NCBI GenBank assembly: GCA_035310145.1
Contig: DATGEL010000078.1
Location: 1 to 64,000 of the forward strand
Direction: 5' to 3'
Source of the DNA: Dehalococcoidia bacterium
Lineage (GTDB): Bacteria; Chloroflexota; Dehalococcoidia; CAUJGQ01
Length of the DNA stretch: 64,000 nucleotides
The notes under the pieces were generated by a model. The model searched no databases, had not been told where the DNA came from, and saw only the letters and a program-made list of their open reading frames with translations. How positions within the stretch are numbered: the first letter of the stretch is position 1; each line of letters starts with the position of its first letter. Below are positions 1 through 64,000 of the stretch, piece by piece. The position numbers were made by a program, and so were the translations under genes.

Positions 1-38
1 CGAACGGGTCCGAAGCCCCTACAACTGTGACTATCCAT
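1..38 (-). CDS. 5' end of an unidentified protein, cut by the window edge
   Basis: Only the first 12 codons lie inside the window (ATG at 38..36, reading MDSHSCRGFGPV). The start is supported by a very strong ribosome binding site: AGAAAGGAGGTGAT on the minus strand (56..43) matches the anti-Shine-Dalgarno tail over 14 bases and ends five bases before the ATG. A promoter-like pair lies just upstream at 94..65. The gene lies 73 bp downstream of the HTTM gene on the same strand. Nothing can be said about function from so few residues. Confidence 0.5.
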   Translation of the reverse strand, partial: MDSHSCRGFGPV

Positions 39-64
39 CCGCATCACCTCCTTTCTGCGCCGCC

Positions 65-94
65 AGCGTAGCACGCGCCCGATCGGCGCGTCAA
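65..94 (-). promoter_or_regulatory. Predicted promoter with inverted repeat over the -35 box
   Basis: On the minus strand TTGACG (94..89) and TACGCT (70..65) are separated by 18 bp, and transcription would start about 20 bases before the ATG at 38. The -35 box sits in the loop and arm of a perfect inverted repeat, GGCGCG-TTGA-CGCGCC (100..85), and a second one, GCGCC-GATCG-GGCGC, follows in the spacer. These could be an operator, or a hairpin ending the upstream HTTM transcript; there is no T-run after them. Confidence 0.45.
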
Positions 95-111
95 CGCGCC
101 AACGGCGCCAA

Positions 112-1452
112 TTATGGCGAGCCCGCCACGGTTTCATCACCCGCCACCGGCGAGACCGCGGCCCGCTGCATCTCGGCGTCGATCGCCGGCTGCCCCTCAT
201 CAGTGCTGCGCCCCTCCCGGCAGCCCAGCCATCCGACGCCCAGCAGCTGGGGCGCGAGTGGGGCAAACGGCGCGAGCAGGCGCAACGCCGGCAACCGCCT
301 CCGCAGCCAGCGCCCCGCCTCATCGCCGCTCAGCCGAGTCTCGCCGGGTCTGAGCACCGCGGCCGGCGCCTCGCTCGGTCTCTCGGGCTCGAACGTAAGC
401 TGGCCAAACAGATCGAAGGACCGCAGCACGCGTGCGCCGCGCCGGACGCGGGGATCGCCCGCATCGATCGCCAGCCGGGCGCGCGGCATCAGTCGGATCG
501 GCCAGCGGCTACACATACGCTGCCACCAGCCTTCCACGTCGGTGAACAGCACATAGCCGATCAGCATCGCCGCGCTGAACTGCGGAATGTTCATGCTGTA
601 CTCGATGCCCAGGTGCAAAAGCAGACCGTTCAGCAGCACGAACGGCCGCAACGGCGGGATCCAGACGAGAAACGCCATTGCCGTTTCCACGGCCAGCGTC
701 CAGTAGGTCGCCAGATTCACCAGCAGCAGCGAGTGCGCGAGGAACGGCACAGGAAAGTGGTGGAACTCCTCAAGGCGCGTGGTGTAGTACAGCGCCGTGC
801 CGTTGACCCATGCCTGCCCCTTCAGCTTCAGCAACACCGTCGAGGCGTAGACCAGGGCTATCTGAAGCTGTAAGATGCGCTGTGCCCAGGGCGGCGTCAG
901 CGGCGGCCGCTCCGGGGCACGGCCGCGCGCCAGGGCGCGCAGGCGATCAACGGAGAACGCGGCGCCGCACGGCGCCAGGATCAAATAGAAGCCGCTGACC
1001 CGCAGCACCACATCCGCCCCATTGAGCGCCAGGGGATTGGCCCGCCCGATCGAGATCAGGCCGATGAACACGGCCGCCGCGCTCCAACGTGAGTAGAGGC
1101 CGATCGCCAGGCAGACGGCCGCGAATCCGAGCGCGACGAAGAACAGGCGCACCGCCAGCGGATCGGTCAGCCAGAACAGCACGCTCGGATGCGGCTCGCG
1201 GCCCCACCACAGGTCCCCGAGCCACAACTGGTGGTGGGCCACTGCCGGCGCGAGCATCGCCTTGCTGCCAAAGAAGTCGTCCACGCTAGGGAGGAAGAGC
1301 AGCACGAAGATCAGTACGCAGAGGCCGTAGAGCGCCCGGTAGAGACCAATGGTCACGGTCGAGATCGGCTCGAACCAGAAGCAGCACCAGGCGCGCCAGG
1401 GCGCCAGTAACGGCGCAATGAACCGGCGGACGTCGACGGGCCAGCGGCTCAT
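112..1452 (-). CDS. HTTM-domain membrane protein (vitamin K-dependent gamma-carboxylase-like)
   Basis: This 446-residue polytopic membrane protein matches the HTTM (horizontally transferred transmembrane) family, the bacterial relatives of vitamin K-dependent gamma-carboxylase. Seen: several hydrophobic helices, an early segment around PISTVTIGLYRALYG, the conserved-looking run VLLKLKGQAWVNGTALYYT, and a more polar C-terminal tail of about 100 residues rich in Arg and Pro. The true start is the ATG at 1452, which overlaps the stop of the upstream gene (ATGA), so the two are translationally coupled. Family members are rarely characterised and carboxylase activity cannot be assumed; the epoxidase or carboxylase residues were not verified. 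Confidence 0.75.
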   Translation of the reverse strand: MSRWPVDVRRFIAPLLAPWRAWCCFWFEPISTVTIGLYRALYGLCVLIFVLLFLPSVDDFFGSKAMLAPAVAHHQLWLGDLWWGREPHPSVLFWLTDPLAVRLFFVALGFAAVCLAIGLYSRWSAAAVFIGLISIGRANPLALNGADVVLRVSGFYLILAPCGAAFSVDRLRALARGRAPERPPLTPPWAQRILQLQIALVYASTVLLKLKGQAWVNGTALYYTTRLEEFHHFPVPFLAHSLLLVNLATYWTLAVETAMAFLVWIPPLRPFVLLNGLLLHLGIEYSMNIPQFSAAMLIGYVLFTDVEGWWQRMCSRWPIRLMPRARLAIDAGDPRVRRGARVLRSFDLFGQLTFEPERPSEAPAAVLRPGETRLSGDEAGRWLRRRLPALRLLAPFAPLAPQLLGVGWLGCREGRSTDEGQPAIDAEMQRAAVSPVAGDETVAGSP

Positions 1453-2042
1453 TGCAGGTCGCTTCTGCTGATCGGCTGCTGGAAGAACTGGTAGCTGCTC
1501 CAGGCGTGTGGCGGGTCGTGACTGATGTCGCCGTTCGCGGGGGGCGGCGGCACCTCCCACCAACTGCGGATCAGCGTCACCAGCACCGGCGGATTCGCCG
1601 GATTCCCGACATTCTGCCGCGCCACCCAGCGCGCCAGATCCGGCCAAATCGCGGCGTAGGCGTCGAGGTGCGCGTACTCTTCGTACTTGCGGAAACGCTC
1701 CAGGCGGTAGCGCGTCACGAAGTCTAGCTGATCCATGCGGGGGAACGACCAGTCGCGCTTCGAGCCGTCGCTGTAGCGAATTTGCGCGTGGATGTAGAGG
1801 TTGAGATTCGCCGGCTCCGGCGCGAACATGCCCCAGCTCTGCCAGATGCCGGCGAAGTTGATGTAGCGATCGCTGACTCCCTGCACGGCACTGCGCGCCT
1901 GTGACGCCGGCAGCAGCCACACCAGCACCGCGGCGATGTGCAGCAGGATCAGCACGGACAGCGCGGCCCGGCGCGGCGCGCCGTAATGCGACGCCTGTCG
2001 TGGCTCGTCGATCCCAAGCGCTGTCGCGTCGCGTCGTGCCAT
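1449..2042 (-). CDS. Small membrane-anchored partner of the HTTM protein
   Basis: A 197-residue protein with one hydrophobic segment at about residues 26-46, followed by a soluble region starting with a W-x-x-WGMFAPEP motif and containing charged stretches (YRLERFRKYEEYA). The W..FAP.P signature resembles DUF5819-type proteins of unknown function that often accompany HTTM proteins. Its stop overlaps the HTTM start by four bases, so the two are almost certainly co-translated and may work as a complex or as enzyme and substrate carrier. That role is inference; the family has no established biochemistry. Confidence 0.6.
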   Translation of the reverse strand: MARRDATALGIDEPRQASHYGAPRRAALSVLILLHIAAVLVWLLPASQARSAVQGVSDRYINFAGIWQSWGMFAPEPANLNLYIHAQIRYSDGSKRDWSFPRMDQLDFVTRYRLERFRKYEEYAHLDAYAAIWPDLARWVARQNVGNPANPPVLVTLIRSWWEVPPPPANGDISHDPPHAWSSYQFFQQPISRSDLQ

Positions 2043-2209
2043 CGCCGTCGCCTTGCGCCATTCAGGGTACTACGCCAGGTGTCGCACCGACCGCACCTGT
2101 GATCAGCGGCGGCAACGCCGGCGCTCAGCACCGCAAGAAACCGTTGGCTCGACGAACCGTGTGTCCGTGGCCGCCGCCAACCGATCGGCGCCTTTGCCCC
2201 TCGCCGTGC

Positions 2210-3727
2210 TCAGGCGCCTCCTGAGCCGGTCAGCAGGCTGCGGGCGACGGACGCCTCGTCCCAGGGTAACGAGCCCTGCGGTGTCTGGATCGAGTGTTCG
2301 TGGCCTTTGCCCGTAAGCAGCACGAGGTCGCCGGAGCGGGCCAGCGAGAAGGCCCGCGCGATGGCGGCCCGGCGGTCGATCTGCCGCTCAAACTGACGCC
2401 CTTCACATGCGCCCGCGGCGATCATCGCCTCGGCGATCTCACCGACAATCGCTGCCGGATCTTCGCCACGCGGGTCCTCGGAGGTCAGCACCGCGTAATC
2501 GGCGGACCGCGCGGCCACGGCGCCCATGCCCGTCCGCCGTTCGCCGCCGCGCTCGCCCGCGCAGCCGAAAACGGCGATCAGCCGGCCATGGGTGAGCGGC
2601 CGCAAGGTCTCCAGCACCTTCTGAAACGAGGCGGCCGTGTGCGCGTAGTCAATGATCACGGTGAACGGCTGGCCGGCGTCGAGGCGCTGCATGCGGCCGG
2701 GGACGCCGGCGAAGCTCTCCAGCCCACCGGCGATGACCGCGGGAGCGATTCCCAGCCCGATCGCCACCGCCGCGGCCGCCAGCGCGTTTGCAACGTTGAA
2801 GCGTCCGGGCAACCCCAGCCGCGTGCGTACGGTCCCCGCGGGGGTCTGAAGCAGCAGCGCGCTGCCGTCGGGTTGCAGGTCAATCTCGCGGGCACGTACG
2901 TCCGCCGCGGCGTCGATGCCGTATGTCAGGCGGCTGGCGCGGGTGGCGGCGGCCATGCGCGCTGAGGCCGGGTCGTCGGCGTTCAGCACGGCGAGCTTGG
3001 GCACGCCCTTGTCGATCGAAAGATCCAGCATAGCGAAGAGCCGCGCCTTGGCCGCGGCGTACGCGTCGACGGTGCCGTGGAAATCGAGGTGATCCGGGCT
3101 GAGGTTGGTGAAGACCGCGACGTCGTACTCGCAGTGGTCGAGCTTGTGCAGCTCCAGGCCGTGGCTGGTCGACTCCAGCACCGCGTGGCTCGCCCCGGCC
3201 TGCACCATCCGCCGCAACAGCTGCTGCACTTCCAGCGCCTCCGGTGTGGTCTGGCGTGAATCGTTCTCCTCCCAGGCCGCGCCGATCTTGAAGGCCGCCG
3301 TCGAAAAGAGGCCGCTGCGGTGGCCCGCGGCCTCCAGAACCGTGCTTATGAGATAGCTGGTTGTGGTCTTGCCGTCTGTGCCGGTGACGCCGATCGTGAC
3401 CAACTCGCGCGCCGGGTAGCCGAACCAGGTCGCGGCGAGCGTCGCCAATGCGGCCCGCGGATCGTCCACTCCGATCAGCCGCCGGCCATACGCGGCGGCG
3501 ACCGGTTCAAGCTGTTCCCGTTTCTCTGTTTCCGCCACCGCGGCCGCGGCGCCACGGCGGAACGCGTCCCCGAGGTACGCGGCCCCATCGACGTGATACC
3601 CGGCTATCGCCACGAACAGAGCGCCGCTGGTGACGCGGCGCGAGTCGTAGCAGAGGCCCGTGATCGCCGCGTCCGCCCCGGCGAGCGGCGGCAACCCGAG
3701 CGCATGGATCAGCGCGGAAAGCAGCAC
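2210..3727 (-). CDS. murE: UDP-N-acetylmuramoyl-tripeptide synthetase MurE
   Basis: Adds the third amino acid to UDP-MurNAc-L-Ala-D-Glu during cytoplasmic peptidoglycan precursor synthesis. Seen in the 505-residue protein: N-terminal Mur domain with YDSRRVTSGALF at about 27, ATP loop GTDGKTTT at 116-123, NLSPDHLDFHG around 208, AAKARLF containing the lysine normally carbamylated (about 227), and the C-terminal Mur ligase domain. The third-residue specificity motif is EDPR-GED (417-423) instead of DNPR of diaminopimelate-adding enzymes. The GTG at 3727 is chosen because it gives the usual N-terminal length; an in-frame start at 3832 would add 35 Arg-rich residues unlike the family. The gene stands alone, not in a dcw cluster. 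Confidence 0.9.
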   Translation of the reverse strand: MLLSALIHALGLPPLAGADAAITGLCYDSRRVTSGALFVAIAGYHVDGAAYLGDAFRRGAAAAVAETEKREQLEPVAAAYGRRLIGVDDPRAALATLAATWFGYPARELVTIGVTGTDGKTTTSYLISTVLEAAGHRSGLFSTAAFKIGAAWEENDSRQTTPEALEVQQLLRRMVQAGASHAVLESTSHGLELHKLDHCEYDVAVFTNLSPDHLDFHGTVDAYAAAKARLFAMLDLSIDKGVPKLAVLNADDPASARMAAATRASRLTYGIDAAADVRAREIDLQPDGSALLLQTPAGTVRTRLGLPGRFNVANALAAAAVAIGLGIAPAVIAGGLESFAGVPGRMQRLDAGQPFTVIIDYAHTAASFQKVLETLRPLTHGRLIAVFGCAGERGGERRTGMGAVAARSADYAVLTSEDPRGEDPAAIVGEIAEAMIAAGACEGRQFERQIDRRAAIARAFSLARSGDLVLLTGKGHEHSIQTPQGSLPWDEASVARSLLTGSGGA

Positions 3728-3931
3728 GTCCGGCCCCGATCCCGTGGACTCTGCGACGGCGCGCCGCGTCCGTCCCCTGCATTGTGCATGCGTCCGCTTC
3801 CGGACGACAAACCTGGCGCGCTCCCCGCGCACGGCGCCGGCGGCGCTGCTACCGGGCGCTTATGTCGCCAAATCGCCACATCTGCGCGTTCTCGCGCAAG
3901 CTTCATGTGATAGTATCCCCGGCGAGGCGTT

Positions 3932-4855
3932 ATGTTCGAGCGACGTATCGCGCCCGCGGAGCGACCGCGCAGCCGGACCGAAGCGCGATATTCTCCGACA
4001 GGCCACGCTACTCGGTTCGCGGGGACGTTCGCCGCGGCTCTCACGCTGGCGCTGGCGCTGCTGGTGGGCGCCGGCTTTACCGCCGTGCGAGCGCCCCACG
4101 CGATGGCCGCGGGCGGCTGCGCACTCTCGCGGCCATCGCTGGCGCAGGACTTCGAAGAGGCCGATCTGCTGCGGCGCCTGAACGAGTACCGAACGCGCAA
4201 CGGCCTCGGCGCGCTGGCGCTCTCCCCCGCATTGATGGCCGCGGCCGCCTGGAAAAGCACGGATCTTGGCGCGAACGCCTACTTCTCCCACGACGATCTG
4301 TTCCGCTCCTGGCTGCAACGGCTGCGCGACTGCGGCTACACGGCCAGCGTCAACGTCGCCGAAAACCTCGCCGCCGGCAACGCGGACGCGGCCTCGACCT
4401 TCGCGCAGTGGCAGAGTTCGAGCGGTCACAACGTCAACATGCTCAATCCGTCCATGCGCGTTGTCGGCATCGCCCGCGCCTTCTCAGCCAGCTCGCCCTA
4501 CGGCTGGTACTGGACCGCGGACTTCGCCGCCGTCGCCGACGGTGACGTTGCGGCCGCATCGCCTCCGCCGGCGGCGCCTGCCGGCGGCCACGGCGCCGTG
4601 ACCGCGGACGGCGCCGCGACGACGAGCAGCTCCGGCGCCGCGCCTGCTCTCAACGCAACCGTCGTCGTGAGCGGGACGGGCGACTGCCTGCGCGTGCACG
4701 ACGCGCCCACGATCGGCGCGAACGTCGTTGGCTGCCTGCCCGACGGCACCGCGATGATCGTCTCCGCCGGGCCAATCTCGGCCGACGGTTACACCTGGTG
4801 GAAGCTTGGCGCGCTCGGCTGGGCGGCCGGCCAATATCTCGCCGCGGGCCAGTAG
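3932..4855 (+). CDS. Secreted CAP (SCP/PR1) domain protein with C-terminal SH3b domain
   Basis: A 307-residue exported protein. An N-terminal basic stretch and a hydrophobic segment (about residues 34-52) act as signal peptide or anchor. The CAP domain covers about 75-205 and has the family signatures YFSHDDLF, NVAENLAAG, a QWQSSSGHN motif and a final YWTADF strand. A Pro/Ala/Ser linker (about 205-245) leads to a bacterial SH3-like domain (about 245-305, LRVHDAP...WWKLG...GW). Bacterial CAP proteins are extracellular and mostly of unknown function; the SH3b domain suggests binding to cell wall. An extended -10-like TGATAGTAT lies at 3908-3916, giving a very short leader. Confidence 0.85.
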   Translation: MFERRIAPAERPRSRTEARYSPTGHATRFAGTFAAALTLALALLVGAGFTAVRAPHAMAAGGCALSRPSLAQDFEEADLLRRLNEYRTRNGLGALALSPALMAAAAWKSTDLGANAYFSHDDLFRSWLQRLRDCGYTASVNVAENLAAGNADAASTFAQWQSSSGHNVNMLNPSMRVVGIARAFSASSPYGWYWTADFAAVADGDVAAASPPPAAPAGGHGAVTADGAATTSSSGAAPALNATVVVSGTGDCLRVHDAPTIGANVVGCLPDGTAMIVSAGPISADGYTWWKLGALGWAAGQYLAAGQ

Positions 4856-4914
4856 CAGCGTTCCCGCTGCCGACGAGGCGGTGTGATGGCCGGCAGTGCA
4901 GCGGCGGCGGACGC

Positions 4915-5330
<416 letters not shown>

Positions 5331-5335
5331 TACCC

Positions 5336-5341
5336 AGTGTA
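5336..5341 (-). promoter_or_regulatory. -10 box of the rnpB promoter
   Basis: TACACT on the minus strand (5341..5336) ends six bases before the first paired base of P1 at 5330, exactly where a sigma-70-type start is expected. The -35 region is weak (CTGAAT at 5364..5359, 17-bp spacer). Confidence 0.5.
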
Positions 5342-5422
5342 CCTCGTCGGCCGGCGTCATTCAGTCGTGCCGGCGCTTGACGATTGTTCGCCTTCGTCCT
5401 ATGACAATCGCATGAAGGATGC

Positions 5423-7735
5423 GTGGCGAATTCGTTCCGCTGTCGGCCCGGCCGTCGCCGCGGATGCCCGGCCGTGACCCTGCTGAGCGCTGCGCTCGCC
5501 TTTCTGGCCGTTGACCTGCTGGCGGTGGCCGGAGGGCCGCCGTGGCTCGCCGTGCTGATTGCAGCGCCTGCCGCCTGGCTGCTGCCGGCACGACAGCGGC
5601 GCGGGCGGCTTGGCCATCTGGCGCTGGCCCTTGGGGTCGTCGCCTTCGCCATTTGGTATCTGCCTCCCCGGGTCGCGCCGGCCAGGGTCGGCGCCGTGGC
5701 GAGCCTCGCCGGCCGGCAGGTGCGGCTGCTGGTGCGCGCCGAGGGCGACGGTGATCCCCACCCCGCGTACGACGCCGTCACCGCCCAGGTGCTCGCACGA
5801 GCTGATGGCGGCGGCTCGCTCGACGGGCGGCTGCGGCTGTTGCTGCCCCCGCAGTCGGACGTGCGCGACGACGACGAGTGGCTCGTCGCCGGTGTGATCG
5901 AAGCCGTCCCAGCAGACGGCGGCTACGGCGCCTGGCTGCGCGACAACGGCTTCGACGGCTCCCTGGCGCCGCGGCTGGCGCAGTTGCAGCGGCGAGCAGC
6001 TACACCCCCCTGGATCCGTTTCTGGCGCCGGCTGCGGCTGCAATCGCTGCGGGGCTTGCGGGCGTCGTTGCCGCCGCGAGAGGCCGCGCTGGCGGAGACG
6101 CTCGTGTTCGGCGGGCGCCACGTGCTGCCCGCTGCGCTTCAGGCCGACCTTGCCGCCACGGGCACGACCCATCTGGCAACGGTGTCGGCCTTTAATTTGG
6201 TGCTCCTCTACGGGCTCGTGCTCGCGTCGCTCGCGCCCGTGCTGGGTCGCCGGCCGGCGCTGCTTCTGGCCCTTGCCGTGGCGAGCTGGTACGCACTCTC
6301 CGTCGGCATGCGTCCGCCGGTGCTGCGCGGCGAGATCCTGCTGCTCGGCCTGGCGCTCGCCGGGCTCTCCGGGCGGCCGCGCAGCAGCCTGATCGCGCTG
6401 GTGGACGCGGCCGTGTTGCTGCTCATCCCGCGGCCCGACCTGCTGCGCGACGCCGCCTACCAACTCACGTTCGCCGCGGCCGCCGCGCTCACCGTGCTGG
6501 CGCCCGCGCTGGTCCTCGGCCTGCAGCCTGCCCTGCCGGAGTACGAAGCGCGGAGTGCGCGCCGCGCCGCCGCGGCGGCTCTGGCGAGCGGCTCCGCCAT
6601 TGCGCTCGCCACGCTGCCGTTGGTCGCCGTCCGCTTCGGCACCGTGTCGCCTTATGCGGCGCTGGCCAACGCCCTGATCAACCCGCTGCTGCCCGCGATG
6701 ACGCTGCTGGCGCTGATCGCGGGCCTTGCCGTCTCGCTCGCCGGGTGGCTGGCGCCGCTGGCTGCGCCGCTCTGGCTGCTGCTGCTGTTCACCGAGCGGA
6801 TCGCGCACCTCTTTGCGTCGCTCCCGCTGTCTGGCTCGCACGCGGCATTCTCAAGCGCGCTGTTCTCGGCCGGCTGTGTGCTTGCCGTCCTTGCCCTTTC
6901 GGCCTGGCTGCGCCGCGCCGCTGGCGCCGGACGGGGCGGGGTCCGAGGAACCGGGCGGACGCCCGTGCGCAACTTCGTACGCGCCTCGTGGGCGTACGCG
7001 GGCGGCGCCGCGGTAGCGGCAGCGCTGGTGCTGCCCGGTCTGACCTTGCCATCCGCCGGCGCGGCCCCCGCGTCCGGCGCAAGCGTGGCCGTGCTTCCGG
7101 TCGGCGGCGCGACGGTTCTGCTGGTAACCGGGGAAAACCGCATGCGACTGCTGCTGAGCGACAGCGATGCCCCGGATGCGCTCGCCTACGCGCTCGAGGA
7201 TGCGCTGCCGGCCGGCGTCACGATCACGGCCGCCATTCCGCTCGATCGGAGGCCGCAAACGGCCCAGGCGCTGCATGCGGTTGCCGGAGACCGTATGCTC
7301 TGCCCGACCGCGTCCGAGAGCGCCGTCTGCGCGGGGCGACCGCCTGCGGCCGGTGACGGCCCGTTCGAGATCGCGCTTGGGCCAGACGCCACGCTGAGTG
7401 TCGCGGCGGATTCTGCATTTGAACCGATCGTGCTGCTGCGGGTCGCCGGGCAGACGATCCTGCTGGCGGGCGAGCCAGCAGCCGCGACCGGCAGCGAGCG
7501 CACTCATGTCGACGTCGCGCTTTTGCCGGGCTGGAGCCGCGGCACGTCGCATCGGTGGCTTGCATCACTCTCGCCGGGTGCGGTGGTGCTGCTGGGAAAC
7601 TGGCCCGCCGAAGCCGTGCGCTCGCTGCAGGCGTTGCTCCCATCGGCGATGGTACGCCGGGCCGGCGTGGGCGGTTCGCTGTTGCGCTTCGCCCCGGCTT
7701 CGTCGCGGACCCACCCGGCGAGCTCGAGCCGCTGA
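5423..7735 (+). CDS. comEC: ComEC/Rec2-family membrane protein with degenerate C-terminal domain
   Basis: ComEC forms the inner-membrane channel for DNA uptake in transformable bacteria. This 770-residue protein has N-terminal hydrophobic helices, an OB-like region (about 90-170), and a competence domain of many helices starting near residue 225, with the motif [18 protein letters not shown], where most homologues read HLLAISGxHV. The C-terminal third should be a metallo-beta-lactamase fold but has no HxHxDH motif or other metal-ligand pattern. Channel identity is well supported; nuclease-like activity of the C-terminus is probably lost. The start may instead be the GTG at 5474. No other competence gene is visible nearby. 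Confidence 0.8.
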
Positions 7736-7803
7736 GTCCGTGCCCGCAGCGGGTGATACGATGCTTCGCGGCGAACCAGCGCCCCGAACGAGGAGCATCG
7801 TGC

Positions 7804-8541
7804 ATGGCTCGCGTTGATGGCCGGCAGCCGAACGACCTGCGGCCGGTCTCGATCGTCCCCGGATATCTGAAGTTTGCTGAAGGCTCGGTTCTGGTCGAAA
7901 CCGGGCAGACGCGTGTGCTCGTCGCGGTTTCGATCGAAGACCGTGTGCCGCCGTTCCTGCGTGGCAGCGGCCGTGGCTGGGTTACGGCTGAGTACGCGAT
8001 GCTGCCCCGCTCCACGCAGACCCGCTCGAACCGCGAGTCCGTGGCGGGCAAGATCGGCGGCCGCACGCACGAGATCCAGCGGCTGATTGGCCGGTCGCTG
8101 CGCGCCGTCACCGACATGAAGCTGCTGGGCGAGCGCACCCTGACGGTCGATTGCGACGTGTTGCAGGCCGACGGCGGCACACGCACCGCGGCGATCACCG
8201 GCGCCTGGGTCGCGCTCTGGCTGGCCGGCAGCCGGGCGCGCGAGCAGTACCGGCTGGCCGGCAATCCCGTAACCGGCAAGGTGGCGGCCACCAGCGTCGG
8301 CATCGTCGGCGGCCTGCCCTTGCTGGATCTGTGCTACGAGGAAGACTCGCGCGCGGATGTCGATTGCAACGTCGTCATGACCGGCGATGGCCACTTTGTC
8401 GAGGTGCAGGGCACGGCCGAGGGCGCCACCTTCGGCCGCGGCGCCCTTGACGAGCTGCTGGACCTGGCCGAGGCGGGCATCCGCCGCCTCTTTGAGCTGC
8501 AACAGGCGGCGCTGCGCGGCGCCCGCCCGCCTCAGGCGTAA
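7804..8541 (+). CDS. rph: Ribonuclease PH
   Basis: Phosphorolytic 3'-5' exoribonuclease that trims tRNA 3' ends. The 245-residue length is typical. Conserved features seen: the N-terminal [13 protein letters not shown] block, [20 protein letters not shown] (phosphate and RNA binding), [16 protein letters not shown], and the [18 protein letters not shown] strand pair. The ATG at 7804 is preceded by GAGGAG at a suitable distance. It ends 10 bp inside the convergent HIT gene (8532-8541 shared). A possible -10 box TACGAT lies at 7757-7762. Confidence 0.95.
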
Positions 8542-8858
8542 TGACCGAGGTAGGTGCCGCCGATCACATGAATGTGGCCGTGCTCCTGGCTCTGCATGGC
8601 GTCGAAGCCGAAGTTCGAGAGCAGGCGAAAGCCGCTGGGACAGTGCTGCTCCCCCATCTTCGCCGCGATCGGTCCCACCTTGCCGATCATCGACGACCAC
8701 AGCTCCGACTGGCTGAGATGCTGCTTCGGCACGGCGAGCAACATCACCGGCACCCAGCGCAACACGTTGCGGAAGACCAGCACGTCGTCGTCTTCGTAGA
8801 GGATGTCGGCCGGCTCCTGCCGTTGGATGATGCGGCAGAAGATGCACCAGCGGGCCAC
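8532..8858 (-). CDS. HIT-family nucleotide-binding protein
   Basis: HIT proteins are small nucleotide hydrolases or transferases acting on dinucleoside polyphosphates or nucleoside phosphoramidates. The 108-residue protein carries the histidine triad HGHIHV at 93-98 (His93, 95, 97) and an N-terminal CIFC pair (Cys5, Cys8) often used to bind zinc. The GTG at 8858 is preferred because AGGAG lies seven bases upstream and the family begins just before CIFC. The 3' end overlaps rph by 10 bp in convergent orientation. The substrate is unknown. Confidence 0.85.
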
Positions 8859-9064
8859 GCACGGCTCCTGCTGCCGGCAGCCCTGGGGATGCACGGCGGG
8901 CGGCCGCAGCCGCCCCGCCAGATTGTAGAAACGGCCGCACGCGCGGTCAACGCGGTGCCGGTCTGGTGGTCGAACCACACATGCACCGAGCGGCGACGGC
9001 CAGATCGGTGGCGCTGCATGCTCTCGGCTCAGGCGTCCGAGTGCCACCCATCGTACGGGCAGCG

Positions 9065-9093
9065 TTCAGCGGCTGCCGTGCGGCGTGTATGAT
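9065..9093 (+). promoter_or_regulatory. Predicted promoter for glpK, probably leaderless
   Basis: TATGAT at 9088-9093 lies six bases before the ATG at 9100, so transcription should begin at or next to the start codon. A weak -35, TTCAGC at 9065-9070, is 17 bp upstream. No Shine-Dalgarno sequence precedes the ATG. The rest of 8859-9064 shows no gene or clear structure. Confidence 0.45.
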
Positions 9094-9099
9094 CGCGAC

Positions 9100-10635
9100 A
9101 TGGCGCCTCGTGGAAATGCGCGTGCGGCTGGAGGAGCGGTGCCGGGCAGCTACGTGCTTTCGCTCGACCAGGGCACATCCTCCTCGCGCGCCCTGGTTGT
9201 CGATTCGCTGGGGTCGGTTGTCGCGGCCGTCGCGCGCGAGTTTCCGCAGATCTACCCGCGGCCCGGCTGGGTTGAGCACGATCCGGAGGCGATCTGGACC
9301 TCGCAGATCGAAGCCGCCCACGTCGCCATCGCCAGCGCCGGGATCAGCGTCGCCCAGATTGGGGCGATTGGCATCGCCAACCAGCGCGAGACGACGATCG
9401 TCTGGGAGCGAACCAGCGGCCGTCCACTGATGAACGCGATCGTCTGGCAGTGCCGCCGCACCGCCGATGCCTGTGCCGAGCTGCGCGCCGCCGGCGTCGA
9501 GCCGTTGCTGCGCGAGCGCACCGGCCTGCTGCTTGACGCTTACTTTTCCGGCACGAAGATCGCCTGGATTCTTGACAACGTTCCCGGCGCCCGGCGCCGC
9601 GCCGAGGCGGGCGAGTTGGCCTTCGGCACGGTCGACTCCTGGCTCCTGCACCGGTTAACGGGTGGGCGTGTGCACGCAACCGATCGCACCAACGCCTCGC
9701 GCACGCTGCTCTACAACCTGGCCGCCGACCGCTGGGACTCGGAGCTTTGCCGGCTGCTGCGCGTGCCCGAAGCGATGTTGCCGGAGGTGCGGCCATCGGC
9801 GGCATGGTTTGGCGAATCCGAGCCCTCGCTCTTCGGCCGCGCCCTGCCCATCGGCGGCATGGCCGGCGATCAGCAGGCCGCCCTCTTTGGGCAGGCGTGC
9901 AATGCCGCCGGCGCCACTAAGAACACCTACGGCACGGGCTGCTTCGTCTTGCAGTACACCGGCGGCGCCGTGCCCGCCCTCTCGCCCGGACTGATCGCTA
10001 CCGCCGCCGCGGGCGCGACGACGGCGCCCGCGTTCGCGCTGGAGGGCAGTATCTTCATCGCCGGCGCGGCCGTGCAGTGGCTGCGCGACGGCCTGGCCCT
10101 GATCAAATCGGCCGCGGAGATCGAAGCACTGGCGGCCAGCGTTGCTGACACGGGGGGCGTGCACTTTGTGCCGGCCTTCGTGGGGCTCGGCGCCCCGTAT
10201 TGGGACTCAAAGGCCCGCGGTCTGATTTCCGGCATCACGCGCGGCACCACGGCGGCCCACCTCGCCCGCGCCACGCTGGAGGCGATCGCCTTCCAAACCC
10301 GCGACGTGCTCGAGTTGTTCGAGCAGGGTCAACAGAGGCGGATTCCCGAGCTGCGCGTCGACGGCGGCGCCGCGGAGAACGACCTCCTGCTGCAGATTCA
10401 GGCGGATCTGCTCGGCCGACCGGTGGTGCGCCCCGTGGTGCGCGAGACGACGGCGCTCGGCGCGGCGTACCTCGCCGGCATCAGCGCCGGCATCTGGCGC
10501 GACGCCAGCGCCACCGCCGCGCTCTGGCGCGTCGACCGGCGCTTCGAGCCGCGAATTTCCGAGCCAGAGCGCGAGCGCCGCTACGCCGAATGGCAGGGCG
10601 CGGTCGCCCGCACCCGCGCCGCGGAATCCGCTTGA
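9100..10635 (+). CDS. glpK: Glycerol kinase
   Basis: Phosphorylates glycerol to sn-glycerol 3-phosphate in the cytoplasm. The 511-residue protein belongs to the FGGY kinases: N-terminal ATP-binding motif SLDQGTSSSRALV, the glycerol-contacting WVEHDP and IANQRETT segments, TVDSWLLHRLTGG, and the C-terminal GGMAGDQQAA, NTYGTGCF and VDGGAAEND motifs. ATG 9100 is chosen over an in-frame GTG at 9085, because the -10 box overlaps the latter. The stop overlaps the glpD start (TGATG), so both are made from one transcript and the product feeds directly into GlpD. Confidence 0.96.
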   Translation: MAPRGNARAAGGAVPGSYVLSLDQGTSSSRALVVDSLGSVVAAVAREFPQIYPRPGWVEHDPEAIWTSQIEAAHVAIASAGISVAQIGAIGIANQRETTIVWERTSGRPLMNAIVWQCRRTADACAELRAAGVEPLLRERTGLLLDAYFSGTKIAWILDNVPGARRRAEAGELAFGTVDSWLLHRLTGGRVHATDRTNASRTLLYNLAADRWDSELCRLLRVPEAMLPEVRPSAAWFGESEPSLFGRALPIGGMAGDQQAALFGQACNAAGATKNTYGTGCFVLQYTGGAVPALSPGLIATAAAGATTAPAFALEGSIFIAGAAVQWLRDGLALIKSAAEIEALAASVADTGGVHFVPAFVGLGAPYWDSKARGLISGITRGTTAAHLARATLEAIAFQTRDVLELFEQGQQRRIPELRVDGGAAENDLLLQIQADLLGRPVVRPVVRETTALGAAYLAGISAGIWRDASATAALWRVDRRFEPRISEPERERRYAEWQGAVARTRAAESA

Positions 10636-12332
10636 TGCTATCGACTGCCGCCGCTGGACAGCCGGTGTATCCGCTCGGCTCCCGCGCCGGCCTGACCGGC
10701 GGCGCCCGCCGCTTCGATCTGGCGGTGATCGGCGGCGGCATCAACGGGGCGGGCATCGCCCGCGCGGCGGCGCTCGCCGGCCTCAGCGTGTGCCTGCTGG
10801 AGAAGTACGACTTTGGTTGGGGCACAACCTGGCGCTCGACCAAGCTGATCCACGGCGGCCTGCGCTACCTCGAACACGCCGAGTTCGGTCTCGTCTTCGA
10901 ATCGCTGCGCGATCAGGCGTTATTGCTGCGCGACTATCCGGAGATGGTGCGGCCGCTGTCGCTGCTGTTGCCGGTCTACCGCGGCGCCAGGCACGGCGCG
11001 GCCGCGATCGGCCTCGGCCTCGTGCTCTACGACCTGCTGGCGCGCGGGCGGCAGCTCCCTGGTCACCACCGCTTCAACGCGCGTACTGCCGTCAGCCTGG
11101 AACCGGGCCTCCGTGCCGAAGGGCTGCGCGCCGTTTTCCAGTACTCAGACTCGCAGGTCGCCTACCCGGAGCGGCTGTGCATCCAGACCCTGATCGAAGC
11201 CGCGTCTGCCGGGGCGATCTGCCTCAACCGCGCGGAGGTGCGCGCGGTGCTGCGTGTCGGCGATCGTGCCGCCGGCGTGCGCGTCCACGACGCGCTGCTT
11301 CACCGCGACTTCGAGATCCAGAGCCGCGTCGTCGTCAACGCCGCGGGACCCTGGATTGACCACCTGCTCGGTACGCTCGACCGCCCGCCGCGGCGCCAGC
11401 TCGGCGGCACGCGCGGAGCGCACCTGGTTGTGGACTACGACGGCCAGGGACCGACGCACGCCCTCTACGCCGAGGCGCGCTCCGATCGCCGCCCCTTCTT
11501 CATCATCCCGTGGCGCGGTCGGCACCTGATCGGTACTACGGACACGCGCTTCGACGGCGCGCCCGAGACGGCCCGCGCCACGCGCGCCGATGTCGAGTAT
11601 CTCCTGAGCGAGGCCAACGCGCTGCTGCCGCGCACGCCCATCGGCATCGACGCCGTGCAGTACGCCTACGCCGGCGTACGTCCGCTGCCGGCAAGCGACG
11701 GCGTCGCCGAAGGAGCGATTACCCGCCGCCATTTGATCCGCGAGCACGGCGAAGCCGGCTATCGCGGCCTCTTCTCGGTCATCGGCGGCAAGCTCAGCAC
11801 CTACCGCAGCCTCGCGGACGATGTCTTGCGACGCATCGCGCGTTGCGCGCAGCCGCCCGCGCCGCCGGCTCCGACGCACGGTGCGAATTACCGTGCCGGC
11901 GGCGACGCAGCAGCGTGGGAAGCGACGCGTTGGCTGCTCGACCTGGTCGGACCGGCGACCGGCGATCACCTGCGCTCGCTGTACGGTCCGCGGCTGCCGC
12001 GACTGGCGCGGCTGGTCTCGGCCGAGCCGCGTATGCTGAAGCCGCTCTGCCCGCACGGCCCGGACATCCTCGGCCAGGCCTTGCTCGCCGCGAGGGAGGA
12101 AGGAGCTCAAAGTGTCGCCGATGTGCTGTTGCGCCGCGTGGGCGCCGGCTGGAACGCCTGCCTGGGCCGCGATGGTGTGGCGCCCGTCGCGGCGCTTCTC
12201 GCGGCGGAGTTGAAGTGGACACCCAGGCGGGCGGACCAGGCTGCCGGCGAGTACATCGCCGAGGCACGCGCGACCTTCCTGACGCCCGGCGGCAATCCAC
12301 CTGCCCCATCTGCCCCGCCTGAAGCCGGCTAA
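10635..12332 (+). CDS. glpD: Aerobic glycerol-3-phosphate dehydrogenase, FAD-dependent
   Basis: Oxidises glycerol 3-phosphate to dihydroxyacetone phosphate at the membrane, passing electrons to quinone. The 565-residue protein has the N-terminal FAD-binding motif VIGGGINGAGIA (about 32-43), the family signature TTWRSTKLIHGGLRYLE, the substrate-domain IGTTDTRFDG segment, and a C-terminal helical DAO_C domain. It overlaps glpK by one base. No glpF facilitator or glp regulator is seen in the window. Confidence 0.95.
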   Translation: MLSTAAAGQPVYPLGSRAGLTGGARRFDLAVIGGGINGAGIARAAALAGLSVCLLEKYDFGWGTTWRSTKLIHGGLRYLEHAEFGLVFESLRDQALLLRDYPEMVRPLSLLLPVYRGARHGAAAIGLGLVLYDLLARGRQLPGHHRFNARTAVSLEPGLRAEGLRAVFQYSDSQVAYPERLCIQTLIEAASAGAICLNRAEVRAVLRVGDRAAGVRVHDALLHRDFEIQSRVVVNAAGPWIDHLLGTLDRPPRRQLGGTRGAHLVVDYDGQGPTHALYAEARSDRRPFFIIPWRGRHLIGTTDTRFDGAPETARATRADVEYLLSEANALLPRTPIGIDAVQYAYAGVRPLPASDGVAEGAITRRHLIREHGEAGYRGLFSVIGGKLSTYRSLADDVLRRIARCAQPPAPPAPTHGANYRAGGDAAAWEATRWLLDLVGPATGDHLRSLYGPRLPRLARLVSAEPRMLKPLCPHGPDILGQALLAAREEGAQSVADVLLRRVGAGWNACLGRDGVAPVAALLAAELKWTPRRADQAAGEYIAEARATFLTPGGNPPAPSAPPEAG

Positions 12333-12402
12333 CACCGGACGGTTTGTGCTTTGCTCAGGGTATCTTGCACCGATCTTATGACGCGCGCTGTACGTGGCTC
12401 GG

Positions 12403-12430
12403 TTGACTTTACCGCCGCTCGCGCTACGAT
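12403..12430 (+). promoter_or_regulatory. Predicted sigma-70 promoter for the bactofilin genes
   Basis: TTGACT (12403-12408) and TACGAT (12425-12430) are separated by 16 bp and lie about 40 bases upstream of the GTG at 12471, leaving a short leader with a GGAGGG ribosome binding site at 12460-12465. Confidence 0.55.
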
Positions 12431-12470
12431 CCAAAGAATTGAGCGGTGCGGGCGGCCCCGGAGGGATGTG

Positions 12471-13262
12471 GTGTTCAGAAAACGTAAGGACGGCGGCGAC
12501 CAGGGCTACGACCGCATCTCGAGGCTTGTCGAAGAGCGCCAACGCGAACTCGCTGAAGGCTCCAGCGAGGGCGAAGATCTCGAAGAGGACACGATCATCC
12601 TGCACGGCTCCGGCACACAGCCTTCGGCGGCGCCCGCCGAGGAAGAGCGGCCGGTCAGTCTTTTCAACGTTCGCGGTGGTACGCGGCCGGAGCCTGGCAC
12701 GGCTGACTCGGCGCCCGCCGCCTCGGCGGCGCAGCACGCCGAGCCTGCCAGCTCCGCGCCGCTGATCGTCGAATCCGCGGAACGCGATCGCGAACCCGAA
12801 CCGCCGACCTCGGAGCGCGAGCCGGCGCCGGACGAGGACGCGACCTTTCCGCTCTCTGCTGCCGGCTGGCAGCACGAACGCGCCGGCGCCGAGCTGTCGC
12901 CGATGGCCGTGCCCGATGTGCGGCCGTCCGGCGGAGAGGGTACGCTCGTGGCCGCGAACGCGGTCTGGGAGGGCAAGCTGCGCTCCGCCGGAGATGTGCG
13001 GGTGGAAGGCATCGTCGAAGGCGAGATCGACACCGCCGCGACGCTCGTCGTCGCGCCTGGGGCGCGGGTGCAGGGCACCATTCACGCGCGAGATGTAATG
13101 ATCGCCGGCGAGGTCGAGGGCGATGTGATGTGCGAGCAGCGCCTGGAGGTGCTGCCCGGCGGCAGTGCGCGCGGCGAGATCAACAGCGGCACGCTGGTCG
13201 TGGACGAAGGCGCCTACATCGACAGCCGCTTCCAGATGCGACGCGAGGCAGAGGTACGCTGA
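12471..13262 (+). CDS. Bactofilin-domain protein with long acidic N-terminal extension
   Basis: Bactofilins are bacterial beta-helical cytoskeletal polymers. The 263-residue protein begins with a basic FRKRK stretch and a charged helix (RLVEERQRELAEG), continues with about 140 low-complexity, acidic, Pro/Ala-rich residues, and ends in a bactofilin (DUF583) domain at about 160-255 with repeated short beta strands (AVWEGKLRSAGDVRVEG, EGEIDTAATLVV, ARVQGTIHARDV, EVEGDVMCEQRLEV). GTG 12471 is favoured by a GGAGGG seven bases upstream. The second bactofilin follows 116 bp downstream, so the two may copolymerise; the basic start may contact the membrane. Confidence 0.8.
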   Translation: MFRKRKDGGDQGYDRISRLVEERQRELAEGSSEGEDLEEDTIILHGSGTQPSAAPAEEERPVSLFNVRGGTRPEPGTADSAPAASAAQHAEPASSAPLIVESAERDREPEPPTSEREPAPDEDATFPLSAAGWQHERAGAELSPMAVPDVRPSGGEGTLVAANAVWEGKLRSAGDVRVEGIVEGEIDTAATLVVAPGARVQGTIHARDVMIAGEVEGDVMCEQRLEVLPGGSARGEINSGTLVVDEGAYIDSRFQMRREAEVR

Positions 13263-13375
13263 TGGGGTGCGGGGGCGTGAGCCGGATTCGCTTCTGGTCG
13301 GCGGCGGCGCGGTCGGCGGGCGCCGTCCGAGCGTACCGTTGCGGCTTCCTCGCCGGCCGGAGCGGAAGGAGCTGA
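13262..13375 (+). CDS. Possible short ORF between the bactofilin genes
   Basis: A 37-codon frame starts on an ATG overlapping the upstream stop (TGATG at 13260-13264) and ends five bases before the second bactofilin start. The peptide is Arg/Ala/Gly-rich with no recognisable domain. It may only serve to couple translation of the two bactofilins or may be chance in high-GC DNA. Confidence 0.2.
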   Translation: MGCGGVSRIRFWSAAARSAGAVRAYRCGFLAGRSGRS

Positions 13376-13378
13376 ATC

Positions 13379-13840
13379 ATGGCCTCTGACCGGGGCGCCG
13401 CGTCGCGGCAGACACGCACCACCGGCAGCTTGATCGACCGCGATTCGCAGTTTAACGGCGTCTTTCGCAGCTCGGGCAACGTCACGGTCGTGGGCGAGTT
13501 CGAAGGCGAGATGCACTGCGACGGCACGATCACGATCGCTGATGGCTCCCTGGTGAACGGCACGCTCACCGCCGCCACCATTTCAGTGGCCGGACGGCTC
13601 TCAGGCGAGGTTCGCTGTCACGGGCGGTTCGAGATCCTTGCCAGCGGCCGAGTGAGCGCCCGCGTGGTTTCCGGCGCAATCATCGTGCGCGAGGGCGCCT
13701 TCTACGAAGGCGAGATGCGCATGCAGGACGCCGCCAGCGCCGCCGAGGCAGCGCCGGCGGCCGATGCGCCCGCACCGGCCGCGCACGGGCGCAACGGCCG
13801 CCCCACCGCGGCCGCCGAACACGCCGCCGAAAACGCTTGA
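13379..13840 (+). CDS. Bactofilin (polymer-forming cytoskeletal protein)
   Basis: A 153-residue bactofilin consisting almost only of the core beta-helix (about residues 15-118) with repeating strands such as DSQFNGVFRSSGNVTVVG, EGEMHCDGTITIADG, NGTLTAATISVAG and GEVRCHGRFEILASG, then a short Ala/Pro-rich tail. A strong AAGGAG lies nine bases before the ATG. It is downstream of the longer bactofilin on the same strand and is likely co-transcribed with it. A role in cell shape or in positioning other proteins is inferred from the family. Confidence 0.9.
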   Translation: MASDRGAASRQTRTTGSLIDRDSQFNGVFRSSGNVTVVGEFEGEMHCDGTITIADGSLVNGTLTAATISVAGRLSGEVRCHGRFEILASGRVSARVVSGAIIVREGAFYEGEMRMQDAASAAEAAPAADAPAPAAHGRNGRPTAAAEHAAENA

Positions 13841-13877
13841 ACTGTCGCCGAGGCGCCCGCAATCCGGCCGGGCAGAT

Positions 13878-14273
13878 TCAGCGCGGCGTCAGTTTCAGTT
13901 CGGCCGTTTCGACGCCGATGCTCAACTCTGCCTCGGCCGTCTCCCAGGGTAGCCCGTTCTCCACCTCTGGATTGCGCACAAAACGGCAATGCGCCGTCGT
14001 GATCGCGGCGCCCGTCGTCTCGTCAACTACCTCGTGGAAGTCGCCGCCGGCGATGTCCGCGTCCCACGTCGCTCCCGCCAGCTCGAGCGAGAGGTCGCCC
14101 TCGCGCAACGCTTCGCCCTGCTCGCGCGGCAGGGTCAGAGTCAACGAAAAGGACCAGGCGCCGGCGCCCGCCTCGTCCGCACCTGCAATCGTGTAGGCTC
14201 GCGTGCCGTTGAGGAAGCTCTGCCGCTCGACGACGTCGCCGTCGAACACGTAATCGTTCATCTTCCCGGTCAC
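13878..14273 (-). CDS. Conserved-looking protein of unknown function
   Basis: 131 residues, not recognised. It has no signal peptide or membrane segment; alternating hydrophobic and polar residues and repeated acidic turns suggest an all-beta fold. The start may be the ATG at 14273 or the in-frame ATG at 14261 (MNDYVFDGD). It sits between the bactofilins (convergent) and a flavin reductase gene on the same strand that ends 52 bp upstream of it, so it could share that transcript. Confidence 0.5.
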   Translation of the reverse strand: MTGKMNDYVFDGDVVERQSFLNGTRAYTIAGADEAGAGAWSFSLTLTLPREQGEALREGDLSLELAGATWDADIAGGDFHEVVDETTGAAITTAHCRFVRNPEVENGLPWETAEAELSIGVETAELKLTPR

Positions 14274-14325
14274 AGCTCAGGGGCCACGAACTGGCAGGCG
14301 CTCGCCACGGGGCCAGACCGCCGCA

Positions 14326-14835
14326 TCAATACTCCAGGTCCCGCACGGCGCGGTAGCCGCGGTTGAAGTAGACCAGCGGCATAGCGCTTTCGTCCGAGCC
14401 CGCTGCCCGCACTTCGCCGACGACGATGCTGTGGTCACCGCCGTCGTAGATCTTGTGCACCGTGCAGTCCAGGTACGCAAGGCAGGGCGAGAAGATCGGA
14501 CTGCCGGTCGGACCGTCGAACGTAGCCACGCCGTCGATCCGTTCCGCCGGCTCCCGGCCAGAGCGCGAGAACGCCTCACCCAGCGCCCGCTGATCGTCGC
14601 GTAGGACGTTCACGGCGAAGGCACCCCCCTCGTCCAGCAGCTCGTGCAGCCGGGCGTTACGCGCGATGCAGACGATGATCAGCAGTGGATCGACCGAAAG
14701 CGACGAGAACGAACTCGCGGTCATGCAGTAGACCAGGCCTTCGGTGCGCGTGGTGACGACGGTGACGCCGGAGGCCCACAGCCCGAGGGCGCGCTTAAAC
14801 TGCGCGAGATCGACCGTCTGTACGCTCTCGGTCAC
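14326..14835 (-). CDS. Flavin reductase-like domain protein
   Basis: A 169-residue protein of the HpaC/HsaB type, which reduces free FMN or FAD with NAD(P)H for a partner oxygenase, or binds flavin in other roles. Seen: FKRALGLWASGVTVVTT, the flavin-contacting MTASSFSSLSVDPLLII, RNARLHELLDEGGAFAVNVL, and a C-terminal GDHSIVVGEV strand. The start is a GTG with AGGAGG upstream. A -10-like TATACT is found at 14903..14898. No oxygenase lies next to it. Confidence 0.85.
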   Translation of the reverse strand: MTESVQTVDLAQFKRALGLWASGVTVVTTRTEGLVYCMTASSFSSLSVDPLLIIVCIARNARLHELLDEGGAFAVNVLRDDQRALGEAFSRSGREPAERIDGVATFDGPTGSPIFSPCLAYLDCTVHKIYDGGDHSIVVGEVRAAGSDESAMPLVYFNRGYRAVRDLEY

Positions 14836-14983
14836 CGTGTACCCTCCTGGCGCGGCTCGTCCCCGCAGGCGTGCCCGGGCAGGGCCACGTTGGCGTCAGT
14901 ATAGGCGACTTACCGGGCCGCGGGAACCGCGAACAGGGCCGAACGCAGGCCGGCGCCGGCACGCGCCGCATCGTGTCCGCCGT

Positions 14984-15012
14984 TTGCCCCGTCCCCGGCG
15001 GTCGGCTACACT
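14984..15012 (+). promoter_or_regulatory. Predicted promoter for the PEP-synthase-like gene
   Basis: TTGCCC (14984-14989) and TACACT (15007-15012) are 17 bp apart. The expected start near 15019 leaves a leader of about 40 bases that contains the GGAGGGG ribosome binding site at 15047-15053. Confidence 0.45.
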
Positions 15013-15058
15013 GCCAACCGTCCAGGCACCAGGGCGAATCGCGCCGGGAGGGGATTCG

Positions 15059-16030
15059 TTGGAGTCGGTCATCCACTGGCTGCACGACTGTCCCGATCCG
15101 TCGGGCGCCGGCGTAGGCGGTAAGGGCGCGAGCCTGGCGCGGCTCAGCGCCGCCGGCTTTCCCGTGCCTCCCGGCTTCGTGATCGGCGCCGCCGCCTACC
15201 GCGCCTGGATCGAGCACAACGCCCTGCAGCCGCGGATCGAAACGCTGGTGGCCACCCCCGACCTGCGCCTGCCCAGGGTCGCGCGCGCGGCCTGCGTGCC
15301 GCTGCTCGAAGCGGTCGCGGACGCGACCCTGCCCCCGGAGCTGGTCGAGGCCGCCGGTGCCGCCTACGCCCGTCTGCGCGAGCAACGCGGTGCTGCGCTG
15401 GTCGTCGCCGTCCGCTCATCGGCCCTCTCCGAAGACGGCGCCGCCTCGTCCTCCGCGGGCTTGTATGAGACATTTCTGAACCTGCGCGATGAGCAAAGCA
15501 TGCTCGAGGGCGTAGCGAACTGCTACCGCTCGCTCTGGGCGCAACGGGCCGTGCAGTATCGCGCCTTCAAGCAGATCGACTCGGCGCACGAGGCGATGGG
15601 TGTGGTCGTCATGGAGATGGTACCGGCGCGCGTATCCGGCGTGGCCTTTACCGTCAACCCGGTGACCCGCGATGCCGGCGAAATCATGATCAACGCCAGT
15701 TGGGGGCTGGGCGAAGCGATCGTCTCCGGCAGAGTCACGCCGGATGCGTACATCGTGCGCAAGCACGACCTGGCGATCACGGGCCGTGAGATCTTCGATA
15801 AGGAGATCATGGTGCTCGCAGACCCAGCCGGGCAGTCTGGCACCGTCAGCGTAGCGCCTCCGGCGGCGAAACGCCTGTCCAGCGCCCTCAGCGATGCCGA
15901 ACTCGAACGGCTCGCACGTCTCTGCCTGCGTGTCGAGCAGCACTATGGAGGCCCTCAGGACGTGGAATGGGCCTTTGACGACCAGCAGCTGTTCTTGCTG
16001 CAGTCGCGCCCGGTCACCGGCCTGGGATGA
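15059..16030 (+). CDS. Stand-alone PEP synthase/PPDK ATP-binding domain protein
   Basis: A 323-residue protein equal to only the N-terminal nucleotide-binding part of phosphoenolpyruvate synthase, pyruvate phosphate dikinase or rifampicin phosphotransferase. Seen in order: GGKGASLARLSAAGFPVPPGF, VAVRSSALSEDGAASSSAG, MEMVPARVSGVAFTVNPVT, NASWGLGEAIVSGRVTPD, and the terminal PQDVEWAFDDQQLFLLQSRP. The swivelling phosphohistidine domain and the PEP-binding barrel are absent, and the natural stop follows the ATP-binding domain. The TTG start is supported by GGAGGGG five bases upstream. The stop overlaps the next gene (ATGA). Substrate unknown. Confidence 0.75.
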   Translation: MESVIHWLHDCPDPSGAGVGGKGASLARLSAAGFPVPPGFVIGAAAYRAWIEHNALQPRIETLVATPDLRLPRVARAACVPLLEAVADATLPPELVEAAGAAYARLREQRGAALVVAVRSSALSEDGAASSSAGLYETFLNLRDEQSMLEGVANCYRSLWAQRAVQYRAFKQIDSAHEAMGVVVMEMVPARVSGVAFTVNPVTRDAGEIMINASWGLGEAIVSGRVTPDAYIVRKHDLAITGREIFDKEIMVLADPAGQSGTVSVAPPAAKRLSSALSDAELERLARLCLRVEQHYGGPQDVEWAFDDQQLFLLQSRPVTGLG

Positions 16031-16593
16031 GCCGGCGCGGGCCTGGCGCCGCATACGTCGAGCCTCTGTGCGCGCCGGGCAGCGTGATCTACGTCTCGCG
16101 CACCGAGACGCCGTTCGGCCTCCTCTACCTCGCCTCCACGGACCGTCGCCTGATCGCCAGCGCCGGCCCCGACTGGGCCCGCACCTCGGCGCTTGCCTGG
16201 GGCGCGCTGCACTGGCCCGCCCAGGCGCTTGAGCCGGCCGGCGCGCTGCATCGACCCTTCCACAGGCAGGTCGCGGCCTACTTCCTCGGCAGGCTGCGCC
16301 GCTTCGAGCTCGAGCTGGCGCTCGACGGCGACACGCTGGTCGCCCGCGGCTGGCGCGCCGCGCTGGAGATTCCCTTCGCCTGCACGCTCACCTACGGCGA
16401 GCTGGCGCTTGATGCCGGCGCGCCGGGCGCCGCGCGGGCGATGGGCCGCTCAATGTCGCTCTGTCCGCTGCCGCTGTTTGTACCCTGCCACCGCGTGGTC
16501 GGCGCGGGCGGCAAGCCGTGCGGCAACCGCGAATCCTGGCAAAAGCGCGAGTCCCTGCTCGCCTTTGAGCGTGGCTGTAGCGCAGCTACCTGA
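16027..16593 (+). CDS. ogt: Methylated-DNA-protein-cysteine S-methyltransferase
   Basis: Suicide repair protein that removes alkyl groups from O6-alkylguanine. The 188-residue protein has an N-terminal RNase H-like domain and the C-terminal alkyltransferase domain with TYGELA at 122-127, an arginine-finger region (AARAMGRSMS), and the active site PCHRVVG at 153-159 (nucleophile Cys154). The asparagine that normally precedes the active site in NPxxxxxPCHRV is Cys146 here. It overlaps the PEP-synthase-like gene by four bases. Confidence 0.9.
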   Translation: MSRRGPGAAYVEPLCAPGSVIYVSRTETPFGLLYLASTDRRLIASAGPDWARTSALAWGALHWPAQALEPAGALHRPFHRQVAAYFLGRLRRFELELALDGDTLVARGWRAALEIPFACTLTYGELALDAGAPGAARAMGRSMSLCPLPLFVPCHRVVGAGGKPCGNRESWQKRESLLAFERGCSAAT

Positions 16594-16668
16594 TCATGAT
16601 TCCGCGTTATGCCATACTGTCCGATGCGGATTCGGGCGCACACATCGGCGGTGGGGTGGCAAAGCGGC

Positions 16669-17142
16669 ATGGAACGAACGATCGACGAGCTGGACGAGCG
16701 CATCATCGAGGAGCTCCGCCATGACGGACGGCGCAGCCACGCCGAGCTCGCGCGCCGTCTCGGCGTCGCCGAGAGCACCGTGCGCAACCGCGTCTCCCGC
16801 CTGCTCAGCGACGGCTACATGCAGGTCGTGGCGCTCACCAACCTCGGCAGCCTCGGCTACAACGTCGAGGTGCTGATCAACGTCGAAGTGCAGGCCGGCG
16901 CCTTGACGCAGGTCGCCGAGGCGCTGGCGCAGATGGAGGAAGTGCGCTACGTGGGCCTCACCACCGGCACCTTCGACATGATGATCGGCGCCTCGTTCCA
17001 CAACACCGACGAGCTGTTCGCCTTCATCTCCGAGAAGCTGAACAAGACGCCCGGCATCTGGCGCACACAGACCTCGCACGTGCTCAAGGTTTGGAAACGC
17101 AACTTCGACTGGTCCGTGCTCAGCCCCGGCCCGACGGCGTAG
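16669..17142 (+). CDS. Lrp/AsnC-family transcriptional regulator
   Basis: Amino-acid- or metabolite-responsive DNA-binding protein of 157 residues. The N-terminal winged helix (about 5-60: IDELDERIIEELRHDGRRSHAELARRLGV and STVRNRVSRLLSDGYM) is followed by an AsnC ligand-binding domain of RAM type (about 70-145: VEVLINVEVQAGALTQVAE, EEVRYVGLTTGTFDMM). ATG 16669 fits the family start; a longer in-frame start at 16609 adds unrelated residues. It stands between ogt (76 bp upstream) and a convergent gene; its target is unknown. Confidence 0.9.
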   Translation: MERTIDELDERIIEELRHDGRRSHAELARRLGVAESTVRNRVSRLLSDGYMQVVALTNLGSLGYNVEVLINVEVQAGALTQVAEALAQMEEVRYVGLTTGTFDMMIGASFHNTDELFAFISEKLNKTPGIWRTQTSHVLKVWKRNFDWSVLSPGPTA

Positions 17143-17157
17143 CCGGGTCCGCGGGGC

Positions 17158-18168
17158 TCAGCGCGGCTGCGCCTCGAACCAGCGCGCGATTTCGTCGCGA
17201 TCGAAGGCCGGCAGCGATTGTGCGTCGCGCTCTGTCAGCGCAAGCAGCGGACCCGGCGGCGTGAACCCGCCGGCTTTCGCGGCGCTGATCCCATCGTGCC
17301 GCAACTGCCGCAGCGCGTCCCCCACGTCTTCCGCCGCCACCGCGGCCAGCAGGCAGCCGGACGACAGCAGGCCGAACGGATCGAGGCCGAGCGCCGCGCA
17401 CAGGGTCCGCGTGATCGGCAAGAGCGGAACCTCACCCAGCCACACGCGTACGCCCAGATGCGAGGCTTCGGCCAGCTCGCGGATCGCCGTGGCGATGCCG
17501 CCTTCGGTCGCGTCGTGCAGCGCGTGCGGCCGGCAAGCGCTGCGCAGGCTGCGCGAAGCGGCGAGGACGCTGATGCCCGGATCATCGATCAGCGCAGCCG
17601 CTTCGGCGATCTGCTCCGCTGTCAGTCCCGCTGCAGAGAGCGCCGCCCCAGCCTCAGCCGCGAGCGCCGCGGTGCCCTCGACCGCGGCCGCACCGGCGAC
17701 GATCAGCACGTCGCCCACCTTCGCCCCGCCGCTGCCGATCGCTCCCTCCGGCGGCGCCAGGCCGAGCATCGTACCGACCAGCACCGGCCGCACCACCGCA
17801 TCGGTAACCTCGGTGTGACCGGTGACAATCTCTATGCCCAGCTCGAGGCAAGCCGTGCGAAGCTGCGAAAAGAGCGCATCGAGCTGCCGCTCGTTGGTTT
17901 CGGGTGGGAACAGCGCCGTCAGCGCCAGCCAGGAGGGCTCCGTGCCCATCGCCGCGATGTCGTTGGCGTTCACCTGCAGCGCGTACCAGGCGGAGCGCGC
18001 GGAAACGAAGGTGATCGGATCGGTGGTCACCACCAGCCGCGCATCGCCGATCGCGATCACCGCTGCATCTTCGCCCGGTCGCGGCCCCACGGCCACGCGC
18101 GCATCGACGTGCGGCAGCTGCGCGAGCAGCCGTTCGAGCACGTCCGGAGGCAACTTCCCGAGGCGCAT
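17158..18168 (-). CDS. HypE/AIR-synthase-like ATP-binding protein
   Basis: A 336-residue protein of the AIR synthase (PurM/HypE/ThiL) superfamily. Seen: N-terminal MRLGKLPPDVLERLL, PRPGEDAAVIAIGD, TTDPITFVSARSAWYALQVNANDIAAMG (metal and ATP binding), the central IVTGHTEVTD and VGDVLIVAGAAAVEGTA, and the C-terminal HDATEGGIATAIRELAEAS. Similar proteins are often labelled HypE, but the C-terminus is FEAQPR and lacks the terminal Pro-Arg-Ile-Cys that real HypE uses for cyanide transfer. No other hydrogenase maturation gene is present, so the true substrate is unknown. Confidence 0.75.
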   Translation of the reverse strand: MRLGKLPPDVLERLLAQLPHVDARVAVGPRPGEDAAVIAIGDARLVVTTDPITFVSARSAWYALQVNANDIAAMGTEPSWLALTALFPPETNERQLDALFSQLRTACLELGIEIVTGHTEVTDAVVRPVLVGTMLGLAPPEGAIGSGGAKVGDVLIVAGAAAVEGTAALAAEAGAALSAAGLTAEQIAEAAALIDDPGISVLAASRSLRSACRPHALHDATEGGIATAIRELAEASHLGVRVWLGEVPLLPITRTLCAALGLDPFGLLSSGCLLAAVAAEDVGDALRQLRHDGISAAKAGGFTPPGPLLALTERDAQSLPAFDRDEIARWFEAQPR

Positions 18169-18269
18169 CGCCGGCCGAACCTCGACATCGGGGCCGCGCG
18201 CTTGCCGGGGGGCGTGCACTGGCCCATGATCGTGGGCAACGCTATGCCCCGCCGGGCCGCGGGTCAAGG

Positions 18270-18803
18270 ATGCGCATGTCAGTGCCGCTCCGCGTGCCGC
18301 TTGGTGCCGTGCTCGCCCTCGTCGGCGCGGCGGCGGCGATGGCCGGCACCTTCCTGCCTTGGGCACACATCACCGTGCTGCGCAACGCCCTCGTCGGCAG
18401 CTCGTTCACGCTCGATCCGACCGGCTGGAAGGGCGACGGCAACGCCGTCTTCATTCTGGGCATCCTCGCCGTCATCGTCGGCGGCCTGCTGCTCTGGCGC
18501 GACCGCGGGCGAACCGGCACGATCCTGCGCACGGCCCTCCTGCTCGGCGGCCTGGCCATCGTCGCCATCACCTTCTGGGACACGACCCACGTGGCCGACC
18601 GCTTCAGCTACGTCGGCCGCCGTTTGCAGGAGGAGCGCCGGCTCAACCGCGCGCCGCGGCTGCGCACCCGCATCTCGCCCGGCATCGTGATCTCGGCGGG
18701 AGGCGGCGTCTTGCTCGTCTTCGCCGCGGTCATCGATCGCTTCCTCGCGGAAGAAGAGATCGTCGTCGAGGAGGACGGTTCCGCATCCAAAAACGATACG
18801 TAG
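18270..18803 (+). CDS. Small four-helix membrane protein of unknown function
   Basis: 177 residues with hydrophobic segments at about 11-32, 58-76, 85-105 and 135-160, and an acidic C-terminal tail (EEEIVVEEDGS). The loop after the first helix contains FLPWAHITVL, the pattern seen in small membrane proteins whose first helix ends with an LPW motif. Not recognised as a named family. It is divergent from the HypE-like gene (101 bp apart) and convergent with nagA (9 bp apart). Confidence 0.6.
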   Translation: MRMSVPLRVPLGAVLALVGAAAAMAGTFLPWAHITVLRNALVGSSFTLDPTGWKGDGNAVFILGILAVIVGGLLLWRDRGRTGTILRTALLLGGLAIVAITFWDTTHVADRFSYVGRRLQEERRLNRAPRLRTRISPGIVISAGGGVLLVFAAVIDRFLAEEEIVVEEDGSASKNDT

Positions 18804-18811
18804 CACCCCAA

Positions 18812-19969
18812 TCAGTGACCGTCGTAGACCAACGTCCCGCCGATCCATGTCCGTGCGACGCGCAGCTCCGGCGTCAGCGCCACCAGGTCCGCGCGGTACC
18901 CGGGCGCCACCCGTCCGCGGTCGTCGGCAACGCCGATCGCCTGCGCGGGGTTGAGCGAGGCCATCGCCGCTGCTTCGCGCAGATCGGCGCCGCCCAGCCG
19001 CACCGCGTTGCGCAGACAGACGTCCATGGTGGCGATACTGCCCGCCAGCGTGCCGTCCGCTGCCAGCGCTCGCCCGTCACGCACGGCCAGAGGCTGCCCG
19101 GCCAGCTCGAACTGCCCCGAAGCCGCACCGGCCGCCTCGATCCCGTCGGTCACGAGCACGATATTGGCTGCGCCACGCGCGGCGAGCAGCAGGCGCATGG
19201 CGCCGGCCGCGACGTGCACGCCGTCGGCGATCAGCTCGCAGCGCACGCCCGGTGCGGTAAGTGCAGCCGCTACCGGCCCCGGATTACGATGCATGAAGGG
19301 CCGCATGGCGTTGAAGCAGTGCGTGACATGGCGGGCGCCTAACTCGAAGCCGCGCAGCATCTCCTCGTAGGAGGCGTCCGTGTGGCCGAGGCTTGGCCGC
19401 ACGTCGCTGCGGACAGCCTCCTCGATCACCTCCCTCGCCCCCGGCAGCTCCGGCGCGATCGTCAGCAAGCTCAGGTGTCCATCCGCGGCCTGAGCAAAGC
19501 GCGAAATCTGGCGCACGTCCGGCGGCAGCAGCCAGGAAGAAGCGAAGGCGCCGCGCCTGCGCGGGCTGAGATACGGCCCTTCGAGGTGAAAGCCCAGCAG
19601 TTGGGCGCCGGCGCCGATCTGGCCGGCCAGGTCGGCGCCCCGCCGCAGTGACCCCTCGATCGCCTCGGCCGTTGCGCCGATCGTGCCGGCGAGAAAGGCG
19701 GTTACTCCATGCCGCGGCGCCCAGCGTGCGTAGCCCAGAACCCGCTCCGGATGCGAGCCAATAAGGGAATGGCCGCCGCCGCCGTGCACGTGCACGTCAA
19801 CAAAGCCGGGGACGAGCGTCAGACCGTGCAAATCGACCGGTTCGGCGGCCGGCGCCTCCACGTCTGCTCCAACGGCGACGATGCGGCCGCCGTCGATCAG
19901 TACCGCCGCGCGCGTCAGCCGGCGCTCGGGCGTCAGCACCTCGGCATTGCGCAGCAGCCGTGCCGTCAT
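18812..19969 (-). CDS. nagA: N-acetylglucosamine-6-phosphate deacetylase
   Basis: Deacetylates GlcNAc-6-phosphate in amino-sugar and cell-wall recycling. The 385-residue amidohydrolase shows the metal-site motif PGFVDVHVHGGGG, GFHLEGPYLSPRRRGA (metal-binding Glu), LGHTDASYE, THCFNAMRPFMHRNPG, DGVHV and the catalytic VTDGIEA. The C-terminal segment ends NPAQAIGVADDRGRVAPGYRADLV. No nagB or PTS gene is adjacent; glcE lies 39 bp upstream on the same strand, so the three genes glcD-glcE-nagA could be one transcript. Confidence 0.93.
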   Translation of the reverse strand: MTARLLRNAEVLTPERRLTRAAVLIDGGRIVAVGADVEAPAAEPVDLHGLTLVPGFVDVHVHGGGGHSLIGSHPERVLGYARWAPRHGVTAFLAGTIGATAEAIEGSLRRGADLAGQIGAGAQLLGFHLEGPYLSPRRRGAFASSWLLPPDVRQISRFAQAADGHLSLLTIAPELPGAREVIEEAVRSDVRPSLGHTDASYEEMLRGFELGARHVTHCFNAMRPFMHRNPGPVAAALTAPGVRCELIADGVHVAAGAMRLLLAARGAANIVLVTDGIEAAGAASGQFELAGQPLAVRDGRALAADGTLAGSIATMDVCLRNAVRLGGADLREAAAMASLNPAQAIGVADDRGRVAPGYRADLVALTPELRVARTWIGGTLVYDGH

Positions 19970-20008
19970 CGCGCCTCTATCGTGGCGATCTCCTGGCGCG
20001 GCAGAGGC

Positions 20009-21349
20009 CTACAGCCCGCCGACGAAGCGCCCTGGACTGAGCACCGCGTCCGGGTCATATGCCTGCTTCAGCCGGCGCATCAACGCAAGGTCCGGCGCAG
20101 CGAAGCCCCAGGCGTCGATCGTCCGCGCCAGCGCCGCCGGGGCGCGCTCGACGACCAGGTGCCCGCCGATCGCCGCCAACTCCGCCCGGGCAGCGGCGAT
20201 CGCAGCGTGCGCCCCGGCCGCGGGCGCCTCGCGCCAGAATCCCCGCGCCGTGCCGCGCCCCGGCCTCGCCAGGATCGCCGGCATGTCCGCCTCGGGAAGT
20301 GTCAACGCTTCGAGGACGGCTACGGCGTGTGCGGTTTGCGCCGGTAGAACCGAAGCGCGCAGGATCACCGCCGCTGCCTGATCAGCGCTGCGCCCGTAGT
20401 CGCGGATGCCGTCGAACAGCCGGGCACGTTGCTCCGGCTCCAGCGCTGTGACCACGGGAGCGCCGGCCTGCGTGCAGAGCGTCATCGTGTCGCGCGTCTG
20501 CCGCTGCACCGCGTCAAAGGCCCCGAGAAAGAGGGCCGCCAGGAGCCACTGTCCGTGCTCCGGCTCGGCGCGCGACCCCGTGGCCAGGGCGGCGCCCGCC
20601 CGCGGCCCCAGCAGCTCCAGCGCCGCGGGAAAGAGCTGGCTCGCCAGTAGCTGCTGCGCCGCCGTGTGCGCCGCCGCCAGTGAATCGAACGTTGCCACCA
20701 GCGACCCCTGGCCGGCAAGACTGGGCCAGAGCTTGAACGTCACCTCGGTGATGATCCCCAGCGTGCCCAGCCCGCCGATGTGCAGCTTGGCAAGATCGTA
20801 GCCGGCGACGTTCTTCACGACTTTGCCGCCGGAGCGCGCCAGCCCCTGCCTCGGCAATGCCGTCTGCATGCCGATCACCAGGTCGCGGCCGGTGCCGTAG
20901 CGCAGCGCCCGCGGCCCGGCAGCGTCACACGCCAGGGCGCCGCCGATCGTGGCCCGCCGCGGCAGGGGAACATCCAACGGCAGCATCTGCCCGCGCTCGG
21001 CCAGCAGCGTCGCCACCGTATCCAGGGTGACTCCCGCCTGCACGGTCAGCGTCAAGTCGTCCGGCTGGTAGTCGACCACGGCGTTCAGCGCCGAAAGATC
21101 GACGAGCGCGTCCAGCCGCACTGGCGGGTTGCCCAGGTCGAGCATGGTGCCGCCGCCCAGAGCCGCCAGCGCCCAGCCGCGCTCGCCGGCGAGGCGCAGT
21201 ACGTCTGCCACCTCCGCGGCGCTCGTGGGGCGTACGGAGATAGTCGGGCGCACGCCCGCCAGTTCGTAGCCGTCGAGCGCGCCGCCATCCAGCACCCGCG
21301 CTCCGGGAAGCGTCTCGCGCAGCGTCGCGGCGATCGCCGTGGCAGTCAT
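20009..21349 (-). CDS. glcE: Glycolate oxidase subunit GlcE-like FAD-binding protein
   Basis: One of the two flavoprotein subunits of membrane-linked glycolate oxidase, which converts glycolate to glyoxylate. The 446-residue protein has an FAD-binding PCMH domain: ISVRPTSAAEVADVLRLA, ALGGGTMLDLGNPP, the glycine-rich GALACDAAGPRALRYGTGRD, and KNVAGYDLAKLHIGGLGTLG. The C-terminus ends DPDAVLSPGRFVGGL as in GlcE. It starts nine bases after the glcD stop. The iron-sulfur subunit GlcF, which normally completes the enzyme, is not in the window. Confidence 0.85.
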   Translation of the reverse strand: MTATAIAATLRETLPGARVLDGGALDGYELAGVRPTISVRPTSAAEVADVLRLAGERGWALAALGGGTMLDLGNPPVRLDALVDLSALNAVVDYQPDDLTLTVQAGVTLDTVATLLAERGQMLPLDVPLPRRATIGGALACDAAGPRALRYGTGRDLVIGMQTALPRQGLARSGGKVVKNVAGYDLAKLHIGGLGTLGIITEVTFKLWPSLAGQGSLVATFDSLAAAHTAAQQLLASQLFPAALELLGPRAGAALATGSRAEPEHGQWLLAALFLGAFDAVQRQTRDTMTLCTQAGAPVVTALEPEQRARLFDGIRDYGRSADQAAAVILRASVLPAQTAHAVAVLEALTLPEADMPAILARPGRGTARGFWREAPAAGAHAAIAAARAELAAIGGHLVVERAPAALARTIDAWGFAAPDLALMRRLKQAYDPDAVLSPGRFVGGL

Positions 21350-21358
21350 GCTCGGCAG

Positions 21359-22804
21359 CTACACATAGTAGTCGGCGGCCAGCAGCTGCGCCCCGTGGCT
21401 GCCCAGGCCGACCTCGCCGCAGCCGGCGTGTGCTGGAAACGCCTTACAGGGGTTCAGCAGCGGCTCCGAACGAAAGGCCGACTTCAGCGTCTTCATCGCC
21501 GCCAGGTCGGCCGCGGAGAACGTAAGCGGCATGTACTCGCGCTTCTCCAGGCCGATGCCGTGCTCGCCGGAAAGCGAGCCGCCGGCGGATGCGCAGAGGC
21601 GCAGGATCTCGCCGCCCGCTTCCAGCACCTTTTCCGTGGCGCCGGGCACGCGCTCGTCGAAGAGGATGTTGGGGTGCAGGTTGCCGTCGCCCGCATGGAA
21701 GACGTTGGCGACGGTGAAGCCGTAGCGTTCGCCGATCGCATAGACCTCGTCCACGACGCGCATCAACTGCGTGCGCGGCACCACGCCGTCGAGAATGTAG
21801 TAGTTGGGGAAGAGCGAACCGAAGGCGCCGAAGGCGCCCTTGCGCCCCGCCCAGAGCTTCTCACGCTCGGCTTTCGTCGCGGCCTGGCGCACCTCGCGTG
21901 CGCCGAACTCGACGCACAGGTTCTCGATCTCGGCCGCCGCCGTGTCGACGAACTCGTTCAAGCCGTCCACTTCGATCAGGAGCACCGCCTCCGCGTCGAG
22001 CGGAAAGCCGCAGTGCAGCACCGGCTCGACCGCCTTGATGCAGACGCGGTCGATCATCTCCAGCGCCGCGGGCACGTAGCCGCGGCGGATCACCGCCGAA
22101 ACCGTGCTGCTCGCCGCATTGACCGAATCGAAGATCGCCAGCAGCGTGCGCACCGACTCCTGTTCGCGCAGCAGCCGTACGCAGATCTTGGTCGCGATCG
22201 CCAGCGTGCCCTCTGAGCCGACGACGATGCCGGTGAGGTCATAGCCGGGCCGCTCGCGCCCCCAGCCGCCGACGCGCACGATCTCGCCGTCGGCCAGCAC
22301 GAGCTCGAGGCCGAGCACGTGGTTCGTGGTCACGCCGTAGAGCAGGCAGTGCGGGCCGCCGGAGTTTTCGGCGACGTTGCCGCCGATCGTGCAGGCCTTC
22401 TGGCTGGACGGATCGGGCGCGTAGTAGAGCCCGTGCCTGGCGACCGCTTTGGACAACTCGAGGTTGACCAGCCCCGGCTCGACCACGGCGATGCGGTTTT
22501 CCAGGTCAAGCTCGAGGACGCGCTTCATGCGCGTCATGACGAGCACGATGCCGCCTTCGGTCGCCAGGGCGCCGCCGGAGAGGCCGGTGCCGGCGCCGCG
22601 CGGCACGATCGGCAGGCCGTCGCGCGCCGCGATCTTGACCACCTCCGAGACCTGCTCAGCCGAAGTGGGGAAGACCACGGCCGAGGGCCAGCCGCGGTCG
22701 ATCGTGCCATCGTACTCGAAGGCGATCAGGTCGTCCGGCTCGGTGATCACGTTCGCCTTGCCAAGCATCTTCTGCAGGTCGTGGACGGTGCGACGGTCGA
22801 TCAC
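21359..22804 (-). CDS. glcD: Glycolate oxidase subunit GlcD (FAD-linked)
   Basis: Catalytic flavoprotein for glycolate or another 2-hydroxyacid. The 481-residue protein has the FAD-binding PCMH domain (PRGAGTGLSGGAL; AENSGGPHCLLYGVTTNHVL; GIVVGSEGTLAIATKICVRL) and a FAD-oxidase C-terminal domain with NVFHAGDGNLHPN and SGEHGIGLEKREYM. The GTG at 22804 is chosen because GGGAGGAGC lies six bases upstream and the homologous N-terminus begins there. It is the first gene of a glcD-glcE(-nagA) series and has its own promoter. Confidence 0.93.
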   Translation of the reverse strand: MIDRRTVHDLQKMLGKANVITEPDDLIAFEYDGTIDRGWPSAVVFPTSAEQVSEVVKIAARDGLPIVPRGAGTGLSGGALATEGGIVLVMTRMKRVLELDLENRIAVVEPGLVNLELSKAVARHGLYYAPDPSSQKACTIGGNVAENSGGPHCLLYGVTTNHVLGLELVLADGEIVRVGGWGRERPGYDLTGIVVGSEGTLAIATKICVRLLREQESVRTLLAIFDSVNAASSTVSAVIRRGYVPAALEMIDRVCIKAVEPVLHCGFPLDAEAVLLIEVDGLNEFVDTAAAEIENLCVEFGAREVRQAATKAEREKLWAGRKGAFGAFGSLFPNYYILDGVVPRTQLMRVVDEVYAIGERYGFTVANVFHAGDGNLHPNILFDERVPGATEKVLEAGGEILRLCASAGGSLSGEHGIGLEKREYMPLTFSAADLAAMKTLKSAFRSEPLLNPCKAFPAHAGCGEVGLGSHGAQLLAADYYV

Positions 22805-22849
22805 GCGAACGCTCCTCCCGGCGCCGGCGCGTGCTCCGGCCGGAACATC

Positions 22850-22878
22850 AGTGTATCGCGGTGTCGGCAGGGCGTCAT
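22850..22878 (-). promoter_or_regulatory. Predicted promoter for glcD-glcE
   Basis: On the minus strand ATGACG (22878..22873) and TACACT (22855..22850) are 17 bp apart and lie about 45 bases upstream of the GTG at 22804. Confidence 0.45.
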
Positions 22879-22902
22879 CGCGGCCCGGGCAATGCTCACG
22901 GC

Positions 22903-23214
22903 CTATCGCTCCAGCCTTCGTCGGTACGCGGGTTCCACGATGTGCAGAAACTCGCGGTGCCGGCGGATGTATGCGCTGACGAAGGGGCAGAGCGGGATGA
23001 CGGTGAGGCCTTGCGAGCGGGCATCCTCCAGCGCGGCTGCTGCGAGCAGGCTGGCGAGCCCGTGCCCTTCGAGCGGCGGCGGCACCTCGGTGTGGGTAAA
23101 GATGATCCGCTCGCCCTCGCGCCGGTACTCGACGAAGGCGGTCAAGCCGTCGCGCTGCACCTCGTAGCGCTTTTCTGTCGGGTTGTCGTGTACCGACGGC
23201 TTCTCGCCCGGCAT
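22903..23214 (-). CDS. Small GNAT-like acetyltransferase (COG2388 type)
   Basis: A 103-residue protein of the YjdJ/NATD1-type minimal N-acetyltransferase fold. Seen: DGLTAFVEYRREGERIIFTHTEVP, the acetyl-CoA loop EGHGLASLLAAAALEDAR, and the closing motif IPLCPFVSAYIRRHREF that defines this group. The ATG at 23214 gives the usual length; a GTG at 23259 would add 15 residues. The physiological acceptor is unknown in bacteria. It lies between glcD (same strand) and the divergent ilvA. Confidence 0.8.
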   Translation of the reverse strand: MPGEKPSVHDNPTEKRYEVQRDGLTAFVEYRREGERIIFTHTEVPPPLEGHGLASLLAAAALEDARSQGLTVIPLCPFVSAYIRRHREFLHIVEPAYRRRLER

Positions 23215-23333
23215 CCTCGACCCCGCCCTGTCGTTCGTGAGCGCCGCGGCGACGTTCACCCGTACGCCGAGCGTACGCCATTCGACTCAGGATGGCACCA
23301 TCGGCGGCGTATCATTCAAGCCGCGGGTAGTGG

Positions 23334-24587
23334 ATGGAGCGGATGGCGCTTACGGTCGGCGAGATCCAGGCGGCTCAGCTGCGGCTGACCGGCGTGGTGC
23401 GCACCACGCCGCTGCTGGAGTCGCGCTGGTGGAGCGCGGTGGCGGGGGCGCCGATCTGGCTGAAGGCCGAGAACCTGCAACGCACGGGCTCGTTCAAGAT
23501 CCGCGGCGCCTCCAACATGATTGGCCAGCTCTCGCCGGAGCAGCGGGCGCGCGGGGTGATCGCGGCGAGCGCGGGCAATCATGCCCAGGGTGTCGCCGTC
23601 GCGGCGCAGGCGGCGGGCATTCCAGCGCTGGTCGTGATGCCGGAGACGGCGCCGTTCGCGAAGGTCGAGGCGACCCGCGGCTACGGCGCCGAGATCGTTC
23701 AAGCCGGCGCGAGCTATCAGGAAGCCGCGGCGGCGATGGAGTTGATCGCCGCGGAGCGCGGCCTGACGGTGGTGCCCGCCTTCGACGACGAGCGCATCAT
23801 CGCCGGGCAGGGGACGCTGGGGCTGGAGGTGGTCGAGCAGCTCCCCGATCTGGATCTCGTGATCGTGCCCGTGGGCGGGGGTGGGCTGGCCAGCGGCGTC
23901 GCCATCGCCGTGAAGAGCCTGCGGCCGCGGGCGCGCGTGATCGGCGTGCAGGCAGCAGCGGCCCCCGCGGCGGCGCGCTCGCTGCGCCGCGGCGCGGTCG
24001 AGTCGGTGAGTGCCACACTCACCGTCGCCGACGGCATTGCGGTGGCCCGCCCGGGTGCGATCACTTTCCCCCTGCTGCAACGGTACCTGGATGAGATCGT
24101 GGTGGTCGGCGAGGAGGCGATCTCCGAGGCGATTGTCGGGCTGATGGAGTACTCCAAGCTCGTCGTCGAGGGCGCCGGCGCGGTGGGCATCGCCGCTCTG
24201 CTGCGCGGCAAGATTCGCTGCGCCGGGCAAACGACGGTGGTTGTGCTCAGCGGGGGTAACCTCGACTTCAACCTGCTGGCACGGATAATCGAGCACGGCC
24301 TCGGCCAGTCGGGCCGCTACCTCAATCTGCGCGTGGCCATGGACGACCGGCCCGGTCGTCTGGCAAATGCTCTGGCGGTCCTGGCCGGGGCCGGCGCCAA
24401 CGTGCTCGATGTGCAGCACCGCCGCACCGGCTCCGAGCTGACTTTCGGCCAGGTCGAAGTCGAGCTCCTGCTGGAAACGCGCAACCCTGCCCACGCCGAG
24501 GCCGTCTGCGCCGCGCTGCGCGACGCCGGCTACCGCGAAGACCCCGGTGAGCCGCGCCGCGGCCGCCGCTTCGTAATCTCCGCATGA
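23334..24587 (+). CDS. ilvA: Threonine ammonia-lyase (threonine dehydratase) with ACT domain
   Basis: PLP enzyme converting threonine to 2-oxobutanoate, the entry to isoleucine synthesis, or serine/threonine breakdown. The 417-residue protein has the PLP lysine in TGSFKIRGA (Lys55), SAGNHAQGVA near 80, the phosphate-binding VPVGGGGLASGVA near 180, and a single C-terminal ACT domain (about 333-410, VAMDDRPGRLANALAVLAGAGAN). The length and single ACT domain fit the shorter TIGR01127 type rather than the two-ACT biosynthetic enzyme. Start is the ATG at 23334 or at 23343. Confidence 0.92.
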   Translation: MERMALTVGEIQAAQLRLTGVVRTTPLLESRWWSAVAGAPIWLKAENLQRTGSFKIRGASNMIGQLSPEQRARGVIAASAGNHAQGVAVAAQAAGIPALVVMPETAPFAKVEATRGYGAEIVQAGASYQEAAAAMELIAAERGLTVVPAFDDERIIAGQGTLGLEVVEQLPDLDLVIVPVGGGGLASGVAIAVKSLRPRARVIGVQAAAAPAAARSLRRGAVESVSATLTVADGIAVARPGAITFPLLQRYLDEIVVVGEEAISEAIVGLMEYSKLVVEGAGAVGIAALLRGKIRCAGQTTVVVLSGGNLDFNLLARIIEHGLGQSGRYLNLRVAMDDRPGRLANALAVLAGAGANVLDVQHRRTGSELTFGQVEVELLLETRNPAHAEAVCAALRDAGYREDPGEPRRGRRFVISA

Positions 24588-24725
24588 TCCGCACGAGGCG
24601 CTGAGCGCCGCGTCGCTTCGCCGGAATTGCCTCATTCGCCGATCCGCCGAACTCGACTGCTTCCCTACCGCCTTGCGTTGTGCCCGCGTAGAATGCTGCC
24701 AAACGGCAGAAGGGCGGTAGCAGCA

Positions 24726-25532
24726 GTGGCCTACACCGAGATCCTCTACGACACGGCCGAGGGCGTGGCGACGATCACGCTGAACAAGCCCGAAAAAATG
24801 AACGCGTTCAGCTCGAAGATGATCGAAGAGTGGACGGACGCGATCGACCGTTCGCGCCTCGACGACAGCGTGCGTGCCGTGATCGTCACCGGCGCCGGCC
24901 GCGGCTTCTGCTCCGGCATGGACGTGGCGGCCGAAGCCGGCGGTCGTGGCGTGCTGCGCACGGAGACCGGCCCGGCCGCCGCGCGCAACAGCCTGCGCTT
25001 CAACGTGCACCGCGTGGCGCGGGCGCTGCAGATCCTCGACAAGCCCTATATCGCCGCGGTGAATGGCCCGGCCGCCGGCGCGGGGATGGATATGGCCTCT
25101 ATGGCTGATCTGCGCTTCTGCTCCGACACGGCGCGCTTCACCATGGCCTACGTGAAGATGGGCCTTATCCCCGGCGACGGCGGCGCTTACTTCCTGCCGC
25201 GCATCGTCGGACTGAGTAAGGCGCTCGAGCTGATCTGGACGGGCGACCTGTTCGGCGCCGAGGAGGCGCTGCGCATCGGCTACGTGAGCAAGGTCTTCCC
25301 CGCCGAGTCGTTGATGGAGGAGACACGCGCCTTTGCGCAGCGGCTCGCCGAGGGCCCGGCCGTCGCCATCCAGCTTGCCAAGCGGCTGGCCTACCGCAGC
25401 GCCGACGCCACGCTCGAGCAGGCGCTTGACCTGGCGCAGTCCGCGATGGTGATCACGCAGTCCACCGATGACGCCAAGGAAGGCCCGCGCGCCTTCATGG
25501 AGAAACGCAAGCCGAACTTCCAGGGACGCTAG
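24726..25532 (+). CDS. Enoyl-CoA hydratase/isomerase family protein (crotonase fold)
   Basis: A 268-residue crotonase-fold protein, probably acting on acyl-CoA. Seen: GVATITLNKPEKMNAFS, VIVTGAGRGFCSGMDV (oxyanion-hole strand), AAVNGPAAGAGMDMASMADLRF and a C-terminal helix DDAKEGPRAFMEKRKPNFQG. At the two hydratase glutamate positions it has Asp (GAGMDM) and Tyr (MAYVKMG), so a classical hydratase reaction is doubtful. The GTG at 24726 begins the conserved part. A -10-like TAGAAT lies at 24689-24694. An acyl-CoA dehydrogenase gene follows 89 bp downstream. Confidence 0.85.
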   Translation: MAYTEILYDTAEGVATITLNKPEKMNAFSSKMIEEWTDAIDRSRLDDSVRAVIVTGAGRGFCSGMDVAAEAGGRGVLRTETGPAAARNSLRFNVHRVARALQILDKPYIAAVNGPAAGAGMDMASMADLRFCSDTARFTMAYVKMGLIPGDGGAYFLPRIVGLSKALELIWTGDLFGAEEALRIGYVSKVFPAESLMEETRAFAQRLAEGPAVAIQLAKRLAYRSADATLEQALDLAQSAMVITQSTDDAKEGPRAFMEKRKPNFQGR

Positions 25533-25621
25533 GTTACAGGTTACCGGTGACGGGTGACAGGAGGGTTCATCGGCGGTCCCCACTGTGACCTCTTACCCGT
25601 CGCCTGAAGAGGCGCTCAGCG

Positions 25622-26803
25622 ATGGATTTCTCCTTCTCGCCCGCGCAGAACCGCTTCCGGCAGGAGGTCCGCGACTTCCTGCGCGAGCATCTGCCGGCCG
25701 GCTTCAACGTGCGCAACGACCGCGAGGCGCTCTCGAACGAGGAGTTCGCCTTCAGCCAGCGGTTCGCGCAGAAGCTGGCGGCGAAGGGCTGGCTGACGAT
25801 GTCCTGGCCGCAGGCCTACGGCGGCCGCGCTGCCGACCCGATGGACCAGCTGGTCTACAACGAGGAGATGGGCTACTCCGGCGCACCGCTGGGGTTCGGC
25901 TTCGGCACCAACCTCGTCGGCCCCACGCTGATGGTGCACGGCACGGAGGAGCAGCGGCGCGCCCACCTGCCGCCGATCGCCCGCGCCGAGGTCTTCTGGT
26001 GCCAGGGCTTCTCCGAGCCGGGCGCCGGCTCCGACCTGGCCGGCCTGCAGACGCGCGCCGTGCGCGACGGCGACGAGTACGTGGTCAACGGCCAGAAGAT
26101 CTGGACCAGCGAAGGCCACCAGGCCGACTGGATGATCTTGCTCGCCCGCACCGATGTCGAGGCGCCGAAGCACAAGGGGATCTCCTATTTCCTGGTGGAC
26201 ATGAAGACGCCGGGCATCCAGGTGCGGCCGCTGGTCAACCTGATGAACAGCCACGCCTTCAACGAGGTGTTCTTCGACAACGTGCGGGTGCCGCGCCAGA
26301 ACCTGGTGGGCGAGGAGAACCGCGGCTGGTACGTCGCCACCACGACGCTCGACTTCGAGCGCTCCGGCATCACGCGCGTGATGCTCTCGCTGCGCATCTT
26401 CGAGGACGTGGTGGCCTTCGTGCGCGAGGCGGCGAGCCGCGGCGAGGCATGGGCGCAGGCGCCAGGCGTGAAGCACCGGCTCGCCGACCTGCGCGTTGCG
26501 TTTGAGATCGCCCGCATGCTGGCGCGCCGCGTGGCCTGGCAGCAGTCGAAAGGAATCATCCCGAACTACGAGTCGTCGATGGCGAAGCTGTTCAGCTCGG
26601 AGCTGAACCAGCGCTTCTGTGAGGCGGCGATCAACCTGCTCGGCCCCGGCGGCCAGCTCGAGCCGGCCTCGAAGTGGGCGCCGCTGCAGGGGCGCATCGA
26701 GCGCGCCTACGAAGCCGCCCTCTCCTACAAGATCGCCGGCGGCACCAGCGAGATCCAGCGCAACGTGATCGCCACGCGGGGGCTCGGCCTGCCGCGGGGC
26801 TGA
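25622..26803 (+). CDS. Acyl-CoA dehydrogenase
   Basis: FAD enzyme that introduces an alpha-beta double bond into acyl-CoA thioesters. The 393-residue protein has the full three-domain arrangement: N-terminal helices (FSFSPAQNRFRQEVRDFLREH), the middle beta domain with CQGFSEPGAGSDLAGLQT and VNGQKIWTSEGH, and the C-terminal helical domain ending AGGTSEIQRNVIATRGLGLP, the pattern of FadE-type enzymes in actinobacteria. Preceded by a crotonase gene and followed convergently by tetR. The 89-bp gap upstream holds short direct repeats (GTTACAGGTTACCGGTGACGG region at 25534-25562). Confidence 0.92.
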   Translation: MDFSFSPAQNRFRQEVRDFLREHLPAGFNVRNDREALSNEEFAFSQRFAQKLAAKGWLTMSWPQAYGGRAADPMDQLVYNEEMGYSGAPLGFGFGTNLVGPTLMVHGTEEQRRAHLPPIARAEVFWCQGFSEPGAGSDLAGLQTRAVRDGDEYVVNGQKIWTSEGHQADWMILLARTDVEAPKHKGISYFLVDMKTPGIQVRPLVNLMNSHAFNEVFFDNVRVPRQNLVGEENRGWYVATTTLDFERSGITRVMLSLRIFEDVVAFVREAASRGEAWAQAPGVKHRLADLRVAFEIARMLARRVAWQQSKGIIPNYESSMAKLFSSELNQRFCEAAINLLGPGGQLEPASKWAPLQGRIERAYEAALSYKIAGGTSEIQRNVIATRGLGLPRG

Positions 26804-26854
26804 GCCGCCCAGCTCTTGCAGGCGTGCTCAGTGGTGGGCGGGCCTGGTTTTCGC

Positions 26855-27568
26855 CTACGACGGCGGCTCACCGGCCGGACCCACGGACTCGCGAAGGCCC
26901 CGAACCAGGGCCCGCAGGCCGAACTCGAACTGTGTCTCGGATGCGAGCGTACCGAGTTCGCTGAGCACGGCCTCGACGTGCGGGAACTGCCCGGGCTCCA
27001 GCCGGGCGAAGCCCTCGCGCCACTGCGCCGCGTAGACGACCGCAGGCTGGGCGTGAACACGCGCCACTTCCCAGATCGTGAAGCCCAATGTGTAAATCAG
27101 CACCGTATATACGGCTCGCAGCGCCGGCTCACCCTCAAAACCATCCGGCTGCAGCCGAGCGAGCAGCGCCTCGACGCCGCGGAAGATGCCCGGACCCACC
27201 ACGGCGCGGCGTGCCATGACCTCCGCGACGCCGGGATGCGCAAGTAAGACGCGGCGCATGCCGCGTCCCCAGCCCGCCAGCGTGCCGAGCGCGTCGCGCG
27301 ATTCCGCTGCTTCGATCCGTACGTCGGCGATGGCGCGCATCGCCACGGCGTCCAGCAGCTCCTGCTTGCTCTGCACGTAGCGGTAGAGCGTCATCACGCC
27401 GGCATCGAGCTGGCGCGCCAGCCGCGGCATCGAAAGCGCCGCCACGCCTTCGGCATCGACCACGGCAAGCGCCGCCTCGACGACCGCCTCGCGCGTGAGC
27501 GAGCCGCGCGGCCGCCGAACCCGCGCCTGCCGAGCGAACTTCAGGCCGGACGTGGAATTTTTCGACAT
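26855..27568 (-). CDS. TetR-family transcriptional repressor
   Basis: A 237-residue regulator. The N-terminal helix-turn-helix (about 20-70) reads LTREAVVEAALAVVDAEGVAALSMPRLARQL then MTLYRYVQSKQELLDAV; the rest is a TetR_C-type ligand-binding domain (VYTVLIYTLGFTIWE). ATG 27568 is the conserved start. It is divergent from a small zinc-type protein and an ABC-2 exporter, the usual arrangement for a drug- or lipid-responsive local repressor. Palindromes in the shared upstream region (27610-27631) are candidate operators. Confidence 0.9.
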   Translation of the reverse strand: MSKNSTSGLKFARQARVRRPRGSLTREAVVEAALAVVDAEGVAALSMPRLARQLDAGVMTLYRYVQSKQELLDAVAMRAIADVRIEAAESRDALGTLAGWGRGMRRVLLAHPGVAEVMARRAVVGPGIFRGVEALLARLQPDGFEGEPALRAVYTVLIYTLGFTIWEVARVHAQPAVVYAAQWREGFARLEPGQFPHVEAVLSELGTLASETQFEFGLRALVRGLRESVGPAGEPPS

Positions 27569-27583
27569 TCTCCGCAAACCCCC

Positions 27584-27631
27584 TTGACGAACCTCGATCC
27601 CAGGTTTAGCGTAATCATTACGGTATGCCGT
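27584..27631 (+). promoter_or_regulatory. Promoter and palindromic operator between tetR and the exporter genes
   Basis: TTGACG (27584-27589) and TAGCGT (27607-27612) are 17 bp apart in the plus direction. Overlapping the -10 is the palindrome CGTAAT-C-ATTACG (27610-27622), followed by ACGG-TATG-CCGT (27620-27631). This is the AT-richest part of the region and a natural binding site for the divergent TetR protein. Confidence 0.5.
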
Positions 27632-27723
27632 ATGCAAGGTAAGCGCCGCGAGGTGTGAAGGCGAGCAGAGGCGAGGAGCGCCGGCACGCTGCCCGCCGAC
27701 TCCGCCAGAAGGGAGGGAAAAGC

Positions 27724-27918
27724 ATGACCGCTCGAGCCGACGCCAACCACCAAACGTTGGCCCAACCCGGACATTGCCGCGCGCACGGCGTGGTGCAGGC
27801 CACGAAGCAGGTGCCAAAAATCCGCTTCCCCTTCATTGTGTACGGCGCCCTGCGCCTGTGGGCGAGCCGGCGCCCCTTCACCTGTCCCGTCTGCGGAGAG
27901 ACGGTCGGACGCGCCTAA
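27724..27918 (+). CDS. Small protein with a CPVCGE zinc knuckle
   Basis: A 64-residue basic protein with a strong GGGAGG ribosome binding site upstream. It contains GHCRAH at 16-21 and CPVCGE at 54-59, so Cys18/His21 with Cys54/Cys57 could hold one zinc ion. No membrane segment. It is the first gene of the unit that continues with the ABC exporter ATPase 51 bp downstream and is divergent from tetR. Function is unknown; such small proteins can be regulators or chaperones, which is only a guess here. Confidence 0.6.
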   Translation: MTARADANHQTLAQPGHCRAHGVVQATKQVPKIRFPFIVYGALRLWASRRPFTCPVCGETVGRA

Positions 27919-27969
27919 CGGGTGGGGGAATCCCGTCCGTCGGCGTGCTCCCTGAGCGGAGAGACGGCG

Positions 27970-28899
27970 ATGTGCCAGACGGCTTCCGACGTGGTGATCA
28001 GTGTGCGCGGGCTGCGCATGACGTACGGGGACTTTGAGGCGGTGAGGGGAATCGACCTGGACGTTTGCCGCGGCGAGGTGTTCGCGGCGCTGGGGCCGAA
28101 CGGCGCCGGCAAGACCACCACGATCGAGATTCTGGAAGGCTTCCGCCAGCGCACCGGCGGCACGGTGTCGGTCCTCGGGGCAGATCCGGCCACGGCGGAC
28201 GGGGCATGGCGGGCGCGCATCGGCGTCGTCCTCCAGGAATCGCAGCCCGAACCCGAGCTCAGCGTGCGCGAATGTCTGGCACTCTACGCCGGCTACTATC
28301 CCCGGCCGCGCCCGATCGACGAGACGCTCGAGCTGGTCGGGCTGGCGGAGAAGCGCGGCGCCTTGTGCGGCCGCCTCTCCGGCGGCCAGCGCCGGCGGCT
28401 GGATGTGGCGCTCGCGCTGATCGGCGATCCCGAGCTGATCTTCCTGGACGAGCCCACCACCGGCTTCGACCCGGCCGCCCGCCGCGCCGCCTGGGAGGTG
28501 ATCGATGGGCTGCGTCAACTCGGCAAGACGATCATCCTCACCACGCACTACATGGACGAGGCGCAGGCGCTCGCCGACCGCATCACCGTGATCGCCGCCG
28601 GCCGCGTGGTAGCCGAAGGCACGCCCGAGACCCTGGGCGGGCGCGATGCCGCCGCCTCGATCATCGCCTTCACCCTACCCGCGGGTGTGGCCGTAAGCGA
28701 TCTGCCCGCGGCGCTCACCTCCGGGGCCAAGGCGATCTCCGCGGAGCGGGTGGAGCTGTGCACGCCCCGTCCCTTGCCACAGCTCGGCCTGCTCGCGGCC
28801 TGGGCTGCCGAGCGCCGGCTTGATCTTCCCGACCTCACCGTCAGCCGCCCCACCCTGGAGGACATCTATCTGCAGCTCACCGCAGGAGGTGCAGCGTGA
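27970..28899 (+). CDS. ABC-2 type exporter, ATP-binding protein
   Basis: Energises export across the cytoplasmic membrane together with the following permease. The 309-residue protein has Walker A GPNGAGKTT (42-50), the Q-loop VVLQESQPEPELSV, signature LSGGQRRRLDVALAL, Walker B LIFLDEPTTGFDPAARR and the H-loop TTHYMDEAQALADR, then a DrrA-like C-terminal extension of about 80 residues. ATG 27970 is preceded by GGAGAG; an in-frame GTG at 27922 is upstream. Its stop overlaps the permease start by four bases. Likely repressed by the divergent TetR protein. Confidence 0.93.
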   Translation: MCQTASDVVISVRGLRMTYGDFEAVRGIDLDVCRGEVFAALGPNGAGKTTTIEILEGFRQRTGGTVSVLGADPATADGAWRARIGVVLQESQPEPELSVRECLALYAGYYPRPRPIDETLELVGLAEKRGALCGRLSGGQRRRLDVALALIGDPELIFLDEPTTGFDPAARRAAWEVIDGLRQLGKTIILTTHYMDEAQALADRITVIAAGRVVAEGTPETLGGRDAAASIIAFTLPAGVAVSDLPAALTSGAKAISAERVELCTPRPLPQLGLLAAWAAERRLDLPDLTVSRPTLEDIYLQLTAGGAA

Positions 28900-29675
28900 A
28901 GCGGTCGTTCGCCGGGCTGATCGCGCACGAGACGCGCTACGACGGGCTGGTCTTCCTGCGCAACCGCCAGAGCCAGTTCTTCACGCTGGCGCTGCCCGTG
29001 CTCTTTCTCGTCATCCTCGGCTCGGTGTTCAGCGGCGGCAGCGTTGACGTTGGCGGAGCACGGCTCAAGACCTCGGTCTACTACGTGCCCGGCATCATGA
29101 CGCTCGGCATCATCGCCGCCTCGTTCATCAACCTGGTGATCTCGGTGACCGCCGCGCGCGAGAGCGGCATCTACAAGCGGCGTCGAGCCACGCCCGTCCC
29201 GGCAAGCGTGATCATCACGGGGCGTGCCCTGATTGCCGTGCTCGCGGCGCTGGCGATAGCGGCCGTGTTGCTGGCGATCGGCTGGCCCGCCTACGGCGCC
29301 AGCCTTCCCGGCCGGACCGCGCCGGCGTTCATCCTCGCCATCATCGTCGGGGCGTTGGCGTTCTGCTGTCTCGGCTACGCTCTGGCGAGCCTGATCGAGA
29401 ATGCGGACGCGGCTCAGCCGCTGACACAGGCGATCGTGCTGCCGCTCTACTTCATCTCCGGCGTGTTCGTGCCGCTGTCGCAAATCCCCGCCTGGTTGCG
29501 AAACGTTGCCGCCGTGTTCCCGGTCCGGCACCTTGCCCGGGCGCTGCTCACGGCCTACAACCCGCACACCGGCGGGGCGGGCTTCGCCTGGCGAGACCTC
29601 GGCGTTGTGGCCCTCTGGGGCGCCGTCGGCCTTGCCGTCGCGCTGCGGCGTTTCAACTGGCTGCCGCGCGGCTGA
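28896..29675 (+). CDS. ABC-2 type exporter, permease
   Basis: A 259-residue integral membrane protein with six predicted helices: an N-terminal one around LPVLFLVILGSVFSG, a pair around TLGIIAASFINLVISV and ALIAVLAALAIAAVLL, AFILAIIVGALAFCCLGYAL, the ABC-2 family LPLYFISGVFVPLSQIP motif, and a C-terminal helix before FNWLPRG. Starts with a GTG overlapping the ATPase stop. The cargo (drug, lipid or antibiotic) cannot be read from sequence. Confidence 0.9.
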   Translation: MKRSFAGLIAHETRYDGLVFLRNRQSQFFTLALPVLFLVILGSVFSGGSVDVGGARLKTSVYYVPGIMTLGIIAASFINLVISVTAARESGIYKRRRATPVPASVIITGRALIAVLAALAIAAVLLAIGWPAYGASLPGRTAPAFILAIIVGALAFCCLGYALASLIENADAAQPLTQAIVLPLYFISGVFVPLSQIPAWLRNVAAVFPVRHLARALLTAYNPHTGGAGFAWRDLGVVALWGAVGLAVALRRFNWLPRG

Positions 29676-29681
29676 GCGCCG

Positions 29682-30377
29682 TCAACCGCCGCCGGATCTA
29701 CCTCCGCGGGACAAGCGCTCGCCATGGCCAAACGAAAGCAACAACTCGCGTACTGCGCCGCCGCGACCCGATGCCAGCAGCCGCTCGATGTCCGCCGGCG
29801 TGTCCAGGTCGTCCTGCAAAAAGGACACCACACGCCGCTCACCGGGAACTCCGGCCTCGCGGGCCGCGGCTTCGTGCGCGGTGGCGCTGTTTCGCCCGTA
29901 ATGAAACGGGATGGCAGCCGGCGGCAATAACAGGAGCGCATTGGTGCCGTCGTCGCGCGCGGGACAGAGCCGCACGAGTGGCCCGTCGCCCGCGCCCGCG
30001 CTGAAGGCGTCGATCGCGCGCGCGTCGATGCCGGCGATGTCCGCGTGCAGCACCAGCAGTCCGGCCGGCGGCTCGGGTCGCGCCAGCAGCTCACGCCGCG
30101 CCGCTTCCAGGGCATCGTTGAGCCCGCGCGTGCCGGATGGCTCCGCGAGGCTGCGGGCGCCCAGAGAGCCTGCGAGGCCGGCTGCGTCCGCGTCCGAGCT
30201 GATCAGATAGACATAGCGCACCGCGGTCGCCGTGGTCAGTGCCTTCAGCGCATCGGTCAGCAGCAGGCGGGCCAACGCCTCGCGCTCCGGCGGCGTGAGC
30301 AGCTCCGAGAGCCGGCCCTTGGCCTGGTCGAAGCGCTTAAACGGCAGCAACGCGTCGATTACCGGCGAGCCGTCCAT
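29682..30377 (-). CDS. cofC: 2-phospho-L-lactate (or PEP) guanylyltransferase
   Basis: Activates phospholactate or phosphoenolpyruvate with GTP to make the side-chain donor of coenzyme F420. The 231-residue protein matches CofC: ALLPFKRFDQAKGRLSELL at the nucleotide-binding N-terminus, VYLISSDADAAGLAGSLGA, GLNDALEAARREL, LLVLHADIAGID (metal-binding strand) and ARDDGTNALLLLP, HYGRNSATAHEAAA. Its ATG at 30377 shares one base with the cofD stop (TAATG), so both are co-translated. The product is used directly by CofD. Confidence 0.93.
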   Translation of the reverse strand: MDGSPVIDALLPFKRFDQAKGRLSELLTPPEREALARLLLTDALKALTTATAVRYVYLISSDADAAGLAGSLGARSLAEPSGTRGLNDALEAARRELLARPEPPAGLLVLHADIAGIDARAIDAFSAGAGDGPLVRLCPARDDGTNALLLLPPAAIPFHYGRNSATAHEAAAREAGVPGERRVVSFLQDDLDTPADIERLLASGRGGAVRELLLSFGHGERLSRGGRSGGG

Positions 30378-31303
30378 TAGCGCGTCACGGCGTCCAGCGC
30401 TGTTAGCGCCAGGGCGGCCTTCTCGTAGCTGCCGCGCATGATCGTATCCGTCACGATCGGCCGCAGGCCCAGGGCCGCTACCCGAGGTGTGAGCGCCGCA
30501 TCGGCGTTGTCCAGCACGAATGCGCCGGCAACGTCTCGATAGATCTCCGCCACCTGCGCGGCACTGTTCTCGTAGCCGAGCGATTGCAGCATCTTCGCCG
30601 CCGGACCTTTGATCGTCTCGCCCGCCACGATCGGGCTGACGGCCACGCACTGCTCACGCCGTGCCCGCAATGCATCGCGCACGCCCGGCAGGGCCAGGAT
30701 TGGGCCGATGCTGACGAAGGGATTGCTTGGCGCCAGCAGGATCACGGCTGCCGTGCGCAGCGCCTCCAGCACACCGGGCGCGGGCTGCGCCACCTCGATG
30801 CCGGCGAACTCGATCTTCAATACCTCGTCTTCGGTGCGCCGGCGCACGAAGTAGTCCTGGAAGGCCAACCGGCCCGCCGGCGTCAGCACCTCCGTGCGCA
30901 CGCGCTGGTCCGACATCGGCAGCAGGCGCAGTTCAAGGCCGTAAGCTGCGGCAATCTCGGCAGTGACCTCGCTGAGTGTGGCGCCCTGCGCCAGCCGCGT
31001 GCTGCGGTGCAGCGCCGTGGCCAGGTCGCGGTCGCCGAGATTGAACCATGGCTCGTGGCCGAAGCGCGCGAGGCCGGCGACGACGTTGGCGCTGTCGTGG
31101 AGCAAACCGAAGCCGCGCGCCGGATCGATCTCGCCGGCGAGCGTATAGATCACGATGTCCACATCCGGCGAGACGTGCAGGCCGAAGAACTCCAGGTCGT
31201 CGCCGGTGTTCGAGATCACGGTGATCTCGCGCTGCGGCACGTGGCAGAGCACGCCCTGCAAGAACCGCGCGGCCCCAACACCGCCTGCCAGTACCGCAAT
31301 CAC
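30377..31303 (-). CDS. cofD: 2-phospho-L-lactate transferase (F420 precursor synthase)
   Basis: Transfers the phospholactyl or phosphoenolpyruvyl group onto Fo to make F420-0 or its dehydro form. The 308-residue protein begins at a GTG (31303) with GGAGCG upstream and shows VIAVLAGGVGAARFLQG, ISNTGDDLEFFGLHVSPDVD, FNLGDRDLATALHR, RVRTEVLTPAGRLAFQDYFV and LLAPSNPFVSIGPIL, all hallmarks of the family. It forms an operon with cofC and is divergent from a PHP-domain gene. Fo synthase and cofE are not in the window. Makes F420-dependent enzymes, such as the LLM protein at 54 kb, plausible. Confidence 0.95.
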   Translation of the reverse strand: MIAVLAGGVGAARFLQGVLCHVPQREITVISNTGDDLEFFGLHVSPDVDIVIYTLAGEIDPARGFGLLHDSANVVAGLARFGHEPWFNLGDRDLATALHRSTRLAQGATLSEVTAEIAAAYGLELRLLPMSDQRVRTEVLTPAGRLAFQDYFVRRRTEDEVLKIEFAGIEVAQPAPGVLEALRTAAVILLAPSNPFVSIGPILALPGVRDALRARREQCVAVSPIVAGETIKGPAAKMLQSLGYENSAAQVAEIYRDVAGAFVLDNADAALTPRVAALGLRPIVTDTIMRGSYEKAALALTALDAVTR

Positions 31304-31359
31304 CCGCGGCGCTCCGTGCGCCCGCCGCCTCCAAATCGCCTCGGCCGGGACGCGAGACG

Positions 31360-31389
31360 AGCATAGGTGCAGGGCGGAAAACAGGTCAA
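31360..31389 (-). promoter_or_regulatory. Predicted promoter of cofD-cofC
   Basis: On the minus strand TTGACC (31389..31384) and TATGCT (31365..31360) are 18 bp apart, about 57 bases upstream of the cofD GTG. The boxes and spacing are identical to those of the divergent promoter at 31430-31459. Confidence 0.6.
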
Positions 31390-31429
31390 ACAGCACCGCG
31401 GCACGACGAGCCGTAAACCCTTCGGTCGT

Positions 31430-31459
31430 TTGACCCTCCGCTTGCGGCTTCCGTATGCT
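31430..31459 (+). promoter_or_regulatory. Predicted promoter of the PHP-domain gene
   Basis: TTGACC (31430-31435) and TATGCT (31454-31459) are 18 bp apart. It mirrors the cofD promoter, with 40 bp between the two -35 boxes. Confidence 0.6.
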
Positions 31460-31566
31460 GAACCCGGCTAAGGCGACGATTGCGCGCCGCATCCGCGTCC
31501 GCGATCGGAATGCGGCCAGAGAGCGGAGTTGTGGCTGCGAATCCCATGCCGGCGCCCCCCGGTTTC

Positions 31567-32298
31567 ATGAAGCTCGATCTGCATATCCACACCCCCTTCT
31601 CCGCCTGCTACATCGACCACATGAAGCCGGAAGCGCAGCGGAGCACGCGGCCCGAGGAGATCGTGCAGGCCGCGATCGCTGCCGGCCTCGACGGCATCGC
31701 CGTCGTCGATCACAACGGCGTGGAGATGGTGCAGGCGATCCGCGAGGCCGCGTGCGGCAGCGCGCTGACGGTCCTGCCCGGGACAGAGCTCTCCACCCGC
31801 GGCGGCCACCTGCTCGCGATTTTCGAGGAGGACTGCAACCTCGACCGCATCCGCGAGCTGCTGCTGGCGGTCAACTTCCCGCCTGAGATCTGGGGCGACG
31901 GCTTCACACGCTCGGATGTCTGGATGGACAAGGCGATCGAAGAGGTGGTCGTGCGCGGCGGCCTCGCCATTCCCGCGCACGTCGATCGCGAGCCGCGCGG
32001 CTTCCTTGCCTCCGACGAGCTGCCCTCGGACAAGCTGCGCATCTACAACCATCCCGGCCTCGCCGCGCTGGAGATCACGGACCCCACGCGCAAGGAGCGT
32101 TGGACTAACGGCAAAGACCTGCGCTATACGCTGCCGCGCGCCTGCATCCAGAGCTCGGATGCCCACGCGCCCGAGGAGGTCGGGCGCCGGCCAACCTTCA
32201 TGCAGATGGAGACGGTCACGCTGGACGGCATTCGCGCGGCGATCGCCGACTACCACACAGCCATCGTCTTTCCGCCCGCGGTCAGCGCGGCGGCCTGA
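31567..32298 (+). CDS. PHP-domain metal-dependent phosphoesterase
   Basis: A 243-residue protein of the PHP family, whose members hydrolyse phosphoesters such as histidinol phosphate or nucleoside 3',5'-bisphosphates with a trinuclear metal centre. Seen: the N-terminal HIHTPFSAC, VVDHNGVEM, the metal-ligand GTELSTRGGHLLAIF, AIPAHVDREPRGFL and the C-terminal SSDAHAPEEVG. The ATG at 31567 begins just before the first metal motif; in-frame starts at 31546 and upstream are possible since the promoter lies at 31430-31459. It diverges from cofD-cofC. Substrate unknown. Confidence 0.85.
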   Translation: MKLDLHIHTPFSACYIDHMKPEAQRSTRPEEIVQAAIAAGLDGIAVVDHNGVEMVQAIREAACGSALTVLPGTELSTRGGHLLAIFEEDCNLDRIRELLLAVNFPPEIWGDGFTRSDVWMDKAIEEVVVRGGLAIPAHVDREPRGFLASDELPSDKLRIYNHPGLAALEITDPTRKERWTNGKDLRYTLPRACIQSSDAHAPEEVGRRPTFMQMETVTLDGIRAAIADYHTAIVFPPAVSAAA

Positions 32299-32339
32299 GA
32301 GCGGCGCCCACCGCTGAGTTACAGGAGGGGGTAACCGTC

Positions 32340-33125
32340 ATGGCCGTGCTCTATGAGCGACAGGAGAATATCGCCCTCATCACCCTGGACCGGCCTGGCA
32401 GCCTCAACGCGATCAACCCCGATCTGACGCGCGAGCTCGGCGAAGCCTGGCAGCGCTTCGAGCAGGAAGAGGACGCCCACGTCGCCATCCTCACCGGCGC
32501 GGGCCGCGCCTTCTGCGCCGGGCTGGACATGAAGGAGGCGGCAGAACGCCTGCGTCGCGGCGAGGCCAGCACACCGCCCGGCGCCTCGATGCGCATGCCA
32601 AACCCGCGCACGATCCTGAAGCCCACGATCGCCGCCGTGAACGGCGCGGCCGCGGGCGGCGGCGTCTCCTTCGCGCTGAGCTGCGACCTTGTGCTGGCGA
32701 GCGAGTCGGCGCAGTTCGTGCTGCCCTTCGCCGCCCGAGGCCGCGGCGGCGCGCCGGTGGCGCTCGACCTGGCGCGCAAGACCAGCATCAATGCCGCCCT
32801 CTACGCCGCGCTCACCGCCGGACGCATCGACGCGCCGACGGCGCTGCGCCTCGGCATCTGCCACGAAGTGCTGCCGCACGACGATCTGCTGCCGCGGGCG
32901 CTGGAGCTAGCCGAGAAGATCGCCGGCTTCTCGCTGGTCTCGCTCAAGAGCATCAAGAGTGCGCTCTACAGGGCGCTGGACGTCGGCTTCGCGCAGGCGA
33001 TGCGCGAGGCCTCCGGCGACTGGGACAGCGCCGTGCGCGACTCGAAGGACATGCGCGAGGGCACAATCGCCTTCGACGAGAAGCGCCGGCCGCAGTACGA
33101 GTCCGCGACCGGCCCGGCAAGTTGA
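32340..33125 (+). CDS. Enoyl-CoA hydratase/isomerase family protein lacking both catalytic Glu
   Basis: A 261-residue crotonase-fold protein: IALITLDRPGSLNAINP, VAILTGAGRAFCAGLDM, AAVNGAAAGGGVSFALSCDLVLA and a C-terminal SKDMREGTIAFDEKRRPQY. At the positions of the two hydratase glutamates it has Ser (GGGVSFAL) and Phe (VLPFAARG), so simple water addition to enoyl-CoA is unlikely; isomerase, hydrolase or decarboxylase-type chemistry is possible. A strong AGGAGGGG precedes the ATG. It lies 41 bp after the PHP gene and 12 bp before a flavin reductase gene on the same strand. Confidence 0.85.
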   Translation: MAVLYERQENIALITLDRPGSLNAINPDLTRELGEAWQRFEQEEDAHVAILTGAGRAFCAGLDMKEAAERLRRGEASTPPGASMRMPNPRTILKPTIAAVNGAAAGGGVSFALSCDLVLASESAQFVLPFAARGRGGAPVALDLARKTSINAALYAALTAGRIDAPTALRLGICHEVLPHDDLLPRALELAEKIAGFSLVSLKSIKSALYRALDVGFAQAMREASGDWDSAVRDSKDMREGTIAFDEKRRPQYESATGPAS

Positions 33126-33137
33126 ACGGTCGTTGCC

Positions 33138-33752
33138 GTGACGCCGCCGACACCGCCCTACCAGCCGCTGCTCAGCCAGCTCTGGACGCCGATCGTGGCG
33201 ATCACGTCGTCGTGCCAGGGGCAGGACGGCGCCCAGATCGCCGTCTCCGCGCACGGCGCCTCGATCGTGCCCGACCGCCCGCGTATGCTCGTGCAACTCT
33301 ACAAGCGCAACCTCACGCACGACCTGGTGCGCGACTCCGGCGTCTTCGCGCTGCACCTGCTGTCGCGGGGCCAGGAAGAGCTGGTCCACCGGCTCGGCTT
33401 CTCCTCCGGCCGACGCGATGCACACAAGCTCGACGGGCTGGTGAGCCGGCGCGGCGTGACCGGCAGTCCGCTGCTCGACGGCGCGCTTGGTTATGTCGAG
33501 TGCCGCGTGATCAATGCGATGGACGGCGGCGATATGACCTGCTTCCTCGGCGATGTCGTGGCCGGCGAGCTTACGGCTGACGGCGCCGAGATCCCCGCGC
33601 GCGTGCTCTGGTGGTATGCGCTGCGACGCGAAATGCCCGAGACCTGGCAGCGCGAGTGGGACACGAAGATGGAGGCCGAGCTCGCCTTCAGCGCGCCGAT
33701 CTTCGACGCGATCGCTCGATCGCCGTGGCGCCCACCGCGGCGTTCGACCTGA
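33138..33752 (+). CDS. Flavin reductase-like domain protein
   Basis: A 204-residue flavin-binding split-barrel protein: LLSQLWTPIVAITSSCQGQDGAQIAVSA at the N-terminus, PRMLVQLYKRNLTHDLVRDSGVFALHLLS in the flavin/NAD contact region, and a beta strand YVECRVINAMDGGDMTCFLGDVVAGE. It starts with GTG 12 bp after the crotonase stop and probably shares its transcript. Distinct from the other flavin reductase at 14.3 kb; the partner enzyme is not evident. Confidence 0.8.
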   Translation: MTPPTPPYQPLLSQLWTPIVAITSSCQGQDGAQIAVSAHGASIVPDRPRMLVQLYKRNLTHDLVRDSGVFALHLLSRGQEELVHRLGFSSGRRDAHKLDGLVSRRGVTGSPLLDGALGYVECRVINAMDGGDMTCFLGDVVAGELTADGAEIPARVLWWYALRREMPETWQREWDTKMEAELAFSAPIFDAIARSPWRPPRRST

Positions 33753-33772
33753 TGCTTCGCATATGCTATTAT
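33743..33772 (+). promoter_or_regulatory. AT-rich promoter region upstream of the 33.8-kb gene
   Basis: A markedly AT-rich block, CATATGCTATTATATG (33760-33775), contains the -10-like TATTAT (33767-33772) and an inverted repeat CATAT-N6-ATATG. A poor -35 (TTCGAC, 33743-33748) is 18 bp upstream. The transcript would serve the gene starting at 33817. Confidence 0.4.
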
Positions 33773-33816
33773 ATGTGTGCAGGATTGTAGGCTAGTTCGA
33801 AAGCGAGACCCAGGCC

Positions 33817-34257
33817 GTGGTTCAGGACAAGACTTTTCGCAGAACGAATCAGCGCTGGCGCGCGCCGGAGTTCGACCGATTGCTGCGCGCCGTGCGTCTT
33901 GAAGACGTGACCCCTCCGGCAGAGCGCTTCGCCGGCATCGCGCTCACGCTCGAGCGCAGCCGGCACAGTGTGCGGACGATGTGGTTGGAGCTGCGCGACG
34001 CGGGGCTGCGCGGCAAGGCCGCTGGGTCGCCGGCGGTCGCCGCGTACGTGCGCCGGCGTTTCCCCGCCGTCGCGCTGCCCGAGACCGAGTCGCTCGATGC
34101 GGCGATCGCCGCGTACCGAGAGGCGCGACGCCAGGCCGACGCGCTGCTGGAACGCGTCTTCGCGCTCGCCGGAAGGGACGCCGAGGCGCTGGCGGCGCTG
34201 CGCCAGGCATTGCAAGGCTCCGCTGCCGCGCCGCCGGAGATACGGCCGGCGGCGTAG
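33817..34257 (+). CDS. Small basic protein of unknown function
   Basis: 146 residues, Arg- and Ala-rich, not recognised. The middle part (FAGIALTLERSRHSVRTMWLELRDAGL, about 38-65) could fold as a helix-turn-helix, and the C-terminal half (about 90-135) is a charged helix (DAAIAAYREARRQADALLERVF). No membrane segment or signal. It begins with GTG downstream of the AT-rich promoter block and precedes pheS by 144 bp, separated by the pheS promoter. A DNA-binding role is a guess. Confidence 0.5.
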   Translation: MVQDKTFRRTNQRWRAPEFDRLLRAVRLEDVTPPAERFAGIALTLERSRHSVRTMWLELRDAGLRGKAAGSPAVAAYVRRRFPAVALPETESLDAAIAAYREARRQADALLERVFALAGRDAEALAALRQALQGSAAAPPEIRPAA

Positions 34258-34279
34258 GCCGGATGCATGGCCGGCCCGA

Positions 34280-34309
34280 TTGTGCCGTTGGGCATTCGAT
34301 TCATACAAT
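34280..34309 (+). promoter_or_regulatory. Predicted promoter of pheS
   Basis: TTGTGC (34280-34285) and TACAAT (34304-34309) are 18 bp apart. The transcript would have a leader of about 85 bases before the pheS ATG at 34402. No T-box or Phe-rich leader peptide was recognised in it. Confidence 0.5.
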
Positions 34310-34401
34310 GCATCCAGAACAGTGAACGACACGGACAGATGGCCGGGGCGATCGCTCCGGCCGTTCGCAATCCGCGCAGCGTCACTCCGCGGGAGCGGGC
34401 G

Positions 34402-35451
34402 ATGGTGATCGAGCAAGGTGGTATCGCCGCCGTCGTGGCGGAGGCGCGGGAAAAGCTCGCGGCCTGCCGCGACGAGCCGGAGCTTGAGCGCTGGCACACC
34501 GAGTTTCTCGGCCGCAAGGCGGGCAAGCTCAACGCGCTGACGCGCTCCGTCGGCACGCTTCCGCCCGATCAGCGCCGTGCGGCGGGGATCGCCGCAAACG
34601 CGGCGAACCGCGAGCTGGAGCAGGCGTATGAAGCCCGCGCCGAGAACTTCCGCCGCGCCCGCCTCGAAACATCGATCGCCGAGGGCAAGCTCGACGTGAC
34701 GTTGCCGGGACGCCGGCCGCAGATCGGCCGGCTGCATCCCGTGACGCAGACGCTGCGCGACCTGCTCGCCGCCCTCACCGACCTGGGCTTCCAGGTTGCC
34801 GAGGGGCCGGAAATCGAGACGGATTACTACAACTTTGAGATGCTGCGCATTCCGCAGGACCACCCGGCGCGCGACATGTGGGACACGCTGTGGCTCGACC
34901 CGCTGACCGAAGGCCGCCGGCCGTTGCTGCTGCGCACCCACACCTCGCCCAACCAGATCCGCGTGATGGAGCAGCGCCAGCCGCCGATCCGCATCGCCGT
35001 GCCGGGCAAGTGCTATCGCTTTGAAGCGGTAGACGCGAGCCACGAGTGGCAGCTCACCCAGATCGAAGGGTTGGCCGTGGACGAGGGCATCACGCTGGCC
35101 GATCTGAAGGGCACGCTGGGCGAGCTGGCGCGGCGCATGTTCGGCTCCGAGCGCCAGGTCATGCTGCGCCACGCCTACTTCCCCTTCGTCGAGCCGGGGG
35201 TGGAGATGGCCGTCGATTGCTTCGTCTGCGGCGGCACGGGCTGCGGCCTCTGCAAGGGCACCGGCTGGATCGAGATCCTGGGCGCGGGCATGGTGCACCC
35301 TGAGGTCTTGTCAGGTGTCGGCTACGACCCGGTGCGCTACACCGGCTTCGCGTGGGGGCTCGGTGTCGAGCGCGTGGCCATGCTGCGGTACGGCATCGAC
35401 GACATCCGCCACTTCTACGGCAACGATCTGCGCTTTCTGGAGCAGTTTTAG
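34402..35451 (+). CDS. pheS: Phenylalanine-tRNA ligase alpha subunit
   Basis: Catalytic subunit of the alpha2-beta2 synthetase that charges tRNA-Phe. The 349-residue protein has an N-terminal coiled coil (about 1-85), motif 2 and 3 regions of class II synthetases (RTHTSPNQIRVM; CYRFEAVDASHEWQLTQIEG; GFAWGLGVERVAML) and the substrate loop EGPEIETDYYNFEMLRIPQDHPARD. A CxxC-x4-CxxC insert (CFVCGGTGCGLC) near residue 275 may bind zinc, as in some bacterial homologues. ATG 34402 is preceded by GGGAG; earlier in-frame starts at 34267 and 34339 are less likely. Confidence 0.96.
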   Translation: MVIEQGGIAAVVAEAREKLAACRDEPELERWHTEFLGRKAGKLNALTRSVGTLPPDQRRAAGIAANAANRELEQAYEARAENFRRARLETSIAEGKLDVTLPGRRPQIGRLHPVTQTLRDLLAALTDLGFQVAEGPEIETDYYNFEMLRIPQDHPARDMWDTLWLDPLTEGRRPLLLRTHTSPNQIRVMEQRQPPIRIAVPGKCYRFEAVDASHEWQLTQIEGLAVDEGITLADLKGTLGELARRMFGSERQVMLRHAYFPFVEPGVEMAVDCFVCGGTGCGLCKGTGWIEILGAGMVHPEVLSGVGYDPVRYTGFAWGLGVERVAMLRYGIDDIRHFYGNDLRFLEQF

Positions 35452-35558
35452 ATCGCAGCCAACCGCATCTGGTCTCATTACCCGGTGCTGCGGGCTGGGG
35501 ATTGAAACGGGGTAGCCGTGCGCGTGCCTACAATCAAACGTGAGGAGAACGAGCCTCT

Positions 35559-37964
35559 GTGCGCATCTCGCTTGAGTGGCTGAAGGAGTACGTCGATCTG
35601 ACGCTGCCGCCCGAGCAACTTGCGCGGCGCATCACACTGGCGACGGCCGAGGTCGAGGAGATCATCGCGCCGCCGGCCTGGGAAGGCGTCTCCGTCGGCG
35701 CGGTCGAGACGTGCGAGCGCATCGCTGGCTCGGATCATCTCAGCTGCTGCACGGTGCGCGCGGCTGATGGCGTGCACCAGGTCGTCTGCGGGGCGCCGAA
35801 CGTGGCCGCCGGGCAGAAGATCGCCTACGCCGCGATCGGCGCCGAGCTGTTCAGCCCGCGCGCCGGCAAGCCGCAGAAGCTGAAGCCCGCAGTCATCATG
35901 AAGATCGAATCGGACGGCATGATCTGCTCGGAGATGGAGCTCGGCCTCTCCGAGAACCACGAGGGCATCCTCGTGCTGTCCGACGAGGCGCCCGTCGGCA
36001 CGCCGCTGCACGATTATCTCGGAGACACGGTGCTCGTGGCGGGAGCATGGGCGCACCGCGCGGACCTGCTCGCCATGCTCGGCATCGCCCGCGAGGTCGC
36101 GGCGCTCACCGGCCAAAGCGCGCGGGAGCCGGATTCCAGTTTCGAGGCGATGGGCGGCCCGATCGCGGGCACGCTTTCAGTCGAAATCGCCGACCCCGAC
36201 CTTTGCAACCGTTACGTCGCCGCCGTGATCGAAGGCGTCACGCTGGGTCCTTCGCCGTTGTGGCTGCAGCGCAGGCTCGAGGCCGCGGGCGTGCGCGCGA
36301 TCAGCAACGTGGTGGACATCACCAACTACGTGATGCTGGAGTTCGGCCAGCCGCTGCACGCCTTCGACTACGACACCGTGGAGGACAATCACGTGATCGT
36401 GCGCCGTGCCCGCGCGGGCGAACGCCTGACCACGCTCGACGGCGTCGATCGCGAGCTGACGCCCGACATGCTGCTGATCACCGATCCGGGCGGGCCGATC
36501 GGCCTCGCCGGCGTGATGGGCGGGGCGAACAGCGAAATCAGCGAGCGGACGAAGACGATCCTCCTCGAAGCGGCAAACTTCCACGGCATGAATATCCGCC
36601 GCACTTCGACGCGTTTGGGCCTGCGCAGCGAGGCGTCGTCGCGCTTCGAGAAGCAACTGCCGGCCGAGCTGGCGCTGAAGGCCGCGCGACGCGCCGTGCA
36701 ACTGATGGTCGAGCTGTGCGGTGGCATGGCGCGTGAGGGCTTCATCGACGTGTACCCCGTGCCGCAGCCGCCGCTGCGCATCGAACTGAGCGCGGCGCGG
36801 CTGCGCCAGGTGCTCGGCATCGAGGTTTCGACCGCCGACGTGACGCGCACGCTGCGGGCGCTCGGCTTCGGCTGCGAGTGGCAGGCACCCGATCGCTACC
36901 TGGTGGACGTGCCCTACTGGCGCATGGACGTGCGCATCGCCGACGACGTGGTCGAGGAGGTGATCCGCATCCTCGGCTTCGACCGCCTGCCGAGCACGAC
37001 GATCGCCGGCCGCATCCCCGAGCTGCTGCCGCAGCCGCGCCGCCTGCTGCGCGAGCGGGTGAAGGACGTCCTCGTCGCCGCCGGCGCGCAGGAGATCATC
37101 ACCTATTCGGCCGTGAGCGAGGAGCTGCTGCGCAAGGTCACGCCTGCCGAGGACCTGGCGATCCTGCAGCCGCTGCGCATCGTCAACCCGCTCAGCGCCG
37201 AGCACGAGCTGATGCGCACCAGCCTGCGCGGCTCGCTGCTGGCAACGCTGGCCGACAACCTGCGCCTGCGCCGCCCGGCGCTCTCGCTGTTCGAAACCGC
37301 GGTCGTCTATCTGCCCGCAGAGGATCGCACGAAGCTGCCGGAGGAGCGCGAGACCCTTATCGGCGCGATCTGCGGTGAGCGGCTGGACCGCTGGGGGCAC
37401 GCCGGGGGCGAGCCTCTCGATTTCTTCGATGCCAAGGGCCTAATCGAAGCGCTGGACGAACGGCTGCGCATCGGCCTGAGTTACCACGCGGCTGCGGACA
37501 CGATCCTGATCGACGGCCGCGCCGCGGAAGTCCGCGCCGGCGAGCAGGCGGTGGGCGTCGTCGGCCAGGTGCATCCCGACGTGCTGGCGCGCTTCGGCAT
37601 CGAGCGCGACGTCTTCCTCTATGAGCTGAATCTCGCCGCGCTGCTGCCACTGGTGATGGCGATCCCCGGCTACGCGCCGATTTCGCGCTTCCCCGCCGTT
37701 GTGCAGGATCTGGCGCTCGTCGTCAACGAGGATGTGCCGGCGGCCGATCTGCTCGCCGCCATTGCGCGGTCGAAAGCGGTCTCGCAGGTCACATTGTTCG
37801 ACGAGTACCGCGGCGATCGCATCGGCGCAGGCAAGAAGTCGCTCGCCTTCTCCGTCAGCTACCAGGCGCCAGATCGGACGCTCACCGACGCCGATGCGGC
37901 CAGGGAGCAGGAGCGCATCCTGCGCAGCCTCGGCCACCAGTTCGGCGCGGAGCTGCGCCGGTAG
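35559..37964 (+). CDS. pheT: Phenylalanine-tRNA ligase beta subunit
   Basis: Holds tRNA-Phe and edits mischarged Tyr. The 801-residue protein has, in order, the N-terminal MRISLEWLKEYVDL block, the EMAP-like tRNA-binding domain (about 40-155, VVCGAPNVAAGQKIAYA), the B3/4 editing domain (ISNVVDITNYVMLEFGQPLHAFD), the B5 domain (about 405-475), a class II-like core (LRIVNPLSAEHELMRTSLR) and the C-terminal anticodon-binding FDX-ACB domain (about 708-800). Starts at GTG with GAGGAG upstream. The 107-bp gap after pheS holds TACAAT at 35529, possibly an internal promoter. Confidence 0.96.
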   Translation: MRISLEWLKEYVDLTLPPEQLARRITLATAEVEEIIAPPAWEGVSVGAVETCERIAGSDHLSCCTVRAADGVHQVVCGAPNVAAGQKIAYAAIGAELFSPRAGKPQKLKPAVIMKIESDGMICSEMELGLSENHEGILVLSDEAPVGTPLHDYLGDTVLVAGAWAHRADLLAMLGIAREVAALTGQSAREPDSSFEAMGGPIAGTLSVEIADPDLCNRYVAAVIEGVTLGPSPLWLQRRLEAAGVRAISNVVDITNYVMLEFGQPLHAFDYDTVEDNHVIVRRARAGERLTTLDGVDRELTPDMLLITDPGGPIGLAGVMGGANSEISERTKTILLEAANFHGMNIRRTSTRLGLRSEASSRFEKQLPAELALKAARRAVQLMVELCGGMAREGFIDVYPVPQPPLRIELSAARLRQVLGIEVSTADVTRTLRALGFGCEWQAPDRYLVDVPYWRMDVRIADDVVEEVIRILGFDRLPSTTIAGRIPELLPQPRRLLRERVKDVLVAAGAQEIITYSAVSEELLRKVTPAEDLAILQPLRIVNPLSAEHELMRTSLRGSLLATLADNLRLRRPALSLFETAVVYLPAEDRTKLPEERETLIGAICGERLDRWGHAGGEPLDFFDAKGLIEALDERLRIGLSYHAAADTILIDGRAAEVRAGEQAVGVVGQVHPDVLARFGIERDVFLYELNLAALLPLVMAIPGYAPISRFPAVVQDLALVVNEDVPAADLLAAIARSKAVSQVTLFDEYRGDRIGAGKKSLAFSVSYQAPDRTLTDADAAREQERILRSLGHQFGAELRR

Positions 37965-38060
37965 CGTCGCACTGCGCGGCAAGCGCCGGCCGCGCTCGCC
38001 CGGTGCCGACGGGTTGAATTCGGCGGCCGCGAGCGGGCGCAATCCCATGCATAGCGGCGG

Positions 38061-38993
38061 CTACGCCGTGGCCGCGGCCTCCTTCGGCGCGAACTCGTTG
38101 CGCAGGCCCTGCGCGAGCGTCTGCGGCACGACCCGTGCGAGTTCATCTACGGTCCACATATCGCCGGGCGCGAAGATCGTGCGCTCGGGCACCGGCTCTG
38201 AGTAGAGCGATACCTGGTTGCCGCGCACCATGAAGGTGCGTCCGTTGATGTTCTGCGCCTCATCCGTGGCGAGATAGACAACCATCGGCGCCACCGCCTC
38301 GGGTTTCAGCTCGGCCAGCGTGTTGGAGCCGGCGCGGGTGACGCCCGCCGCGGCCGAGCGCCGCGCCGCCTCGGCCACCTCCGGACTGAGCGTGAGGCGT
38401 GTACCGGCGGTCGGGCGGATGGCGTTGCAGGTGGCGCCGTAGCGGCCGAGGTCACGCGCCACCGTGCGTGTCAGGCCGACGATCCCCTCTTTGGCCGCGC
38501 TGTAGTTCGCCTGGCCCATGTTGCCGAGGCCGGAGGTGGACGAGGTGTTGATGATGCGGCCCGATCGCTGCTGGCGGAAGATCACGCCGGCCGCCTTGAT
38601 CGTGGTGAAGTGGCCCTTCAGATGCACGTCGACGACCGCGTCCCACTCTTCTTCGGACATGTTGAAGACCATGCGGTCGCGCAGGATGCCGGCGTTGTTG
38701 ACGAGGATGTCGAGCCGCCCGAACGTGTCGAGCGCCGTCTTCACCATGCTCTCGCCGCCCTGCATCTCCGCGACGTTGGCGTAGTTGGCGACGGCGCGAC
38801 CGCCGGCGGCCTTGATCTCGGCCACCACCTGGTCGGCGGGCCCGCCGTCGTGCCCCGTGCCGTCCACGTTGCCGCCCAGGTCGTTCACGACGACCGCGGC
38901 GCCCTCCGCCGCCAGCAGCATTGCCTCCGCGCGGCCGATCCCGCGCCCCGCGCCCGTGACAATCGCGACCTTGCCCGCAAGCCTGTTCCCCAT
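38061..38993 (-). CDS. Short-chain dehydrogenase/reductase, peroxisomal MFE-2-like
   Basis: A 310-residue NAD(P)-dependent SDR resembling the dehydrogenase part of multifunctional enzyme type 2, which oxidises 3-hydroxyacyl-CoA. Seen: cofactor motif TGAGRGIGRAEAMLLAAEG, VNDLGGNVDGTG (typical of the MFE-2 group), NNAGILRD, catalytic TSSTSG and YSAAKEG, and a C-terminal extension beyond the usual 250 residues (FMVRGNQVSLYSEP). ATG 38993 has GGAAAGGAAAC upstream. It is 143 bp downstream of the DUF35 gene on the same strand and fits as the 3-hydroxyacyl-CoA step of the neighbouring cluster. Confidence 0.9.
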   Translation of the reverse strand: MGNRLAGKVAIVTGAGRGIGRAEAMLLAAEGAAVVVNDLGGNVDGTGHDGGPADQVVAEIKAAGGRAVANYANVAEMQGGESMVKTALDTFGRLDILVNNAGILRDRMVFNMSEEEWDAVVDVHLKGHFTTIKAAGVIFRQQRSGRIINTSSTSGLGNMGQANYSAAKEGIVGLTRTVARDLGRYGATCNAIRPTAGTRLTLSPEVAEAARRSAAAGVTRAGSNTLAELKPEAVAPMVVYLATDEAQNINGRTFMVRGNQVSLYSEPVPERTIFAPGDMWTVDELARVVPQTLAQGLRNEFAPKEAAATA

Positions 38994-39136
38994 GATCCGT
39001 TTCCTTTCCGCCCGTTGTCTGCGTAACCCTGGTGGAATCAGCGCACCGGCCCGCCGAACTGTCCGAGACGACACCGGCCGGGGGCTCGCTCCCCAACGAT
39101 ACGAACGCGGGCACGAGCGGGCAAGCGATGCGCGGC

Positions 39137-39550
39137 TCAGGCGCTCGCGGCCGGGCGGAAGCGGGGGATCGTGATCTCGTCCGTCGCCTGCTCGAAGGTC
39201 ACCTCGACCGCCAGCCCTTCGCGAAGCGCGTCGTTCTCAATGCCGACGATGTTGGTGTAGAGTCGTGGACCTTCTTCCAGCTCCACCAGCGCGACGTTGT
39301 AGGGCAGCTCGTCCTTGAAACCTGCGTAGTAGAGCTGGTGAAAGACCGTCCACGACCAGATGCGCCCTCGGCCCGAGAGCAGTTCCCAGCTCGCTTCGGG
39401 CGAGAGGCAGCGCGTGCAGGTCGGGCCCGGTGGAAAGCGCAGGTGGCCGCAACCGGCGCAGCGCTGCATGCGCAGCTCATGCTGCTGTGCGGCCTCCCAG
39501 AACGGCCGGCTCCAGACATCGGGCTCAGGCAGCGGTTTCGCGTAGGTCAT
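39137..39550 (-). CDS. DUF35/OB-fold zinc-ribbon protein, partner of the thiolase-like enzyme
   Basis: A 137-residue protein with an N-terminal rubredoxin-like zinc ribbon (Cys31, Cys34, Cys45, Cys48: CAGCGH and CTRC) and a C-terminal OB fold (about 60-130, YNVALVELEEGPRLYTNIVG). DUF35 proteins act as obligatory partners of SCP2-type thiolases, hydratases or HMG-CoA synthases, feeding or binding the acyl-CoA. It starts six bases after the thiolase-like stop, so a heteromeric complex of the two is very likely. Confidence 0.9.
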   Translation of the reverse strand: MTYAKPLPEPDVWSRPFWEAAQQHELRMQRCAGCGHLRFPPGPTCTRCLSPEASWELLSGRGRIWSWTVFHQLYYAGFKDELPYNVALVELEEGPRLYTNIVGIENDALREGLAVEVTFEQATDEITIPRFRPAASA

Positions 39551-39555
39551 CGGCT

Positions 39556-40662
39556 TCACCGCGTGTAGATGATCGAGACGCTGCAGGGCGTGGCGCAGAG
39601 AAACTGCGCGACGTTGCAGCCGGCCACCTGGCGCGGCCCGCATTCGCCGCGCACCTGGCGCACCGCCTCGACGTTCAAGCCCCAGCCCTGCATGTAGCTC
39701 TCGGAGAGATGGCCGCCCGAAGTGTTGGCCGGCAGGGCGCCGCTCAGCCGCAGCCTGCCGTTTTCCACGAAGCGGCCGCCTTCGCCCTGCGCGCAGAAGC
39801 CGAAGCCCTCCAGAGAGAAAACCACGGTGGGCGTGAAGTTGTCGTAGATCTGCAGCACGTCGACGGCCTCGCGGCCGAGGCCAGCCATCGCATACACCCG
39901 CTCGGCGCACTGCTGCATCGCGCCGAACCAGAAGTCGTCCGGGCAGGTGCTGGCGGCGCGGTAGTCGTCGGCGCGGGCCATGCCGGCGATGTAGACCGGG
40001 GGCTTGCGCAGATCCCGCGCCCGCTCGGCGCTGGTCAGGATCAGCGCCACACCGCCGTCGTTGATCAGGCAGTAGTCGAACAGCCCCAGCGGCTCGGCGA
40101 TGTAGCGGGCGTTGCGGTGATCTTCCAGCGAGATCGGCCGCTTCATCACGGCGTTGGGGTTGAGCAGCGCGTGTTCACGGAAGGTAACGGCGATCTGGCC
40201 GAGCTGCTCGGTGGTGCTGCCGTAGCGCAGCATGTGCTTACGCCACAGCAGCGCGTGCTGCGCGCCGGGAGAGGTCATCCCCCACGGCGCCCAGAAGCTC
40301 GGGTCGCCGCCGTAGTAGACGCGGCGCGAGCGGCCGTTGTTGCCGTAGACCAGCGCCACGGTGCTCGCCATGCCGCAGGCGATCGCCATCACCGCCGCCT
40401 CGATCGAGATGCCGCTCATCCGCCCTTCGGCGGGGAACTGGGCGCCCCAGCGCGGCGAGATGCCGGTCATTTCGCCGAAGCGGGCGTAGTGCGGCACGCG
40501 GTTGACGACGAGGCCGTCGATCTCGTTCGCGCGCAGGCCGGCGTCGTCCAGCGCGTTGCGAAGCGCCTCGGCGGCGAGGCCGTTGGCGTCGCTCTCGGGA
40601 AAGTTTCCGAAGCGGCTGCTGCCGACGCCGACCACGGCCACCCGCCGCGACAGCTCGCTCAC
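39556..40662 (-). CDS. Thiolase-fold lipid-transfer-like protein without the nucleophilic Cys
   Basis: A 368-residue thiolase-superfamily protein of the SCP2/Ltp type. Seen: VAVVGVGSSRFGNFPESDANGLAAEALRNAL region at the start, NDGGVALILTSAERARDL, LQIYDNFTPTVVFSLEGFGF and the C-terminal SGGHLSESYMQGWGLNVEAVRQVRGECG. The CxS/TG segment that carries the acyl-accepting Cys is replaced by MSGISIEAAVMAIACG, so ordinary thiolysis is unlikely. Relatives such as Ltp2 use tyrosines for retro-aldol cleavage with a DUF35 partner. Starts with GTG overlapping the upstream CoA-transferase stop. Confidence 0.88.
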   Translation of the reverse strand: MSELSRRVAVVGVGSSRFGNFPESDANGLAAEALRNALDDAGLRANEIDGLVVNRVPHYARFGEMTGISPRWGAQFPAEGRMSGISIEAAVMAIACGMASTVALVYGNNGRSRRVYYGGDPSFWAPWGMTSPGAQHALLWRKHMLRYGSTTEQLGQIAVTFREHALLNPNAVMKRPISLEDHRNARYIAEPLGLFDYCLINDGGVALILTSAERARDLRKPPVYIAGMARADDYRAASTCPDDFWFGAMQQCAERVYAMAGLGREAVDVLQIYDNFTPTVVFSLEGFGFCAQGEGGRFVENGRLRLSGALPANTSGGHLSESYMQGWGLNVEAVRQVRGECGPRQVAGCNVAQFLCATPCSVSIIYTR

Positions 40663-41828
40663 GGCCGCGCCTCGCTCGACGCGATCTCGCGCAGGATCTC
40701 GGCGGTGTGCTCACCGAGACGTGGCGCAGGGCGGCGAATCGAGGCAGGCGTCTCCGAAAACTCCCAGGGCGGCGCGAGCACGCGCAGCGGCCCGATGCCG
40801 GGCTGCTCGATCTCCTGCACCATGCCCAGGTGCTGCACCTGCGGCAGCGCGACGAGCTGCGCGTAGTCGTTCATCGGGAAACAGGTGCCGCCGAGGCGCT
40901 CCACAATCGCGGTCACCTGCGCCGTGGTGAAGGCGGCGAAGGCCCGCTCCCAGAGATGCTTGACCTCGTGCGCGTGGCGGCCGGTGCCGCCCGCCGTGTC
41001 CCGCTCAAGCAGCGGGTAGAGCGGATCGTCCCGCACCCACTCCATGTCCAGCTCGCGCAGCAACGCGTCGAAGCGCTCGCGCTCCATGCGCGCCAGCGAG
41101 AAGAAGATCGCCCCGTCCTTGCAGCGGTAGCCTTGGTCCGGCGGCTTGACGTAGCTGTCGAGGTGGAAGCCCCACCACTCGTCGGGATTGGAGAGAGCGA
41201 CCCAGAGCGTGGAGCGCATCGCCAGCATGCTGCCGAACAGCGAGACGTCGATGCGCTGTCCGAGGCCGCTCTGCTCGCGTTCGAGCAGCGCGGCGCAGAT
41301 CGCCTGCACGGCATAGTTGGCGGCGTACATGCTGGCGACGTCCGTGCCCAGCCGCACCGGCTCCTCGCCGATATGCCCGAGCGAGGACGTGGCCTCGGAG
41401 AGCAATTGCGCCGGCAGCTCGCCCGCCGGCCGGTTCGCCCATGGCCCGCGGTCGCCGTAGCCGGATATTTGACAGCAGACCAGCCGCTGATTGAAGGCCG
41501 CCATCGCGTCATAGCCGAGTTCGGGAGCCGGCAGACGGTTCGCATCGATCACGGCCACATCCGCATTCGCGAGCAGCCCGCGCGCTGACTCGATCCCGCC
41601 CGGCTTGGCCAGATCGAGGACCACGCCGCGCTTGTTGCGGTTCAGGCTGAGGAAGACGGCGCTTGTATCGCCCCGCAGCGGCGGACCCCAGCCGCGGGCG
41701 CGGTCACCCGCCGGCGGCTCGATCTTGATGACATCTGCTCCGGCATCGCCCAACGCCATCGCGCAGTATGGCCCGGCCACGCCCTCGGCGAGCTCGACCA
41801 CGCGATAGCCGTCCAGCGGCCCGCTCAT
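40659..41828 (-). CDS. Class III (CaiB/BaiF) CoA-transferase subunit, catalytic Asp position lost
   Basis: A 389-residue class III CoA-transferase-fold protein: VVELAEGVAGPYCAMALGDAGADVIKIEPP, NRNKRGVVLDL, ISGYGDRGPWANRPAGE and YAANYAVQAICAALLEREQSGLGQRIDVSL. Counting back from the invariant TGxGQ-type motif, the site of the catalytic aspartate is Ser in SMYAANY; the nearest Asp is three residues earlier. Its start overlaps the stop of the next CoA-transferase gene (ATGA) and its stop overlaps the thiolase-like start. It resembles the N-terminal half of the divergent fused protein and is probably the non-catalytic subunit of a heteromer. Confidence 0.88.
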   Translation of the reverse strand: MSGPLDGYRVVELAEGVAGPYCAMALGDAGADVIKIEPPAGDRARGWGPPLRGDTSAVFLSLNRNKRGVVLDLAKPGGIESARGLLANADVAVIDANRLPAPELGYDAMAAFNQRLVCCQISGYGDRGPWANRPAGELPAQLLSEATSSLGHIGEEPVRLGTDVASMYAANYAVQAICAALLEREQSGLGQRIDVSLFGSMLAMRSTLWVALSNPDEWWGFHLDSYVKPPDQGYRCKDGAIFFSLARMERERFDALLRELDMEWVRDDPLYPLLERDTAGGTGRHAHEVKHLWERAFAAFTTAQVTAIVERLGGTCFPMNDYAQLVALPQVQHLGMVQEIEQPGIGPLRVLAPPWEFSETPASIRRPAPRLGEHTAEILREIASSEARP

Positions 41829-43018
41829 GACGAGCCCGCCTGGGCGCCGGCCGGCGCGGCGTTGAGCTTGCGCTCCAGCTCGTCCAAGATCTCGCCGGTG
41901 TGCTCGCCGGGCATGGGCGTGCCGCGCCAGGCTGCCGGCGTGCGGGAGAAGTGCCAGGGCGGCCCGCCGGTCCAGACGCGCCCCCAGGCCGAGGTCTCGA
42001 CCTCGAGCAAATACTCGTTCTCGACCGACTGGCGATGCTGGCGCAACTGCTCGAAACGCAGCGGATAGCCGCAGGGCACGCCGGCGTGGGCCAGCTTCAT
42101 CATCCAGTAGAACTGCGGCTTTGCACGGAAAACCGGCTGCAGCAGCGCCGCCAGATCGTCGCGATGTCGCACACGCTCGGCGTTCGTGGCGAAGCGGGGG
42201 TCGGCGGCCAGCTCCGGCCGCTCGATCGCGGCGCAGAAGGCCCGCCACTCGTCCTCGCTCGTGACGGAGACGCCGAGCCACTGCTGATCTTCGCAGAGAA
42301 AGCACTGGTCGGGCGCGGTGGCGTATGCCGCGCTGCCAAGCGGCACGTGCAGTGCGCCCGTCGCCAGGTACTCGGCCAGCCGCGCCGTTTGCAGCGCCGC
42401 GGCCGCGCGAATCATCGGCACTTCGACCTTCTGACCACGGCCGGTGCGTCGTCGCGCCAGCAATGCCATGAGGATCGCCTGCGCCGCGTAGTTGCCGGTC
42501 GTCGCGTCCATCTGCGTGAAATGCCGGTAGATTTCGCGCTCGCCGCCGCGCGGACCGTTTGTGGACCAGAAGCCGCTGACGTACTGCATCTGCGTGTCGG
42601 CGCCGGGGCGCTCGGCCATCGGGCCGCTTTCGCCCCAGCCGGTGACCGAGCAGTAGACCAGGCGCGGATTGATCGCGCGCACCGTCTCATAGCCGAGACC
42701 AAGGCGATCTCCCACACCGGGGCGCATGTTGATCAGGAAGGCATCGCAGGTTTGCAGCAGTTCGTACGCGGTGGCGCGGTCGCGCGTGGCCTTGAGGTCG
42801 AGGAAGAGGCCGCGCTTGTTCATGTTCCAGGTGATGTAGCCGATCGAGGTGCCGTCGATCGTTGGCGGCACGCCGGCGCCAAGCGACGACCAGAGCACCC
42901 CCGGCTGCTCGATGTGGATCACGTCGGCGCCCATGCTGCCGAGCTGCATCGAGGCCCACGGCCCGACCATCCACATCGTCAGGTCGAAGATGCGCAGGCC
43001 GGCCAGCGGTCCGGGCAT
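41825..43018 (-). CDS. Class III (CaiB/BaiF) CoA-transferase subunit with catalytic Asp
   Basis: A 397-residue CoA-transferase, first gene of the minus-strand operon. Seen: LRIFDLTMWMVGPWASMQLGSMGADVIHIEQP, NMNKRGLFLDLKATRD, GWGESGPMAERPGADTQM, and HFTQMDATTGNYAAQAILMALLARRR with the aspartate in the canonical place before RTGRGQ. It resembles the C-terminal half of the fused protein at 43.2 kb (DLT...VGP start). Likely moves CoA from a donor such as succinyl-CoA to an organic acid. The ATG lies inside a dispersed repeat that also supplies the GGGTGAGG ribosome binding site. Confidence 0.9.
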   Translation of the reverse strand: MPGPLAGLRIFDLTMWMVGPWASMQLGSMGADVIHIEQPGVLWSSLGAGVPPTIDGTSIGYITWNMNKRGLFLDLKATRDRATAYELLQTCDAFLINMRPGVGDRLGLGYETVRAINPRLVYCSVTGWGESGPMAERPGADTQMQYVSGFWSTNGPRGGEREIYRHFTQMDATTGNYAAQAILMALLARRRTGRGQKVEVPMIRAAAALQTARLAEYLATGALHVPLGSAAYATAPDQCFLCEDQQWLGVSVTSEDEWRAFCAAIERPELAADPRFATNAERVRHRDDLAALLQPVFRAKPQFYWMMKLAHAGVPCGYPLRFEQLRQHRQSVENEYLLEVETSAWGRVWTGGPPWHFSRTPAAWRGTPMPGEHTGEILDELERKLNAAPAGAQAGSS

Positions 43019-43043
43019 GGCCTCACCCCCGGCCCCTCTCCAT
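43015..43043 (-). repeat. Dispersed 29-bp repeat, copy 1, overlapping a start codon
   Basis: Read on the minus strand this 29-bp block (ATGGAGAGGGGC, then CGGGGGTGAGGCCATGC) matches 26 of 29 positions of the block at 47169-47197 in opposite orientation. Its last bases are the ATG (43018..43016) of the CoA-transferase gene and its GGTGAGG is that gene's ribosome binding site. Further repeat-like sequence, GGAGAGAGGGTAGTTAGGGCCGGGA, follows at 43073-43097. Confidence 0.6.
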
Positions 43044-43188
43044 GACAATCCATCGCGCGAAGCGCGAACTTCCGGAGAGAGGGTAGTTAGGGCCGGGACG
43101 GGCCCGGCGGCCTCAACGTAGGCAAGCGCTGCTGCACTGTCAACGCGCGCGGCGGCGTAGACTGGGCCGCGAGGCGCGGGAGGCGAGC

Positions 43189-45726
43189 ATGAGGGAAGAG
43201 GGGCTGGTGCTAAGCGATCTCACGGTGCTGGAGCTGAGCGAGGGCATCGCCGGGCCGTACTGCGGCAAGTTGCTGGCTGCGCTGGGCGCGCGAGTGATCA
43301 AGATCGAGCCTCCAGGCGGCGACCGTGCCCGTTTGCTGGCCCCCTTCGCCGGCGACGAGCCGCACCCGGAGAAGAGCGGCCTCTTCCTCTACCTCAATAT
43401 GGCGAAGGAGAGCATCGTCCTCGATCTGACTCGTGCTCCGGACCGGACCCAGTTTCGGCGACTCGCCGCCGAGGCCGACATCATCATCGAGGGCTTCATG
43501 CCGGGCACGCTCGCGGCTCTGGAACTCGACTTCGCCGCGCTTGCGGGAGAGAACCCGCGGATGATCCTCTGCTCGATCACGCGGTTCGGGCAGGACGGTC
43601 CGTACCGCGACTATTTGGCTACCGAAATCACCGCGCAGGCGCTGGGCGGCCTGCTGTACACGATCGGGTTGCCCGATCGCGAGCCGCTGAAGATCGGCGG
43701 CAGCCCCGCCCTGTGCAACGCAGGTGGCGCCGCCTTCAGTGCGATCATGGCGGCGTTGTGGCAGCGCGACCGCACCGGCGCAGGCCAGGCGATCGATATC
43801 TCGCTGCAGGAGGCGACGGCGATCACGCAAATTCACGCCAGCATCGAGGCCACCTGGCAGGGCACGAACCTGCAGCGACGGCCGAGCGTGTTGCTGGAGG
43901 CGAAGGACGGCTGGGCCTCGGTCGGGTTGGAGATGGGCGTCGCGGCCGAGACCTGGCCGCGCGTCTGCGCGATGCTGGGCCGGCCGGAGCTGGCCGCCGA
44001 TCCGCGCTTCGCCAGCTCGGCGGCGCGGCGCGAGAACCGTGAAGCTGTAGCCGAGATCGTCGCGGACTTGGTTCGCGGCCAGCCGAAGGAAGCGATCTAC
44101 CACGAGCTGCAGAGCCTGCGCTCGATCGCCGGCTACGTGGCGACCGCGGCCGACCTGCACGCCTCCGCCCAGCTCGCGGCCCGCGGCTTCTTCCAGCAAA
44201 TCGAGCACCCCGTCGCCGGCAGCGCCCGCTATCCCGGCCTGCCCTTCCGCATCGGGGAGATGCCCGCGGTCACCGGCCGCGCCCCGCTGCTCGGCGAGCA
44301 CGCGCAAGCGACAACGCAACGCGCCGACAAGGGCATGCCCGCGAAGCCACCTTCGACGCCCGACGCCCTGGGCCCTACGCCCTCGACGCCGCCCCTCGAA
44401 GGCGTCCGCATCCTCGATCTTACCCAGGTCGCGGTGGGGCCGTACGCGACGCTTTTGCTCGCCGGCCTCGGCGCCGAGGTGATCAAGGTCGAATCCAATC
44501 GCCGTCCGGACATCAGCCGCGGCCCGGTGCATCCCGAAGGCGAGACGCAGCTCAAGCAGTATCCGCACGGCGAGCCGGGCGAGCGGCCGTGGAACCGCGC
44601 CGCCTACTTCAACCAGCGCAACCGCGGCAAGCTCGGCATCACCCTCGACCTCTCGGACGAACGCGGCAAGGATCTCTGCAAGCGGCTGGCGGCCTGCTGC
44701 GACGCCGTCGCCGAAAACTTCCGCGCCTCGGTGATGGAGCGACAGGGACTCGGCTGGGACGAGCTGCGAGCGGTGAACCCACGCCTCGTCTATCTCAAGC
44801 TCAGCAGCCAGGGCGACAGCGGACCGGAGCGCGACTACGGTTCCCTGGGCTCGACGCTGGAGCAGACCGGCGGCCTCGTCTCCGTGACCGGCTACCGCGA
44901 CGGGCCGCCGCTGATGACCAACGGCACCTACCCGGACCCGGTCGCCGGCGTGCTGGCCGTGGGCGCGCTGATCGCCGGCCTGCGCCGAGCGCGGCAGACC
45001 GGCGAGGGACAGTTCGTCGACTTCTCGCAGCGCGAGGCGACGATCGGCCTCTTCGGCGAGGCGATGATGGACTTCGCGCTCAACGGCCGGGTGCAAGGAC
45101 CGATCGGCAATCGCCATCCGCAGTTCGCGCCGCAGGGCGTCTACCCGTGTTCAGGGAACAGGGGAGCTGGAAGCTCGGGCAGGGATGCCAGAGGCGCTTC
45201 GCCTGGTGACGGTCAACCGAGCGGGCCGGATGATTGGATTGCGATCTCGATAGAGGACGACGGGCAGTGGGCGCGGCTGCAGCAGGCGATGGGCAATCCC
45301 GCCTGGACGCGGGGCGAACGCTTGACGACCGCCGCGGGCCGCAGGGCCCTGCACGACGAGCTCGACTCCGCGATCTCCGCGTGGACGGCGGGCTACGACA
45401 AGCACGCACTGATGCACCTCCTGCAGCGGCACGGCGTGCCTGCCGGTGCGGTGCTCACCGGCGTGCAACTGCTGAACGACGCGCAGCTCAAGGCCCGCGG
45501 CTGGTGGGAGGAACTGATCCCGACTGAGGTTGGGGAGCCGCACCGCTTCGTCTCGGCGCCCTGGCGGCTCGCTGCCGCGCCGCGCCGGCCCAGCACGCCG
45601 GCGCCATGCCTTGGTGAACACAACGCCCGCGTCTACCGCGGTCTGCTCGGCCTCAGCGCCGACGAGTACGCGGACCTTCAAGCCGCCGGCGTGATCAGCA
45701 TCGAGCCGCTGTGGCTGCGCGCCTGA
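43189..45726 (+). CDS. Fused two-domain class III CoA-transferase
   Basis: An 845-residue protein made of two CaiB/BaiF CoA-transferase units in tandem. Unit 1 (about 8-385) starts VLELSEGIAGPYCGKLLAAL and has Leu175 where the catalytic Asp should be (SPALCNAGG), with no Asp nearby. Unit 2 (about 402-835) starts VRILDLTQVAVGPYATLLLA and keeps Asp583 (TYPDPVAG) at the correct distance from QTGEGQ. A Pro-rich linker joins them. Unit 2 also carries an extra stretch of about 24 Gly/Ser/Arg-rich residues after VYPCSG. It is divergent from the split pair and appears to be its fused counterpart. GGGAGG precedes the ATG. Confidence 0.9.
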   Translation: MREEGLVLSDLTVLELSEGIAGPYCGKLLAALGARVIKIEPPGGDRARLLAPFAGDEPHPEKSGLFLYLNMAKESIVLDLTRAPDRTQFRRLAAEADIIIEGFMPGTLAALELDFAALAGENPRMILCSITRFGQDGPYRDYLATEITAQALGGLLYTIGLPDREPLKIGGSPALCNAGGAAFSAIMAALWQRDRTGAGQAIDISLQEATAITQIHASIEATWQGTNLQRRPSVLLEAKDGWASVGLEMGVAAETWPRVCAMLGRPELAADPRFASSAARRENREAVAEIVADLVRGQPKEAIYHELQSLRSIAGYVATAADLHASAQLAARGFFQQIEHPVAGSARYPGLPFRIGEMPAVTGRAPLLGEHAQATTQRADKGMPAKPPSTPDALGPTPSTPPLEGVRILDLTQVAVGPYATLLLAGLGAEVIKVESNRRPDISRGPVHPEGETQLKQYPHGEPGERPWNRAAYFNQRNRGKLGITLDLSDERGKDLCKRLAACCDAVAENFRASVMERQGLGWDELRAVNPRLVYLKLSSQGDSGPERDYGSLGSTLEQTGGLVSVTGYRDGPPLMTNGTYPDPVAGVLAVGALIAGLRRARQTGEGQFVDFSQREATIGLFGEAMMDFALNGRVQGPIGNRHPQFAPQGVYPCSGNRGAGSSGRDARGASPGDGQPSGPDDWIAISIEDDGQWARLQQAMGNPAWTRGERLTTAAGRRALHDELDSAISAWTAGYDKHALMHLLQRHGVPAGAVLTGVQLLNDAQLKARGWWEELIPTEVGEPHRFVSAPWRLAAAPRRPSTPAPCLGEHNARVYRGLLGLSADEYADLQAAGVISIEPLWLRA

Positions 45727-45733
45727 AGCCGCG

Positions 45734-45763
45734 TTGACAGGCGCGCCGCCGGGGCGGTACACC
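45734..45763 (+). promoter_or_regulatory. Predicted promoter of the acyl-CoA dehydrogenase genes
   Basis: TTGACA (45734-45739) and TACACC (45758-45763) are 18 bp apart, starting eight bases after the fused CoA-transferase stop. The leader to the ATG at 45821 is about 50 bases and holds GGAG at 45811-45814. Confidence 0.55.
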
Positions 45764-45820
45764 TCGGATGGCAGATCGATCGTCCACGCCGAACGATTGC
45801 AAGCGAAGACGGAGCCGCGC

Positions 45821-47053
45821 ATGGACTTCGAAGTGACCTACAGCGAGGAGCAGCTGCGCTTCCGCGCCGAGGTGCGCGCCTGGTTTGAGGCGAACGTGCC
45901 GCCCGGCCTCACGCGCGAGCCGAAGGACGCCGACGAGTCGCTGCAGCTCTACCTCCAGCGCCGCGAGCTGGGCCGCAAGCTCGGCGCCAAGGGCTGGCTC
46001 TTCCCCCACGCGCCGGCCGAGCACGGCGGCGGCGGCCTCGATGTGGACCACACCATCATCCTGGAAGAGGAAGCCGACCGGCTGGACCTCTCGCTGCCGC
46101 CCTTCTACGACACCGGCGGCACCCTCGGCGCGCCAAGCATCCTCGTCTGGGGCTCCGAGGACCAGAAGCAGCGCTTCCTGCCGCCGATCTACAAGGGCGA
46201 GGTGCGCGTCTGGCAGTTGCTCAGCGAACCAGGCGCGGGCTCGGATCTCGCCGGCGTGCGCACGCAGGCGGTGCGCGACGGCGACGAGTACGTGATCAAC
46301 GGCCAGAAGATCTTCGTCGGCAGCGCCAATGGCACCGACTGGATGTGGACGATCTGCTGCACCGATCCCGGCGGCCAGCGCCACCAGAACCTGAGCTGGT
46401 TCATGATCGATGCCAACCTGCCCGGCATCACGGTGCAGCCGATGGACCTGATGGGCGGCGGCGGCGAGGGCGGCTCCGACATGGGCCACAAGAACACCGT
46501 CTTCTTCGACGACGTGCGCGTGCCGGCCTCGTGTCTGGTGGGCGGTGAGAACAACGGCTGGCGCGTCGCCAGCACGCACCTGGAGCTGGAGCACGGCGGC
46601 GGTGGCCGCATCGGCCGCAACCGATTGTGGGAGCGCCTGCTCGCTTACTGCCAGACCACCATGCGCGACGGCGCGCCGCTGACCGAAGACCGGGACGTGC
46701 GTGACCTGCTGGCCGAGATCTACATCAAGGGCGAGGTCACACGGCTCTTCGGCCTGCGCAACTTCTGGCTGACCTACGCGAAGCAGCCCAGGTCGTATGA
46801 GGGGCCGCAGCTCTCGCTGCACCGCAAGATGGCCGGCCTGTGGATGACCGGCGCGATTCTCGAGGCCGTCGGCCCCGCCGCGCTCACCGACGACGAGGTC
46901 TACGGCTCGCCCGGCGGCTTTCTGGAGTCGCAGCAACGCAACGGCATCGTCGCGGTGCATCCGGGCGGCACGGCCGACATCCAGCGCGTGAGTATGGCGC
47001 GGCGCATCGGCATTGGCCGCAGCACACGCGAGCTGGCGGGCAGCGTGTCGTGA
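45821..47053 (+). CDS. Acyl-CoA dehydrogenase
   Basis: A 410-residue FAD-dependent acyl-CoA dehydrogenase: N-terminal helical domain (YSEEQLRFRAEVRAWFEANVP), LLSEPGAGSDLAGVRT and INGQKIFVGSANGTDWMW in the beta domain, and a C-terminal domain ending VHPGGTADIQRVSMARRIGIGR. The neighbouring 374-residue homologue on the same strand suggests an alpha2-beta2 enzyme like those for steroid side chains, but each could act alone. Preceded by its own promoter and followed by the repeat-rich gap. Confidence 0.92.
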   Translation: MDFEVTYSEEQLRFRAEVRAWFEANVPPGLTREPKDADESLQLYLQRRELGRKLGAKGWLFPHAPAEHGGGGLDVDHTIILEEEADRLDLSLPPFYDTGGTLGAPSILVWGSEDQKQRFLPPIYKGEVRVWQLLSEPGAGSDLAGVRTQAVRDGDEYVINGQKIFVGSANGTDWMWTICCTDPGGQRHQNLSWFMIDANLPGITVQPMDLMGGGGEGGSDMGHKNTVFFDDVRVPASCLVGGENNGWRVASTHLELEHGGGGRIGRNRLWERLLAYCQTTMRDGAPLTEDRDVRDLLAEIYIKGEVTRLFGLRNFWLTYAKQPRSYEGPQLSLHRKMAGLWMTGAILEAVGPAALTDDEVYGSPGGFLESQQRNGIVAVHPGGTADIQRVSMARRIGIGRSTRELAGSVS

Positions 47054-47342
47054 GACCGTGGCTCTCGTCCCCTGGTTCATTCATCTTGCCCCAGTCCTGG
47101 GGGAAGGGGAGATCGATTGGCGGGAGCGCGGGGCGAAGGCCGGGTTAGGCGTCTCTCCTCTCCATCCCATGGAGGGGGGCCAGGGGTGAGGCCATGCGCC
47201 CGCCGGTGGCCGCCTGGAATCGCCCCGACCCCGAACCTTCGAACCGAAGCACCCCTCCCTCTCCCCTGGATTGGGAGAGTCAGAAGGAATCCTCGGCGGT
47301 GGGTGAGGGCCGGGCGGGCCGGCGCCAGTACAGGAGCCGACG
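47054..47342. other. Repeat-rich intergenic region between two acyl-CoA dehydrogenase genes
   Basis: The longest gene-free stretch in the window. It holds the copy-2 dispersed repeat (47169-47197), a hairpin CTCTCCC-N7-GGGAGAG around 47260-47280, G-rich runs such as GGGGGAAGGGG near 47098-47108, and GGGTGAGGGCC at 47302-47312. No credible reading frame was found. The ribosome binding site of the next gene is weak. Confidence 0.5.
47169..47197 (+). repeat. Dispersed 29-bp repeat, copy 2
   Basis: ATGGAGGGGGGC followed by CAGGGGTGAGGCCATGC, 26 of 29 bases identical to the block at 43015-43043 in opposite orientation. Like copy 1 it ends in a GGTGAGGCC-ATG arrangement, but here no known gene starts on that ATG. 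Confidence 0.6.
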
Positions 47343-48467
47343 ATGGACCTTTCCCTGACGGAGAGCCAGCAGATGCTCAGGCAGGTGGCGCGCAACTTCA
47401 TCGAGCGCGAGGCGCCGAAGGACGCGATCACCGCGCTGCAGGGCTCGGAGACCGGTTTCAGACCGGAGATCTGGGAGCAGGCGGCTGCGCTCGGCTGGCT
47501 CGGCCTGCTGATCCCGGCCGAGTACGGCGGCGCCGGCGGCTCGTTCACCGATGCGGCCGTGCTCTATGAGGAGCTGGGACGCGGGCCGGTGCCGGGGCCG
47601 TTCTTCAGCTCCGCGGTGCTTGGCGCCCTCACGGTGCTCGAGGCTGGCAACGAGGCGCAGAAGCGGGCCATCCTGCCCGCGGTCGCCGCGGGCCGCCAGG
47701 TGCTTACCGTGGCGATCACGGAGCCGAACAACTCGTGGGGGCCGCGCGGCGTGCAGCTCACGGCCCAGCGCCGCGACGGCGGCTACGTGCTGAACGGCGC
47801 CAAGCTGTTCGTCAGCGATGCGCTGGCAGCCACGCAGATCGTCGTCGCCGTGCGCACCGGGCCTCAAGAACGTGACATCAGCCTGTTGCTGGTAGATGCG
47901 AGCGCGCAGGGGGTGTCGTCGCGCGTGCTTTCCGGTTTCGTCGGCTGGCAGTGCGAGGTCGCGTTCCAGGATGTGCAGGCGCCCGCGTCTGCCCTGCTAG
48001 GCGGCGCGGAGAACGCCGGCTGGGCGGCGCTGGAGCGCGCGCTGGAAAAGGCGCTGCCCGTGCTCTGCGCCTACGAAGTCGGCGGCTCGCAGGCCGTCTT
48101 CGACATGTCGGTGGCGTACAGCCAGACGCGCGTGCAGTTCGGCGTGCCGATCGGCCGCTTCCAGCGCGTGCAGGACCACATCATCCGCCTGGTGAATCAC
48201 CTCGATGCGGCGCGCTGGACGACGTACCACGCCCTCTGGAAGCTGGACACGGGCCGTCCCGCCGCGGCCGACGTGCATATGGCCAAGGCCGTGGCCAGCG
48301 AAGCCTACTTCGAGGCCTGCAACGCTGCGCACGAGGTGCACGCGGGCGTCGGCTCGGCGCGGGAGTACGGCCTCGTCGCGCACACGCAGATGTCGCGCAC
48401 GTTGTTCCATTTCCTCGGCGATCCGAAGTGGCACAAGCGGCAGATGGCGGACGCGCTGCACTGGTGA
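47343..48467 (+). CDS. Acyl-CoA dehydrogenase, divergent type
   Basis: A 374-residue acyl-CoA dehydrogenase-fold protein: LSLTESQQMLRQVARNFIEREAP, LGLLIPAEYGGAGGSFTDAAV, AITEPNNSWGPRGVQLTAQ and NGAKLFVSDALAATQIVV in the beta domain (shortened relative to SEPGAGSD enzymes), and HEVHAGVGSAREYGLVAHTQ in the C-terminal domain. The altered SEPG and terminal motifs resemble the smaller subunits of heteromeric FadE pairs, so it may partner the enzyme encoded at 45821. Confidence 0.87.
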   Translation: MDLSLTESQQMLRQVARNFIEREAPKDAITALQGSETGFRPEIWEQAAALGWLGLLIPAEYGGAGGSFTDAAVLYEELGRGPVPGPFFSSAVLGALTVLEAGNEAQKRAILPAVAAGRQVLTVAITEPNNSWGPRGVQLTAQRRDGGYVLNGAKLFVSDALAATQIVVAVRTGPQERDISLLLVDASAQGVSSRVLSGFVGWQCEVAFQDVQAPASALLGGAENAGWAALERALEKALPVLCAYEVGGSQAVFDMSVAYSQTRVQFGVPIGRFQRVQDHIIRLVNHLDAARWTTYHALWKLDTGRPAAADVHMAKAVASEAYFEACNAAHEVHAGVGSAREYGLVAHTQMSRTLFHFLGDPKWHKRQMADALHW

Positions 48468-48494
48468 AGCGGTGCAAACGGGTCGATAAGGCAC

Positions 48495-48562
48495 GGTTTC
48501 AAATTCGGCGGTCAAGTGATATTGCGCACCTGTAAGCGGGAATCCGAGCCGGTTTTGAAACC
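48495..48562. promoter_or_regulatory. Inverted repeat upstream of the VOC gene
   Basis: GGTTTCAAA (48495-48503) and TTTGAAACC (48554-48562) form a perfect 9-bp inverted repeat separated by 50 bp. The right arm ends just before the AAGGAGG ribosome binding site of the VOC gene. It could be a paired operator or an RNA stem. Confidence 0.35.
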
Positions 48563-48581
48563 ATCTGCAAAGGAGGAAAGC

Positions 48582-48977
48582 ATGTTCAGAGGCGTGGACC
48601 ACGTGGTGATCGCGGTGAAAGACCTCGAAGCCGCGATCAAGCAGTACGAGACACTCTTCGGCATTGCGGCCACGGACCGCGGCGAGCCGCCCGGCGCGGG
48701 CTTCAAGAACGCCTACTTCCGCTTCGGCCCGTCGTACGTCGAGCTGGTCTCGCCCACCAACGATCAAGGACCGGTCGGCCGTCGCGTGGCTGCAAGCGGC
48801 GACGGCGTCTACCTGATGGCGCTGGCCGTGGATGATCTGCCGGCCACGCTGAGCGAGCTGCGCGGCAAAGGCGTGCGCCTGCTGGGCGATCCGGGGCCGG
48901 ACAAGCCGCTGAGCGGCCAGGTCTTCATCCATCCCGGTTCGGCCAACGGCGTGTTGACCCAGCTCGTAGAGCGCTGA
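48582..48977 (+). CDS. VOC/glyoxalase-fold protein (methylmalonyl-CoA epimerase-like)
   Basis: A 131-residue vicinal-oxygen-chelate protein with the two beta-alpha-beta-beta-beta units: FRGVDHVVIAVKDLEAAIKQYETLFGI, RFGPSYVELVSP, GVYLMALAVDDLPATLSELR and SGQVFIHPGSANGVLTQLVE. His6 in VDHVVIAV and Glu in YVELVSP are metal-ligand candidates as in methylmalonyl-CoA epimerase. AAAGGAGG sits seven bases before the ATG. It is first in a run of same-strand genes (nitroreductase, hydrolases) with short gaps. Confidence 0.8.
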   Translation: MFRGVDHVVIAVKDLEAAIKQYETLFGIAATDRGEPPGAGFKNAYFRFGPSYVELVSPTNDQGPVGRRVAASGDGVYLMALAVDDLPATLSELRGKGVRLLGDPGPDKPLSGQVFIHPGSANGVLTQLVER

Positions 48978-49014
48978 CTGCCGGCCAGAAGGCTGAGAAA
49001 CTCGGAGGAGCCAG

Positions 49015-49548
49015 ATGACGACCGGCGAGCGCACCGCCGTCTTCGACACGATCCGCGGGAAGCGCGACACCCGCGCCTACGCCGGTCGGCCGATCCCCGA
49101 GGAGACCTTGCACCGGATCTTGCAGGCGGGGCGCATGGCGGGCAGCGCCAAGCACGCGGAGCCGTGCCGCTTCGTTCTCCTGCGCGACCGTGCGCGGCGC
49201 GAGGAAGTCGGCGCCTGCGGCAACTTCACAGCGCAACTTCCCGCGGCGGCGATCGCCGTGGCGATTGTGACCCTGCCGCCGAGCGGGCAGTGGGATGCCG
49301 AGCGCGCGATGTCGTTCGACGCCGGCCGTGCGGCGCAGAACATGATGCTGGCCGCCTGGGCGGAAGGGATCAGCTCTTGCCCGGTGACGATGCACCACCA
49401 CGACGACGCGGCGCGCGTGCTGGGCCTGCCCGAAGGCCACCGCTGCACCTGGGTGCTGGCCTTCGGCTATCCGGCCGACGATGCCCCGCCGCGTGAGCAG
49501 CGGCAAAAGCTGTCTTTGTCCGAGTATATTCACGAAGGCCGCTGGTAG
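49015..49548 (+). CDS. Nitroreductase-family FMN protein
   Basis: A 177-residue FMN-dependent oxidoreductase of the nitroreductase fold: FDTIRGKRDTRAYAGRPIPEETLHRILQAG at the N-terminus (Arg residues contact FMN phosphate), PCRFVLLRDRA, DAGRAAQNMMLAAWAEGISSCPV and LAFGYPADDAPPREQRQKLSLSEYIHEGRW. Natural substrates of the family vary widely. Located 37 bp after the VOC gene and 65 bp before the dienelactone hydrolase gene. Confidence 0.88.
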   Translation: MTTGERTAVFDTIRGKRDTRAYAGRPIPEETLHRILQAGRMAGSAKHAEPCRFVLLRDRARREEVGACGNFTAQLPAAAIAVAIVTLPPSGQWDAERAMSFDAGRAAQNMMLAAWAEGISSCPVTMHHHDDAARVLGLPEGHRCTWVLAFGYPADDAPPREQRQKLSLSEYIHEGRW

Positions 49549-49613
49549 GTCTGCGCAGGGAGTGGCGCCGGTCGCCGGCACGAGCAGCGCAGTTCAGGAA
49601 GGGAAAGAACGCG

Positions 49614-50390
49614 ATGTCGTACGAGGGCATGATCGCCGAAACGGTCACGATCCAGGGCCACAACGGTGACACGATCGAGGCCTATTACGCCCGGCCGCTG
49701 GGCGCCGGCCCGTTTCCGGGCGTCGTGCTGATTCACCACGCCCCTGGCTGGGACGAGTGGTGCAAAGAGGCGACGCGCAAGCTGGCCTACCACGGCTACG
49801 CGGCCATCGACCCGAACCTCTACCACCGCGCCGGCCCGGGCAGCCCCGACGATGTGGCGGCCAGGGTCCGCGCCGGCGGCGGCGTGCCCGACGACCAGGT
49901 GATGAGCGACGTGGCCGGCGCAATGGCCTTCCTGCGCGCCCAGCCCTACGCCAACGGCAAAGTCGGCATGATCGGCTTCTGCTCCGGCGGCCGCCACACC
50001 TACCTCGCCGCCTGCCGCCTGCCGGGCGTCGATGCCGCCGTCGATTGCTGGGGCGGCAACGTCGTGGTCGACGATCCGAACGCCTTGAACGCCATGCGCC
50101 CGGTCGCGCCGATCGACCTGACCGAGAAGATGACCGCGCCGCTGCTGGGCATCTTCGGCAACGACGACGCCAACCCGACGCCGGACCAGGTGAACCGCAC
50201 GGAGACGGTGCTCAAGCAGCTCGGCAAGAACTACGAGTTCCACCGCTACGACGGCGCCGGCCACGGCTTCTTCGCCGTTGATCGGGCGGGTTACCGCTCC
50301 GAGCAGGCGACCGACGCCTGGCGCAAGGTCTTCGCCTTCTACGAGCGCCATCTGAGCGCACCGGCGCCCGTTGCTGCCGGCGTGCGCTAG
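49614..50390 (+). CDS. Dienelactone hydrolase-family protein
   Basis: A 258-residue alpha/beta hydrolase of the DLH family, which opens lactone or ester bonds. Catalytic triad candidates seen: Cys123 in GFCSGGR, Asp184 or Asp185 in FGNDDANPT, and His217 in GAGHGFF. The N-terminal GHNGDTIEAYYARPLG and HHAPGWDEWCKE segments are typical. A GGAAAG-type site precedes the ATG. The substrate is unknown; the context suggests a ring-opening or ester step in the nearby degradative cluster. Confidence 0.9.
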   Translation: MSYEGMIAETVTIQGHNGDTIEAYYARPLGAGPFPGVVLIHHAPGWDEWCKEATRKLAYHGYAAIDPNLYHRAGPGSPDDVAARVRAGGGVPDDQVMSDVAGAMAFLRAQPYANGKVGMIGFCSGGRHTYLAACRLPGVDAAVDCWGGNVVVDDPNALNAMRPVAPIDLTEKMTAPLLGIFGNDDANPTPDQVNRTETVLKQLGKNYEFHRYDGAGHGFFAVDRAGYRSEQATDAWRKVFAFYERHLSAPAPVAAGVR

Positions 50391-50484
50391 ATTTTGTTCG
50401 ACCTGGGGCCGCGGCGGGGCGCGTGGCGGGATAGATCGTCCAGCCGCCGCCCGGAGCAACCAAGCATTGTATTGTGAGGGAGCA

Positions 50485-50754
50485 ATGTGCACGTACATCA
50501 CCGAGAAGACGAAGGTGGTCGGCAGCGCCAAAGGGCCGAAGGGCTGGATGCGCGTCGATGAGGCGAACGTCTACTTCGACCACCCCTTCCATGCGCCGCT
50601 GGACCATGCGCTGAACATCGACTTCGTGCCCGCCGCGGGCGCCCCGGGAGAGCGCGTAGCGGTGGAGCTCAGCGCCGAGTCGGCCCGCGGCCTCGTGAAG
50701 GCGATCCTCGCCGCGCTCGAGAGCGGCGTGGAGGCGCACGCGGCGGCGGACTGA
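50485..50754 (+). CDS. Small DUF6295-like protein of unknown function
   Basis: An 89-residue soluble protein whose sequence MCTYITEKTKVVGSAKG, GWMRVDEANVYFDHPFHAP and DHALNIDFV matches a small family I recall as DUF6295, found mainly in actinobacteria and relatives; that assignment is from memory and should be confirmed. The C-terminal part is a predicted helix (AESARGLVKAILAALESG). Histidines clustered in FDHPFHAPLDHAL could bind metal. A GAGGGAG site precedes the ATG. Confidence 0.65.
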   Translation: MCTYITEKTKVVGSAKGPKGWMRVDEANVYFDHPFHAPLDHALNIDFVPAAGAPGERVAVELSAESARGLVKAILAALESGVEAHAAAD

Positions 50755-50786
50755 ACTCCCGAGTCTCCGCCCGGAAGGGGGGCAGG

Positions 50787-51785
50787 ATGGCGCACCACTC
50801 GCGCGGCGACCTCGGCGGCAACCGCAACGCCTTCAGCCTGCCGGCCATGCTTGGCGGCCCGAGCGAAGCATCGTCGGATGTGCTCACGCTGCGCTGGCTC
50901 GGCACGGCAAACTTCGAGGTCAACGCCGGCGGACGCGTCTTCCTGCTCGACTGCCACTACGACCGCGGCCCGCGCATGCGTCCGATCGGCTTCGGCCCGC
51001 GAGACGTGGTGCGCGCCAGCGAGATCTTCATCGGCCACCCGCACTACGACCACATCTCCGACGCCGCGGCCGTCGCCCGGCGCACCGGCGCGAAGGTGAT
51101 CGGGCACCCGATCGCCTCCGAGGTCGTAATCCGCGAGGGGTTGGACCCGCGGCAGACCGAAGGCTACCGCGGTCTGGGCGAGGGCGACGTGCTCGAGTTC
51201 GGCGAGTACCGGGTGCGCATCCTGCACGGGTTCCACCTGATGGCCCACGAAGATCTGCCCGACCCGCGGCCGAACGTGCAGGCGCTGGGCCAGGCGCGCC
51301 AGCAGTTTGAAGACGATCTCGGCCCGCTTTCGCCTAAGGAGCAGGCGCACCACGACGCCGTGCGCGCCCGCGGCAGCATGGACAAGGCCGTGCTCGAAGA
51401 GGCGACGATGTGCCTGATCTTCGAGTTCGGCGACTTCCGCCTGGTCTACCGTGACAGCGCCGGCCCAATCAGTGGTGAGGAGCAGAGCTTCTTTGAGAAG
51501 ATCGGCGGCGTCGACGCGGCGATCGTTGGCTTCATCGGCCGGCCGCTGATGCGACGCCAGCTCGACGAGCGCACGCTGCCCCTGGTCGCGCTGTACCGGC
51601 CGAAGGTTCTGCTCGCGGCGCATCACGACGACCTCTACCCGATGTGGCTGGACATGGCCACGGAGCCGCTGAAGATGGCCGTCTCCCATCTGCTGCCGGA
51701 GACGACGACGGTGGCGCCGGTTTACCTTGAGCCGGTGCGCATTCACATGCCCAGCGGCCGCGTGCTGGCGCCGGGAGAAGGGTAG
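50787..51785 (+). CDS. MBL-fold metal-dependent hydrolase
   Basis: A 332-residue metallo-beta-lactamase-fold protein of UlaG-like type: LRWLGTANFEVNAGGRVFLLDC, the metal motif GHPHYDHI (His84, His86, Asp88, His89), LHGFHLMAH, LVYRDSAG and a late VLLAAHHDDLYP motif. Hydrolyses an unknown ester, lactone or phosphodiester. It lies 32 bp after the DUF6295-like gene and closes the same-strand series that starts at 48582. Confidence 0.85.
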   Translation: MAHHSRGDLGGNRNAFSLPAMLGGPSEASSDVLTLRWLGTANFEVNAGGRVFLLDCHYDRGPRMRPIGFGPRDVVRASEIFIGHPHYDHISDAAAVARRTGAKVIGHPIASEVVIREGLDPRQTEGYRGLGEGDVLEFGEYRVRILHGFHLMAHEDLPDPRPNVQALGQARQQFEDDLGPLSPKEQAHHDAVRARGSMDKAVLEEATMCLIFEFGDFRLVYRDSAGPISGEEQSFFEKIGGVDAAIVGFIGRPLMRRQLDERTLPLVALYRPKVLLAAHHDDLYPMWLDMATEPLKMAVSHLLPETTTVAPVYLEPVRIHMPSGRVLAPGEG

Positions 51786-51832
51786 CCGCCACGAGCAGAT
51801 TGAATTGATCCGTGCCGGCGGACTGATCCGCA

Positions 51833-51862
51833 TTGACGGACTGTCCTGTATCGCCGTACAAT
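51833..51862 (+). promoter_or_regulatory. Strong promoter for marR-MFS giving a leaderless mRNA
   Basis: TTGACG (51833-51838) and TACAAT (51857-51862) are 18 bp apart. Only six bases separate the -10 from the ATG at 51869, so the transcript should begin at the start codon. TGATCC repeats at 51806-51811, 51824-51829 and 51863-51868 flank the promoter and could bind the MarR protein. Confidence 0.65.
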
Positions 51863-51868
51863 TGATCC

Positions 51869-52357
51869 ATGAGCAACGCGCGTTCTGAGATCGAGTTACG
51901 CTTCCGCCAGGCCTACTGGCAGGCCGTGCGCGACCTGGACGTCGTGCGGCTGCGGCAGTGGGAGCAGTGGCACGTCACCCTGCCGCAACTGCGCGTGCTC
52001 TACCAGGTGCGGCGCACGCCCGGCATCACCACCGGCGAGCTGGCCCGCGCCATTGGCGTCACCGTTTCCACGACCAGCGGCCTCGTTGGCAAGCTGGCCG
52101 ATCGCGGCCTGATCGAGCGCGGCTCGGCGCCCGGCGATCGCCGCCAGATCCCCTTGCGGCTGACGACGGAGGGCGAAGCGCTCGTCGGCGAGCTGCGCGG
52201 ACCGGCCGTCGCCTTCCTGGATGAAGTTATGCAGCAGCTCGGCGGCGAGATCGCCGGGGTTACCGTAGCACTCGAACGCCTGGCCGGCGCCTCGGCCACC
52301 GCCCGTGCAGCGCTGCCGGCCGCGCCCGATGCCGAGCCGGCGGAGGCCCAACGATGA
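51869..52357 (+). CDS. MarR-family transcriptional regulator
   Basis: A 162-residue winged-helix repressor, usually controlling efflux or catabolism genes in response to small phenolic ligands. Seen: RVLYQVRRTPGITTGELARAIGVTVSTTSGLVGKLADRGLIER (helix-turn-helix, about 37-82), the wing GSAPGDRRQIPLRLT and C-terminal dimerisation helices. Its stop overlaps the start of the MFS gene by four bases, so it very likely controls that transporter and itself. Confidence 0.92.
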   Translation: MSNARSEIELRFRQAYWQAVRDLDVVRLRQWEQWHVTLPQLRVLYQVRRTPGITTGELARAIGVTVSTTSGLVGKLADRGLIERGSAPGDRRQIPLRLTTEGEALVGELRGPAVAFLDEVMQQLGGEIAGVTVALERLAGASATARAALPAAPDAEPAEAQR

Positions 52358-53661
52358 GCGTGGGCGGCGAACGGCCGCCGCTGCGCGCCACCTGGGCCTC
52401 AATGCGGGTGCGCAACTATCGCCTCTACTTCTTCGGCCAGCTCGTCTCGCAGGTCGGCACCTGGATGCAGTCCACGGCGCTGGCCTGGTTCGTGCTCAGC
52501 CGCACGCACTCGGCGCTGGCGCTCGGCGCCGTCTCGACCTTCCAGTTTCTGCCGGTTTTGCTCCTTTCGCTGTTCGGCGGCGTGGTCGCCGACCGCTTCG
52601 CGCGCCAGCGCCTGCTGATCGGCACCCAGTCGATCATGGCGGTCCAGGCCGTGGTGCTGGCCGTGCTCACCTCGGCGCACCTGATCAACATTCCATTGAT
52701 TTACCTGCTTGCCGCCGTGCAGGGCGCCGCCAACGCGATGGATATGCCCGCACGCCAGGCCTTCGTCATGGAGATGGTCGGGCCGAAGGACGTGCCCAAC
52801 GCCGTCGCGCTGAACTCCTCGCAGTTGCAGATGACGCGGCTTGTCGGGCCGGCGCTCGGCGGCATCACGGTGGCGACGTTGGGCACCGCGCTCTGCTTCT
52901 ACCTCAACTCCGTAAGCTTCATCGCCGTGCTCGCCGGTCTGCTGATGATGGACCCCAGCCGCTTCTACAAGGTCGAGCGGCCAAAGCGCGCGGCGGTGCT
53001 GAAGCAGGTCGGCGAAGGCTTGCACTACGCGGTGACCACGCCCGACATCTGTCTCGCGGTGATCACTATGGCGGTGATCGGCACCTTTGGCTTCAACTTC
53101 CAGGTGTTCACGCCGCTGATCGCCCAGTTCGTGTTGCACACCAGCGCCGTGGGCTACGGCCTCTTGACCTCCTGCATGGCGGCCGGCTCGGTGGTCGCCG
53201 CACTGTGCATCGCCTGGCTGGGCCGGGCGACGCGGCGCGTGCTGCTGATCGGCGCCGCCTGCTTCAGCATCGTCCTCCTGGCCATCGGGCTGTCGGGCAC
53301 CTGGCTGCTGCTGGCGCCGCTGTTTGTGCTGCTGGGCATGAGCAGCAGCGTGTTTACGGCGACGAACAGCGCGAGATTGCAACTGATCACGCCGGCGCCC
53401 CTGCGCGGCCGCGTGATGAGTATCCAGACGTTACTGTTTGCCGGCAGCACGCCAATCGGCAGCTTCATCATCGGCAGCATGGCGCAGAGCGCCGGCGTGC
53501 AGCCTGCGCTGGCGACAATGGGCGGGCTGTGCATCGCCGGCGTCGCCGCGGCGCTGCTCTACCTGCGCCACACGCACACCCGCCTGATTCCTCCCGGCGA
53601 AGAACTGATCGTCGGGGCCGCCGCGCCCCGCGAGCTCGTGCCCGCCGCCGCCACACGCTAG
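52354..53661 (+). CDS. MFS transporter, EntS-like exporter type
   Basis: A 435-residue major facilitator protein with 12 predicted helices. Seen: NYRLYFFGQLVSQVGTWMQSTALAWFVLSRT in the first helix pair, the loop motif GGVVADRFARQRLLI between helices 2 and 3, and NAVALNSSQLQMTRLVGPALGG, all typical of the MFS_3 group that exports siderophores or drugs. Co-translated with the upstream MarR regulator; the cargo is unknown. Confidence 0.9.
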   Translation: MSVGGERPPLRATWASMRVRNYRLYFFGQLVSQVGTWMQSTALAWFVLSRTHSALALGAVSTFQFLPVLLLSLFGGVVADRFARQRLLIGTQSIMAVQAVVLAVLTSAHLINIPLIYLLAAVQGAANAMDMPARQAFVMEMVGPKDVPNAVALNSSQLQMTRLVGPALGGITVATLGTALCFYLNSVSFIAVLAGLLMMDPSRFYKVERPKRAAVLKQVGEGLHYAVTTPDICLAVITMAVIGTFGFNFQVFTPLIAQFVLHTSAVGYGLLTSCMAAGSVVAALCIAWLGRATRRVLLIGAACFSIVLLAIGLSGTWLLLAPLFVLLGMSSSVFTATNSARLQLITPAPLRGRVMSIQTLLFAGSTPIGSFIIGSMAQSAGVQPALATMGGLCIAGVAAALLYLRHTHTRLIPPGEELIVGAAAPRELVPAAATR

Positions 53662-53682
53662 CGGCCTCGCGATTCCGGCCCT

Positions 53683-53964
53683 TTAACCGCGTGGGGGGAT
53701 GTCGATTCCGCCTCCGGGATCGACCGCCGCGTGCTGCAGCCCGGTAACGATGCCCAGCAAGGTGAACGAGCCCAGCAGCAACGCGCTGCCCTCCGGGATG
53801 GGTATCGGTGTGATATAGCCGGAGACGTCGGCGCCGAGCGCGCGCTGCAGTTCCGCCTTACGCTCCTCGGAGACGCGAGCACGTCGCAGGTCCTCGCTCG
53901 ACAGCAGGTAGTAATTTCCGGCGGAATCGGCGAGCACCAGGCCTTGCGCTTCTGGTTGAGCCAT
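53683..53964 (-). CDS. Small protein with one membrane segment, unknown function
   Basis: 93 residues. The first half (AQGLVLADSAGNYYLLSSEDL, then RRARVSEERKAELQRAL) is polar and helical; the second half has a hydrophobic segment GSALLLGSFTLLGIVTGL (about 64-81) and an acidic tail. A clear AGGAGG precedes the ATG at 53964. The gene lies 61 bp downstream of the LLM oxidoreductase gene on the same strand and converges with the MFS gene. Not recognised as a known family. Confidence 0.6.
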   Translation of the reverse strand: MAQPEAQGLVLADSAGNYYLLSSEDLRRARVSEERKAELQRALGADVSGYITPIPIPEGSALLLGSFTLLGIVTGLQHAAVDPGGGIDIPPRG

Positions 53965-54025
53965 CACAGCCTCCTGCGGAAAGCGGGCGCCGTGCGTGCC
54001 GAGGCGCAGCGGGTCTCGTTGCGCC

Positions 54026-55147
54026 TTAGTCTGCCGCGCTGGCAGCCGCGCCAATCGCGACCTGGCGCGCCAGCGCCGGCAGCACCTCTTCGGTGAACAG
54101 CACGAAGGACTGGTGGCTGAGCGGCGCGCAGAGCAGATAGTCGAGTCCGATCTCCTCGCGCAGCCGCAGGATCTCGTCCACCATCCTCGCCGGGCTGCCG
54201 TGGATGATCACCTGGTTCACGTAGCGGTCGATCGGATCGACGTTCGCGTCGACGGGCGGCGCGCCGGCCGGGCGCAGGTGGTTGGCCCGGTTCTGGGCGC
54301 GGCGGTTCGGGTTCACGTAGGCCGACACGGTCCACTGAGCGCCGCGGCGGGCCGTTTCGCGCGCCTCGTCGTCGGTCGGCGCGACGGCAATCAGCCGCGC
54401 CATGGGGATGCGGCGGCCGGCGAACGTGTGCCCGCCCGTGCTGAGCGCGGCCTTGTAGTTGTTGAACTTCGCGGCGATATCCCCGTGCGGTGAGTGCGGG
54501 TCCATCAGGATCGAGTAGCCCTGCGACCCGGCCCAATTCAGCGCGTCGGGCGAAGACGCGGCCAGCCAGACTGGCGGGTGCGGCTTTTGCAGCGGCTTCG
54601 GCAGCACCTCGATGTTCTCGACCGTGGTGAACTGCCCGGAGTAGCTGATCCGCTCCTCGCTCCAGGCGCGCACCACGATCTCCACGTTCTCGCGGAAGTG
54701 CGCGTAGCTGCTGTCGAGATCGAGACCGAAGACGCCGAATTCGGTGGGGTCGTTGCCGCGGCCGGCGCCCCAGTTCACCCGGCCACCGGAAAGCACGTCG
54801 AGGAGCGCTACCTCCTCGGCCAGGCGCAGCGGGTGGTACATCGGCGCCAGCGAGACGGCGGTGCCGATGCGCAGCTTCGCCGTGCGCGCCGCCACGAGCA
54901 TGCCCATGAGATGCACCGAGGGGCAGACGGAATAGGTGTTGAAGTGGTGTTCCGCCAGCCAGACGGCTTCGTAGCCGCCGGAGTGCTCCATCATATCGAT
55001 GCGGTCGAGGGCACGGGCGTAGACGGTTTGCAGCGGCACGGCGCGGTTCGGCCAGGAGAAGAATTGCAGTACGCCGAACTGCATGGGCGGCCGCTTGCCC
55101 TCGCTCGCCGGACCGGACACGCCGTTCGCTGGATCGATTGCTGCCAC
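54026..55147 (-). CDS. LLM-class flavin-dependent oxidoreductase
   Basis: A 373-residue luciferase-like monooxygenase-fold protein using reduced FMN or coenzyme F420. Seen: MQFGVLQFFSWPNRAVPL at strand 1, YEAVWLAEHHFNTYSVCPS, LRIGTAVSLAPMYHPLRLAEEVALLD, GRVNWGAGRGNDPTEFGVFG, and PVWLAASSPDALNWAGSQGYSIL. The GTG at 55147 has an ideal AGGAGG eight bases upstream; an in-frame ATG at 55084 is nearer the first strand. F420 use is possible because cofC and cofD are encoded in the window, but sequence alone does not decide. Confidence 0.88.
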   Translation of the reverse strand: MAAIDPANGVSGPASEGKRPPMQFGVLQFFSWPNRAVPLQTVYARALDRIDMMEHSGGYEAVWLAEHHFNTYSVCPSVHLMGMLVAARTAKLRIGTAVSLAPMYHPLRLAEEVALLDVLSGGRVNWGAGRGNDPTEFGVFGLDLDSSYAHFRENVEIVVRAWSEERISYSGQFTTVENIEVLPKPLQKPHPPVWLAASSPDALNWAGSQGYSILMDPHSPHGDIAAKFNNYKAALSTGGHTFAGRRIPMARLIAVAPTDDEARETARRGAQWTVSAYVNPNRRAQNRANHLRPAGAPPVDANVDPIDRYVNQVIIHGSPARMVDEILRLREEIGLDYLLCAPLSHQSFVLFTEEVLPALARQVAIGAAASAAD

Positions 55148-55241
55148 CAGATCGTCCTCCTGTCCCGTGGCAACGCCGGATCTCGCGTCACCCGGGCATG
55201 GTTTGTCGCCGCAGTCTGGCGGCTGTGTGGTCCGGGCCCAG

Positions 55242-56009
55242 TCAGGCCCGGTTGAGTTCGTGGACCAGGCGCAGTCCAAGCAGCGTCAGGTTGATGTTAA
55301 CCGCGTCAAATACGTCGGTCTCGCGTGCGATCGTGGCGGCGTAGCCCCCCGTGCCGATCACACGGGCGCCGCCGCCCAGCTCACGCTGAAAGCGTTCGAC
55401 GATCCCCTCAACCAGCCCGACGTAGCCGAACATGATGCCGGACTGCAACGAATGCACGTTGTTTTTGCCGATAGCGAGCTTGGGCTTCTCCAGCTCGACG
55501 TGGTGCAGCTTCGAGGCCCGCTGGAACAGCGCCTCGGCGGCGATGCCGATGCCGGGCGCGATCGCCCCGCCCATGTAGTCGCCGTCGCGCGAGATCGCAT
55601 CGAAGACCGTGGCCGTGCCGCAGTCGACGATGATCAGCGGCGGCCCGTAGAGCTTGATCGCGGCGACGGCGTCGAGCACGCGGTCGGCGCCGACGTCGCG
55701 CGGGTTGTCGTAGAGGATGCGCAGCCCTGTGCGCACGCCACTGCCCACCACGAGCGGCGTGCAGCCGAAGTAGCGCCGCGTCAGCTCGCAGAAGGTCGGC
55801 GTCAGTTCCGGCACGGTGCTGCTTAGCACGCACTCGCGCACATCGGCCGGATTGATGCCGCAGGTGCGCAGCAGGCTGAGCAGCAGGATCGCATACTCGT
55901 CCGGCAGCCGCTCGCGATCGGTGCCCAGGCGCCAGCTTGCGCGCAGCTCCTCGCCAATGAAGACGCCGACGTGGACGCTGGTGTTGCCGATATCGATTGC
56001 GAGCAGCAT
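55242..56009 (-). CDS. coaX: Type III pantothenate kinase
   Basis: First enzyme of coenzyme A synthesis, phosphorylating pantothenate. The 255-residue protein has the ASKHA phosphate motif DIGNTSVHVGVF at 5-16, LPDEYAILLLSLL, GADRVLDAVAAIKLYG, IVDCGTATVFDAIS and GGAIAPGIGIAAEALFQRASKL, diagnostic of CoaX. CoA demand from the many acyl-CoA genes nearby is notable but coaX is a housekeeping gene. Upstream 56010-56064 has short repeats (ACAGGGTACAGG, GGAACAGGGAACC). Confidence 0.95.
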   Translation of the reverse strand: MLLAIDIGNTSVHVGVFIGEELRASWRLGTDRERLPDEYAILLLSLLRTCGINPADVRECVLSSTVPELTPTFCELTRRYFGCTPLVVGSGVRTGLRILYDNPRDVGADRVLDAVAAIKLYGPPLIIVDCGTATVFDAISRDGDYMGGAIAPGIGIAAEALFQRASKLHHVELEKPKLAIGKNNVHSLQSGIMFGYVGLVEGIVERFQRELGGGARVIGTGGYAATIARETDVFDAVNINLTLLGLRLVHELNRA

Positions 56010-56064
56010 GGCTACAGGGTACAGGTTTCGAGGAAGACGGAACAGGGAACCGAATCGGTGAGAT

Positions 56065-57108
56065 TCAGCGTTCTGCGACGGCGCGCGATCGGGGCGGGTC
56101 GGGCGCGTCGCCTTCTTCGACGTCTTCCGTAGCAGCGGTCTGCGCCGGTGCTTCTCCGAGCCTCAGGTGGTAGATCGGCAGGAAGAGCAGCCCCAGCACC
56201 GTGACAGGCACGATGATCATCGCGTGTGCGACAAGCGCATACGCGGTCGCTACGCCCTCGCCGGCGCCTGCGATCACGATCACCTGGCGAGCGAAGAACT
56301 CAAACGGGCCGATGCCGCCCTGCGTCGAGGGCGCGGTCAGCGCCAGGTTGCCAGCCGCCATCGCCATCATGAACCAGCCCAGATTCAGGTGCAGGCCGAA
56401 CGACTGTCCCACCATCCAGAAGACGCCGGACTCCATGCCCCAGGCCAGCGGTGAGGTCACGACGGTGACGATCAGCGCCGCCGGATTGCGCAGCGCCACC
56501 ATGCCGCTGAGCAGCGAGGTGGAAAGCTCCCGCCCCAGCGGCTGCAGCGGGTGCGGCAGCAGCGCCACGACCCGATGCGCCAGCGCCTCCGCGCGCTGCG
56601 GCCAGCGCAGGATCAGGCCGAAGATCGCCAGCGCGACGAGAAAGACCGCGACGGAGACGGCGGCCAGCCCGCGCAGCGTGCCGTTCGAGCCGAGCAGCGC
56701 CACCGTGACCAGAAAGAAGAGGAGCAAGGTTAGCCCGTCGAAAAGGCGCTCGACGATCACCGTGCCCAGCGCCGAAACCTTCTTCAGCCCGTAACGCTCG
56801 CCCAGCACATAAACGCGCATCAACTCGCCGGCACGCGCGGGCAGCAGGTTGTTGGCCATGAAGGCGATGCAAAGTACGGGGAAGAGCTGGTTCGCCGAGA
56901 GTTCCGCAAGGTCACGCACGAGGAAGCGGTAGCGAAACGACCGCACCCAGATCGAGGCGAGGTACAGCGCCAGCGCCGGCAGGAACCACCAGTAATTCGC
57001 TCCCTTGAGGGCGCGCACGATATCGCCGGTGGGCGTGCGCCAGAACAGCAGGCCGATGAACGCCGCGCTGATCGCCAGCCCCAGCCAGAAACGGACGCTA
57101 CGGAGCAC
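56065..57108 (-). CDS. Flippase-like / lysylphosphatidylglycerol synthase TM-region protein
   Basis: A 347-residue polytopic membrane protein of the UPF0104/AglD-MprF transmembrane family. Seen: FWLGLAISAAFIGLLFW, WVRSFRYRFLVRDL, FMANNLLPARAGELMRVYVLGERYGLKKVSALGTVIVERLFD (the signature segment), and LTAPSTQGGIGPFEFFARQV near the C-terminus. Such proteins move or modify lipid-linked sugars. It starts with GTG and lies 92 bp downstream of the Agl23-like gene on the same strand, so it belongs to the glycosylation-like locus. A -10-like TACACT is at 57146..57141. Confidence 0.88.
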   Translation of the reverse strand: MLRSVRFWLGLAISAAFIGLLFWRTPTGDIVRALKGANYWWFLPALALYLASIWVRSFRYRFLVRDLAELSANQLFPVLCIAFMANNLLPARAGELMRVYVLGERYGLKKVSALGTVIVERLFDGLTLLLFFLVTVALLGSNGTLRGLAAVSVAVFLVALAIFGLILRWPQRAEALAHRVVALLPHPLQPLGRELSTSLLSGMVALRNPAALIVTVVTSPLAWGMESGVFWMVGQSFGLHLNLGWFMMAMAAGNLALTAPSTQGGIGPFEFFARQVIVIAGAGEGVATAYALVAHAMIIVPVTVLGLLFLPIYHLRLGEAPAQTAATEDVEEGDAPDPPRSRAVAER

Positions 57109-57200
57109 GCGGCCCTCTCCGTGGTAGGCTTACGCGGATCAGTGTAGCCTGCCCGCCGCGTCTCATGCCCGAACCGGCCCCGACCCGCGGCGCACGCCGG

Positions 57201-60200
57201 TCAGTGCCCCGCAAGCGCGGCCGCCGGCAAGCGAATCACCTGGTTCAGCAGGCCGTCGGTCACGGCGACGTTCCCGGCCGCATCCGCGGCCACACCGATC
57301 GGCTCGCGCAGCGGCGAGGCCGCATTGGGCAACTGGCGATCGGAGAAGAGTATCTTGCCGTTGCGGTCGAAGCGTACGACGGCCACGGCATTCGGATGCG
57401 CCACGGGGTCGGCGCCGGGGAAGGTCGCCAGGATGGTGCCGTCCGGCAGCGCCGCGAGGAAGGGTTTGTTCGTCTGCGTCTGATCGGCGGCGGATGCCAC
57501 CCAGCCCCACTGGTCGCCCTGGATCAGGTTCTGGACCTTGAACTCCTGATTCAGCACGACGATACGGTTGTTCCAGGTGTCGGCCACAAAGATCGTGCCG
57601 TCGGTGGCCACGGCGATGCCCACCGGCTCGTTGAACTGGCCCGGCGTGCTGCCTTTCGAACCGAAGGCGCCCAGCGGATTCCCGTTGGCGTCGTAATGCA
57701 CGATGCGCCCGTCGCCGGTGTCGGCCACCCAGAGCGTGCCGTCCGGCGCCACGGCGATGCCGCGCGGGCCGTAGAGGTCAAGCGGCGACCGAGGCACGCC
57801 GCCGACCGCGAGCTGTCCCCACGCCTTGACGAACTGCAGGTTGGCATCGAGCTTGACGATGCGGTGATTCCAGGTGTCGGAGACGTAGACGTTCCCCACG
57901 GCATCCGAAGCGACGCCCCACGGTTCGTGGAAGGTAACGCCTCCCGCCTGCGTGGCCGTGGCCACCACGCTGCCCTGCGCATCGAACTTCTGGATGCGGT
58001 TGTTGAGCGAGTCGGCCACGATCAGATCGCCGGACTGGTCGAGGCTGACGTCCGTCGGCCTGTTGAACTGGCCCGGCTGCGTGCCGAAGACGCCGATCGT
58101 CAGGGTCGAGCCGTTGCTGTGCGCCGTGCCGCCGGCGCCGTTCGCCGCGCCGCTCAGCCCCTTGCCAGGCGTCCAGTCGGCCGGGAAGTAGACGTACGAA
58201 TCGACCGAACCGAGATACTCGATGCCCTGGGCGGTGCTGCCGGAGACGATCGCCGGCTGGCCGCTCCGATCGGGCGTCGGGCGCGGGCTGATATCCGACG
58301 AGGTGACGCCGTAGCCGTCGCGGTTGGTGATGTACCCCCACCAGCGCTTGAGCTCGGAGCCGTTCCGCAGCCGCGTCAAGATCGATCGCGTGCTGGTGCC
58401 GGTCTTGTAGCCTTCCGGGAACCACCAGCGGTGGTGCAGGCGCTGGCCGGCGTCGTACTGGCCGGCGAACGGGGTCACCACCGCCACGTCCTGTGCGTTC
58501 ACGATCAGGACTTTGCCCGGGTTGAGCGCCGCCGCGGCCGAGGGGTTGCTGGTGTAGACCGACAGATCCGGGAAGCCGGTGAGCGGGTAGTTGCGCAGGT
58601 ACCAGGCCCAGGGCCAGGTGAAGGCGTCGTTGGAGTCCACCGTGATCGTAAGCTGGTTGCCCAAGCCGGACTCGCGCGCGAGCCGGTCGATCTTCTTCGC
58701 CACTTTGGGGATATCGGGCGACGACTGCGTGTAGATCAGCATCTCGTCCGGCGTGTCCGGGTGGATCCAGTTAAGCCGGTAGTCGGCGCGCACGGTCAGC
58801 GCGCCGAAGAGGCCGATGAAGCCGGCCAGCGCCACTGCCCCGGCCGCCCAGGCGGGCGCCTGCCCCTTGCGCAGCCAGCCGGCGCGACGCAGCAAGCGCG
58901 TGAGTGCGACCCCGGCCATGATCAGCACCGCCAGCGCGCCGAGCGCGGCGAGTACGCGCAGGCCGTCACTCGCCGCGTTCCAGGCGAGCAGGTAGGCCAG
59001 CCCGGCGCTGGCGACGAGTGCGATCGCGATCACGGCCGCAGCGTACCGGCGCGGGCGCGGCGCCAGGTCGAGGAAGGCGCCCCAGACGTCGTTGACGGCC
59101 AGCGCCGCAAGCACCGTCAGGGGCAACGCCAGGTGCACCGTCAGCCAGGGCATCTTCTCGCCGGAGACGGAGAGGCCGAAGAAGAGGGCGCCGAAGTAGA
59201 ACAGCAGAAACTGCCGCAGCGGATCGCCGCGCATTGCGATCGTGGCGCAGGCGATTGCGCAGGCGACCAGCGTTCCCGCGACGAGGTGGCCGATGCCGCC
59301 GTCTACCATCGCGATCACGGGGATCAACGCGGCCGCGACCAGAAGGAAGAGGGTGTTGTCGATTCCGCGCCGGATCGCGTGGATCAGCAGCCCCGCGGCC
59401 GCGAGCCCGAGCGTCAGGTATTCGTACACGCTGAGCGTGAGGCCGTAGTAAAAGACGGGCTGCGTGCCGCGCTGCACGCCCTGCTGATCCAGCCAGTAGG
59501 AGAGCGCGCCCCAGATGCCGCTGGTCCAGCCGTCGCGGTTGGTGATGAACGTCGTGAACAGCAGGAAGTACGGAATGTAGAAGATCGCCGCCGCGACGAA
59601 CCAGCGGCGCGGATCCCACCACCAGCCGACGATCAGCGTCAGCGCCAGCAGCCCCAGCACGGTGACCGCGCCGACGGCCTCGGTACGCGTGAACAGATAG
59701 CCGAGAATGCCCACGGTCCCCGGCTGGGTAATGTCGTAGTGCACCAGCGGCAGCTTCTGCAGGATGACGCGGATCGCCGCCGAGTACTGCGGCGCCGCCA
59801 GCAGGCCGAGCACCAGCAGCATAGGCGCGTCTGCCGGGAATTCCCGCAAACCGTTGCGCTCGCGCCACTCGTCGATCAGCGGCCAAACGCAGACGAACAG
59901 CCAGGCGACCGGCAGCACGGCGATGAAGATGCCGATCCGCGCCAGATTGGTGTCGCGTTCGCCATCCTCGCCCGCCGGCGCGAGCTGCCGCGCGAGATCC
60001 GCCCCCACGCAGCCGTTCAGGTAGAGCAGCACGATCGCCGCGATGATGAACGCGGTCTCTTTGGAAACGAACTCCAGCATCAGCGTGGCGGCCGCGAGAT
60101 AGAGCCAGCGCTCCCGCTGCGACGCACGGAATCGCATCAGGCAAACGACCAGCATCAGCGTGAAGAAGGCGACCCAGGACTCGTTGCGAACAAAGCGGCT

Positions 60201-60656
60201 GTAGTAGAGCACCGAGGGCGAAAAGGCGATGAAGACCGCGCCCGTCAGCGCCCCCACACGGCCCAGCCAGGGCCGCAGCAGCAACGGCACGAGCACCAGC
60301 GCCGTGCCGAACAGCGCCGGGGCGAAGCGCGACGTGGCATCAGAAGCCCCGAACAGCAGGTACACCAGGGCGGTCATATGGAAGAGCAAGGGTCCGTGCA
60401 TCAGCGGGTCGTGCGTGTAACCCTTGCCCGTCGCGAAGTACCAGCTATAGGTCGCATGCAGGCTCTCGTCATGATGCAGGGCACGGGCGCCCAGGTCCGT
60501 GAAGCGCAGGACGGCGGCCAGCAGGACCAGCCCGATATACAGCCACGCCTCAAGGCTGAGATGCAGCTCGGCGGCCAGCAGGCGGTCCAGCCCGCGCTGC
60601 CAGAAGGCGGCGCCCTCCTCACCGCCGAAGCCACGCTCACCCGCGATCGTGCTCAT
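57201..60656 (-). CDS. Agl23-like (TIGR03663) GT-C membrane protein fused to an NHL beta-propeller
   Basis: An 1151-residue protein. Residues about 35-640 form a GT-C/ArnT-like membrane domain with at least ten helices and the first-loop acidic motif DLGARALHHDESLHATYSW, matching TIGR03663 proteins linked to N-glycosylation and flippase activity in archaea. A soluble region (about 640-830) follows, then an NHL propeller (about 840-1145) with repeats such as PTDVSLDQSGDLIVADSLNN, PWGVASDAVGNVYVSDTWNH and PVGIAVATDGTIFVADTWNN. The soluble part is probably outside the membrane. Gaps to its neighbours are about 95 bp each. Confidence 0.85.
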   Translation of the reverse strand: MSTIAGERGFGGEEGAAFWQRGLDRLLAAELHLSLEAWLYIGLVLLAAVLRFTDLGARALHHDESLHATYSWYFATGKGYTHDPLMHGPLLFHMTALVYLLFGASDATSRFAPALFGTALVLVPLLLRPWLGRVGALTGAVFIAFSPSVLYYSRFVRNESWVAFFTLMLVVCLMRFRASQRERWLYLAAATLMLEFVSKETAFIIAAIVLLYLNGCVGADLARQLAPAGEDGERDTNLARIGIFIAVLPVAWLFVCVWPLIDEWRERNGLREFPADAPMLLVLGLLAAPQYSAAIRVILQKLPLVHYDITQPGTVGILGYLFTRTEAVGAVTVLGLLALTLIVGWWWDPRRWFVAAAIFYIPYFLLFTTFITNRDGWTSGIWGALSYWLDQQGVQRGTQPVFYYGLTLSVYEYLTLGLAAAGLLIHAIRRGIDNTLFLLVAAALIPVIAMVDGGIGHLVAGTLVACAIACATIAMRGDPLRQFLLFYFGALFFGLSVSGEKMPWLTVHLALPLTVLAALAVNDVWGAFLDLAPRPRRYAAAVIAIALVASAGLAYLLAWNAASDGLRVLAALGALAVLIMAGVALTRLLRRAGWLRKGQAPAWAAGAVALAGFIGLFGALTVRADYRLNWIHPDTPDEMLIYTQSSPDIPKVAKKIDRLARESGLGNQLTITVDSNDAFTWPWAWYLRNYPLTGFPDLSVYTSNPSAAAALNPGKVLIVNAQDVAVVTPFAGQYDAGQRLHHRWWFPEGYKTGTSTRSILTRLRNGSELKRWWGYITNRDGYGVTSSDISPRPTPDRSGQPAIVSGSTAQGIEYLGSVDSYVYFPADWTPGKGLSGAANGAGGTAHSNGSTLTIGVFGTQPGQFNRPTDVSLDQSGDLIVADSLNNRIQKFDAQGSVVATATQAGGVTFHEPWGVASDAVGNVYVSDTWNHRIVKLDANLQFVKAWGQLAVGGVPRSPLDLYGPRGIAVAPDGTLWVADTGDGRIVHYDANGNPLGAFGSKGSTPGQFNEPVGIAVATDGTIFVADTWNNRIVVLNQEFKVQNLIQGDQWGWVASAADQTQTNKPFLAALPDGTILATFPGADPVAHPNAVAVVRFDRNGKILFSDRQLPNAASPLREPIGVAADAAGNVAVTDGLLNQVIRLPAAALAGH

Positions 60657-60753
60657 CCACGCCTCCGCCGGCCCGCCGCACCAGGATCACCGGTTCACGT
60701 GAGCCCGCTCACCGCCCATTCGCCTCCGCGCCCCAGACGGATCACTCGCCGGC

Positions 60754-62649
60754 TCACCTGGCGACGACGAGTTGTACTCTGACCGCGGCTGCCGACGGCC
60801 ACGCCTTGCGAAACACCCACCACCGTACCACGCCGTGCGCGCTCAACGAATTCGGCGCCCAGCGCAACGACACGACCGTGGCGTTGCCCGCGGGCGAAAA
60901 TCCGGAGGGCGGGGGCGAACCGGCGGCAATCAGTTGCGCCCCCCCGTGGCCGCCGCTGCGCACCGTGTCACGCAGGTACCATGCCAGCGGCAACAGCGCC
61001 TCGTCCGTGACCGTGGACACGCCGCCGCCGTTCTGCTGCAGCAGCCGCGCCAGCGCCACTCCCTCGTGCGTGGTGTGCTGAGCGACCAGGAACTCGTCGC
61101 CGCTGCCAAAGGCCACGGCCGCGGCGCCGTGCAGACTAAACACCAACCCCACGAGCGCCAGGGCCGCGCTGGCGAACACCGCGGTGCCGGCGCCAGCGTC
61201 GCGCCAGCGGTACAGCACGCCGGCGAAGCAGATGAAGGCCAGCATCAGCCCGAACCAGATCCGCTGCACGGGCCCAAATATGGCGACATTCAGGGTGAGT
61301 CCGGCCGAGATCAGGCAAAACGCCAGCGCCGCGATCAGCCCGCCCGCCAGCAAGAGGTCGATCAGCTCCGGCTGCCCCTCGACGAAGCTTCGCGTCACGA
61401 TGTTGAGGGCCACGCCGCCCAGTAAGGCGAGCGGCAGCGTGGTAAGCAGCAAGGTCGACGGCTGGCGGGCGCCCATCAGCAAGTTGAGCGAGGCTCCGGC
61501 CGCCAGCCAGACAAGCGCCAGCCCGTTGACGGGCCGGCCGCGCCAGAGGCGCCCGCGTACCACCAGCCAGGCGCCGAGGGCGCCGACCAGCAGCAAGGGC
61601 AGCTCGTAGCCCAGCAGGACATCAAAGAGGTAGTGCCACGGCGGGCTCTGCGGCAACGGTTTGAAGGCCAGCGCGAACTCGGCCGTGGCGCCGGGTTGCA
61701 GACGTTGGAAGCCGAAGCCGAAGCGGGAGCAGGTGAGCAGCAGCGCCGCGGCACACAGGGGCGCCGCACTCGGCAGCCAGATGCGCCAGCGGCGCACGCG
61801 AGTCCAGGCGCTCAGCACCGCCGGATCGTGCGCCCAGGCGCCGCGGGCGATCAGCCAACCTGCCAGCGGCAGAACCAGGGCCAGGTACACCGCGTCCGTG
61901 CCCAGGCCGAAGACGGCCAGCGCGACGATGACCGCGACGCGGCGCGTGGTCGGCTGCACCACGCAGGCCAGCGCCAGCGCGGTGATCAGCACCGCGAGCG
62001 CGGCGCCAAGCGACTGACCGCCGCTGGACCGGGAAGCGGCCACGAAGACGGGCGACACCGTGGCCAGTGCCGCGGCCGCGAAGGTCGCGCCCCGGCCGAA
62101 GAAGGGGCGCAGCAGCCAGAACGAGGCGATCAACAGCACGCCGGCGATGGCCGGAACCACCCTCGCCGCAGCGTCGCCGGCGCCAAACAGCTTGAACAGC
62201 AGCGCCGTGACCGCGTCGGCGAGACCGCCGGGCCAGGCAGCGAAGCCGCCGGGCCGCAGTTGGGCGGCGCCGAGCGACTGCAGCGCTCGCGTCCCCTCGG
62301 CCTGCGTCAGCGGTACCTCGCCCAGCGAGAACAGCCGCAACGCCGCGGCCGCGGCCAGCAGCAACAGCCAGAGCGCCTGCTCAACGGTTACGGCCCGAGG
62401 CATGGTGAACGGCGTGCCATACCCCCTCGCCGCCCCGCCCGAACGTCGCGATCGTTGCCTTTGGTCCCATGGCTGGGCGACGGAGCCTTCGAGCGGCCGC
62501 GCCCGATCGGCCGCGTGAGACGTGCTCTGCCCGCTTATGACTGGGGCCGTCCCGATCTCTGCCGCCCGAAGGCTCGCGCCGGCGTCGTTGACCCGATCCA
62601 CCCCGGCTCCTGTGCGCTTGATCGGCGGCTCGCGCTCTTGCTCGTTCAT
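60754..62649 (-). CDS. Multi-helix GT-C/GT39-like membrane protein
   Basis: A 631-residue membrane protein with a basic, disordered N-terminus of about 85 residues and then at least ten hydrophobic helices starting at VEQALWLLLLAAAAALRLFSLG. The first loop reads PLTQAEGTRALQSLG, similar in position to the DE motif of GT39 glycosyltransferases but with a single Glu. A soluble C-terminal domain (about 520-631) follows. Its ATG overlaps the stop of the DUF2298 gene (ATGA), so the two are co-translated. It is probably a lipid-linked-sugar transferase. Confidence 0.75.
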   Translation of the reverse strand: MNEQEREPPIKRTGAGVDRVNDAGASLRAAEIGTAPVISGQSTSHAADRARPLEGSVAQPWDQRQRSRRSGGAARGYGTPFTMPRAVTVEQALWLLLLAAAAALRLFSLGEVPLTQAEGTRALQSLGAAQLRPGGFAAWPGGLADAVTALLFKLFGAGDAAARVVPAIAGVLLIASFWLLRPFFGRGATFAAAALATVSPVFVAASRSSGGQSLGAALAVLITALALACVVQPTTRRVAVIVALAVFGLGTDAVYLALVLPLAGWLIARGAWAHDPAVLSAWTRVRRWRIWLPSAAPLCAAALLLTCSRFGFGFQRLQPGATAEFALAFKPLPQSPPWHYLFDVLLGYELPLLLVGALGAWLVVRGRLWRGRPVNGLALVWLAAGASLNLLMGARQPSTLLLTTLPLALLGGVALNIVTRSFVEGQPELIDLLLAGGLIAALAFCLISAGLTLNVAIFGPVQRIWFGLMLAFICFAGVLYRWRDAGAGTAVFASAALALVGLVFSLHGAAAVAFGSGDEFLVAQHTTHEGVALARLLQQNGGGVSTVTDEALLPLAWYLRDTVRSGGHGGAQLIAAGSPPPSGFSPAGNATVVSLRWAPNSLSAHGVVRWWVFRKAWPSAAAVRVQLVVAR

Positions 62650-64000
62650 GGCGAGGTTGCGTACAGCGGCGGCGGCACGATGCGGTAGATCGTCACCGTG
62701 TGGCTCTGGTAGACGGCGTCGCCCATCTGCGCAAACTTGGCCAGCCCACCGCTGCCGTACACCATGCGCTCCGGGTTGCCGACCACCACGTAGCCCACGC
62801 CATACCGGGTCAACAAGTCAAACGCGCGGCGGATGTCCGACGTTTGGTAGATCTCGCCGACGTCGTTCCGCCGCTGCTCGAAATATGGCTGCTGGCTGCG
62901 CTGCTGCTGCTCGTGAAACTCCCAGTCGATCACGCTCGGCAGCCCGGTGCGTGAAGCGATGCGGCCCTCAAAGCTGTACGAATCGCCGTACGCCTCCAGC
63001 ACCGTCGTCACGCCGGGCACATGACCGTTCAGCCAGGCGACGGCGCCGTACTCGTCCCCGTCCGTCTGCTTGAGGAAGGCCAGGCCGTCGAGGGTGCGCG
63101 GCTGCCCGGCATCGCCCTTGAAGGCGTTGGTGCGATTGAAGCTGGCGTAAGCAGGATACACCAGCGACCCGGCGAACACGGCCGCGGAAAGCCCCGCCGC
63201 GACCGGCAGGAGCCGCCGCGCCACCGGCAGCGCCGGCCGCCACTGCGCGAGCGTGTACAGCCCGCCGACCGCGCCGCTGACGCTGAGCAACGTCCAGGCG
63301 CAGTACCAGAGCTTGAATGTCGTATTCGCGCGCGTGAGGCTGCTGTCGCGGATGTAGAACAGCTCCGGCCCGTAGACCAGCAGCACGCCGACCGCGATAG
63401 CGCCCAGCAGGAAGATGCGGGCCGGCTGGCCGGCCTGCTCTCGCTCAGCCAGCGCCTCGTCGAGCAGTGCGGCCAGTGTTGCCGCAAGCAGCAGACCGGT
63501 GACGACCACCGTCAGCCAGCCCGGACCGCGGATCTCCAACTCCGCGCGCAGCCCGCCCGTCCCGTGCCGCGCCAGCACCGCGAGCGCCCAGGCCAGTGGC
63601 AGCAGGGCGACGGCGCTCAGCGTTTTCAGCCCGTTGCGGCGCAGGCCGCGCCAGCCGCGGTTCGCCAGGCAGTACCAGACGAACAGCGCCGAGGGCAGCA
63701 TCAGCGGCGTCCAGAAGAGCAGGAAGTGCTGAAAGGGCAGGAACATGCCCTCGGCCGTGAGGCCGGCCACTTCGGTATGTCGGAAGAAGACCTCGGTGGG
63801 CTGAAGGTAGGGCGACTGCACGCTGCCGCTGGCGGAGAAGAAGTACGGTGCGTAGCCGAGCAGCCCCAGCGCGACCACGCCGCCCGCCTGCAGCGCGCCA
63901 ACGGGCCATTCCACATCGCGACGCAGAAACCAGCGGGCGACGATCATCAGTACCGCGAGCGTGGCGAAGACAGGAAAATCCCAGGGATGCACGAAGATCA
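62646..64000 (-). CDS. DUF2298 (Chlor_Arch_YYY) membrane protein, 5' end outside the window
   Basis: The C-terminal 451 or so residues of a larger membrane protein; the frame is open to the window edge (reading IFVHPWDFPVF at the border). Seen: the HPWDFPVFATL motif, many helices, LTRANTTFKLWYCAWTLLSVSGAVG and a C-terminal soluble-looking part with GYVVVGNPERMVYG. This matches DUF2298/TIGR03662, known mainly from Chloroflexi and archaea and associated with glycosylation genes; activity is unproven. First visible gene of the right-hand locus. Confidence 0.82.
   Translation of the reverse strand, partial: IFVHPWDFPVFATLAVLMIVARWFLRRDVEWPVGALQAGGVVALGLLGYAPYFFSASGSVQSPYLQPTEVFFRHTEVAGLTAEGMFLPFQHFLLFWTPLMLPSALFVWYCLANRGWRGLRRNGLKTLSAVALLPLAWALAVLARHGTGGLRAELEIRGPGWLTVVVTGLLLAATLAALLDEALAEREQAGQPARIFLLGAIAVGVLLVYGPELFYIRDSSLTRANTTFKLWYCAWTLLSVSGAVGGLYTLAQWRPALPVARRLLPVAAGLSAAVFAGSLVYPAYASFNRTNAFKGDAGQPRTLDGLAFLKQTDGDEYGAVAWLNGHVPGVTTVLEAYGDSYSFEGRIASRTGLPSVIDWEFHEQQQRSQQPYFEQRRNDVGEIYQTSDIRRAFDLLTRYGVGYVVVGNPERMVYGSGGLAKFAQMGDAVYQSHTVTIYRIVPPPLYATSP

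What the first reader, a model, noticed from the sequence alone, without database searches (positions are those of the whole stretch)
40659..45726. The same CoA-transferase heteromer appears once as two genes and once as a fusion, each with one dead and one live half
Two overlapping minus-strand genes and one divergent plus-strand gene encode four CaiB/BaiF units. Counting back from the TGxGQ-type motif, the catalytic aspartate is present in the 41825-43018 protein (QMDATTGNY) and in unit 2 of the fusion (Asp583), but is Ser in the 40659-41828 protein and Leu175 in unit 1 of the fusion. The inactive units also share an ELxEGxAGPYC start and the active ones a DLT...VGP start. Heteromeric class III transferases are known (SmtAB of Chloroflexus, BbsEF of Thauera); a split pair and a fused counterpart facing each other suggests duplication and two related acids being activated.
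Basis: partly seen in the sequence, partly recalled or inferred. Interest (0 to 1): 0.62.

Follow-up and report, generated by a model that had tools for sequence, protein, structure and literature searches.

The report
Two unrelated half-dead CoA-transferase pairs
Next to each other in an uncultured Chloroflexota genome sit two enzymes built from one catalytically dead and one live half, but they are not copies of one another: the fused one is a BbsEF-type enzyme of which this genome has about thirty versions, and the two-gene one belongs to a different branch that probably evolved its dead half independently.

Summary
In detail: of four class III CoA-transferase units, the 41825-43018 protein and fusion unit 2 (Asp583) carry the catalytic Asp; the 40659-41828 protein (Ser166) and fusion unit 1 (Leu175) do not. 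The column is checked against E. coli Frc Asp169 and BbsF Asp178, the residue of PDB 9fol's CoA adduct. The interpretation 'same heteromer, once split, once fused' fails. The fusion is BbsEF-type: unit 1 falls in a clade of 33 dead units with BbsE, unit 2 in a clade of 31 live units with BbsF, both with maximal bootstrap support. The split pair lies in another well-supported clade with YfdE and human SUGCT. Joining each split protein to its supposed fused counterpart is rejected (AU p=0.0017; 1.6e-8). SmtAB is no precedent: both Chloroflexus subunits keep Asp. The genome has ~98 such units. All 16 readable fusions are dead-then-live, and 15 of 16 tandem gene pairs are one dead, one live. In 31 orthologues of the dead split subunit Asp is never present, yet dN/dS is 0.06-0.10 and a 27-residue block is almost invariant. 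A single ancient origin of all dead halves is disfavoured, not rejected (p=0.15-0.21). Ordinary chemistry; the recurrent pseudoenzyme subunit is the interesting part.

The parts
41825..43018 (-). live subunit of the split pair (P2, 397 aa; catalytic Asp171 in QMDATTGNY); first gene of the minus-strand run
   Evidence: Asp in 29/29 orthologues
40659..41828 (-). dead subunit of the split pair (P1, 389 aa; Ser166 at the catalytic position, invariant Asp163 three residues before it); overlaps P2 by 4 bp (ATGA)
   Evidence: purifying selection
41139..41219 (-). codons of P1 residues 204-230 (MRSTLWVALSNPDEWWGFHLDSYVKPP), the most conserved block of the dead subunit, in the segment leading into the small domain
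   Evidence: low-confidence when modelled as a monomer
43189..45726 (+). two-domain class III CoA-transferase (845 aa): dead BbsE-like unit 1 fused to live BbsF-like unit 2
43198..44340 (+). unit 1 (about aa 4-384), Leu175 at the catalytic position
44383..45690 (+). unit 2 (about aa 399-834), Asp583 = BbsF Asp178
39556..40662 (-). thiolase / lipid-transfer-protein-like gene of the split-pair gene run (4-bp overlap with P1)
39137..39559 (-). DUF35 (ChsH2-type zinc ribbon + OB) partner of the thiolase; weak BbsA similarity
38061..38993 (-). short-chain dehydrogenase, last gene of the run (start codon chosen by me)
45734..47053 (+). acyl-CoA dehydrogenase (PimC-like large) downstream of the fusion (longest ORF; true start probably further in)
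47343..48467 (+). second acyl-CoA dehydrogenase (PimD-like small)

Best explanation
The window holds two different class III CoA-transferases, each built as a dead/live heteromer. (A) The fusion is an intramolecular BbsEF-type heterodimer: N-terminal BbsE-like pseudo-half, C-terminal BbsF-like half whose Asp583 forms the acyl anhydride and CoA-thioester. It is one of about thirty co-evolving BbsE/BbsF-like pairs in this genome, many of them fused. (B) The split pair is a separate heteromer from the branch that contains the Asp-bearing YfdE and SUGCT. P2 (Asp171) is catalytic. P1 has lost the Asp and the NFRPG motif, but keeps an almost invariant segment (res 204-230) leading into its small domain. 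[quoted passage not shown] Each system probably transfers CoA from a donor such as succinyl-CoA to a carboxylic acid that then enters the beta-oxidation enzymes encoded beside it. Shown: sequence, column, trees, orthologue conservation, selection. Inferred: complex formation, one active site per dimer, role of the conserved segment, donor and substrates.
For: Catalytic column. Genome-wide rule: 16/16 readable fusions are dead-then-live and 15/16 tandem pairs are one dead, one live. Clades: dead units with BbsE 100/99, live partners with BbsF 100/100, split pair outside both in a 97/95 clade, kept with 118 rows. AU tests. Mirror-tree correlation of 27 dead/live partners r=0.77, against at most 0.38 in 2000 permutations. 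P1/P2 gene order is kept wherever the contig and the search show both genes; P1 lacks Asp in 31/31 and P2 has it in 29/29. P1 dN/dS 0.06-0.10, P2 0.03-0.05. Fusion model pTM 0.92, best PDB match BbsEF. Active site shared between subunits in the family: PMC9196870.
Against: One origin of all dead halves is disfavoured but not rejected (p=0.214 with 48 rows, 0.153 with 118 rows). Sisterhood of P1 and P2 has weak support (92/75; 61/82). P1 has an invariant Asp163 three residues before the lost Asp, so a shifted nucleophile is not excluded. No complex was modelled, and the P1 monomer model is mediocre (pLDDT 73). Substrate and donor are unknown.
Confidence: 0.75

Rival explanations
1. One reading: one heteromer duplicated in place, kept once as two genes and once as a fusion, so unit 1 = 40659 protein and unit 2 = 41825 protein.
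For: Adjacency; one dead and one live half in each; similar ELxEGxAGPYC start of the two dead units.
Against: Trees and AU tests p=0.0017 and 1.6e-8. The start motif is not kept by the closest relatives of either unit. The two systems also differ in order: live-dead in the pair, dead-live in the fusion.
Confidence: 0.04
2. All dead halves share one ancient origin; P1 is a very divergent BbsE-type subunit that re-paired with, or was pulled towards, a YfdE/SUGCT-like live partner.
For: AU p=0.15-0.21 for P1 + all BbsE-type units; 0.43 for the first 50 residues.
Against: Best tree excludes P1 from the BbsE clade with starred support; log-likelihood 29 units worse with 118 rows; in most 40-residue segments P1 is at least as similar to the YfdE/SUGCT group as to the BbsE group; P2 + whole BbsF clade rejected, p=0.017.
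Confidence: 0.18
3. P1 is not dead: invariant Asp163, one helical turn earlier, is a shifted nucleophile, so both subunits are catalytic.
For: Asp163 is invariant in 18 aligned orthologues while position 166 drifts (S/G/Q/T/A).
Against: Alignment is gap-free from PVR to GQ around position 166; the NFRPG motif is also lost in P1; in all characterised enzymes aligned here the nucleophile is at the column of position 166.
Confidence: 0.08
4. The dead subunits are decaying pseudogenes or annotation chance.
For: Loss of the nucleophile.
Against: No stops in 12 checked orthologues, dN/dS 0.06-0.10; 31 orthologues keep the gene, next to P2 wherever both are seen; partner co-evolution in the BbsE/F type.
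Confidence: 0.02

Closest known systems
BbsEF, succinyl-CoA:(R)-benzylsuccinate CoA-transferase (PDB 9fn0/9fol/9fun)
   Same: Unit 1 groups with BbsE (no Asp), unit 2 with BbsF (Asp178); best PDB match by sequence and fold.
   Different: Fused into one 845-aa chain; substrate unknown; no benzylsuccinate synthase looked for. The split pair is not of this clade.
[quoted passage not shown]
   Same: Tandem domains; in PtmU4 and its homologues the conserved Asp is in the C-terminal domain (PMC6006322). This genome has at least 16 such fusions, and DddD-like proteins were reported in SAR202 (PMC5395668).
   Different: No DddD or PtmU4 sequence could be aligned here; no sign of DMSP or thioacid pathway genes was sought.
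SUGCT / YfdE (single-gene class III CoA-transferases)
   Same: Nearest characterised clade to both split subunits; SUGCT is the best PDB hit of P1 and P2.
   Different: One Asp-bearing gene product each; the split pair has two different subunits, one without Asp.
SmtAB, succinyl-CoA:(S)-malate CoA-transferase of Chloroflexus
   Same: Two adjacent genes for two class III subunits.
   Different: Both subunits keep the Asp and they are each other's sisters in a separate clade: not a dead/live heteromer.

Membership tests
Class III CoA-transferase family (PF02515) | full-length CoA_transf_3 domain | tested here: met
   all four units, E 1e-88 to 1e-187; SUGCT/BbsEF folds
Class III CoA-transferase family (PF02515) | catalytic Asp (Frc Asp169) in each pair or fusion | tested here: met
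   present once per system: in P2 and unit 2; absent from P1 and unit 1
BbsEF-type heteromer (fusion) | one half clades with BbsE and lacks Asp, the other with BbsF and has Asp178 | tested here: met
BbsEF-type heteromer (fusion) | two separate subunits | tested here: not met
   one 845-aa chain here; split in the orthologue of G024, so it is filed as a fused BbsEF-type enzyme, not as BbsEF itself
BbsEF-type heteromer (fusion) | succinyl-CoA:(R)-benzylsuccinate activity | not testable with these tools
   needs assay
BbsEF-type heteromer (split pair) | subunits clade with BbsE and BbsF | tested here: not met
   P2 + BbsF clade p=0.017, P1 + BbsE clade p=0.21
[quoted passage not shown]
   criterion for PtmU4 from PMC6006322
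[quoted passage not shown]
   no reference sequence could be fetched
SmtAB | clades with SmtA/SmtB, Asp in both subunits | tested here: not met
SUGCT/YfdE-type enzyme (split pair) | same clade | tested here: met
   97/95 clade of 25 rows; broader than SUGCT/YfdE alone
SUGCT/YfdE-type enzyme (split pair) | single gene, Asp in the chain | tested here: not met
   two genes, one without Asp

The most novel reading that the evidence does not exclude
Dead/live heteromers of class III CoA-transferases arose several times independently (two changes forced by starred branches, four in the best tree: the BbsE/F clade, the P1/P2 pair, and the fusions L075_4107 and L077_260). In Chloroflexota the pseudoenzyme subunit is a recurrent device for building substrate-specific single-site CoA-transferases, with P1/P2 a new, so far uncharacterised type.
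Probability: 0.55. Interest if true: 0.6.

Novelty: new variant of a known kind. Interest (0 to 1): 0.47.

Why it matters
SAR202-type Chloroflexota are known for huge numbers of CaiB/BaiF genes and are thought to use them on recalcitrant organic matter (PMC5395668). Here the expansion is shown to be in large part one of dead/live pairs, with a simple rule (dead half first, live half second when fused) and at least one lineage that most likely reached the same design separately. Annotation pipelines call every half a CoA-transferase, which overcounts active enzymes by about a third in this genome. It gives a testable system for why enzymes keep a dead partner.

Tried and rejected
Duplication of one heteromer: rejected. 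Internal duplication making the fusion: rejected, p=6e-54. AU tests on the full 98-row tree timed out and were redone on 48 rows. Shared N-terminal motif as evidence of kinship: not diagnostic; segment trees unresolved. The 27-aa insert of unit 2 as a mobile repeat: unique in the genome. Promoter/terminator scan of the divergent gap: nothing. DddD and PtmU4 reference sequences: not found in the plasmid searches. Literature on the BbsEF structure: not in the library.

Full report
OBSERVATION. Alignment with E. coli Frc, YfdE and CaiB (loci L086, L087), human SUGCT and BbsE/BbsF (sequences read off the PDB alignments) puts Ser166 (40659 protein, P1), Asp171 (41825 protein, P2), Leu175 (fusion unit 1) and Asp583 (fusion unit 2) in the column of Frc Asp169. 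The same column is residue 178 of BbsF, and PDB entry 9fol is titled as a D178-CoA adduct of BbsEF, an independent check.

CONTEXT. The window's genome (5.3 Mb, 148 contigs) has 109 PF02515 stretches. The named genomes with close P1 relatives are nearly all Dehalococcoidia or other Chloroflexota MAGs. G024, ranked 'same class' as the window, has a contig of 39,849 bases, the length of the Dehalococcoidia record SHYD01000021.1. I therefore take the window as Dehalococcoidia (inference). CaiB/BaiF expansion in SAR202, with DddD-like members, was reported before (PMC5395668).

GENOME-WIDE RULE. I extracted the units, read the catalytic residue in each and listed their arrangement. Sixteen fusions have both sites readable (two of them cut by contig ends), and all are dead-then-live; three shorter ORFs with a partial first unit (L038, L083, L084) follow the same order. 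Of 16 tandem same-strand gene pairs, 15 are one dead, one live. Twelve of these are dead-first and three are live-first: the window pair, L054 and L061. The exception, L047, has Asp in both genes and is Frc-like. The residue replacing Asp is almost anything: H, E, F, L, G, S, A, W, T, Q, Y.

TREES. In the careful tree of 98 units one clade (100/99) holds 32 dead units including BbsE and fusion unit 1. Another (100/100) holds 30 live units including BbsF and fusion unit 2. P1 and P2 are in neither, but in a 97/95 clade of 25 with YfdE and SUGCT, otherwise almost all Asp-bearing. Adding orthologues, SmtAB and G024 keeps this (118 rows; 33 and 31 units, both 100/100). Two further fusions, L075_4107 (Ser/Asp) and L077_260 (Thr/Asp), also lie outside the BbsE/F clades. 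The dead/live label needs 4 changes in the best tree; starred branches force 2. AU tests on 48 rows: dead split proteins + unit 1 p=0.0017; live split proteins + unit 2 p=1.6e-8; unit 1 + unit 2 p=6e-54; P2 set + BbsF clade p=0.017; P1 set + BbsE clade p=0.21, 0.15 with 118 rows. So 'same heteromer twice' is refuted, while 'one very ancient origin of dead halves' is only disfavoured. P1 and P2 being sisters is suggested (92/75), not shown.

FUSION AND SPLIT. The nearest relative of the fusion found, 53-56% identical, is a pair of separate genes in G024 (L191), again Leu/Asp. So fusion/fission is labile within one orthologous system; on the trees the fused/split state changes at least 4 times among dead units and 8 among live ones. 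Dead and live partners have matching trees (r=0.77, permutation maximum 0.38), as expected for obligate partners.

THE SPLIT PAIR. Of 31 P1 orthologues at 54-67% identity none has Asp (Ser 23, Gly 4, Gln 2, Thr 1, Ala 1), and P2 has Asp in 29/29. P2 lies immediately upstream of P1 wherever both were seen (in L122 and L135 P1 begins at the edge of the stretch and no P2 is seen). dN/dS is 0.06-0.10 for P1 and 0.03-0.05 for P2 (simple Nei-Gojobori counts). In P1 the block 204-230, MRSTLWVALSNPDEWWGFHLDSYVKPP, is almost invariant (15-residue windows at 0.96-0.98 against 0.69 overall), whereas the NFRPG motif, which I take as part of the CoA site, is lost. [quoted passage not shown] The block lies at the passage into the small domain and is predicted with low confidence in a P1 monomer, so a role at the partner's active site is a reasonable inference, not shown. 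Invariant Asp163 keeps a shifted-nucleophile reading alive. The P1 type is rare: 4 of 301 Chloroflexota genomes at E<=1e-90.

STRUCTURE. The fusion is predicted confidently as one body (pLDDT 87.3, pTM 0.92), with BbsEF as the best PDB match. P1 alone is mediocre (pLDDT 73), best match SUGCT. No two-chain model could be made.

NEIGHBOURS AND FUNCTION. P2, P1, thiolase and DUF35 overlap by 4 bp at each junction and are followed by an SDR; the fusion is followed by two acyl-CoA dehydrogenases resembling PimC/PimD and a methylmalonyl-CoA-epimerase-like protein. Thiolase+DUF35 pairs also lie near P1/P2 in many of the other genomes, often on the opposite strand. This resembles the logic of the bbs pathway (CoA transfer, dehydrogenation, hydration, dehydrogenation, thiolysis; PMC10818641). 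I infer two carboxylic-acid activation steps feeding beta-oxidation; substrates are unknown.

PRECEDENTS. BbsEF is the right one for the fusion; PtmU4 shows that two-domain proteins with Asp only in the C-terminal domain are known (PMC6006322). SmtAB is not: the two genes near mct in what I identify as the Chloroflexus aurantiacus genome (L189; contig 5,258,541 bases; smtB/smtA = Caur_0178/0179) both have Asp, as do those of a second genome.

VERDICT. Observation confirmed; 'one dead, one live' confirmed and general; 'same heteromer split and fused' refuted; independent evolution of the split pair likely but not proven.

Noticed in passing
G000, whole genome: About 98 class III CoA-transferase units in a 5.3-Mb genome, roughly a third without the catalytic Asp, almost all paired or fused with a live one.
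   Followed up: yes
L075:4107-6650 and L077:260-2719: Two further dead/live fusions (Ser/Asp, Thr/Asp) that fall outside the BbsE/F clades: possible additional independent origins; orthologues not examined.
   Followed up: partly
window 45154-45235: 27-residue Gly/Ser-rich in-frame insertion in unit 2 of the fusion (aa ~656-682), absent or much shorter in other fusions, unique in the genome, disordered in the model.
   Followed up: partly
window 43021-43105: G+C-rich inverted repeat (CTCACCCCCGGCCCCTCTCC ... GGAGAGAGGG) in the divergent intergenic gap, REP-like by eye.
   Followed up: no
L047:4631-7116: Two adjacent Frc-like genes, both with the Asp: possible SmtAB-like or two-homomer case.
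   Followed up: no
L119:2649-4990 and L091: More distant P1/P2-like pairs (38-44% identical), also one without and one with Asp, so the split-pair family is wider than its orthologues.
   Followed up: partly
window 45734-48467: Tandem acyl-CoA dehydrogenases resembling the PimC/PimD large/small pair; whether one subunit lacks its catalytic base was not checked.
   Followed up: no
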